NCBI GenBank assembly: GCA_017504265.1
Contig: JAFVRN010000039.1
Location: forward strand, 1-34,374
Source of the DNA: Alistipes sp.
GTDB lineage: Bacteria; Bacteroidota; Bacteroidia; Bacteroidales; Rikenellaceae
Length of the DNA: 34,374 nucleotides
Direction: 5' to 3'
The position numbers and the translations under genes were made by a program. Positions 1 through 34,374 of the stretch are shown here, one piece after another; position 1 is the stretch's first letter; each line of letters starts with the position of its first letter. A model generated the notes under the pieces. That model made no database searches. It was not told the DNA's origin and worked only from the letters and a program-made list of their open reading frames with translations.

Positions 1-95
1 ATTCCATACTTCAAGTGAAGGTAACGAATAGAATAACCTTCTTCGAGCATCCTCATATATTTGAGCAATGCTCCATAATCGTGCTTTTTGCGCAT

Positions 96-134
96 AAAGA
101 AACCCCAAAAGTTTTTTGTCTAAACTTTTGGGGT
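96..134 (-). terminator. Terminator of htpG
   Basis: A perfect 13-bp inverted repeat (102-114 with 122-134, 7-nt loop) lies 60 bp downstream of the htpG stop. Read on the minus strand, the stem ends in GGGGT and continues into TTTCTTTA, as expected of a Rho-independent terminator. The rest of 1-193 holds no gene that I can support. Confidence 0.8.
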
Positions 135-193
135 CACTTCATTAACTTTTTAGCCGCCTCCATTGATATATATGCTCCTGTCTTCGAACCTGA

Positions 194-2251
194 CTATTCG
201 ATAAGCGATATACTGCGCTGGATAAATTCTGTAAGATTCTTACCTTTAAGCATACCATTCGAGAGTAGCGCAAGGTCGATAATCTGACGCACCTTACGGT
301 TCTGGGCACCTATCTCTTCCAGACGTGTGTCACGCTCGCTGCGTAGCTCGGTGATGCGCTGCGATAGTGTCTCGCGCATCTGCTTCTCCTCGTCCGTGAG
401 TTCGGCATCCTTCTTACCCTTCACGCTCTCCTCGAAGCGGCTCTCCTCGGCCTCGGCAGCAGCAATCTTCTTGCCTATGCTGCGTAACTTATCGCCGTAG
501 GCTGCCTCTACCTCGCCAAGGATGTCGAGGACGATAGGGTGGTTGCCATTAACCGTAATGGTGAAGTTGTCGGGCATCTCGCCATAGAAGCGGCTCATCT
601 CGCCACCACTCGTCGCAGCCATATCCTTCATACGGCGCATAAACTCGTTCTGTGTGATAACCACGGGTGCTGCATCAGCTGCCATAGCCTCGAACGATAC
701 GTGGTATTGTATCTTCTGGTCGTGCGGCATCTGGCTCTCGAATACCGGACGCATAATCTGCTGCTGCTCGGTAGTGAGCGACATTGCATCACGCTCAGCC
801 TTGCGAATAAGGTTATCGACAATGTCAGAGTCTACACGTACAAAGCGTATCTTCTCGTTTTTAGACTCGAAGTATTGTATATAGTGGCTGTCAAGCTGAC
901 CGTTCATCTCGAGAACATCGTAGCCTTTGGCCTTGGCAGCTTCGATAAACGAGTCCTTGCCGATGATGTCGTCGGTGTAGAGCAATATGGTAAAACCATC
1001 CTTGTCGGTCTGCTGCTCCTTGACGGCTGTGATATACTCCTCGGATGTGTAGTACTTACCTTCGATAGACTTCCAGAGCATAAAGTTAGATGCCTTCTCG
1101 GCGAATTTCTCGTCGGTGAGTACTCCATACTGGATAAATATCTTAAGATCATCCCACTTACCCTCGTAGGCAGGACGCATGGTGTTGAAGAGCTCTTGCA
1201 GACGGTCTGCTACCTTACGGGTGATATATCCCGAAATCTTCTTCACGTTCGAATCGCTTTGCAGATAGCTGCGTGATACGTTAAGCGGAATGTCGGGAGA
1301 GTCGATAACACCGTGTAGCAGTGTCAGATACTCGGGTACAATGCCCGTAACCTCGTCGGTTACGAATACCTGATTTGAGTATAGCTGAATACGGTTTTTC
1401 TGTATCTCGAAGTTGGTGCGAATCTTCGGGAAGTAGAGTATACCCGTGAGGTTGAACGGATAGTCTATGTTCAGATGGATATAGAACAGAGGCTCCTCGC
1501 TTGTGGGGAATAGCTCCGAGTAGAAGTTCTTGTACTCCTCTTCGCTGATGTCGCTCGGCTTACGTGTCCAAAGAGGCGTTGTGTCGTTGATGATGTTATC
1601 CTCGTCGGTATCTACATATTTGCCATCTCGCCACTCCGACTTCTTACCAAAGGCTATGGCTATTGGCAGGAAGTGGCAATATTTGCGTAGCAGGCGACCT
1701 ATCTCGGCACGCTGTGCATACTCGGCGCACTCCTCCGAGAGGTGTAGTACGATGCGTGTTCCACGGTCGAGCTTCTCGTCAAGCTCCTCCATCTCAAACT
1801 CAGGTGTTCCGTTGCAGCTCCAGTGGACACTCTTCTTGTCGGTGCGGTATGACTGCGAGAATATCTCAACCTTGTCCGATACCATAAACGATGAGTAGAA
1901 GCCCAAGCCGAAGTGTCCGATGATAGCCTGATCCTTATATTTTGCCATAAACTCTTCGGCACCCGAGAATGCAATTTGGTTGATGTAGCGGTCTACCTCC
2001 TCGGCCGACATACCTATACCTCGGTCGGTGATGGTCAGTGTCTTGGCAGCCTCGTCTACCGAAACACGTATGGTGATGTCGCCAAGCTCGCCCTCGATCT
2101 CTCCCTTCGATGATAGCGTGCGTAGCTTTTGTGTGGCATCTACGGCATTGGATACCAACTCGCGTAGGAAAATCTCGTGATCCGAGTACAAGAACTTTTT
2201 GATGACGGGGAATATGTTCTCTGTTGTCACCCCAATCTTACCATTTGTCAT
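194..2251 (-). CDS. htpG: Molecular chaperone HtpG (Hsp90 family)
   Basis: Cytosolic ATP-dependent Hsp90 chaperone of 685 aa. The N-terminal GHKL ATPase signatures are visible: LRELVSNAVDATQK (the Glu and Asn that bind ATP and Mg) near residue 30, DRGIGMS near 95, and GHFGLGFYSSFMV near 115. The middle domain follows (for example SRSYLQSD near residue 330), then a long charged C-terminal region. The protein is longer than E. coli HtpG (about 624 aa), which fits the Bacteroidetes form. The start is MTNGKIGV at 2251, just ahead of the conserved N-terminal helix. It is transcribed divergently from lepA. A possible promoter is TTTG (2354..2351) and GAGGTTTG (2330..2323) with a 20-bp spacer. This departs from consensus at the first base of the -7 box, so regulation is unclear. 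The identification itself is secure. Confidence 0.97.
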   Translation of the reverse strand: MTNGKIGVTTENIFPVIKKFLYSDHEIFLRELVSNAVDATQKLRTLSSKGEIEGELGDITIRVSVDEAAKTLTITDRGIGMSAEEVDRYINQIAFSGAEEFMAKYKDQAIIGHFGLGFYSSFMVSDKVEIFSQSYRTDKKSVHWSCNGTPEFEMEELDEKLDRGTRIVLHLSEECAEYAQRAEIGRLLRKYCHFLPIAIAFGKKSEWRDGKYVDTDEDNIINDTTPLWTRKPSDISEEEYKNFYSELFPTSEEPLFYIHLNIDYPFNLTGILYFPKIRTNFEIQKNRIQLYSNQVFVTDEVTGIVPEYLTLLHGVIDSPDIPLNVSRSYLQSDSNVKKISGYITRKVADRLQELFNTMRPAYEGKWDDLKIFIQYGVLTDEKFAEKASNFMLWKSIEGKYYTSEEYITAVKEQQTDKDGFTILLYTDDIIGKDSFIEAAKAKGYDVLEMNGQLDSHYIQYFESKNEKIRFVRVDSDIVDNLIRKAERDAMSLTTEQQQIMRPVFESQMPHDQKIQYHVSFEAMAADAAPVVITQNEFMRRMKDMAATSGGEMSRFYGEMPDNFTITVNGNHPIVLDILGEVEAAYGDKLRSIGKKIAAAEAEESRFEESVKGKKDAELTDEEKQMRETLSQRITELRSERDTRLEEIGAQNRKVRQIIDLALLSNGMLKGKNLTEFIQRSISLIE

Positions 2252-2322
2252 AATATATATCCCTATTTATTTTGTTTGTTGCTCTGTTTTTATGCCCTTT
2301 CGGCATGCACATAACCCCGGAC

Positions 2323-2354
2323 AAACCTCGTGCCACACATCTAAAAGTGACAAA
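2323..2354 (-). promoter_or_regulatory. Possible htpG promoter
   Basis: On the minus strand, TTTG (2354..2351) and GAGGTTTG (2330..2323) are separated by 20 bp, close to the Bacteroidetes TTTG-N19-21-TAnnTTTG pattern. The imperfect -7 box makes this tentative. Confidence 0.35.
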
Positions 2355-2384
2355 ATGACAGAGTGCGGGTGATAAGATGTCAGT

Positions 2385-2415
2385 TTTGAGAATTCAACTT
2401 TTTTTAGTACCTTTG
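2385..2415 (+). promoter_or_regulatory. lepA promoter (Bacteroidetes type)
   Basis: TTTG at 2385-2388, a 19-bp spacer and TACCTTTG at 2408-2415 match the primary-sigma consensus of Bacteroidetes exactly. Transcription would begin near 2422. This places an in-frame upstream ATG at 2377 outside the transcript and decides the lepA start at 2437. Confidence 0.85.
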
Positions 2416-2436
2416 CACAATATATATCTACTAAGG

Positions 2437-4227
2437 ATGAAAAATATACGCAACTTTTGTATCATAGCCCATATCGATCACGGTAAGAGTACCCTTGCCG
2501 ACCGTCTATTGGAAAAGACTAATACTTTGAACCAGCGAGAGATGCAGGCTCAGGTGTTGGACGATATGGACCTGGAACGCGAGAAGGGTATCACCATCAA
2601 GAGCCACGCTATACAGATGGAGTACAAGGCACGTAATGGCGAGAACTATGTGCTCAACCTTATCGACACCCCGGGACATGTCGATTTCTCGTATGAGGTG
2701 TCACGTGCCATCGCTTCGTGTGAGGGCGCACTACTTGTGGTGGATGCCACACAGGGTATACAGGCACAGACCATTTCAAACCTATATCTCGCTCTGGGTC
2801 AGGATCTCGAAATAATACCTATTCTCAATAAGATTGACTGTGAGTCGGCGATGATCGACGAGGTCAAAGATCAGATTATCGACCTTATAGGCTGCAAGGA
2901 GGAGGAGATACTTCTGGCCTCGGGTAAGACGGGTCAGGGTGTAGAGGAGGTGTTGGAGGCTATCGTAGAGCGCATACCTGCACCCAAGGGCGACGAAAAT
3001 GCTCCGTTGCAGGCACTCATCTTCGACTCGGTATTCAACCCTTTCCGTGGTGTCATAGCATATTTCCGTGTGATGAACGGCACGCTGCGCAAGGGCGACC
3101 ACGTAAAGTTCTTCAATACGGGTAGCGAGTATGATGCCGACGAGATTGGTGTGCTGAAATTAAAGATGGTGGAGCGTGGCGAGATTAAAGCCGGCGACGT
3201 AGGATATATCTGCTCGGGTATCAAGAACTCAACAGATGTAAAGGTGGGCGATACCATAACCTCGGTAGCCAGCCCATGTCAGGAGGCCATAGCAGGCTTT
3301 GAGGATGTTAAGCCTATGGTCTTTGCAGGTGTCTATCCCGTTGAGGCTGACCAATATGAGGATCTGCGTGCCTCGCTCGAAAAACTTAAACTCAACGATG
3401 CTTCGCTTACCTTCGAGCCCGAAAGCTCGCTTGCTCTCGGCTTCGGCTTCCGATGTGGTTTCCTCGGCCTGCTCCATATGGAGATCATACAGGAGCGTCT
3501 GTATCGTGAGTTCGATATGGATGTCATTACTACCGTTCCCAACGTGTCGTACCATATCACCACTACGCAGGGTGAGGAGCTCGAAGTACACAACCCTTCG
3601 GGACTCCCCGAGATTACCAAGGTGGCAAAGATAGAAGAGCCATACATCCTCGCTCAGATAATAACCAAAGCAGACTTTCTTGGCAACGTCCTAAAACTAT
3701 GTATCGACAAGCGTGGTGTTATGAAGAATCAGACATTCATCACGCAGGATCGTGTCGAGGTAAACTTCGAGATGCCGCTATCCGAAATCGTCTTCGATTT
3801 CTACGATAAGCTCAAGAGTATATCTAAGGGGTATGCCTCATTTGACTACCACCGCACAGGTTATCAGCCAAGTAAGCTCGCAAAACTCGATATTCTGCTC
3901 AACGGCGAGGCTGTCGATGCACTATCGTCACTCATATATGCCGACCACGCCTACGACTTTGGCCGCAAGATGTGCGAGAAGCTGAAAGAGCTTATACCCC
4001 GTCAGCAGTTCGATATAGCCATTCAGGCAGCTATCGGTGCCAAGATTATTGCACGTGAGACTGTTAAGGCTGTGCGTAAGGATGTTACGGCCAAGTGTTA
4101 TGGCGGCGATATCTCTCGTAAGCGTAAGCTCCTCGAGAAACAGAAGGCGGGTAAGAAGCGTATGCGACAGATTGGCTCGGTTCAAGTGCCTCAATCTGCC
4201 TTTTTGGCTGTGCTTAAAATGGATTAA
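2437..4227 (+). CDS. lepA: Elongation factor 4 (LepA), translational GTPase
   Basis: LepA (EF4) is a ribosome-binding GTPase of the EF-G family. The protein is 596 aa, the usual length. The G1 P-loop AHIDHGKST is at residues 11-19, followed by the switch regions ([21 protein letters not shown]) and the G4 motif NKID near 130. The EF-G-like domains and the LepA-specific C-terminal domain follow (ending [22 protein letters not shown]). The ATG at 2437 is chosen because [19 protein letters not shown] is the family N-terminus, the preceding AAGG resembles a ribosome-binding site, and the promoter at 2385-2415 lies inside the longer frame. The gene appears monocistronic. Its stop codon abuts a structured element at 4226-4354 that resembles the one after der. 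Confidence 0.97.
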
Positions 4228-4354
4228 TTTGTTGTGATAAGGGGTCATCTACTGCCGCTAACGAATTATCTCAGCAATGGGCAGTACGCTTAAGTACAGC
4301 CCATCGCCTCGAAATTCGCCGAGCGTTGTATCTAACCCCTTCTGACAACAAATT
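4226..4354 (+). ncRNA. Putative structured RNA element in the lepA 3' region (copy A)
   Basis: A nested set of helices closes this segment. P1 is 4226-4235 with 4345-4354 (10 bp). P2 is 4239-4245 with 4335-4341 (7 bp). P3 is 4251-4255 with 4325-4329. P4 is 4262-4267 with 4313-4318. P5 is 4277-4282 with 4299-4304. P6 is 4284-4287 with 4294-4297, with loop GCTTAA. Internal loops GAT/CTG lie between P1 and P2, and CATCT/ATCTA between P2 and P3. The same architecture and loop sequences recur after der (34145-34266), with compensating base changes in the helices. P1 begins inside the lepA stop codon. There is no U-tract, so it is not a simple terminator. The function is unknown, and the family is not one I can name. 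Confidence 0.65.
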
Positions 4355-4384
4355 GGGGTTTAACCGCTGATTATCCCGAGTGTT

Positions 4385-4429
4385 GTGGGTTCAGTGGGTT
4401 CAGTGGGTTCAGTGGGTGCTGTGTGTTCT
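4385..4429 (+). repeat. 9-nt tandem repeat, GTGGGTTCA type
   Basis: Three exact copies of GTGGGTTCA (4385-4411) are followed by two degenerate copies (GTGGGTGCT, GTGTGTTCT). Four GGG runs spaced exactly 9 nt apart fit a G-quadruplex pattern with 6-nt loops. The rest of the 386-bp spacer 4228-4613 holds the RNA element upstream and about 180 bp before the fucosidase gene, in which I see no clear promoter or gene. Confidence 0.8.
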
Positions 4430-4613
4430 GAGTTATGAATGGTATCAAGTCCTAATGAGAGCCTTAGGGCAGTTGAGACCATTGAGATGGTTGCGGCTGA
4501 GAGGTCGTAGCACTCTTATAAGTTCTATCAGTGGAAAGCATGATAAAGTGTCACACGCAGCGTAGTTGCCCTGCATAAAATAACCGATTATAACAAATCG
4601 AAAACCTAAAATA

Positions 4614-5915
4614 ATGAGAAAAGCTTTACTAACACTAACTCTACTCCTTGCTGTCTTCTCGCTATCGGCCGAGGGTTATAAACCATCGGAAGAGGTGCGT
4701 CGCTCGCAAAAGGAGTTTGCCGAGGATCGTTTCGGTATATTCATCCACTGGGGTATATATAGTATGTTTGCTCAGGGTGAGTGGTATTTGCAGAATGCAG
4801 GGCTCAACCGTGACGAGTATGCCAAGGCTGCCGACGGCTTCTATCCGCACCGCTTCGATGCCAAGGAGTGGGTGGCGGCTATCAAGGCGTCGGGTGCTAA
4901 GTATATCTGTTTCACGACACGTCATCACGACAGCTTCTCGATGTGGGATACCGATTGCTCGGAGTACAATATTGTGGATGCCACGCCTTTTGGCCGTGAT
5001 GTGCTGAAGGAGTTGGCCAAGGAGTGTCGTAGACAGGATATAGCCCTTCACCTATACTACTCGCATGCCGATTGGTCGAGGGATGAATATCCTCGTGGTC
5101 GTACGGCCAAGGGTGTCACAGGACGTGATTCAACACGTATCAACTGGCCACAATACTACGACTTTATGAATCGTCAGATAACTGAGCTTCTAACCGATTA
5201 CGGCCCGATACGTGCCATCTGGTTTGATGGCTGGTGGGATCACGACGAGGATGTGACACCTTTCGACTGGCAGCTCGACGAGCAGTATGCCCTTGTACAC
5301 CGTCTGCAACCGCAATGTATGGTCGCCAACAACCACCATCAGGTGCCTTTCGAGGGCGAGGATATACAGATTTTCGAGCGTGACCTCCCCGGAGAGAATA
5401 CACACGGCCTTTCGGGACAGGATATAAGCAGATTGCCTTTGGAGACCTGCCAGACGATGAACGGTATGTGGGGATACAAGGTCATAGACCAGAACTACAA
5501 GAGCGTTGAGACCCTCATACGCTACCTTGTGAGTGCTGCGGGTAAGGGTGCTAATCTTCTTCTGAATGTAGGCCCTCAGCCCAATGGCGAGCTGCCGGCA
5601 GCGGCCATAGAGCGTATGAAGGCTATGGGTGAGTGGCTTGCAAAGTATGGTCAGACAGTCTATGCCACCGAGGCCGGAGATATCAAGCAGCAAGAGTGGG
5701 GTTGTACAACACGTCGTGGCGACAAACTCTATGTGCATATCTTCGAATATGAGGGTGACGAACTACTGCTGCCTCTCGACTGTGAGGTGGTGTCGGCAAA
5801 GTGTTATGGCACGGATGAAGTTGTTGATTTTGAGCGTACTGCAAATGGTGTTGTGCTCAAAGTAGGTGCAGTTGTCGATGAGATAGACCACATCGTCGAG
5901 CTTGTGACAAAGTAG
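4614..5915 (+). CDS. Alpha-L-fucosidase, GH29 family, secreted
   Basis: Glycoside hydrolase that removes terminal L-fucose from host or dietary glycans, 433 aa. An N-terminal signal peptide (about residues 1-20, hydrophobic LLTLTLLLAVFSLSA) suggests export to the periplasm. GH29 motifs seen are FGIFIHWGIYS (41-50), TTRHHDSFSMWDT (101-113, fucose-binding His pair) and AIWFDGWWD, in which D205 is the expected catalytic nucleophile. The C-terminal part (LLLNVGPQPNGELP and beyond) is also typical, with a small beta domain at the end. The gene stands alone, with no SusCD pair or other glycosidase nearby. It ends 35 bp before a strong terminator. GH29 members differ in linkage preference, which I cannot tell from sequence. 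Confidence 0.93.
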   Translation: MRKALLTLTLLLAVFSLSAEGYKPSEEVRRSQKEFAEDRFGIFIHWGIYSMFAQGEWYLQNAGLNRDEYAKAADGFYPHRFDAKEWVAAIKASGAKYICFTTRHHDSFSMWDTDCSEYNIVDATPFGRDVLKELAKECRRQDIALHLYYSHADWSRDEYPRGRTAKGVTGRDSTRINWPQYYDFMNRQITELLTDYGPIRAIWFDGWWDHDEDVTPFDWQLDEQYALVHRLQPQCMVANNHHQVPFEGEDIQIFERDLPGENTHGLSGQDISRLPLETCQTMNGMWGYKVIDQNYKSVETLIRYLVSAAGKGANLLLNVGPQPNGELPAAAIERMKAMGEWLAKYGQTVYATEAGDIKQQEWGCTTRRGDKLYVHIFEYEGDELLLPLDCEVVSAKCYGTDEVVDFERTANGVVLKVGAVVDEIDHIVELVTK

Positions 5916-5950
5916 TCGATAGAACGAAAATATTGAAAATTCTTAATAAT

Positions 5951-5985
5951 ATCGCAATCCTTAGTTGTGGATTGCGATTTTTTTT
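5951..5985 (+). terminator. Terminator of the fucosidase gene
   Basis: A perfect 10-bp stem (5951-5960 with 5969-5978), an 8-nt loop and a run of T to 5985 form a classic intrinsic terminator. The loop contains the -33 element of the secDF promoter. Confidence 0.93.
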
Positions 5986-5994
5986 ATATCTTTG
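5964..5994 (+). promoter_or_regulatory. secDF promoter, nested in the upstream terminator
   Basis: GTTG (5964-5967, one mismatch to TTTG), a 19-bp spacer and TATCTTTG (5987-5994) match the Bacteroidetes promoter. The predicted start of transcription, near 6001, leaves a leader of about 70 nt before the secDF ATG at 6072. Confidence 0.8.
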
Positions 5995-6071
5995 CGCGAT
6001 TAACGCACAATAATATAGGTGTGTACGGTTTTGGCAAAACAAACAAACAACAATAACAAAACTTTTTAACA

Positions 6072-8969
6072 ATGCAGAGTAAAGGTATTATTAAGTGGCT
6101 GGCTGTCCTTTTGGGCCTTGCCAGCATCTTCCAGCTCTCGTTCACATTTGTTACTCGTAACATTGAGGCCGAGGCTGAGAAGCAGCAGAACCCACAGGCG
6201 TATCTCGACCAGAAGTGGGATCAGAACGTATATCTCGGATATACTTACGCCGAGTGTAAAGACCGTGAGCTTAACTTGGGTCTTGACCTCAAGGGCGGTA
6301 TGAACGTGATGTTGGAGGTGAAGGCTGAGGATGTTATCCGCACCAACGCTCTCAACAACCGTGAGGTGGTGCGCAATGCCGCTTTGGTATCACGCATCGA
6401 GGATGCTTTGGAGACAGCTGCCGTAGCAGAGTCTTCGGATGCCGTAGTTGATGCCTATGTTGCAGCTCTATCGGCCGAGGACCTTATGGCAATCTACAAG
6501 AGCGACGATGCGCAGCGTGTTGCATCAGACCTTAAGGAGCATGTGAAGGGTTCGGTAGCAGCTACACACAATGTGCTCACTACACGTATCGATATGCTCG
6601 GTGTGGTACAGCCCAACATCCAGCCTATCGAGGGCTCTAACCGTATTATGGTTGAGCTTCCTGGTGTTAAGGAGCCTGAGCGTGTGAGCAAGTTGCTTGC
6701 CTCTACTGCCAACCTCGAGTTTTGGGAGGTATGCGAGTCGAGCGATGTAAATGCCTTGCAGACATTGCTCTTTACCGAGGCCGATGCTTTGGTTCGTGAG
6801 CATCTTTTGGCCGATGGCGTTGCCGAGGAGGAGGTTTCGATGGCTCCTATGAGCGAGCTTTTGAAGGCTTCGTACGAGTTGGCAATGCAGAATGGCGAGA
6901 TCTCTACATACCCCGTATCTACACCTATCGTAGCTGCTGCCGACAAGGCTAATATGGCTATCATCGACAGCTACCTTGCTATCGATGCTGTTAAGGCTCT
7001 TATTCCTAACGATGTGAAGCTCGCTTGGTCGAACAAGAGCTCGTTGGATAGCTCTAAGGGTACATTCCTTCTCTACGCTTTGAAGGGTAAGGATGGTGTA
7101 CAGATTCCTGTATTGGATGGTACGGGTATCACCAACGCCCGTGCTCAGGGTGGTCAGTATGGTGGCTTTGAGGTATCTATGACAATGGATTCGGAGACTG
7201 CCATGGCTTGGAGCCAGATTACCGAGAAGAATATCGGTCGTCAGATTGCCATTGTTTTGGATAACGTGGTTTACTCAGCACCTAACGTAAACGACCGTAT
7301 CGATGGTGGTCAGTCGTCTATCTCGGGTAACTTCACTCCACAGGAGGCTGAGGACTTGGCAAACGTGCTTAACTCTGGTAAGTCGCCTGCGCCTGCAACT
7401 ATCATCTACTCTGAGGTAGTTGGTCCATCGCTCGGTGCTAAGTCTATCAGCGCAGGTTTGCTCTCATTCCTTTTGGCATTCTGCTTGGTACTTATCTATA
7501 TGGCGTTCTTCTACAACACAGCAGGTATCATTGCCGATATCGCACTTCTTTGCAACGTTGTTTTGTTGATGGGTGTATTGGTGTCGTTCAACGCCGTATT
7601 GACACTTCCGGGTATCGCCGGTATCGTGCTTACCATGGGTATGGCTGTGGATGCCAACGTCATCATCTTCGAGCGTGTTAAGGAGGAGTTGCGTGCAGGT
7701 AAGGGTCTTGGCCTTGCTATCAAGGATGGTTTCTCGAACGCATACTCAGCTATTATCGACGGTAACCTTACCACAATCATCACAGGTATTGTACTCTTCT
7801 TCTTTGGTACAGGTCCAGTGAAGGGCTTTGCAACAACATTGGTAATTGGTATCATCACATCGTTGTTCTGCTCAATCTTCATCACTCGCGTGCTTTTGGT
7901 ATCACGTGCCGAGCGCAAGGGTAAGGTAGCCTTCTCTACGAAGCTTACCGAGAACTTCATGCAGAACGTTAAGTTCAGCTTCATCTCTAAGCGTAAGGTA
8001 TCATATGTTGTATCAGCTACGTTGCTTGTAGCATCTGTTATCTCGCTCTTCACACTCGGCCTTAATCAGGGTGTTGAGTTTACGGGTGGTCGCTCGTATG
8101 TCGTTAAGTTCAACGAGACGGTAGACATCGAGGCTGTTCGTGAGAGCTTGGATGAGGAGTTCTCTGCTGTTGCCGATGCTGCTAACTCATCTATCGAGGT
8201 TAAGCAGTTCGGTGATGACAACCAGGTACGTATCGTCACTCAGTACCAGCCTGAGGGCTTGGATGGCGAGGAGGCTAACGATGTTGTAGACCACCTTCTC
8301 TTCGATGCTTTGGGTCAGTACTTCACTATCGAGGACTTCGGCTTCAATGAGTTCCGTACAGCAGGTGACGGCATCGCTCAGTGGGGTATCGTATCTTCGG
8401 AGCAGGTAAACGAGTCAATATCTTCGGAGATGACCGTGAACTCAATCATCGCAGTGCTCATCGCATTGGTAGCTATCGGCCTCTACATTGCCGTGCGTTT
8501 CCGTCGTTGGCAGTGGGCTTTGGGTGCTACAGCAGCCTTGGCACACAACGCATTGCTCGTTATCGGTATCTTCTCTATGTTGTATGCGATTATGCCTTTC
8601 AACTTGGAGGTTAATCAGGCATTTATCGCCGCTATCTTGACTATCATCGGTTACTCTATCAACGATACGGTGGTTATCTTCGACCGTATCCGTGAGTATA
8701 TGGGATTGTATCCTAAGCGCGATATCAAGACAAATATCGACAACGCTATCTGCGCTACATTGTCACGTACAATCAATACATCGGGTACAACGCTTGTTAC
8801 GCTTCTTGCTATCTTCATCTTTGGTGGTGAGACCATCCGTGGTTTCGTCTTTGCATTGATTCTTGGTGTGATTATCGGTACTTACTCTTCGGTATTTATC
8901 GCAACACCTATCGCATACGACTTGCAGCGTAAGAAGGCTTTGAAGCCAGATACTAAGGATGCAGAGTAG
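6072..8969 (+). CDS. secDF: Protein translocase SecDF fusion
   Basis: Inner-membrane subunit that uses the proton-motive force to help SecYEG complete export. SecD and SecF are fused in one 965-aa chain, as is usual in Bacteroidetes. The SecD half has an N-terminal membrane segment, the motif LNLGLDLKGGMNVMLEV near residue 75, a large periplasmic domain and six-helix RND-type membrane motifs (GMAVDANVIIFERVKEE near 525). The SecF half starts near residue 640 (NFMQNVKFSFISKRK), with LNQGVEFTGGRSY and GYSINDTVVIFDRIREYMG near 870. The key Asp residues of both membrane motifs are present. The gene is monocistronic, with its own promoter (5964-5994) and terminator (8991-9030). No yajC lies in the window. 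Confidence 0.97.
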   Translation: MQSKGIIKWLAVLLGLASIFQLSFTFVTRNIEAEAEKQQNPQAYLDQKWDQNVYLGYTYAECKDRELNLGLDLKGGMNVMLEVKAEDVIRTNALNNREVVRNAALVSRIEDALETAAVAESSDAVVDAYVAALSAEDLMAIYKSDDAQRVASDLKEHVKGSVAATHNVLTTRIDMLGVVQPNIQPIEGSNRIMVELPGVKEPERVSKLLASTANLEFWEVCESSDVNALQTLLFTEADALVREHLLADGVAEEEVSMAPMSELLKASYELAMQNGEISTYPVSTPIVAAADKANMAIIDSYLAIDAVKALIPNDVKLAWSNKSSLDSSKGTFLLYALKGKDGVQIPVLDGTGITNARAQGGQYGGFEVSMTMDSETAMAWSQITEKNIGRQIAIVLDNVVYSAPNVNDRIDGGQSSISGNFTPQEAEDLANVLNSGKSPAPATIIYSEVVGPSLGAKSISAGLLSFLLAFCLVLIYMAFFYNTAGIIADIALLCNVVLLMGVLVSFNAVLTLPGIAGIVLTMGMAVDANVIIFERVKEELRAGKGLGLAIKDGFSNAYSAIIDGNLTTIITGIVLFFFGTGPVKGFATTLVIGIITSLFCSIFITRVLLVSRAERKGKVAFSTKLTENFMQNVKFSFISKRKVSYVVSATLLVASVISLFTLGLNQGVEFTGGRSYVVKFNETVDIEAVRESLDEEFSAVADAANSSIEVKQFGDDNQVRIVTQYQPEGLDGEEANDVVDHLLFDALGQYFTIEDFGFNEFRTAGDGIAQWGIVSSEQVNESISSEMTVNSIIAVLIALVAIGLYIAVRFRRWQWALGATAALAHNALLVIGIFSMLYAIMPFNLEVNQAFIAAILTIIGYSINDTVVIFDRIREYMGLYPKRDIKTNIDNAICATLSRTINTSGTTLVTLLAIFIFGGETIRGFVFALILGVIIGTYSSVFIATPIAYDLQRKKALKPDTKDAE

Positions 8970-8990
8970 TTTAACTCGCTGACTATGAAG

Positions 8991-9030
8991 ATGGGTTATG
9001 GTCCTTGTAGGATTGTAACCCATTTTTTTT
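8991..9030 (+). terminator. Terminator of secDF
   Basis: An 8-bp stem (8991-8998 with 9016-9023), with an inner helix TCCT/AGGA, is followed by eight T (9023-9030). The last three T belong to the -33 box of the next promoter. Confidence 0.9.
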
Positions 9031-9059
9031 GGATGTTGCATCATAATTTTTTAACTTTG
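9028..9059 (+). promoter_or_regulatory. Promoter of the ybbR-like/coaE/folP operon
   Basis: TTTG (9028-9031), a 20-bp spacer and TAACTTTG (9052-9059) match the consensus fully. The -33 box uses the end of the secDF terminator T-tract. The expected leader is only about 14 nt if translation begins at the ATG at 9080. Confidence 0.85.
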
Positions 9060-9079
9060 CACTTCAAAGCGTGAATACT

Positions 9080-9478
9080 ATGGAGCGAATAAAGAGTTTT
9101 CTGAAGTGGTTGCGTAGCTGCATAACACCAGGATATGTGTCGATGCTTGTCGCAGCCTTCATTTTGTGGTATATGACCAAGTTGGGTGAGACCTATACTA
9201 CCGACTATGAGTTTGTTGTGGTTATGGACGACGAGGAGTTCTCGGTGGAGTGCTCGATACGTGGCAAGGGTACAAACCTCATAGGCTATACCATAGGTCG
9301 CAAGCAGGTTAAGGTGGAGGTGCCTGCATCGGAGATAACCTTCGACAGTGTCACCACCGACGAGGGAGATACCTATCGTTATGCTTCGCCGGCATCGGTG
9401 CAGCGTGCCATAACCAGCCGTATCAGCGATATCGAGATTGTCGATATCGGGAATATATCGCCGGTAGAGGTGATGTAG
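9080..9478 (+). CDS. Short YbbR/CdaR-like single-pass membrane protein
   Basis: A 132-aa protein with one membrane segment near the N-terminus (about residues 18-35, VSMLVAAFILWYM), followed by a beta-rich extracytoplasmic domain. The N-terminal pattern (basic helix, membrane anchor ending ILWYMTKLGE, then a domain of alternating beta segments) resembles the first domain of Bacteroidetes YbbR/CdaR proteins, which often precede coaE. Those proteins are typically more than twice as long, so this is a reduced form or a distant relative. CdaR normally partners the diadenylate cyclase CdaA, which is not in the window. An in-frame GTG at 9071 is an alternative start. The gene leads the coaE-folP operon, with a 34-nt gap to coaE. 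Confidence 0.6.
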   Translation: MERIKSFLKWLRSCITPGYVSMLVAAFILWYMTKLGETYTTDYEFVVVMDDEEFSVECSIRGKGTNLIGYTIGRKQVKVEVPASEITFDSVTTDEGDTYRYASPASVQRAITSRISDIEIVDIGNISPVEVM

Positions 9479-9512
9479 TGTGGTTGAACCCGATAACACC
9501 ATATATTAATAT

Positions 9513-10103
9513 ATGTATAAGGTAGGATTGACAGGCGGAATAGGCTCGGGTAAGAGTACCGTGGCCAAGCTGCTCGCTATGCGTGGCGTGGCGGTATATG
9601 TCGCAGATGAGCGTGCCAAGAGCCTTATGGAGGAGAGCGAGGCGGTGAGAAGTGCTATTATTGCCATCTTTGGCGAGGAGGCATACGCCTCAGGTGCGCT
9701 CAACAGGGCGTGGCTTGCAGAGCAGGTATTCGTGTCGAAGGAGCTGCTGGCGAGGCTTAATGCTGTTGTTCATCCCGCAGTTATGGAGGACTTCGACAGG
9801 TGGGCCGAGGCTCAGACATCGGAGTATGTCGTCATAGAGTCGGCTATTCTCTTTGAGGCGGGTTTGGATGGGCGTGTCGATGCTACCATTGCAGTTATGT
9901 CGCCTGAGGCTCTGCGCCTGCAACGTGCTATGAAGCGTGACGGAGCATCTCGCGAGGCTATCGAGGCGAGGATGCGTAATCAGATGTCCGATGACGAGCG
10001 TTGCGCACGTGCTCGGTATGCCATAGTAAATATAGAGCTGGAGGAGTTGGAGGAGGATGTCGAGCAGCTGCATAGACGATTGTGTTATGATGCAAGAGCC
10101 TAA
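9513..10103 (+). CDS. coaE: Dephospho-CoA kinase
   Basis: Cytosolic enzyme that phosphorylates the ribose 3' hydroxyl of dephospho-CoA, the last step of coenzyme A synthesis. The protein is 196 aa, normal for CoaE. The P-loop GGIGSGKST is at residues 8-16, directly after MYKVGLT. The family segment VVHPAVMEDFDRWA is near residue 85 and VIESAILFEAGLD near 107, with the lid region LRLQRAMKRDGASREAIEARMRNQM after it. The ATG at 9513 is the only start that gives the family N-terminus. Its 3' end overlaps the start of folP, so the two genes are probably translationally coupled. Confidence 0.96.
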   Translation: MYKVGLTGGIGSGKSTVAKLLAMRGVAVYVADERAKSLMEESEAVRSAIIAIFGEEAYASGALNRAWLAEQVFVSKELLARLNAVVHPAVMEDFDRWAEAQTSEYVVIESAILFEAGLDGRVDATIAVMSPEALRLQRAMKRDGASREAIEARMRNQMSDDERCARARYAIVNIELEELEEDVEQLHRRLCYDARA

Positions 10104-10932
10104 TTGCTTGGAACGTGACAAGGCTTGGCTGATGGCCATTGTCAATGTTACGCCCGACTCGTTCTACGATGTAAGCCGCAATGTCGATGCTGAGGCTGTT
10201 ATGCGTCGCGTAGAGGAGGCTGTGGCGGAGGGTGCCGATATTGTCGATATAGGTGGCTACTCGTCACGCTCAGGTGCTAAGAGCATCGACTTGGAGGAGG
10301 AGTGGCGACGTGTAGAGCTGGGTCTAAAGGCTGTCGAGAGGCTGCGCAGCGATGTGGTGGTGTCGATAGATACCTTCCGCAGCGAGATTGTAGATAGGGC
10401 GTATAAGGGTTATGGCCGGTTTATCGTGAACGATATATCGGCAGGCGAGCTTGACGAGAAGATGATAGATGTCGTTGCAGAGCATAGGCTCGGATATGTG
10501 GCTATGCATATGCGAGGTACGCCACAGGATATGCAACAGAGATGCAACTACGATAGGGGTGTAGTTACGGAGGTTGTAGAGTACTTCGATAACCGTGTTG
10601 AAGAGCTTGTGCGTCGAGGCGTTGAGCGCGATGCTATCGTCGTAGACCCCGGTTTCGGTTTCTCGAAGACCGTCGAGCAGAACTGGGAGCTGCTCTCGTC
10701 GCTCGATATACTCTCGAAACGATATAGGGTGCTGGCAGGCGTTTCCCGCAAGTCGATGATATATAAGCCATTGGGGCTGGAGGCAAGGGATGTGCTTCCT
10801 GCTACGTTGGCTCTCGGCTGGGAGGCGTTGCGTCGTGGTGCTCAGGTGCTCAGAGTACACGATGTGGGTGCTACACGTCAGCTGGTAGATATGTATAACT
10901 ATGTAAAACATATAGCAGATGATAGAGGTTAA
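10087..10932 (+). CDS. folP: Dihydropteroate synthase
   Basis: Folate-pathway enzyme that joins p-aminobenzoate to dihydropterin pyrophosphate; it is the target of sulfonamides. Motifs include MAIVNVTPDSFYD (pterin pyrophosphate loop), DIVDIGGYSSRSGA (the family has GGESTRPGA here), VSIDTF, VNDISAG, VDPGFGFSKT and AGVSRKSMI. All are at the expected spacing for a protein of about 280 aa. The start is uncertain: 10087 and 10090 are adjacent ATGs giving 281 or 280 aa, and a longer frame begins at 10057. The 10087 start overlaps coaE by 17 nt, which is typical of this operon. In many Bacteroidetes folP is followed by the cdaA cyclase; here a LolD-type ATPase gene follows instead. Confidence 0.95.
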   Translation: MMQEPNCLERDKAWLMAIVNVTPDSFYDVSRNVDAEAVMRRVEEAVAEGADIVDIGGYSSRSGAKSIDLEEEWRRVELGLKAVERLRSDVVVSIDTFRSEIVDRAYKGYGRFIVNDISAGELDEKMIDVVAEHRLGYVAMHMRGTPQDMQQRCNYDRGVVTEVVEYFDNRVEELVRRGVERDAIVVDPGFGFSKTVEQNWELLSSLDILSKRYRVLAGVSRKSMIYKPLGLEARDVLPATLALGWEALRRGAQVLRVHDVGATRQLVDMYNYVKHIADDRG

Positions 10933-11572
10933 GGGCATATGTAAGAGCTTCGGCGATTTGGAGGTTCTGCACGGCGTGGATATGAGTATCTCTCGTGGCG
11001 AGATAGTCTCTATCGTGGGTGCAAGTGGTGCCGGTAAGAGTACCCTGCTGCAAATCATCGGTACGCTGATGTCGGCAGATAGTGGTAGCATTACAATAGA
11101 GGGTATATCGCCCATAGGCCTTGACGACGAGGCACTATCACGTTTCCGTAATCGCCATATAGGCTTTGTCTTTCAGTTTCACCACCTCTTGGAGGAGTTC
11201 TCGGCAGTGGAGAATGTTATGATGCCGATGCTTATCCTTGGCGAGGGTCGTAAGAGGGCACGAACACGTGCCTTGGAGTTGCTCGATATGGTCGGTATGT
11301 CGCACCGTACGGAGCATCGTCCCTCGGCACTCTCGGGTGGCGAGCAGCAGCGAGTAGCCATAGCACGTGCCTTGGCCAATAACCCATCGGTGCTCCTTGC
11401 CGATGAGCCTACGGGAAATCTCGATACGGCTACCCGTGATGAGATACAACGCCTATTCTTCTCGCTACGTGAACGTTTGGGAACCACGCTGCTTATCGTG
11501 ACACACGATATGGCGTTGGCAGATATGTCGGATAGAAAAATTGTTATGAGAGATGGACGCATCATACGCTGA
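10919..11572 (+). CDS. ABC transporter ATP-binding protein, LolD/MacB type
   Basis: A 217-aa ABC ATPase. Walker A GASGAGKST is at residues 34-42, the Q-loop in FVFQFHHLLEEF near 85, the signature LSGGEQQR near 138, Walker B LLADEPTGNLD near 160 and the H-loop LIVTHD near 198. The sequence FQFHHLL and the short single-domain form point to the LolD group, which powers lipoprotein release from the inner membrane. No LolC/E permease is adjacent, so the partner must be encoded elsewhere. The gene overlaps the end of folP by 14 nt and the next gene by 20 nt. An FtsE or MacB-type role cannot be excluded. Confidence 0.9.
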   Translation: MIEVKGICKSFGDLEVLHGVDMSISRGEIVSIVGASGAGKSTLLQIIGTLMSADSGSITIEGISPIGLDDEALSRFRNRHIGFVFQFHHLLEEFSAVENVMMPMLILGEGRKRARTRALELLDMVGMSHRTEHRPSALSGGEQQRVAIARALANNPSVLLADEPTGNLDTATRDEIQRLFFSLRERLGTTLLIVTHDMALADMSDRKIVMRDGRIIR

Positions 11573-12344
11573 CCTCTCCCACGAGGAGATGTACGACCTT
11601 CTGGAGCGACTGCACGACCGCTATAATAATGCCGACTTCATCGAGGCCGACCCTATAAGTGTACCTCACAGCTTCTCGGCGACACTCGACCGTGAGGTTG
11701 CAGGATTTATGGCTGCGACCATCGCCTGGGGCAACCGTCAGGCAATAGTGCGTAGCTCGCACCGTATGATGCGATATATGGATAACGCACCTGCCGACTT
11801 TGTACTAAATGCTTCGGCGAACGATATGGAGTATCTGCGCTCGTTTGTGCATCGCACATTCAATGGCGATGACTTCCGTGATTTTGTACTCGCTATGCGC
11901 CATATAATCACGCAGTGGGGTAGTATAGGAGGCTTCTTTGAGCAGCGTTACGAGGCTACCAAAGATATGCGTGCGGTGCTCTCGGAGTTCCGTAGGGAGT
12001 TCTTCTCCGTAGAGCATAACCCACACTGCGAGAAACACCTGTCGTCGATAGATCGCGGTGCTGCGTGCAAGAGGCTGTGTATGTATCTGAGGTGGTTTGT
12101 GCGCCGTGATGCGAGAGGTGTCGATTTCGGCCTATGGCAACGTATACCTATGTCGGCCCTATATCTGCCTCTCGATATTCATACAGGACGTATGGGACGT
12201 GAATTGGGACTTCTTCAACGCAAGCAGAGCGATTGGAAGGCTGTCGAGCAGATCACCTCGACGCTGCGCTGCTTCTCGGCAGACGACCCTGTGCGTTACG
12301 ACTATTCACTCTTCGGCCTCGGCATCTCGGGCGATACAATATAG
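11553..12344 (+). CDS. TIGR02757 (DUF2400) family protein
   Basis: A 263-aa protein of a family that is common in Bacteroidetes but has no established function. Family features seen are the N-terminal DPISVPHSF segment, ATIAWGNRQAIVRSSHRMM near residue 55, and the later CKRLCMYLRWFVRRDARGVDFGLWQRI and LPLDIHTGRMGRELGLL (about 170-225). The middle resembles helical DNA-glycosylase-like folds (LDIHTGRMGRELGLL has an HhH flavour), but this is only an impression. It starts inside the end of the upstream ABC gene and is 14 nt from trmN6, so it is part of the same operon. No signal peptide or membrane segment is visible. Confidence 0.88.
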   Translation: MDASYADLSHEEMYDLLERLHDRYNNADFIEADPISVPHSFSATLDREVAGFMAATIAWGNRQAIVRSSHRMMRYMDNAPADFVLNASANDMEYLRSFVHRTFNGDDFRDFVLAMRHIITQWGSIGGFFEQRYEATKDMRAVLSEFRREFFSVEHNPHCEKHLSSIDRGAACKRLCMYLRWFVRRDARGVDFGLWQRIPMSALYLPLDIHTGRMGRELGLLQRKQSDWKAVEQITSTLRCFSADDPVRYDYSLFGLGISGDTI

Positions 12345-12358
12345 GTGATATAGGGCAT

Positions 12359-13057
12359 ATGTTTGAGTTTAAGCAGTTTGTGGTGGACGATGCACTTTGT
12401 GCAATGAAGGTTGGCACGGATGCTGTGCTGCTGGGTGCTTGGGCCAATATCGATGGTGCACACCGCATATTGGATGTGGGTACGGGTAGCGGTATCATCG
12501 CCCTTATGGCAGCACAACGCAACCACAACGCCGATATTACGGCAATAGATGTCGTCGAAGATGCCGTGCGTCAGGCACAATCTAACGTAGATAGCTCGCC
12601 GTGGCGTGAACGTATCGCTGTGCGCTTAGGCGATATTGTCGATTATAAGGCGGATAGTAGCTTCGATGCGATACTCTCCAATCCGCCATACTTCCTTAAT
12701 TCTTTGCACTCGCCCGACGAGGTACGGAGCATAGCACGTCATAGCAGCTCCCTGTCGTATGACGACCTTGTGTCGGTTGGTTGTCGTATGCTATCGGATG
12801 GCGGCAGAATGTGTGTGATACTGCCTACGGAGTGTGCTTCACAGTTTCGTCGTGTGGCCTACGATAGACTGTGGCTCAGTCGCTTAACCGATGTTGTGAC
12901 ACGCCATGGCGAGCCGCCACGACGTACCCTTATGGAGTTTGTGCGCTGCGATATGCCTCTTATGCCGAGGTGCGATATGCTTACCATATATGGCTCGTCG
13001 GGTGAGTATACGGAGGAGTATCGTCGGCTTACGCAGCAATTCTACATTAAATTTTGA
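12359..13057 (+). CDS. tRNA1(Val) adenine-N6 methyltransferase, TrmN6/YfiC type
   Basis: A 232-aa S-adenosylmethionine-dependent methyltransferase. The SAM-binding motif ILDVGTGSGIIALM is at residues 37-50. The N6-adenine catalytic motif NPPY is at 108-111, in SNPPYFLNS, which is characteristic of the TrmN6/YfiC family that modifies A37 of tRNA(Val). The start at 12359 gives MFEFKQFVVDD, the family N-terminus. A longer frame from 12233 would run back into the DUF2400 gene and lacks support. This is the last gene of the operon. Its stop codon overlaps the -33 box of the next promoter. The tRNA substrate is inferred from family membership. Confidence 0.9.
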   Translation: MFEFKQFVVDDALCAMKVGTDAVLLGAWANIDGAHRILDVGTGSGIIALMAAQRNHNADITAIDVVEDAVRQAQSNVDSSPWRERIAVRLGDIVDYKADSSFDAILSNPPYFLNSLHSPDEVRSIARHSSSLSYDDLVSVGCRMLSDGGRMCVILPTECASQFRRVAYDRLWLSRLTDVVTRHGEPPRRTLMEFVRCDMPLMPRCDMLTIYGSSGEYTEEYRRLTQQFYIKF

Positions 13058-13083
13058 TATGGCAATATTTATTTGTATATTTG
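13053..13083 (+). promoter_or_regulatory. Promoter of the DUF4831 gene
   Basis: TTTG (13053-13056), 19 bp and TATATTTG (13076-13083) match the consensus perfectly. The -33 box overlaps the TGA stop of the methyltransferase gene. The ATG at 13112 would have a leader of about 22 nt. An in-frame earlier ATG at 13073 lies upstream of the expected transcript start. Confidence 0.85.
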
Positions 13084-13111
13084 CCTAAATATAAATACGA
13101 AAGTGATAGCT

Positions 13112-13972
13112 ATGAGACGATTTTTTCTAAGCTTTGTATTGCTTACGACCATCTGCGGTATCGTGGATGCCGAGGCGCAACATATTGTCAAGCAGCGTGT
13201 TGGTGCGTATAACGATGGCTCGGAGCTTGTTGTGCGCGAAGCCTCTACGACGCTTATATCTGAGGTTGTTGTCCAGCACGAGATGTTTGTGGCAGGGCCC
13301 TATGCACGCTATGCACAAAAGTTTCTCGGAGAGCGCGCTCCACTTGTGGACCGCGATGAGTATCGTATCATCGGTGCCGATGTGGCTGTTCTCGCTTCAA
13401 GCGATTGTTGCACTCTTGCTGCGGATGTTGCCGCGGAGGATGAGTGTGCCGATGTAGGTTTCGGCCTTATCCCCATAGACCGCATTTCGATGGAGGAGCA
13501 GAGCTTGGAGAGCGCAGCATATGCTGCTGCCGAGCAGATATATGCACTGCGCCGTGCCCGCTTGGAGCTTGTTACAGGCGAGCTTGGCGAAGGTGTCTTC
13601 GGCGAGGGACTAAGAAGCGCACTGCGTGAGATAGAACGCCTCGAGGCAGAGTACCTCGCGCTATTCTTCGGTAAGCGCCATACGTGCCGTAGCGTTAAGC
13701 ACTTTGTGCTGCCTGTCGAGGAGGGTGTAGCCAACTATGTCGTGGCTCGCTTCCACCACGAGGAGGGTATTGTTGCTCAGGACGACCTGTCGGGCGATAT
13801 AGTGATGATAACAATACGTCCTACGGATATGACCTATCCTGCGGGTAACCCTAAGGGCCGTACCGCCTACCGCTATGCCAACAATGCACGTGTGTCGCTG
13901 AGCTATGGTAGTGAACAACTTGTTGAGCGTCAGTTGCCTATATACGAGTTCGGACAGACAATATATTTCTAA
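13112..13972 (+). CDS. DUF4831 family protein, exported
   Basis: A 286-aa protein with an N-terminal signal peptide (MRRFFLSFVLLTTICGIVDAEAQ), so it is probably periplasmic. It matches the DUF4831 pattern of Bacteroidetes as I know it: an early beta-rich domain with GPYARYAQKFLGERAPLVDRDEYRIIGADV near residue 65, then a helical stretch ALREIERLEAEYLALFFGKR near 180, and a C-terminal domain with GNPKGRTAYRYANNARVSL. No catalytic motif is apparent and the function is unknown. The start at 13112 is preferred over 13073 because of the promoter and the signal peptide. The AlkD-like gene follows after 12 nt and is probably cotranscribed. Confidence 0.8.
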   Translation: MRRFFLSFVLLTTICGIVDAEAQHIVKQRVGAYNDGSELVVREASTTLISEVVVQHEMFVAGPYARYAQKFLGERAPLVDRDEYRIIGADVAVLASSDCCTLAADVAAEDECADVGFGLIPIDRISMEEQSLESAAYAAAEQIYALRRARLELVTGELGEGVFGEGLRSALREIERLEAEYLALFFGKRHTCRSVKHFVLPVEEGVANYVVARFHHEEGIVAQDDLSGDIVMITIRPTDMTYPAGNPKGRTAYRYANNARVSLSYGSEQLVERQLPIYEFGQTIYF

Positions 13973-13984
13973 CATAGGTGCGCT

Positions 13985-14629
13985 ATGGATAACACAACGA
14001 GGATGATATCGCTATTGGGTAAACTCCGTAAGCAGATGAACGGAGCTGTTGCCGAGAGTATGGCCTCTCACGACCAAAAGTATGGCCTTAACTATGGCGT
14101 GAGCATTGCTACGATACGCGAAATCGTAGCCTCGGAGAGCAAGGATTACGACTTTGCTAAATATCTCTATCGCCAGCAGGTGAGAGAGTTGCGCCTTGCT
14201 GCCTGCCACCTTGCCGAGCCGCAGAGGGTCGATATTTCGGAGTTCCCGTTCTGGTCGCGAGGTATCGCCAATGCAGAACTCGCCGAGGAGCTTGCCTTCG
14301 CCCTTCTCTCGAAAATATACGATATCAACTCGTTGATGGGAATATGGTCTACGGAGTGCAACGAAATGGTGGCATATGCCGCACTTATGGCCGCCTCGCG
14401 CAATGAGCGTACCACAAGTGAGGTGGCGTTTGTCGCTGTGGAAAAGGCTGTTAAGGCAAACCCCTCGTCACACTATATAGCTATGGGCGTTGTCGCCCTT
14501 CTATGCTATGTTGCCTCGCGCGATAAGTCGGTGCGTGTCGGTATCCCCGTGCTCTTCGAGCGTATCGACGATTGCGCCACTAAGAGATATATCCTAGACG
14601 AACTGTCGTGGCGCTTGGACTACTTGTAG
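13985..14629 (+). CDS. DNA alkylation repair protein, AlkD-like
   Basis: A 214-aa, entirely helical protein resembling the HEAT-like-repeat DNA glycosylases (PF08713, AlkC/AlkD) that excise N3- and N7-alkylated bases. The family's helical repeat pattern can be seen, for example KYLYRQQVRELRLAACHLAEP near residue 60, FWSRGIANAELAEELAF near 90, and the alternating aromatic and charged helices after it. I cannot identify the AlkD catalytic Trp and Asp residues with certainty, so enzyme activity is inferred. It lies 12 nt after the DUF4831 gene and probably shares its promoter. Confidence 0.75.
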   Translation: MDNTTRMISLLGKLRKQMNGAVAESMASHDQKYGLNYGVSIATIREIVASESKDYDFAKYLYRQQVRELRLAACHLAEPQRVDISEFPFWSRGIANAELAEELAFALLSKIYDINSLMGIWSTECNEMVAYAALMAASRNERTTSEVAFVAVEKAVKANPSSHYIAMGVVALLCYVASRDKSVRVGIPVLFERIDDCATKRYILDELSWRLDYL

Positions 14630-14659
14630 GGTAGAGCAGTGCCGAGGCCATGCCTTGCT

Positions 14660-14913
14660 CTCCGCTTTGCGGAGTGGGTTCGGTGGGTTCAGTGGGTCTT
14701 ATGGGTCCTGTGGGTCCTGTGGGTCTTATGGGTTCTGTGGGTTCTATGGGTTCTGTGGGTTCTGTGAACGCGGTGGAAAAATCCCCATCTAACCCATTGG
14801 ACCCATTTAACCCATCTGACCCACACTGCTTCGCAGTGGTAGGGCACAGCCCTGCAAAACAAAAGCCCATCTCCCTTCACTACACTTCAACTACCCTTTA
14901 ACGCCGCAGGCGT
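14660..14913. repeat. Intergenic repeat island: 9-nt G/C tract and short hairpins
   Basis: The 432-bp spacer 14630-15061 carries ten GGG runs exactly 9 nt apart (14676-14759, unit GGGTTCTGT with variations). A 22-bp gap follows, then five CCC runs, also exactly 9 nt apart (14784-14822), so the two tracts can pair as an inverted repeat. Four small perfect hairpins with 3-nt loops surround it: 14660-14674 (6-bp stem), 14824-14838 (6 bp), 14841-14853 (5 bp) and 14901-14913 (5 bp). Open frames across the tract encode only GSVGSM-like repeats and are not credible genes. The remaining sequence to about 14980 shows no gene. Confidence 0.8.
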
Positions 14914-14985
14914 GAACTACTCTTTTCTCTGCAAAGTAGGGGATAGGGCCTTGTCCTGCAACACTCTCCCTATAATTTTTTTAAG

Positions 14986-15022
14986 TTTTGACGCAACCTG
15001 TCAAAAATAGGTGGTTACTTTG
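14986..15022 (+). promoter_or_regulatory. Putative promoter/operator of the zinc-ribbon gene
   Basis: A perfect 7-bp inverted repeat, TTTTGAC-N7-GTCAAAA (14986-15006), includes a TTTG. It is followed by TTACTTTG (15015-15022), one mismatch from the -7 consensus. The 24-bp spacing is longer than usual. The dyad could be a repressor site. A second 7-bp dyad (15022-15028 with 15051-15057) lies just before the ATG. Confidence 0.45.
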
Positions 15023-15061
15023 CATCGTGAAAGATACGATAATACTTAAAACGATGCGATT

Positions 15062-15271
15062 ATGAGTCTAAATTATTCAATTGATTGCCGTTGTTGTGGC
15101 ACGCATACCGACCATCGTGTGGCAACAAATCTGCGCAGCAGACCCTCTTCGGCCGAGTTGCTGAGACATATCGATACGGAGTGTGCCATACGTTGTCCTA
15201 AGTGCGGGTCACGCCTGAATGGCAGCTACGAGGAGTTTCGTAGTCAGATAATAATCGAAGTATGCGACTAA
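15062..15271 (+). CDS. Small CxxC zinc-ribbon-like protein
   Basis: A 69-aa hypothetical protein. Cysteine pairs at C9/C12 (CRCC) and C45/C48 (CPKCG) form two knuckles separated by 32 residues, a typical zinc-ribbon layout. Extra cysteines are at 11, 41 and 68. There is no membrane segment or signal peptide. The C-terminal strand SQIIIEVCD completes a compact fold. The function is unknown. It stands alone between a repeat-rich spacer and the bcp-recA operon. The coding call rests on the regular cysteine pattern and the upstream promoter-like signals. Confidence 0.65.
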   Translation: MSLNYSIDCRCCGTHTDHRVATNLRSRPSSAELLRHIDTECAIRCPKCGSRLNGSYEEFRSQIIIEVCD

Positions 15272-15286
15272 AAATGGCGAAGGAAT

Positions 15287-15318
15287 TATGAAAATCGAAA
15301 AAAAATAATTAACTTTGA
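15287..15318 (+). promoter_or_regulatory. bcp-recA promoter
   Basis: TATG (15287-15290, one mismatch), 20 bp and TAACTTTG (15311-15318, perfect -7). The predicted leader is about 65 nt before the bcp ATG at 15391. Confidence 0.7.
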
Positions 15319-15390
15319 AGGTGCTTTGCGATATCGGTATATCTATTGTCGCAAGGTACGACAAATAGGAGTATATAAAACAAAAGAGAT

Positions 15391-15855
15391 ATGGCAAATA
15401 TTAATATAGGGGAACAAGTTCCCGAGTTTAAGTCGCTGACACAGAGTGGTGAAGAGTATACACTTAACGAGTTGAAGGGATCGCCTACGGTGCTCTACTT
15501 CTATCCCAAGGACAATACATCGGGTTGTACACTCGAGGCGTGTAGTCTGCGTGATGGTCGCGATGAGTTGCTTGCCCGCGGCTACAAGATTGTGGGTGTC
15601 AGCCCCGATAGCGTAAAATCGCATACCAACTTCTGCTCGAAGCACTCACTCAACTTCACGCTACTGGCCGATACCGACCACTCCTTGTCGGAGGCGATGG
15701 GTGTATGGCAGATGAAGAAGATGTATGGCAGGGAGTATATGGGAATAGTGCGCACGACGTTTATTCTCGATGCCGAGGCGCGTGTCACACATATCATTAC
15801 AAAGGTCGATACCAAAGATGCGTATGGACAGATAATCAAGTTGTTGGATAAATAA
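15391..15855 (+). CDS. bcp: Thioredoxin-dependent thiol peroxidase (Bcp/peroxiredoxin Q)
   Basis: Cytosolic peroxiredoxin that reduces hydrogen and organic peroxides with electrons from thioredoxin. The protein is 154 aa, the usual length. The peroxidatic cysteine C46 and the resolving cysteine C51 are both present in DNTSGCTLEACSLRD, the atypical 2-Cys arrangement of the Bcp group. The segment VLYFYPKDNTSGC and the later RTTFILDAEARV complete the thioredoxin-like fold. recA follows after only 12 nt, which suggests an oxidative-stress and DNA-repair operon. Confidence 0.95.
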   Translation: MANINIGEQVPEFKSLTQSGEEYTLNELKGSPTVLYFYPKDNTSGCTLEACSLRDGRDELLARGYKIVGVSPDSVKSHTNFCSKHSLNFTLLADTDHSLSEAMGVWQMKKMYGREYMGIVRTTFILDAEARVTHIITKVDTKDAYGQIIKLLDK

Positions 15856-15867
15856 AACGAAACATAT

Positions 15868-16887
15868 ATGTCAGAGAAAACACAGGTAAATGCCGATAAG
15901 TTGAAGGTGCTGTCGGCAGTGATGGATAAGATTGAAAAGGATTTCGGCAAGGGCTCTATTATGCGTATGTCGAGCGACTCTGTTGCCGACGTTGCCGTAA
16001 TCCCCACAGGCTCGCTAACGCTCGATATGGCGTTGGGCGTGGGCGGCTACCCCAAGGGACGAGTGATAGAGATTTTCGGCCCTGAGTCGTCGGGTAAGAC
16101 GACACTCGCGATACACGCCATAGCCGAGGCGCAGAAGGCGGGAGGCATTGCAGCATTCATCGATGCGGAGCACGCCTTCGACAGCTACTATGCACGTAAG
16201 CTCGGTGTAGAAATAGACAACCTGCTGGTGTCGCAGCCCGACAATGGCGAGCAGGCTCTCGAAATTGCCGACTCGCTCATACGTTCGAGTGCCATAGATA
16301 TCATCGTCATCGACTCGGTGGCGGCTCTCACGCCTAAGGCCGAAATCGAGGGCGAGATGGGTGACTCGAAGATGGGCCTTCAGGCGCGCCTTATGTCGCA
16401 GGCGCTGCGTAAGCTCACAGCGTCGATATCTAAGACAAAGACCGTATGTATCTTCATCAACCAGCTGCGCGATAAGATAGGTGTGGTCTATGGCAATCCC
16501 GAGACCACGACAGGTGGTAACGCGTTGAAGTTCTATGCGAGTGTTCGTATCGATATACGTCGCACATCTGTAATCAAGGATGGTGACGAGCAGTTGGGAA
16601 CACGCACCAAGGTTAAGGTCGTCAAGAACAAGGTAGCACCTCCGTTCAAGAAGGCCGAGTTCGATATAATGTTTGGTGAGGGTATATCTAAGCTTGGCGA
16701 GATTATCGACCTTGGCGTGGATTATGAGGTAATACGTAAGTCGGGCTCGTGGTTCTCGTATGGCGAGCGCAAGATAGGTCAGGGCAGGGATGCCGTGAAG
16801 GAGGCGTTGAAGTACGATGACGCTCTCAGAGAGGAGATTGAGCTACGTGTACGTCACGCTATGAGCGAGGCTGAGGAGAACAAATAA
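15868..16887 (+). CDS. recA: Recombinase RecA
   Basis: DNA strand-exchange ATPase for homologous recombination, 339 aa. Walker [10 protein letters not shown] is at residues 71-79 and the catalytic Glu lies in FIDAEHAFD near 100. The Walker B strand [14 protein letters not shown] is near 145, loop L1 ([25 protein letters not shown]) near 160 and loop L2 ([24 protein letters not shown]) near 210. The C-terminus ([15 protein letters not shown]) is short, without the long acidic tail of E. coli RecA. It is cotranscribed with bcp. A 10-bp stem-loop at 16966-16993 follows, with only a weak T stretch. I see no recognisable SOS box. Confidence 0.98.
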
Positions 16888-16965
16888 GGCTCGTAGGTCG
16901 AGGAGAAAACCAGAGCTCGTAGGGCTGTGGCGAGGTATCGCACGGCCGGATGTAATAAGTTGTCG

Positions 16966-16993
16966 AACACGGCTATCGTAGGGTAGTCGTGTT
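16966..16993 (+). terminator. Possible weak terminator or leader hairpin between recA and rel
   Basis: A 10-bp stem with one G-T pair (16966-16975 with 16984-16993, 8-nt loop). It lies in the 131-bp gap before the rel start and lacks a clear T-run, so its role as terminator or leader structure is open. Confidence 0.4.
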
Positions 16994-17018
16994 TCGAGCT
17001 ATATAATTTTTGCTGTTT

Positions 17019-19271
17019 ATGGAGTATACACCGCAGGATGAACTCCTCATCGAAGAGAAGTGGCAAGAGTTGCAGGAGGTATGCCGCAAGGCCAATACTT
17101 GTCGTAGGGAGGATGATTGGAAGCTTATCAAACGAGCCTTCTTCTTAGCAAAGGAGGCACATAAGGGTGTGCGTCGTCGTTCGGGCGAGCCATATATCAT
17201 CCATCCTATCGAGGTAGCTATCATCGTGGTACGAGAGATAGGCCTCGGTAAGAAGTCGGTGGTATCGGCATTGCTGCACGACGTGGTCGAAGATACGGAG
17301 TATACGGTGGAGGATATAGCACGCATCTTCACGCCCAAGATAGCCTCTATGGTAGATGGTCTTACCAAGATGGCAGGTGTCTTCAATACCGATACTTCGG
17401 AGCAGGCCGAATATTTCCGTAAGGTGCTGCTTACGCTCTCGGACGATGTGCGTGTTATCATCATCAAGATTGCCGACCGTCTGCACAATATGCGTACGCT
17501 GGGTGCTATGCCCCACAGCAAGCAGATAAAGATTACGAGCGAGACGATATATCTCTTCGTGCCATTGGCCTATCGTCTTGGCCTGCACGCCATTAAGACA
17601 GAACTCGAAGATCTCTGTATGAAGTATCGCTTCCCCGAGGAGTACGAGGAGATACGACGTAAGATAGATGCCACGGAGCCTGAACGTCAGCAATATATAG
17701 ATAGGTTTATAGCACCCATCGTCGATGTTCTCGACCGTAATGGCATACAGTACGAGATTTCGGCACGTGTCAAGAGCATATACTCCATTTGGAACAAGAT
17801 GCGCCGTAAGGCGATACCCTTCGAGGAGGTATATGACCTCTTCGCTATACGTGTGGTATTCAAGGCTCTACCGTTTCCTTCGGAGAAGACACAGTGCTGG
17901 CAGATATACTCCAACATAACAGATATATACACACCCAAGCCCGATAGACTGCGTGACTGGATAAGTATCCCCAAGAGTAACGGCTACGAGGCTTTGCACT
18001 CTACGGTTATGGGACCGGATGGTATATGGGTGGAGGTTCAGGTGCGCACCGAGCGTATGGACGACATTGCCGAGCGAGGCTTTGCTGCACACTGGAAGTA
18101 TAAGCACGCCTCGATTTCGCAGGAGGAGGATGGCCTGGATAAGTGGCTTAAGAAGGTGCGTGATGCGCTAAACAGCCCTACGGAGAGTGCCGTGGAGTTT
18201 CTCGATAACTTCAAGTTGTCGCTATATAAGAGCGATATATTGGTCTTTACGCCCAAGGGCGAGCCACAGAGTCTGCCCTATGGAGCTACGGTGTTGGACT
18301 TCGCCTATGAGATACATACCAACATAGGCAACCACGCTATCGGTGCCAAGATAAACCACAAGATAGCCTCTATCAGCACGAAGCTCAGTCGTGGCGATCA
18401 GGTGGAGATTATCACCGCCGAGAATGCGCATCCCAAGGCCGAGTGGCTCGATATGGTTGTTACAAGCAAGGCTCGGCAGGCTATACAGAGTTACCTGAAA
18501 CACGAACGTGAGGATAACATCGACTATGGTATGAAGCTTTTGCAAGAGCGTCTGTCGGAGTATAACGTGACGCTGAGCGGACGTGTGTTGCGTAAGCTTA
18601 TGCCTGCCTACGAGTGCCGCAACAAGGATGAGCTGTATAGCAAGATTGGCGCAGGTATCATCAAACTCGATAATCTGGATAAGCTTCTCAAAGAGAATTC
18701 ATCACGTAAGATTCTCAAATTCTGGAAGCTCTTTATGCCGGGTAGCAGTGGCAGCAATGTAGATGATGATACGGATATAGATTTGGATGATGAGGCAGCA
18801 TCGCTCGACGATATGGCCGTTACGGATGACGCGAGCGACGAGCCCGAGTTTGTTATTGCAACCTGCTGTGAGCCTATCCCTGGAGATAAGGTTGTAGGCT
18901 ATCGTGATCCGCAGACGGGACGCATTACGGTTCATAAGTCTACGTGCGACGAGCTAATACGCCTCGCTGCTCAGTATGGTCAGAATATCGTTAAGGAGGA
19001 GATAAAGTGGTCGCAGCACAAGGCCGTATCCTATCTTGCTACCGTAGAGGTGCGCGGTATAGACCGCAGTGGATTGATTCTCGATTTAACGAAGATTATA
19101 ACGGCAGACTTCAGCATAAATATGCGAGCTATTTCAGTTCATAGCCACGATGGTATTTTCGAGGGTACTATAAGCTTGTATGTAAAGGATATTGTCAGCC
19201 TCAATACGCTCCTCGATAATATTCGCCGTATTAAGGGTATGGAGAGTGTCAAACGTCTGCTCAATACGTAA
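17019..19271 (+). CDS. Bifunctional (p)ppGpp synthetase/hydrolase (Rel/SpoT)
   Basis: Stringent-response enzyme that makes and degrades (p)ppGpp, 750 aa. The hydrolase HD domain is intact: H62 in IIHPIEVA, ALLHDVVEDT (85-94) and KIADRLHNMRTL. The synthetase domain has ARVKSIYSIWNKM, YDLFAIRVVF, SNGYEALHSTVMGP and WVEVQVRTERMDDIAE. A TGS domain (ILVFTPKGEPQSLPYGAT) follows near residue 410, then a Cys-containing zinc-finger-like domain (IATCCEPIPGDKVVGY) near 615 and a C-terminal ACT domain. The acidic stretch DDDTDIDLDDEAASLDD near residue 585 is a low-complexity linker. The ATG at 17019 is preferred to the TTG at 17010. No convincing promoter is seen. The gene may be read from bcp-recA. Confidence 0.95.
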   Translation: MEYTPQDELLIEEKWQELQEVCRKANTCRREDDWKLIKRAFFLAKEAHKGVRRRSGEPYIIHPIEVAIIVVREIGLGKKSVVSALLHDVVEDTEYTVEDIARIFTPKIASMVDGLTKMAGVFNTDTSEQAEYFRKVLLTLSDDVRVIIIKIADRLHNMRTLGAMPHSKQIKITSETIYLFVPLAYRLGLHAIKTELEDLCMKYRFPEEYEEIRRKIDATEPERQQYIDRFIAPIVDVLDRNGIQYEISARVKSIYSIWNKMRRKAIPFEEVYDLFAIRVVFKALPFPSEKTQCWQIYSNITDIYTPKPDRLRDWISIPKSNGYEALHSTVMGPDGIWVEVQVRTERMDDIAERGFAAHWKYKHASISQEEDGLDKWLKKVRDALNSPTESAVEFLDNFKLSLYKSDILVFTPKGEPQSLPYGATVLDFAYEIHTNIGNHAIGAKINHKIASISTKLSRGDQVEIITAENAHPKAEWLDMVVTSKARQAIQSYLKHEREDNIDYGMKLLQERLSEYNVTLSGRVLRKLMPAYECRNKDELYSKIGAGIIKLDNLDKLLKENSSRKILKFWKLFMPGSSGSNVDDDTDIDLDDEAASLDDMAVTDDASDEPEFVIATCCEPIPGDKVVGYRDPQTGRITVHKSTCDELIRLAAQYGQNIVKEEIKWSQHKAVSYLATVEVRGIDRSGLILDLTKIITADFSINMRAISVHSHDGIFEGTISLYVKDIVSLNTLLDNIRRIKGMESVKRLLNT

Positions 19272-19343
19272 TAGGGTAGCGAGGCGTGTAAAGGTAGGTA
19301 ACTATCGTAGTGTTCTCGGATATTTCTATGTGTCGATTGAGAT

Positions 19344-19367
19344 GTCGTAGGCAGCTACGACCATTTT
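19344..19367 (+). terminator. Possible terminator of rel
   Basis: A perfect 7-bp stem (19344-19350 with 19355-19361, 4-nt loop) is followed by CATTTT. The short T-run makes it a modest candidate. Confidence 0.5.
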
Positions 19368-19428
19368 CAGAGTGTAACGATATTAGTTGTAAAATAGGAT
19401 AATTTTCAACCAAAAATATAATAGCAGT

Positions 19429-19812
19429 ATGGCATCAATTTTTTCAAGAATTATAGCAGGGGAGATTCCCTGTTATAAGGTTGCAGAAGATGATAAATTC
19501 TTCGCATTTCTCGACATCGCTCCATTGGCTAAGTGTCACACCTTGGTTGTTCCCAAGCGTGAGGTAGACTATTTCTATGACTTGGATGATGCCGAGCTGG
19601 CAGATATGATCGTCTTTGCCAAGAATATTGCGAAGAAAATTCAGGCAACTACACAGTGCAAGAAGGTGGCAACAGTCGTTTTAGGCCTCGAAGTAGCCCA
19701 CGCACACATACATTTGATACCTATGAACACCGAGAAAGATGTAGATTTCAGCCGTGAGAAGCTCTCATTTACTCCAGAAGAGTTCATAAAAATAGCTGAG
19801 TCTTTGCAGTAA
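19429..19812 (+). CDS. HIT family nucleotide-binding protein
   Basis: A 127-aa histidine-triad protein of the Hint type, which hydrolyses purine nucleotide phosphoramidates and adenylates. The triad HAHIH (H91, H93, H95, then LIP) is intact and the N-terminal SIFSRIIAGEIPCYKVAEDD is typical of the family. It is a single gene with its own strong terminator (19848-19895). The promoter is unclear: TAATTTTC at 19400-19407 resembles a -7 box, but no -33 box is at the right distance. The physiological substrate is unknown. Confidence 0.95.
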   Translation: MASIFSRIIAGEIPCYKVAEDDKFFAFLDIAPLAKCHTLVVPKREVDYFYDLDDAELADMIVFAKNIAKKIQATTQCKKVATVVLGLEVAHAHIHLIPMNTEKDVDFSREKLSFTPEEFIKIAESLQ

Positions 19813-19847
19813 TTGACATCTGTTGATAACTACGTAACAAGCTAATT

Positions 19848-19895
19848 AGTAGCGGGATAGTGGCTGTGATAAGCTACTCCCGCTACTGTTTTTTT
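19848..19895 (+). terminator. Terminator of the HIT gene
   Basis: A 10-bp perfect stem (19848-19857 with 19878-19887) is extended by a 5-bp inner helix (19860-19864 with 19873-19877) and followed by seven T (19889-19895). Confidence 0.93.
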
Positions 19896-19987
19896 AACAT
19901 AATATATCATTCTTTTTGTAGCTGCTACTACATTCGCAGAATAAAGGATTTTTTCGCACTATTTCTGTAATATTTCACCCCATCTAT

Positions 19988-20434
19988 TTACTAATGTAAT
20001 AACTATACAGATGTAACACACTATTAAAAGTTACAAAAGTAACATATAAGAGTGTTGATAAACTCTGTTAATAGTTACATATGTAATGCGTAGCTGGTTT
20101 GCCGACACCGCCCTTAAGACTGTTTATTTCACCTCTGTTAAAGTGTTGAATAATAATTGTTATATAGCATAATATCAGGTAGATACGTATTTTACATCAA
20201 GTTTAATATGTGTGAGTTGTGCTATTTATGCGCTTTTAGGATTATTTGGTGTTGTAATATATAGATAATGTGTTAAATGCTGAAATATCAGTGATATATG
20301 TATAATATATAAAGTATATTATATGTATATCGATTTTTTCAATTTTACGATAATTTGATACTTTACAAATGTAATAGTTATTAACACCTCTCTTGAAATT
20401 ACTTTTGTAAATAAAATTTGGTTTACAAAATTAA
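19988..20434. promoter_or_regulatory. Operator array: five TTAC-N4-GTAA palindromes plus one near-copy
   Basis: The AT-rich 650-bp spacer 19813-20463 contains perfect TTAC-N4-GTAA dyads at 19988-19999, 20031-20042, 20075-20086, 20363-20374 and 20399-20410. One imperfect copy (TTACAAAATTAA, 20423-20434) lies between the -33 and -7 boxes of the XRE gene. The first three are 43-44 bp apart, close to four helical turns. Half-sites (GTAAC, GTAAT) are scattered between them. This looks like cooperative or looping binding of a dimeric regulator, most simply the adjacent XRE protein. Otherwise the spacer shows no gene. Confidence 0.7.
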
Positions 20435-20448
20435 AATGTTTATATTTG
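20417..20448 (+). promoter_or_regulatory. Promoter of the XRE regulator gene
   Basis: TTTG (20417-20420), 20 bp and TATATTTG (20441-20448) match the consensus perfectly. The expected leader is only about 9 nt before the ATG at 20464. The -7 box is part of an 8-bp inverted repeat (20422-20429 with 20445-20452), and a palindrome near-copy occupies the spacer, so repression here would block RNA polymerase. Confidence 0.85.
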
Positions 20449-20463
20449 TAAAAAATATAGATT

Positions 20464-20898
20464 ATGAAGGAAAAACTTGAATTTTTGCTGCGAAATAAGA
20501 ATCATACGGCAACATCGCTTGCGAGATTGCTCGATATACAGCCTTCCGGTTTGTCGCATATTTTGTCGGGACGTAACAAACCGAGCTTCGATTTGGTGGT
20601 AAAAATCCTACGTGCTTTTCCTGATATCAATCCAGATTGGCTGCTGCTCGATGGCAAGGAGGTCTATCGTTCCGAACTCTCTCCCATCTCCGGTATCGAC
20701 AAATTTTCTGATAGCGACCATCCTACTTCCGACACCGTGGCCAACGACTCTTATGGAGGTGAAAATTCGGAAGGTGAAAATATCGAGAAAAATGAGCAAA
20801 ATCAAATTTTTCGTCAGCCAACAAATCGCGATAAGAAGGTAGAGCGCATCATTGTCCTCTATACAGATCACTCCTTTGACAGCTACTCTGAAAGGTGA
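20464..20898 (+). CDS. XRE-type helix-turn-helix regulator
   Basis: A 144-aa DNA-binding protein. Residues 1-65 form a helix-turn-helix of the HTH_3 (Cro/C1) class: TATSLARLLDIQPSGLSHILSGRNKPSFDLVVKIL, ending INPDWLLLDG. Residues 70-120 are polar and probably disordered (many Ser, Asp, Asn and Glu). A short conserved-looking tail KKVERIIVLYTDHSF closes the protein, a pattern I know from small Bacteroidetes XRE regulators. The array of TTAC-N4-GTAA palindromes in its promoter region suggests autoregulation. No toxin, phage or restriction gene is adjacent. Its targets outside this locus cannot be told from here. Confidence 0.85.
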   Translation: MKEKLEFLLRNKNHTATSLARLLDIQPSGLSHILSGRNKPSFDLVVKILRAFPDINPDWLLLDGKEVYRSELSPISGIDKFSDSDHPTSDTVANDSYGGENSEGENIEKNEQNQIFRQPTNRDKKVERIIVLYTDHSFDSYSER

Positions 20899-21037
20899 TG
20901 CCTCGGACTGTGACTCGACCCATTATCTCGTTCTGCTCTCTGCGTAGTTTGACTCTTCCTCCTCTTCCGATTTAGTGCGGCTTTGTGGTTGCCATTTCGT
21001 TTTGTTGGTTTGCCTGCGGCTCTATTCTGCCTCTGCA

Positions 21038-21092
21038 ATATAAAAAATAATATGTAATAAATATGCAGTTAAAAGGCATAATTATTACATAT
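21038..21092 (-). terminator. Hairpin terminator of uvrB
   Basis: An 11-bp perfect stem (21050-21060 with 21082-21092) continues after one mismatch into a 5-bp inner helix (21062-21066 with 21076-21080). On the minus strand it is followed by TTATTTTTTATA. It lies 30 bp beyond the uvrB stop. It could also stop transcripts from the convergent XRE gene. The remaining 150 bp between the genes holds nothing I recognise. Confidence 0.7.
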
Positions 21093-21122
21093 CAAGTGCG
21101 AAACAAAAATTATCTTTTGTGC

Positions 21123-23162
21123 TTATTTGTTGAGCATAGCTTGCAGCTCGTACATCCTATCGCGATATTTAGCCGCTGCCATAAAGTCGAGAGCCTTGGC
21201 AGCACGCTCCATATCTTGCTTAGCCTGAGCAATGAGTTCTTCGATATTGTCGCCGGCATTGTATGACGACATAGGCTCTGCTACGCTCTGCGATGCGTAG
21301 TGTTGTTCGTGTAGTGGTCGCGCCACCATATCTATTTTGCTGTCATCCCTGTCGCTTAGCAGCGTACTTTGCCCCTTTCCGCTCTTGCTTGCGGCGCGTG
21401 GCAGTAGCTCGTTGATGTAGTTATACTCAATCTGCTTGCTTCTACGTCTGTTGCTCTCGTATATCGCGTTGCGTAGCGATTGGGTTATCTTGTCGCCATA
21501 TAGTATTACATGTCCGTTGGGATGTCGTGCAGCACGTCCCGAAATCTGTGTAAGCGAGCGTACGTTACGTAGGAATCCCTCCTTGTCGGCATCGAGTATA
21601 ATCACTAAACTTACCTCGGGCAGGTCGATACCCTCGCGCAGCAGGTTTACGCCTACGATGACATCTATCATATCGTCGCACAGATCTTCCAAGATGCGTA
21701 TTCTATCCATTGTCTCTATGTCGGAGTGGATATATCTGTTGCTTATACCTACCCTGTCGAGATACCTCGATACCTCCTCTGCCATACGCTTGGTTATGGT
21801 GGTTATTATAACCTTCTCGCCACGGCGTATGGTAGCATTTGTAGCCTCCACAAGGTTGTCAATCTGGTGGAGAGTGCAACGTATGTCGAGTGCAGGGTCT
21901 ACGATATGTGTGGGCCTTATAAATTGCTCGATGACAACTCCTTCCGACTTATTCAACTCATAGTCGGCAGGCGTAGCACTAACGTATATACGCTCATTTG
22001 TGAGCATCTCGAACTCATCCAGTCTGAGAGGCCTGTTATCCTTTGCTGCAGGAAGGCGAAAGCCATACTCCACAAGAGTCTCTTTGCGTGCTCTGTCGCC
22101 TCCAAACATACCTCTGATTTGAGGTATTGTCACGTGGCTCTCGTCTATGACCGTTATGGCATCTTTTGGAAAGAAATCTATGAGGCAGAATGGGCGTGTG
22201 CCCGGAGCTCTGCCATCCAAGTAGCGCGAGTAGTTCTCAATTCCGGAGCAGTATCCCAGCTCCTTGATCATCTCCAAGTCGTACTCTACCCTTTGTTTTA
22301 TGCGTTGAGCCTCTATTTCACGATTTTCGCGTTCGAAGTGTGCTATCTGCTCACCAAGGTCGAGATATATCTGCGATACGGCATCCTTTATGCGGTCGGC
22401 AGTTGTCACAAACAGACTTTTGGGGTATATCGTGGCACAACTTATCGAGCCAATCTTTTGTCCCGTAGCGGCATCTATGCTATATATGGCCTCTACCTCA
22501 TCGTCGTAGAACTCTATGCGGAAGCAGTGGTTGCCGAACTCGCCAAAGGCTGCCATAATATCTATTGTCTCGCCTGTAACACGGAATGTGGCCGGCTCTA
22601 ACTCCCTCTCCGTACGTATGTAGAGTGCATCTACAAGGCGGCGCAGCAGTACACGACGCTCGTATCTATCGCCCACACGTATGGTTATTGCCGTATTGTG
22701 GAAGGCCTCGGGGTTACCGCAGCCGTATATACACGATACGCTGGCTACGACAATCACATCACGACGTCCCGATAGCAGTGTTGCTACTGTCTTTAATCGT
22801 AGTTTCTCTATCTCGTCGTTTATCGACAGGTCCTTCTCGATATATGTATCTGTTGTTGGCAGGTAGGCCTCGGGCTGATAGTAGTCGTAGTACGACACGA
22901 AATATTCGACAGCATTCTCAGGGAAGAAGTTCTTAAATTCGCCGTATAGCTGTGCTGCGAGCGTCTTGTTGTGGCTTATGACGAGCGTAGGGCGGTTTAC
23001 CTCGGCTATGACATTGGCTATGGTAAATGTCTTACCCGAACCTGTTACGCCAAGCAATGTCTGGTCTTGGCAGTTGCTGTCATTCAGCCCCTCTACCAGT
23101 TGCTTTATCGCCTCCGGCTGGTCGCCCATAGGCTTGTATGTCGCCATCAACTTGAAATCCAT
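21123..23162 (-). CDS. uvrB: Excinuclease ABC subunit UvrB
   Basis: Damage-verification helicase of nucleotide excision repair, 679 aa. Walker A GVTGSGKT is at residues 38-45. The beta-hairpin region YYDYYQPEAYLP is near 95, and IDESHVTIPQIRGMFGGDRARKETLVEYGFRLP is near 340. The helicase motifs NLLREGIDLPEVSLV and SLTQISGRAARHPNGHVILYGD are at about 510-560. The C-terminal UVR domain (IAQAKQDMERAAKALDFMAAAKYRDRMYEL), which binds UvrC, is complete. The start MDFKLMATYKPMGDQPEAI at 23162 is the family N-terminus. A frame extending to 23348 overlaps the upstream gene and lies before the -7 box. Confidence 0.97.
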   Translation of the reverse strand: MDFKLMATYKPMGDQPEAIKQLVEGLNDSNCQDQTLLGVTGSGKTFTIANVIAEVNRPTLVISHNKTLAAQLYGEFKNFFPENAVEYFVSYYDYYQPEAYLPTTDTYIEKDLSINDEIEKLRLKTVATLLSGRRDVIVVASVSCIYGCGNPEAFHNTAITIRVGDRYERRVLLRRLVDALYIRTERELEPATFRVTGETIDIMAAFGEFGNHCFRIEFYDDEVEAIYSIDAATGQKIGSISCATIYPKSLFVTTADRIKDAVSQIYLDLGEQIAHFERENREIEAQRIKQRVEYDLEMIKELGYCSGIENYSRYLDGRAPGTRPFCLIDFFPKDAITVIDESHVTIPQIRGMFGGDRARKETLVEYGFRLPAAKDNRPLRLDEFEMLTNERIYVSATPADYELNKSEGVVIEQFIRPTHIVDPALDIRCTLHQIDNLVEATNATIRRGEKVIITTITKRMAEEVSRYLDRVGISNRYIHSDIETMDRIRILEDLCDDMIDVIVGVNLLREGIDLPEVSLVIILDADKEGFLRNVRSLTQISGRAARHPNGHVILYGDKITQSLRNAIYESNRRRSKQIEYNYINELLPRAASKSGKGQSTLLSDRDDSKIDMVARPLHEQHYASQSVAEPMSSYNAGDNIEELIAQAKQDMERAAKALDFMAAAKYRDRMYELQAMLNK

Positions 23163-23166
23163 ACCG

Positions 23167-23174
23167 CAAAGGTA
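23167..23174 (-). promoter_or_regulatory. uvrB -7 promoter element
   Basis: TACCTTTG on the minus strand, identical to the lepA -7 box. No TTTG stands 19-21 bp upstream; that position falls in the stem of the preceding terminator. The leader would be very short. The -7 match is clear, but promoter strength is uncertain. Confidence 0.6.
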
Positions 23175-23176
23175 GC

Positions 23177-23214
23177 AAAAACAATTCACAATGCGCATCT
23201 GCGCATTGTGAATT
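23177..23214 (-). terminator. Terminator of the outer-membrane protein gene
   Basis: A perfect 15-bp inverted repeat (23183-23197 with 23200-23214) with only 2 nt between the arms. On the minus strand it is followed by a G and then five T (23181..23177). Two bases later the uvrB -7 box begins. Confidence 0.85.
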
Positions 23215-23244
23215 TTACTAAGCTGTGTTATTTCGACCGTGTGG

Positions 23245-25665
23245 CTATTGTCCGCTACCGCCGTTGCCACTGTTGCCGCCACTGCCGATACGTCCTCTCT
23301 CCTCGGCCGAGCCACTCTCCACGCTCTTTGCACGGAACTTCTTGCCACTGTTGAAGTTATACGATATGGACAGACGTGCCGAGGGTCGCATCCAAGGCTG
23401 GTCTACGGTCATTGTGCGCAGGAACGTAGCCTCCTCGATGGTTATTCCCTGCTTTACAGGTATAATATTCTGTACGCCGAGGCTTATTGTGAGCTTATTG
23501 TCGAACATACGCTTCTTAAATGTCACGCCCACATTTCCCATATCGTCGAGTGTAGTGTTGCCCGCGGTCATGCCGTGCATATACATACCATCCACCTCGA
23601 TAAAGTAGTTCTTGGGTAGCGTAAACGATAGCTGTCCATTGGCGAAACACATAAAGTTACGACGTATAGGCTCGTCGGGATATATTCGTTGTCCCATATA
23701 CATACCCGTAAAATTGATATTTGCCGACCACCACTTCGTAAGTTGGAAGGGTAGATTTATCGATGCAAAATAGTTGTTGAGCGTAGGGTAGTTGATATGT
23801 TGCAATATAAGCAACTCGGGGTTTGCGCTATCCACCAGCGTTGTTTGCTGTATGGCATTCTCCATTATCGACATACCGAGCGTTATGGAGTACTTGTACT
23901 TCAATACGGCTGTCACCGACAGTGAGTTGTTGTATGAGGCTTTCAACTCGGGGTTGCCACGCTGTATCATATACTCCGATATTTTTGTCTCGGTGGGTGA
24001 TAGTGCCCAGAAACTTGGGCGTGATATGGTACGTGCATACTGTGCTATGAGCGAGTATGAGCCATCCTTGCTAATAGACCATGATACATTGGCATTGGGA
24101 AAGAGGTCGAAGTAGTTCTGCTTGACAAGGCCATCTGCCGACTGGAACGAGGTGTACTCGCCACGAAGACCTCCTACCAAGCTCCAGCGACCGAGGCGTG
24201 CCGAGGCTGTTATGTACGCTGCGCCGATATTCTCGGTGTAGCCTATATCGTAGCTGCGCTCCTCGATAAGTTGCCAGGCGTTGTCGGCAAAATATTCGTA
24301 GTTGGCACTATTGTCGTTGTTGTTGTAGGTATATTTCGCTCCCGCTTTCAACGTCACCTTCGGCGATAGTATCTTCTCCATAGCCACGGTTGCCGTAGCA
24401 AGGCGATAGTAGCTCTCCGATGCCTGACGATATGTAGAGTCGTGTGCTACAAGTGGTGTGGCAATGTTGTACGTGGTGTCGAAATAGTTGTTTGCGTTGG
24501 GTGATACGGAGTTGGTGTAGTCGCCTATGAGTTTGAGCGTTGAGCCCTTGTCGTCAAGCTTGTATATATAGTTCAGTGTGGCTGTAATGTGGTTGCTGTG
24601 GTATCTGTTTTGATAGTCACCGTCGCTACGTATGGTCGTCCCCGTTGCCATACGCTCTGTCCAGGTATCCGTCGTGCCATCTCCACCCCAATATGAATAC
24701 TGCACCTCGCCACCTACGGAGTGTCGCTCGGTGATGTCGTATACAACACCTGCATTAGCACCCGCATACTGCGTTCTCTCGTCCATATCCGATGATGCAT
24801 CGATTATAGTACCGGATGAGTAGTCAGTATGCTCGGTTGAGAGATAACTCTGGCCGTTAAATCCACCCCACATACGGCCATAGGCGTTTACCTTACCACG
24901 ATTGTAGTTTATCGATACCGAAGGGCCTACGCTGTACATACCCTTGGTGCCGTTTGCCGATAGTGAGACACTACCCATAAGACCAGAGTCTATGCGTCGC
25001 TTTGTGGTAATCCTGATTATACCACCTGACGACGCTGCATCGTAGTCGGCACCACTCTGTGGCACCACCTCGATACGCTGTATGTCGTCGGCACGTAGTG
25101 AACGCAGATAGTTTATGAGCTGCTCATCATCCATCTTAACCTCTCTGTCGTTGAGGTATATCTTTGTTCCCGAAGCACCATTTATCGAGATTTTATCATC
25201 CTGAATCCACACTCCCGGAGCAGTTTTGAGCAACTCTTCGCCATCCTTGCCTATGGCTACGGGCGAGTTGGCGACATCTACCACAAAGCGGTCAGCCTCA
25301 CGACGTATTAGCTGTGCTGTTACTACCACCTCATCAATCTCTGTCGAGTCCTGTTCCAAGGTGATGTCGTCAAGCGTTACTGACTCCCTCAGCGATACCT
25401 CGCGCTCTTCGGTGCGGTAGCCTATGAATACCACTTTGAGATTGTAGTCGCCCGGTGCTACCTTCAGTGTGAACTCTCCTTTATCGTTGGTCACGCCTCC
25501 TGCCGCTTGTTCGCCATCTTTTAGCAATACCACCGTGGCATATGCCACAGGCTCCATATTGCTATCTACCGTACGACCGCTTATCTCTAAGTGTTGTGCC
25601 ATTGTCTCTGTTGCTGCCGCCATTGCCAATATGACAAGCGTCATTGATGCGAGTAGTTTTCTCAT
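23245..25665 (-). CDS. TonB-dependent-receptor-like outer-membrane beta-barrel protein
   Basis: An 806-aa outer-membrane protein. A signal peptide (residues 1-23, ending ETMAQ) is followed by a carboxypeptidase-regulatory-like domain (about 26-110, ISGRTVDSNMEPVAYATVVLL and GDYNLKVVFIGYR). Then comes a plug domain (about 120-210, with KTAPGVWIQDDKISINGASG and GGIIRITTKRR) and a long barrel of alternating strands. This is the layout of the OMP_b-brl family in Bacteroidetes. The last barrel strand appears to be ARLSISYNFNSGKKF. About 35 residues follow, ending in a Gly/Ser/Asn-rich tail (GSGGNSGNGGSGQ). No SusD partner is adjacent, so the substrate is unknown. The gene has its own promoter, a leader of about 170 nt and its own terminator. 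Confidence 0.9.
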   Translation of the reverse strand: MRKLLASMTLVILAMAAATETMAQHLEISGRTVDSNMEPVAYATVVLLKDGEQAAGGVTNDKGEFTLKVAPGDYNLKVVFIGYRTEEREVSLRESVTLDDITLEQDSTEIDEVVVTAQLIRREADRFVVDVANSPVAIGKDGEELLKTAPGVWIQDDKISINGASGTKIYLNDREVKMDDEQLINYLRSLRADDIQRIEVVPQSGADYDAASSGGIIRITTKRRIDSGLMGSVSLSANGTKGMYSVGPSVSINYNRGKVNAYGRMWGGFNGQSYLSTEHTDYSSGTIIDASSDMDERTQYAGANAGVVYDITERHSVGGEVQYSYWGGDGTTDTWTERMATGTTIRSDGDYQNRYHSNHITATLNYIYKLDDKGSTLKLIGDYTNSVSPNANNYFDTTYNIATPLVAHDSTYRQASESYYRLATATVAMEKILSPKVTLKAGAKYTYNNNDNSANYEYFADNAWQLIEERSYDIGYTENIGAAYITASARLGRWSLVGGLRGEYTSFQSADGLVKQNYFDLFPNANVSWSISKDGSYSLIAQYARTISRPSFWALSPTETKISEYMIQRGNPELKASYNNSLSVTAVLKYKYSITLGMSIMENAIQQTTLVDSANPELLILQHINYPTLNNYFASINLPFQLTKWWSANINFTGMYMGQRIYPDEPIRRNFMCFANGQLSFTLPKNYFIEVDGMYMHGMTAGNTTLDDMGNVGVTFKKRMFDNKLTISLGVQNIIPVKQGITIEEATFLRTMTVDQPWMRPSARLSISYNFNSGKKFRAKSVESGSAEERGRIGSGGNSGNGGSGQ

Positions 25666-25841
25666 ATTTTCTGCTTTTATTGGTTATCTTATACTGCCGC
25701 TACCTATATAACTAATAGGTAACTTTTTTGTTGTGCGAGTTACTCAAATTTGCTATCAACTATATAACGAATGTCAAAGCACATTGTAACACTGTCGATA
25801 AAAAAATATCAGTTCGTGTGTATTACTCTACTAATACACTG

Positions 25842-25873
25842 CAAATATATGTGGAAAAATCTAATCCACCAAA
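25842..25873 (-). promoter_or_regulatory. Promoter of the outer-membrane protein gene
   Basis: On the minus strand, TTTG (25873..25870), 20 bp and TATATTTG (25849..25842) are a perfect consensus pair. The 318-bp spacer 25666-25983 otherwise holds the long leader, with a 7-bp dyad at 25701-25721, and the upstream gene's terminator. No gene is seen in it. Confidence 0.85.
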
Positions 25874-25924
25874 TAATTTGCACAAAATATTGAAAAAACT
25901 TTTGTTTGGGGGAGTGGTATATGC

Positions 25925-25962
25925 AAAAAAATGGGGCTGCAAACGCAATCGGTTCACAGCCC
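25925..25962 (-). terminator. Terminator of the lipoprotein gene
   Basis: The stem GGGCTG/CAGCCC (25962..25957 with 25939..25934) is followed on the minus strand by CCA and then a run of T, 22 bp past the stop codon. Confidence 0.85.
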
Positions 25963-25983
25963 TAATGACTCGGTATCGTATAA

Positions 25984-28020
25984 TTACTCGGTTACACGGC
26001 GTAATACGATATCTGATGTAGCGCAGTTTCTAATAGCTGCTTCGTCGTACCATACAGCCGGACGATATGTGCCGTAGTAGAATTCTGCTCCCGATACATA
26101 TGCTCCGATAGTAAGGGTATTGCCATCGTTAGATAGCGTTACAGGGAATGCGCAAGGTGCATTCTGTCCCTTGGCATAATCGGTACCGAAGAAGTATAGC
26201 GTGTAGCCATCTACAAATTTAGGGTTAAAGAAGTAGCTGTTTTTCTCTGTTGGCATTGTGATAGTATCGCCGTTGCCAATCTCGAGGAATACCTTTGGTC
26301 CGTAGTCGCGGTATGCCAAATTTGGATTCTCCTTCCAATAAGCATTCGAATTCATAAGATCCTTAGGTGTGAATGATGTGTAGTCCACCTCTTCCCAATT
26401 GCTCTGATATGGCCAGTCGAGGATGACAAGTCGGTTGTTCGAGCGATATACCTCCGATGTCACATCATCAACGCCGGCTGCAATACGCACCACAGCACCG
26501 TTGATGCTTTGGCTGTCACCCATGTAGTCTATGTAGCTGTACGATACTTCCCATTCGCCTACCAGCTTCTCGAACAGTGATGACTCGACGCGTGCAGGTA
26601 GTGGCTTGGCAGGTGTAGTGAAGGTGAGAGCCTTCACGGTCTCAATCTTTTCGGCGGTAAGTACTCGTACGATTGCCGTATATTCTGTCTCAGGCCATAG
26701 CTCTTCGAGTTTGATGCTTACTCCTGTAGATGTTGCCTCGGACATCTGCTCTGCAGTAAGCTCAGCTCCACGGTTGGCTGCTATATCATTATCGGTCATA
26801 CCCTTCTTACGCTCTGTATTAACATCGGCAGTGGTATTGAAGGCATACTTAGCAGAAGTACCATTTGTCTTGATTCTAAGCTCAAGTGTCTTATGAGGGT
26901 TCTCATTGGCAGCGACAAGCTCTGCTTCAAGTGTTGCAGCCGGTCCTGATGGCTCCAATGTCGTAAACTCAATCCAAGAGAATGCCTCGCCACCTGCTCT
27001 GTCCACAACCAATAGTAGGAGATTGTAAGGTGTAGATGGTGTAAGGTTGCCCCAAGTACGTTCGAGTGTTGTTGTCGATGACCAAGAGTAGGCACTCTTC
27101 ATTACCGACATGTAAGCACCCTCGCCATATATTTCGAGGTTCTTCTCAAAGGTCTCGGTATCCTGTACGAAGATGTAGAACGTCGATACGGTATCGTCAG
27201 GTATCGCCTTAATGTCTACTGATGTAGATGTGATGTTGTTAAGCTGGATTTCTACCTTTGACTGAGAATGATCCTTAGATTTTGTGGTAACTGTTGCGGT
27301 GTATACCTCGTTGATGAAGTTACCCTCATCATCCAAGAAACGACCATTTTCGTCGCATGCAGTGGCAACAATGATGTAGTTCATATTAGGCTTAACGGTC
27401 ATCATCTCATAACCATATGTACCGCCATCTTCCCATACAATCTCTTTTGGACCGTACTCCAAAATGTTCTTCTGTGTAAGGTAGTTCTCGGCCGTGCCAA
27501 AGAGTGACAGGTATGCCTCCTCAAATGCGAGGAATGCAAAGCGTCCATCGATGTTTACCTTGAATGTAAAGGAGTTAGTCTCGACAGATATAATCTCAAT
27601 AGGCTTAAACTTACCGTCATCCTCGGTTGTAAACTCCAATGTCTTAACGGCACTAAGCTCGCCATCGGCGATACTGCGTGCAACAACATAGAGCGTATAT
27701 GGAGTATTTGTCGTCAAATTCTCAATTGTTACCACCGTAGAGCTCTCCACCTCGCCCTTATTGTAGTCAAACCAAGTAGGCATATCGGGGACAGGTGTGG
27801 TGTCGAGTGAACTTGCCACGTAGTATCCATATTCGCAAGGCTCGTTTACCTGGATATCGAAGGTGAATGTATACGCAGTAGTCTCTAATGGAGTTAGAGT
27901 AATCTCCGGTTTAAGGTTTGGTTCGTCAGGTGTTGGTGGGGTTGGCGTCTCTGTATTATCGCAACCGATAGCGAACAATACAGATACTAAAATCGCCCAA
28001 AAAGAGAATAGTCTTTTCAT
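25984..28020 (-). CDS. Large lipoprotein with fibronectin-III-like repeats
   Basis: A 678-aa predicted lipoprotein. The signal peptide ends in the lipobox LFAIGC with acylated C20, followed by a Thr/Pro-rich linker (DNTETPTPPTPDEP). At least three segments end in the same Fn3-like pattern: NTPYTLYVVARS-TLEFTT near 100-130, STPYNLLLLVVDRAG-IEFTT near 340-365 and ETEYTAIVRVLTAE-LTFTT near 450-475. The last 200 residues form a separate domain beginning LVGEWEVSYSYIDYMG, lipocalin-like only in that opening. Such proteins are common on the Bacteroidetes envelope. The function is unknown and there is no polysaccharide-utilisation neighbour. The start at 28020 is set by the signal peptide and the promoter; a longer frame to 28161 runs through the promoter. 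Confidence 0.85.
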   Translation of the reverse strand: MKRLFSFWAILVSVLFAIGCDNTETPTPPTPDEPNLKPEITLTPLETTAYTFTFDIQVNEPCEYGYYVASSLDTTPVPDMPTWFDYNKGEVESSTVVTIENLTTNTPYTLYVVARSIADGELSAVKTLEFTTEDDGKFKPIEIISVETNSFTFKVNIDGRFAFLAFEEAYLSLFGTAENYLTQKNILEYGPKEIVWEDGGTYGYEMMTVKPNMNYIIVATACDENGRFLDDEGNFINEVYTATVTTKSKDHSQSKVEIQLNNITSTSVDIKAIPDDTVSTFYIFVQDTETFEKNLEIYGEGAYMSVMKSAYSWSSTTTLERTWGNLTPSTPYNLLLLVVDRAGGEAFSWIEFTTLEPSGPAATLEAELVAANENPHKTLELRIKTNGTSAKYAFNTTADVNTERKKGMTDNDIAANRGAELTAEQMSEATSTGVSIKLEELWPETEYTAIVRVLTAEKIETVKALTFTTPAKPLPARVESSLFEKLVGEWEVSYSYIDYMGDSQSINGAVVRIAAGVDDVTSEVYRSNNRLVILDWPYQSNWEEVDYTSFTPKDLMNSNAYWKENPNLAYRDYGPKVFLEIGNGDTITMPTEKNSYFFNPKFVDGYTLYFFGTDYAKGQNAPCAFPVTLSNDGNTLTIGAYVSGAEFYYGTYRPAVWYDEAAIRNCATSDIVLRRVTE

Positions 28021-28084
28021 AATAATAGTATTTAGATTGTTAATATTAGCACACCATTGGTGAATATATCTATATTCAACGTTG

Positions 28085-28116
28085 CGAAAGTAATGAATTA
28101 TTTTCAATTCCCCAAA
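28085..28116 (-). promoter_or_regulatory. Promoter of the lipoprotein gene
   Basis: On the minus strand, TTTG (28116..28113), 20 bp and TACTTTCG (28092..28085), one mismatch in the -7 box. The leader is about 58 nt. Confidence 0.7.
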
Positions 28117-28261
28117 CTTAATAAAGATATTTTTACTCTTTAACAATATAAATATCACCATATCTATATGCTGTGCAGCTCGTAATGTCGCAGGATGATA
28201 GTTCGGGTGTTAAACTTAAAGGTTATTTGTGGGTGGTAATTAACTAAATATCAAACAAAAT

Positions 28262-28450
28262 GAGAGTGAATAAAAAGAATGTTTCTGTGTTAGTACCCAT
28301 TGTTGCTGCTTCTCGCATAGTGAGTATCCACCCCTCTGCTCTCGGCTTAATCGCAACGCTATGCTTACCCTGAAATCCAAATTCTAAACCTAAGTAAAAT
28401 GCAGATTTTCGGGCTTGCAGGCCTAAAACAACATCTTTTTATTCACTCTC
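28262..28450 (-). repeat. 189-bp element with perfect 17-bp inverted ends (MITE-like or structured RNA)
   Basis: The 17-nt sequence at 28262-28278 recurs as its exact reverse complement at 28434-28450. With one indel, the pairing extends several bases further inward. The element lies between the lipid-kinase stop (28521) and the lipoprotein promoter. Read on the minus strand, the closing arm is followed by ATTTTGTTTGAT, which would let the element end transcripts of the upstream operon. Inside is another 6-bp dyad (GCATAG/CTATGC). There is no obvious target-site duplication and no credible gene. Whether it is a miniature mobile element or a rod-shaped small RNA is undecided. The rest of 28117-28520 shows nothing I recognise. 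Confidence 0.6.
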
Positions 28451-28520
28451 TTGAGTAATGGACGTTGGCTAAACAGCCTTTCGTCGTACCACTCTTACAT
28501 ATCCATCATAGTGTCGCTCG

Positions 28521-29519
28521 CTACCTCTCCTGCTTGGTAAGTTTTGCGAGAAACGACCTGTTTACAATAACACGTACGTCACGGTGTAGCACTTTGAACT
28601 CAACGGGAGTTGCACCGAGTAGCTCTCCATCCACCTCAAGAAGAGTCTCGGGTGATGACTCTATGCGAATCTTGCTACCTTGTGCATGTCGCACGTGGCC
28701 GATAGAGTATATCGTACCGTTGAACAGACGACGCAAACGGAATATGACGTGCCACCAGTGTAGTGGCTTGACCATGGTTATATCGAGCAGTCCGTCGTCG
28801 GCAACAGCCGATGGTAGCTGTTGTATGCCACCACCGTTATATTTACCTACGCCTATGGCAATGCTGAATATGAGGTTGTTAAAGACAAGTCTGTCGTCTA
28901 CCCATATCTTCACACCTGTGGACTTATGCTTGAAGAACGAGCGCACCATATTCATAAGGTAGATGCTGCGTCCCACCTTGCCCTTGATTCTCGAATGTTG
29001 GCAGGCCTCGATTACCCTGGCATCGAAGCCCATACCTGCCACATTGGCCATATGGCGTGTTTGTCTGTACATCGACTCCTCGTACTCCACCTCTGCGACA
29101 TCCTGCAAAAAGGTGTAACCCTCTTTTATGGCACGTATCGCCTCGGAGTAGCGTCGTGGAATACCATACATACGCACCCAGTCGTTGCCCGTACCTATGG
29201 CTATTACGGCTATGGTGACATCGCTGGATGGTACAAACTTCTGTATAAACAGTCCGTTTACAACCTCGTGTAACGTGCCATCGCCACCAACAACAATGAT
29301 GTGTCTGTATCCCGTCTTGATGGCCGATACCGTAAGCTCCGTAGCGTGGCACTTATGCTCGGTAAATACTGCTTCGCACTCTATGCCGTTGTCACGCAGC
29401 AACTTCGATATTTGTGGGTAATCGTCCAATCCCTTGCCCGAACCGGCAATGGGATTGACGATTACAAACCACTTGACACTACTTTCGATTGTAGGTCTAT
29501 CCAATGTCTGCTGCTTCAT
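28521..29519 (-). CDS. Diacylglycerol/lipid kinase family protein
   Basis: A 332-aa kinase of the DAGK catalytic family (PF00781; YegS/LCB5-like). The nucleotide-binding motif VVGGDGTLHEVVNGL is at residues 76-90, with GGDGT at 78-82. The N-terminal FVIVNPIAGSGKG (18-30) and the segment AIGTGNDWVRMYGI near 110 are typical. The C-terminal part has GIQQLPSAVADDGLLDITMV and EVDGELLG, which are usual for the family's second domain. The lipid substrate (diacylglycerol, sphingoid base or other) cannot be told from sequence; sphingolipid synthesis in Bacteroidetes makes the latter possible. It lies 11 nt after pepD and is the last gene of the operon. Confidence 0.92.
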   Translation of the reverse strand: MKQQTLDRPTIESSVKWFVIVNPIAGSGKGLDDYPQISKLLRDNGIECEAVFTEHKCHATELTVSAIKTGYRHIIVVGGDGTLHEVVNGLFIQKFVPSSDVTIAVIAIGTGNDWVRMYGIPRRYSEAIRAIKEGYTFLQDVAEVEYEESMYRQTRHMANVAGMGFDARVIEACQHSRIKGKVGRSIYLMNMVRSFFKHKSTGVKIWVDDRLVFNNLIFSIAIGVGKYNGGGIQQLPSAVADDGLLDITMVKPLHWWHVIFRLRRLFNGTIYSIGHVRHAQGSKIRIESSPETLLEVDGELLGATPVEFKVLHRDVRVIVNRSFLAKLTKQER

Positions 29520-29530
29520 GCGTCGCTCAA

Positions 29531-30991
29531 TTACTTCTTGGGAGCGTTACGTATGGTGTTGAGCAGGAAGTCGTAGAACTTCTCTACCGATGCAATCTCC
29601 ACCTTCTCGTCTGGAGAGTGTGGGTAGCAGATAGTCGGGCCAAACGAAATCATATCCATACCGGGATACTTGGCACCGATGATACCGCACTCCAAGCCTG
29701 CGTGGATAGCCGTCACCGAAGGACGTTTGCCATATAGACGCTCGTATGATTCGAGCATGGTGTGTAGGATAGGTGACTGCATGTTGGGATTCCAACCGCT
29801 GTACGAGCCGCTAAGCTCCACGTTGGCACCTGCAAGCTCAAATACCGCCGATATAGCACCTGCCAATGCACCCTTCTCGGTGTCTACCGAAGAACGCAAC
29901 AAGCACTGAATCTTGATTGTAGAGCCGTCCGATACCACACGTGCAAGGTTGCTCGATGTCTGTACAAGACCCTCCATCGCTGTAGACATACGCTGAACAC
30001 CGTTGGGGCAACCGCAGATAGCACGGATGAGTGAGTGTGATTCGAGGTGAGGGATGATGGCCTTAGGACACTCCACAGCCTCTGCAAATATCTCGATAGA
30101 GTCCTCGATACCCTCGAACTCCTTGATGATAATCTTCTCGTAGCTCTTTACGTTAGCCTCGAAAATATCCTTCTCGGCCTCGCGTACGATGATAACAGCC
30201 TGAGCCTCGCGTGGTATAGCATTGCGCAAGCCACCGCCATCTACCGATGCAATCTCCAATCCGTAAGACTCTGTCTCCTGACGTAGCAGGCGGAATAGTA
30301 TCTTGTTGGCATTGGCACGCTGAGTACCAATCTGGATACCTGAGTGACCACCCTTCAAGCCCTTGACCGTAACCTTATATCCTACGAATTTACCCTCGAT
30401 AGGCTGCTCACGATATTTGAACGTGATGTTTGCATCCAGACCACCGGCACAGCCTACATACAACTCACCCTCGGTCTCCGAGTCGAGGTTGAGAAGAATA
30501 TCGCCTTTGAGCATACCGCCTTTAAGACCAAATGCGCCATCCATACCGGTCTCCTCGGTTGCGGTGAACAGGGCCTCCAATGGACCATGCTCCAACTCCT
30601 CGTCTTCGAGGGCTGCCATAGCTGCTGCGAGGCCTATGCCGTTGTCAGCACCAAGAGTAGTGCCGTTGGCCGTAACCCACTCGCCATCGATATATGCCTC
30701 GATAGGATCTGTCGAGAAGTCGAAAACCTTGTCGTTGTTCTTCTGTGGCACCATATCGGTATGTGCTTGAAGGATGATACCCTTGCGATCCTCCATGCCA
30801 GGTGTTGCAGGCTTGTATACATATACGTTTTGTGCCTCATCCACCTTATGCTCCAAACCCTTCTCCTCGGCCCACTTTACGATGTATGCACGGATGGCAT
30901 CCTCCTCGTGTGATGGGTGAGGAATATTACAAATTTCTGCAAAGTGCTTCCACACTGCTGCTGGCTTTAAGCCTTTCAAATTCTTGTCCAT
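29531..30991 (-). CDS. pepD: Aminoacyl-histidine dipeptidase (PepD, M20 family)
   Basis: A cytosolic zinc dipeptidase that cleaves Xaa-His and other dipeptides, 486 aa, the typical length. Metal and catalytic residues of the M20 family are visible: H77 and D79 in LQAHTDMV, D116 in LGADNGIG, E146/E147 in TATEETGMDG, D170 in LLNLDSE, and a late His in CYPHSPDEKV near 465. The inserted dimerisation domain (GLKGGHSGIQIG and beyond) is present. There is no signal peptide. It lies between phoH (40-nt gap) and the lipid-kinase gene (11-nt gap). The 40-nt gap has no consensus promoter, so it is probably cotranscribed. Confidence 0.95.
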   Translation of the reverse strand: MDKNLKGLKPAAVWKHFAEICNIPHPSHEEDAIRAYIVKWAEEKGLEHKVDEAQNVYVYKPATPGMEDRKGIILQAHTDMVPQKNNDKVFDFSTDPIEAYIDGEWVTANGTTLGADNGIGLAAAMAALEDEELEHGPLEALFTATEETGMDGAFGLKGGMLKGDILLNLDSETEGELYVGCAGGLDANITFKYREQPIEGKFVGYKVTVKGLKGGHSGIQIGTQRANANKILFRLLRQETESYGLEIASVDGGGLRNAIPREAQAVIIVREAEKDIFEANVKSYEKIIIKEFEGIEDSIEIFAEAVECPKAIIPHLESHSLIRAICGCPNGVQRMSTAMEGLVQTSSNLARVVSDGSTIKIQCLLRSSVDTEKGALAGAISAVFELAGANVELSGSYSGWNPNMQSPILHTMLESYERLYGKRPSVTAIHAGLECGIIGAKYPGMDMISFGPTICYPHSPDEKVEIASVEKFYDFLLNTIRNAPKK

Positions 30992-31031
30992 AATAATTAA
31001 TTGTTAGTATTTAGTAATTAGTTGTAAAATT

Positions 31032-32021
31032 CTATCTATCCTGCTGACGCAGGCTGTTCTCCAACTCCTCTCGTTTGTCGAATGCCTCGACAATATACTT
31101 CACGAGCTGATGACGTACAATATCTCGCTTGTCGAACTCTACGATGCCAATATCGTCAATCCCCTTCAGCGTATCCATCGCCTTTGTCAGACCGCTATCC
31201 GAGCGTCGCGGCAGGTCTATCTGTGTCACGTCGCCCGTCACAATAAACTTGGCATTGCGACCCATACGCGTAAGGAACATCTTTATCTGCGACAGGGTGG
31301 TGTTCTGTGCCTCGTCGAGTATCACAAAGGCGTTGTCCAGCGTGCGACCACGCATATATGCGAGTGGCGCTATCTGTACCGTGCCCTCCTCGATATATTT
31401 TTGAAGCTTGGCAGCGGGTATCATATCGTTGAGAGCGTCATACAACGGCTGCAAATAGGGGTCGAGCTTCTCCTTCATATCGCCCGGCAGAAAACCGAGC
31501 TTCTCGCCAGCCTCTACTGCGGGACGTGTCAGTATTATACGTCGCACCTCTCGCTCCTTTAAGGCTCTTACGGCAAGTGCTATGGCCGTATAGGTCTTAC
31601 CCGAGCCGGCAGGACCTACGGCAAAGAGCAGGTCGCACTTCTCGGCAAGTTTCACCAGACGTTGCTGGTTTATGGTGCGTGCCCTGATTATTGCACCATT
31701 GTTGCCATATACGATTACATCCTTATCTATGGCCGGTGGCTCGGAACTCAGCTCCGCTATGCTCGACGAGAAGGCCTGTGTCACCACCTCCGACGATATG
31801 TGGCCATACTTCAGGTAGTACTCCACCAGGGCATTCATCCTACGTTCGAAGGCTGCTACATCGCTACGTGCGCCCAACGCCTTTATCCTGTCGCCACGTG
31901 CCACAATCTTAATCTTCGGACATAGCTCTCGCATCTGCTCCAAATAGGAGTCCTGCGCACCGTACAACTCACGGGCATCTACGCCCTCTACCAATATCTC
32001 TTTTACTATCTCTTCACTCAT
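31032..32021 (-). CDS. PhoH family protein (predicted ATPase/RNA-associated)
   Basis: A 329-aa protein. An N-terminal domain resembling a KH/R3H-like segment (about 30-70, KIKIVARGDRIKALG) precedes the PhoH ATPase. Walker A GPAGSGKT is at 136-143, the family motifs LTRPAVEAGEKLGFLPGDM follow near 165, MRGRTLDNAFVILDEAQNTT (Walker B, DEAQ) near 225 and FIVTGDVTQIDLPR near 258. The length and order match PhoH/YbeZ-type proteins, which are linked to RNA metabolism and ribosome maturation with YbeY. No ybeY is in the window. It starts 13 nt after the outer-membrane barrel gene and is in the same operon. Confidence 0.95.
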   Translation of the reverse strand: MSEEIVKEILVEGVDARELYGAQDSYLEQMRELCPKIKIVARGDRIKALGARSDVAAFERRMNALVEYYLKYGHISSEVVTQAFSSSIAELSSEPPAIDKDVIVYGNNGAIIRARTINQQRLVKLAEKCDLLFAVGPAGSGKTYTAIALAVRALKEREVRRIILTRPAVEAGEKLGFLPGDMKEKLDPYLQPLYDALNDMIPAAKLQKYIEEGTVQIAPLAYMRGRTLDNAFVILDEAQNTTLSQIKMFLTRMGRNAKFIVTGDVTQIDLPRRSDSGLTKAMDTLKGIDDIGIVEFDKRDIVRHQLVKYIVEAFDKREELENSLRQQDR

Positions 32022-32034
32022 TATCTGCTGACTC

Positions 32035-32685
32035 TTAAAAAATAAGTGTTACACCTGCCGCAATCCTGTACGAGCGAGTGTTGAACTCCTCGCCTTCGAA
32101 CTGATTCAGCTCCTCTTTCAGCGAGTGTGTGTAGCGTGCCTCGATAAGGAAGTTGCGAGCAACCTTAACGCCGATGCCTGCCGCCATATTCCATGTGGGT
32201 GTCACCGGCCCAAACATCTTACTCTCCTCGTTTATCACATATTCGCCACGGCTCATCACCGTAAATAGCGGGCCGGCACTTATTCGCACCATATTGTTTG
32301 CCAGACGCAGGGATAGAAGCACGGGGATGTCTATCGTGCGAGTTCTTATCCTGCGGTCCTCACGTCCGTTTGTCACATCTATCGAGCCTCCCTGATATGC
32401 TACCTCGGTCTCTACGGCAAACCATCGACCAAAACGTAGTGCCATATCGAGATGCCCCGAGAAGCCAAAGCGTGGACTTAGCTTAACACTCTCGGTCGAT
32501 ACGCTGCTAAACCCGGTATATACGCCTCCCAGGCCTACACCAAATTCGGTTCTGATTCGTGGAGCATCATCGTCATGAGTGTGAAAATGACGCTCTTGTG
32601 CCACAGCCGTAAGATGCGCCATAATACCCACAACGCACACGAGTATATATCTTAACCAAACTCTCTTCATTATCTTCATTTTCAT
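32035..32685 (-). CDS. Outer-membrane beta-barrel protein, PorT-like
   Basis: A 216-aa small barrel. A signal peptide (about residues 1-28, ending LTAVAQ) is followed by a His/Asp-rich segment (ERHFHTHDDDAPR) and then alternating strands: TEFGVGLGGVYTGF, FGFSGHLDMALRFGRWFAVETEVAYQGG, DIPVLLSLRL, MAAGIGVKVARNFLIEARYTHSL, and a final strand SYRIAAGVTLIF ending in Phe, as is usual for outer-membrane proteins. It resembles PorT-family outer_membrane_beta-barrel domains; the function is unknown. Start candidates are 32685, 32679 and 32670. The promoter at 32739..32709 rules out the longer frame from 32772. It is the first gene of the phoH-pepD-kinase operon. Confidence 0.8.
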   Translation of the reverse strand: MKMKIMKRVWLRYILVCVVGIMAHLTAVAQERHFHTHDDDAPRIRTEFGVGLGGVYTGFSSVSTESVKLSPRFGFSGHLDMALRFGRWFAVETEVAYQGGSIDVTNGREDRRIRTRTIDIPVLLSLRLANNMVRISAGPLFTVMSRGEYVINEESKMFGPVTPTWNMAAGIGVKVARNFLIEARYTHSLKEELNQFEGEEFNTRSYRIAAGVTLIF

Positions 32686-32708
32686 TCCGACATACTCCGA
32701 ATATCTTT

Positions 32709-32739
32709 CAAAGATACTAACTTTCTTAATATAAACAAA
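32709..32739 (-). promoter_or_regulatory. Promoter of the barrel-phoH-pepD-kinase operon
   Basis: On the minus strand, TTTG (32739..32736), 19 bp and TATCTTTG (32716..32709) match the consensus perfectly. It stands back-to-back with the der promoter, 26 bp away. Confidence 0.85.
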
Positions 32740-32765
32740 GATAATTGCTAAATATTTTGTAAAAC

Positions 32766-32796
32766 TTTCCAATTTCGAGTAAATAGCTTATCTTTG
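32766..32796 (+). promoter_or_regulatory. der promoter
   Basis: TTTC (32766-32769, one mismatch), 19 bp and TATCTTTG (32789-32796). The leader is about 36 nt and includes a five-codon ATG frame at 32806 that ends before the der ATG. Confidence 0.75.
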
Positions 32797-32838
32797 TGCC
32801 GGATTATGTTTGATAATTAAGAAGTAATACTTACAGAT

Positions 32839-34143
32839 ATGAGTTTGGTAGCTATCGTCGGCCGCCCTAATGTGGGCAAATCAACACTTTTTAACCGCTT
32901 GGTGGGACAGCGTCAGGCAATCGTCGATGAGACGGCCGGAACAACGCGTGATCGCCACTACGGCAAGACCGATTGGAACGGAAAGGAGTTCTCTGTTATT
33001 GACACGGGCGGATATACCGTAAACTCGGAGGATATCTTCGAGGATGAGATTCGTCGTCAGGTTATGCTCGCTATTGATGAGGCTGACCTCATACTCTTCC
33101 TTGTCGAGGTGCGTACAGGTATCACCGACCTCGATATGATGATGGCCGATATATTGCGTCGCTCGGGCAAGAAGGTAATGCTCGTATGCAACAAGGTGGA
33201 TACCTATGACCTTATCTACTTCTCTCACGAGTTTCATGCCTTGGGACTCGGCGAGCCGTTCTGTATCAGCTCTATGTCGGGCAGTGGTACAGGCGATATG
33301 ATGGATGCCATCCTTGCCAACCTCCCCGATGATACTACTGCCGAGTATGATGCTTCGTTGCCTCGTATCGCCATCGTGGGTCGCCCCAATGTAGGTAAGT
33401 CCTCTATGACAAACGCGCTTCTTGGTCAGGAGCGAAACATCGTGACCAATGTTGCAGGTACTACGCGTGACTCGATACATACGCGCTATAACATGTACGG
33501 TATGGACTTCTACCTTATCGACACTGCCGGTATGCGTAAGAAGGGTAAGGTTACCGAGGACTTGGAGTTCTACTCTGTGATGCGCTCGATACGTGCTATC
33601 GAGAACTCCGATGTCTGCGTGCTTATGCTCGATGCCGAGCAGGGCATAGAGTCGCAGGACCTGAATATTCACAACCTTATTGTCCGCAACCGCAAGGGTT
33701 GTGTTATCGTTGTAAATAAGTGGGACTTGGTTGAGAAGGATAGCAACACCATGAAGGAGTGGCGTGAGTTCCTCGAAAAGAAACTTGCCCCATTTAGCGA
33801 TATACCTATCATCTTCACCTCGGTAATCAACAAGCAACGTATCTTGGATGTGTTGCAGGCTGCAATACGTGTATACCAGTCGCGCAAGCGTCGTATATCT
33901 ACATCGGAGCTCAACGACTTCTTCTTGCCGCTTATCGAGAACTATCCACCTGCATCAATCAAGGGTAAGTATATCAAAATCAAGTATGTTACGCAGCTGC
34001 CTACACCTACGCCTCAGTTTGCATTCTTCGTGAACTTGCCACAGTATATCAAGGAGTCGTATCGTCGTTTCCTCGAGAACAAGTTGCGTGAGCAGTGGGA
34101 TTTTTCGGGAGTGCCTATTCAGATATACTTCCGTCAGAAGTAA
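32839..34143 (+). CDS. der: Ribosome biogenesis GTPase Der (EngA)
   Basis: An essential double GTPase that assists 50S ribosomal subunit assembly, 434 aa, the normal length. The first G domain has GRPNVGKST at residues 8-16, [18 protein letters not shown] and NKVD near 118. The second has [16 protein letters not shown] near 179, [22 protein letters not shown] and NKWD near 294. A KH-like C-terminal domain follows ([30 protein letters not shown]). It has its own promoter. Directly after the stop lies a structured element (34145-34266) resembling that after lepA, then a terminator at 34294-34319. Confidence 0.97.
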
Positions 34144-34144
34144 A

Positions 34145-34266
34145 TTTTTGTGATAGCGGCGCATCTGTCGCACCTCAATCGTTGGCTCGAATGGGAAATA
34201 CGCTTAGTATGTCCCATCCGAGCCAACTTCTTTATCGGCGCAACATCTGCACCGCTCTGACAAAAA
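34145..34266 (+). ncRNA. Putative structured RNA element in the der 3' region (copy B)
   Basis: The helices correspond one-to-one with copy A after lepA. P1 is 34145-34151 with 34260-34266. P2 is 34155-34161 with 34250-34256 (one C-A mismatch). P3 is 34167-34171 with 34240-34244. P4 is 34181-34189 with 34219-34227 (9 bp). P5 is 34191-34196 with 34212-34217. P6 is 34198-34201 with 34207-34210, with loop GCTTA. The internal loops GAT/CTG and CATCT/ATCTG are the same as in copy A. The element starts 2 nt after the der stop. A separate intrinsic terminator follows 28 nt later, so termination is not its only role here. Confidence 0.65.
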
Positions 34267-34293
34267 ATTGGTCTCGCGCTTTGGATGGTTATG

Positions 34294-34319
34294 GCTTTCC
34301 CACTTGGGAGGGCTTTTTT
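34294..34319 (+). terminator. Terminator of der
   Basis: An 8-bp stem with two G-T pairs (34294-34301 with 34306-34313, loop ACTT) followed by six T. Confidence 0.85.
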
Positions 34320-34334
34320 GATTTCGAAACCAAA

Positions 34335-34370
34335 GAGAATTTAGAGAATTTAAGGAGTTTAGGGAAATCA
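34335..34370 (+). repeat. 9-nt tandem repeat, GAGAATTTA type
   Basis: Two exact copies of GAGAATTTA (34335-34352) are followed by AGGAGTTTA and a degenerate fourth unit. The window ends here, so the tract may continue. Its period equals that of the GTGGGTTCA-type tracts at 4385 and 14676. Confidence 0.65.
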
Positions 34371-34374
34371 ACTA

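Follow-up and report, generated by a model that had tools for sequence, protein, structure and literature searches.

Two segments of the window, a 34,374-nucleotide stretch of Alistipes sp. DNA, carry copies of a hairpin element some 128 nt long, which in most cases starts at its host gene's stop codon and recurs behind dozens of unrelated genes. With even confidence, we regard it as a new family of non-coding dispersed hairpins, mobile or recently mobile and similar to REP, ERIC and MITE repeats, whose folded strand would be recognised by an enzyme and which would be targeted to, or retained at, the ends of genes. The two segments (4226-4354 and 34143-34269) were confirmed as a first-pass annotation of the sequence had described them. 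Copy 1 extends from 4227 to 4354 and copy 2 from 34143 to 34269, both on the minus strand, so that the folding strand is antisense to the host genes lepA (elongation factor 4; 2377 to 4227, plus strand; TIGR01393, 995.9 bits, cut-off 533.9) and der (32839 to 34143, plus strand; TIGR03594, 542.8 bits, cut-off 306.7). Both genes end in TAA, at 4225-4227 and 34141-34143, respectively, and in both the first base of the element is the last base of the stop codon. Covariance models R1 and R2 score copy 1 at 145.9 and 118.2 bits, and copy 2 at 86.0 and 108.9 bits, on the minus strand; on the plus strand copy 1 obtains 68.0 and 62.8 bits, the minus strand being the one on which both models were built.

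Comparison of the two copies agreed with the initial observation that the helices differ in sequence while the unpaired parts are alike. The fold was then assessed in an alignment, on the antisense strand, of 75 non-redundant copies from seven genomes. Out of 124 hits, 79 were kept (non-redundant, at least 45 bits, two cut copies dropped) and 75 of these were aligned, leaving out L050_945, L207, L074 and L119_9940. In the 30-pair structure, 95.3% of the cells are paired, as opposed to 76.1 in shuffled controls, and double changes occur at 23 of the 30 pairs. The covariation score is 0.519, compared to 0.155 after shuffling and 0.122 in the best slid control, and none of 500 shuffles reaches 0.519; the structure was partly drawn from the same sequences, which gives it an advantage in the controls, but the margin is nonetheless large. 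Covariation, as claimed in the first-pass annotation, thus goes beyond chance in a diverse set of copies, and the fold of the element is real.

The features of the fold are given here for copy 1, on the minus strand; those from P1 to P3 were mapped by hand. Helix P1 pairs 4227-4235 with 4345-4353 (columns 3-11 with 132-140 of alignment A6) and consists of an A-run facing the T-run that adjoins the stop codon, followed by three covarying pairs and conserved G-C/U-A pairs. A C.C mismatch, present in 68 of the 75 copies, separates P1 from P2, a helix of very variable sequence (4237-4247 with 4333-4343). Between P2 and P3 lies a tandem G.A mismatch (4248-4249 with 4331-4332), probably of sheared geometry, where G.A is found in 43/75 and A.G in 38/75 copies. 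P3 (4250-4252 with 4328-4330) covaries across the 75-copy set. The distal part (4277-4304, coordinates from the window sequence) is formed by an AUGGGC/GCCCAU stem and a terminal GUAC/GUAC stem closed by a 6-nt loop; the four terminal pairs form in 75/75 copies, the first being G-C in 61 and A-U in 14. A further conserved position is G.A in 45/75 copies and A-U in 22/75.

The antisense strand of the lepA and der copies folds with z-scores of -10.4 and -11.8, respectively, beating all 200 shuffles and far better than the sense strand, whose own scores (-6.4 and -7.8) were equalled by 0/200 shuffles. Wobble pairs were counted in the 75 copies in a sign test that is indicative only, as the copies share ancestry. 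Read antisense, P2 has 95 G-U against 4 A-C cells, with a G-U excess in 61 copies and an A-C excess in 2; the corresponding numbers are 25 against 4 in P3 and 18 against 12 in P1. The distal stem, with pairing fixed, goes in the direction opposite to P2 and P3 (5 G-U against 23 A-C). Many cells are unpaired there, and this reversal, which we tentatively attribute to register shifts of the alignment between subfamilies, was given little weight. Altogether, the G-U pairs and the tandem G.A mismatches point to the strand antisense to the host gene as the one that folds better, which is not the strand considered at first pass. What stands of the initial proposal of a structured RNA in the 3' region is a conserved, covarying, structured element; its reading as a sense-strand RNA is weakened because it is the antisense strand that carries most of the wobble pairs. 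The first-pass annotation had not recognised the element as a named family, and Rfam searches returned none for it: the whole window gave no match at the gathering threshold, the lepA element none up to an E-value of 5, and six loci from relatives gave two matches up to 0.5, both away from the element.

In BLAST searches, the lepA copy matched the source genome of the window (G000; other G-numbers denote compared genomes) 52 times, fragments included, G003 40 times, G006 26 times, G011 57 times and G004 once, with two fragments in G008 and no match in seven other congeners or in eight genomes of other families. Model R1 detected the element at no fewer than 54 distinct places in G000 and gave 45 matches in G058, corresponding to 43 places since two were counted on both strands. 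With up to 150 candidates scored per genome, it gave 143 matches in G003, 92 in G011 and 84 in G006, which are not always separate places, as weak matches may be counted on both strands. Seven matches in G005 and one in G012 were obtained with R1 despite the negative BLAST result in the seven congeners; G001, G002, G007, G009 and G010 gave none. Within the family Rikenellaceae the distribution is patchy, the broader model R2 matching at least 82 of 200 genomes, in 6 of 22 genera; among 395 genomes sampled across the class, R2 matched at least two besides G000, both weakly; R1 matched at least 3 of 295 genomes sampled across the order (G000, G213 and G279). All of these are lower bounds, obtained under stricter filters with up to 17 (family), 8 (class) and 11 (order) candidates scored per genome. 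The weak matches in G213 (L207 and L209, neighbouring copies near contig ends) and in G279 (L208) come from two other families of the order and possibly represent a wider superfamily. Contigs of named genomes with an exact match to the core (8 stretches) were all from metagenome-assembled Alistipes sp. of goat, yak and roe deer. An origin from phages or plasmids was discarded, as the exact core pattern was absent from viral contigs and neither plasmids nor phages gave a blastn match to the lepA copy. In G000, contigs C22, C30, C34, C13, C5 and C7 carry copies at, or less than about 700 nt from, their ends; assemblies thus probably break in the arrays, and the true number of copies may be higher than counted.

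Many copies in G000 share a right-hand extension, which in the window covers 4355 to 4450 on the plus strand and comprises a conserved segment of about 35 nt followed by 9-nt repeats of the TGGGTTCAG type. Such tandem repeats, found at 4385-4450 and 14665-14782 in the window, trail many element copies in G000 and run on into small hairpins (TGGGTTC facing GACCCA repeats, then CACTGC...GCAGTG and GCAGGGC...GCCCTGC). The element, the repeats and the small hairpins together make up a longer composite 3' unit in this genome. Behind the der copy, a terminator-like hairpin with a T-run is seen by eye at 34293-34319, which places the der element between stop codon and terminator.

Placement relative to genes was measured in stretches retrieved from G000, G003 and G058, mostly picked around known copies, with contig C64 of G003 alone read whole; genes were longest-ORF calls made in the analysis. 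The start of 57 of 85 arrays falls between -12 and +5 nt from a sense stop codon. The proportions are 19/29 in G000, 29/37 in G003 and 9/19 in G058, against 0.07, 0.10 and 0.05 expected from random non-coding positions (p = 1e-15, 3e-22 and 1e-7, respectively). The exact junction was located for 22/41, 58/88 and 11/37 copies of the same three genomes, and no spacer separates the stop codon from the T-run of the element at 13/22, 26/58 and 8/11 of these junctions. All three stop codons are represented. TAG is rare in G000 (1/22 junctions versus 85/220 in the background), which fits with the element supplying the final A residues. In G003, TTT directly follows the stop codon in 29/70 element-adjacent genes as compared to 20/470 others. 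The idea that stop codon and T-run together form a Bacteroidales -7 promoter box was dropped, since many junctions do not fit it.

By the automatic rule, 28 of the 85 arrays lie outside the -12 to +5 interval. Visual inspection showed many of them to be preceded by a shorter ORF, by 11-21 nt left over from the left end of an older copy, or by the T-tract of a terminator; a handful stay unexplained. At L058 (9752-9772), L060 (8185-8204) and L068 (7490-7506), remnants of a left end, 17-21 nt long (TTTTTGTGATAGCGGC...), separate the stop codon from an intact copy, as if copies entered or replaced older ones at a preferred point. In G004 orthologues that serve as empty sites, roughly 15 to 100 nt separate the stop codon from the terminator (by eye); that copies are nonetheless found within a few nucleotides of the stop is a difficulty for a model based purely on selection. 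Such crowding argues, short of proof, that the element is targeted or that its function depends on touching the stop codon. Terminators within 120 nt of the stop were scored behind 35/178 non-host and 24/65 host genes in G003 (11/65 hosts when counted behind the array), and behind 18/80 and 1/20 in G000 (4/20 behind the array); the scan detected terminators behind few genes of any class, so that these counts speak neither for nor against replacement of terminators.

Orientation was analysed using the GC skew of the fetched pieces as a proxy for replication direction, the G-rich strand being presumed to be the leading one. On a 294-kb contig of G003, 28/28 copies point the same way, among genes that are divided 155 to 65 between the minus and plus strands. 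Over ten contigs of this genome, the host gene is on the G-rich strand for 76/84 arrays versus 364/578 genes overall (p = 1e-8, with arrays that are not independent). Four of the 8 contrary arrays belong to contig C65, whose skew is near zero (-0.008); contig C57, counted in favour, is also near zero (+0.007). In G058, orientation is mixed on two contigs (5:3 on C3 and 5:5 on C4). If the G-rich strand is indeed leading, it is the leading-strand template that carries the well-folding strand. This polarity would keep the strongly folding strand in the configuration reported for attC bottom strands of sedentary (chromosomal) integrons (PMC5371416).

For 181 of 189 copies the nearest relative is in the same genome, so copies multiplied and spread within lineages; the sample is uneven, with 86/189 copies from G003, and favours same-genome neighbours. 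Identity reaches 96% or more across 120 nt or more in 122 pairs of copies; G000 accounts for 108 of these pairs, and some pairs belong to one tandem array. Nine G000 loci were compared to their G004 orthologues, none of which has the element directly at the stop codon, where a terminator is often found instead (by eye). At one G004 locus (L203), two copies lie about 60 nt past the stop, behind a terminator. Between these genomes, the stop codon differs at L051, L058_6259 and L060 and is the same at L055, L066 and L067. Behind lepA, the element was seen by eye at 1/19 loci, that of G000, but among closer relatives lepA is a recurrent site. In a set of 30 lepA loci (G000 plus 29 relatives), 17 have a model match a few nucleotides from the stop, some shortened, four carry remnants, eight lack the element and one is cut by the contig end; the loci were best matches to an element-containing query, which biases occupancy upward. 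Immediately behind lepA, relatives carry elements of other subfamilies or truncated remnants, and the six genomes with the G000 subfamily at this site are not a clade in the lepA tree (midpoint-rooted, without support values). The site thus persists while the copy that occupies it changes, either because copies insert anew or because they convert one another, and the comparison between species suggests that the element has moved. At several lepA loci (L310 in G004, L304, L291, L295, L298 and L301), a tRNA-like sequence replaces or soon follows the element or its remnant (by eye).

The first-pass annotation had tentatively tied its RNA to genes of translation and ribosome assembly, both copies in the window being behind genes for ribosome-associated GTPases. 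Reading 66 host genes instead revealed unrelated housekeeping functions: 8 of 10 scanned host proteins exceed the NCBIfam cut-off, as LepA, Der, DnaK, MreB, AspS, L20, MnmG and RlmH, and the other two fall below it. Only 2 orthologous host pairs are common to the fetched parts of G000 and G003. With at least 54 copies in one genome, behind hosts of this kind, and 1/19 lepA loci occupied, an RNA specific to lepA and der is refuted and retains a negligible probability. The first-pass annotation had named a palindromic mobile repeat, with hits in either orientation, among the outcomes that would count against it; this is largely what was found, except that the orientation is fixed rather than random.

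The same data bear on what the element does at stop codons. It could be a cis-acting element of the host mRNA 3' end, REP-like, in which a stem at the stop slows termination or ribosome release, or protects a trimmed 3' end. The zero spacers at close to half or more of the located junctions in G003, G000 and G058 are in line with such a role, as is the folding of the sense strand, and ribosomes are reported to stall at Escherichia coli REPs that lie within 15 nt of a stop codon (PMC12306157). However, the excess of antisense G-U pairs in P2 means that sense RNA has A.C mismatches there, many genomes lack any match and lepA sites have truncated or absent copies; overall we find this explanation rather unlikely. 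Less probable still is a structured RNA from the antisense strand, which would act as an independent small RNA or serve as the template when the element is copied in the manner of a retroelement, with cDNA primed at the gene end. G-U wobbles and tandem G.A and C.C mismatches, all of which occur on the antisense strand, are typical of RNA, and P1, P2 and P3 covary; yet folded single-stranded DNA also has G-T wobbles, and reverse transcriptases do not track the carriers.

A dispersed mobile hairpin is the reading that we favour. In outline, a putative enzyme would recognise the folded single strand, DNA or RNA, and move the element, and copies would have inserted at, or survived only at, the boundary between the stop codon and the 3' untranslated region. 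A more specific version, which we put forward only tentatively, is that the element is directed to sites of translation termination: it would insert at leading-strand stop codons in a fixed orientation, sensing where translation of the message ends, or the state of transcription or replication there, and not a DNA motif. All three stop codons occur at the junction. Repeats that avoid genes are common; a start at the stop codon, a single orientation and dozens of unrelated hosts point to a choice of target linked to translation, transcription or replication. To our knowledge, a one-orientation stop-codon repeat has no bacterial precedent beyond loose parallels with REP and MIRU, and literature searches aimed at repeats placed at stop codons showed none among the entries listed. 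With the element, housekeeping mRNAs acquire a 128-nt fold at their 3' ends that could influence termination, the ends of the mRNA and the stability of the genome, and the covariance model provides a tool to find the element and to ask which protein tracks it.

Candidate partners were sought by profile searches. Among 24 genomes, the Y1 transposase domain (PF01797) was in no carrier, its sole match being in G080, which has no element match; a RAYT partner was thus rejected for the carriers searched. RVT_1 occurs in non-carriers and was not found in the carriers G000 and G011, whose assemblies cover only part of the genome (90% and 78%), so that a reverse transcriptase partner was likewise set aside. 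No element was found at 19 reverse transcriptase or Y1 loci searched. Integron integrase (TIGR02249) exceeded the cut-off in 0/24 genomes; matches below it occurred in 24/24 genomes and in 14/14 controls, as expected of other tyrosine recombinases.

Compared with known systems, the element resembles the REP/REPIN sequences of Enterobacteria and Pseudomonas, which go with RAYT transposases, in being a lineage-specific extragenic palindrome dispersed in many copies (54 places in G000, 143 matches in G003), and some REPs lie just behind stop codons (PMC12306157). REPs measure 20-40 bp (PMC3733652), whereas the element reaches about 128 nt and has internal loops that are conserved. It also differs in starting right at the stop codon and in keeping a single orientation, and its carriers searched have no Y1/RAYT gene. 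ERIC and other MITE-like repeats (RUP, Correia/NEMIS) are intergenic hairpins of similar size, the length of ERIC/RU-1 being given as 127 bp (PMC2759123). The ends of the element are complementary (P1), and inspection of the listed junctions by eye showed no target-site duplication. What sets the element apart from this group is the stop-codon junction, the replication polarity and the presence of non-canonical motifs in one of its strands. The attC sites of integrons follow a stop codon in fixed orientation, as the element does, recombine through the folded bottom strand and are bounded by the boxes RYYYAAC/GTTRRRY, which were not seen by eye in the element. A folded bottom strand and, for the attC sites of sedentary integrons, its place on the leading-strand template are further likenesses (PMC5371416). 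Relics of integron cassettes would account for this combination, but with no integrase above the cut-off in 24 genomes, no cassette array and copies dispersed behind housekeeping genes, this origin is already largely refuted and seems very improbable. MIRU of mycobacteria overlap the stop and start codons of neighbouring genes in a fixed orientation, and in this the element is like them; unlike the element, MIRU lie within operons and carry reading frames.
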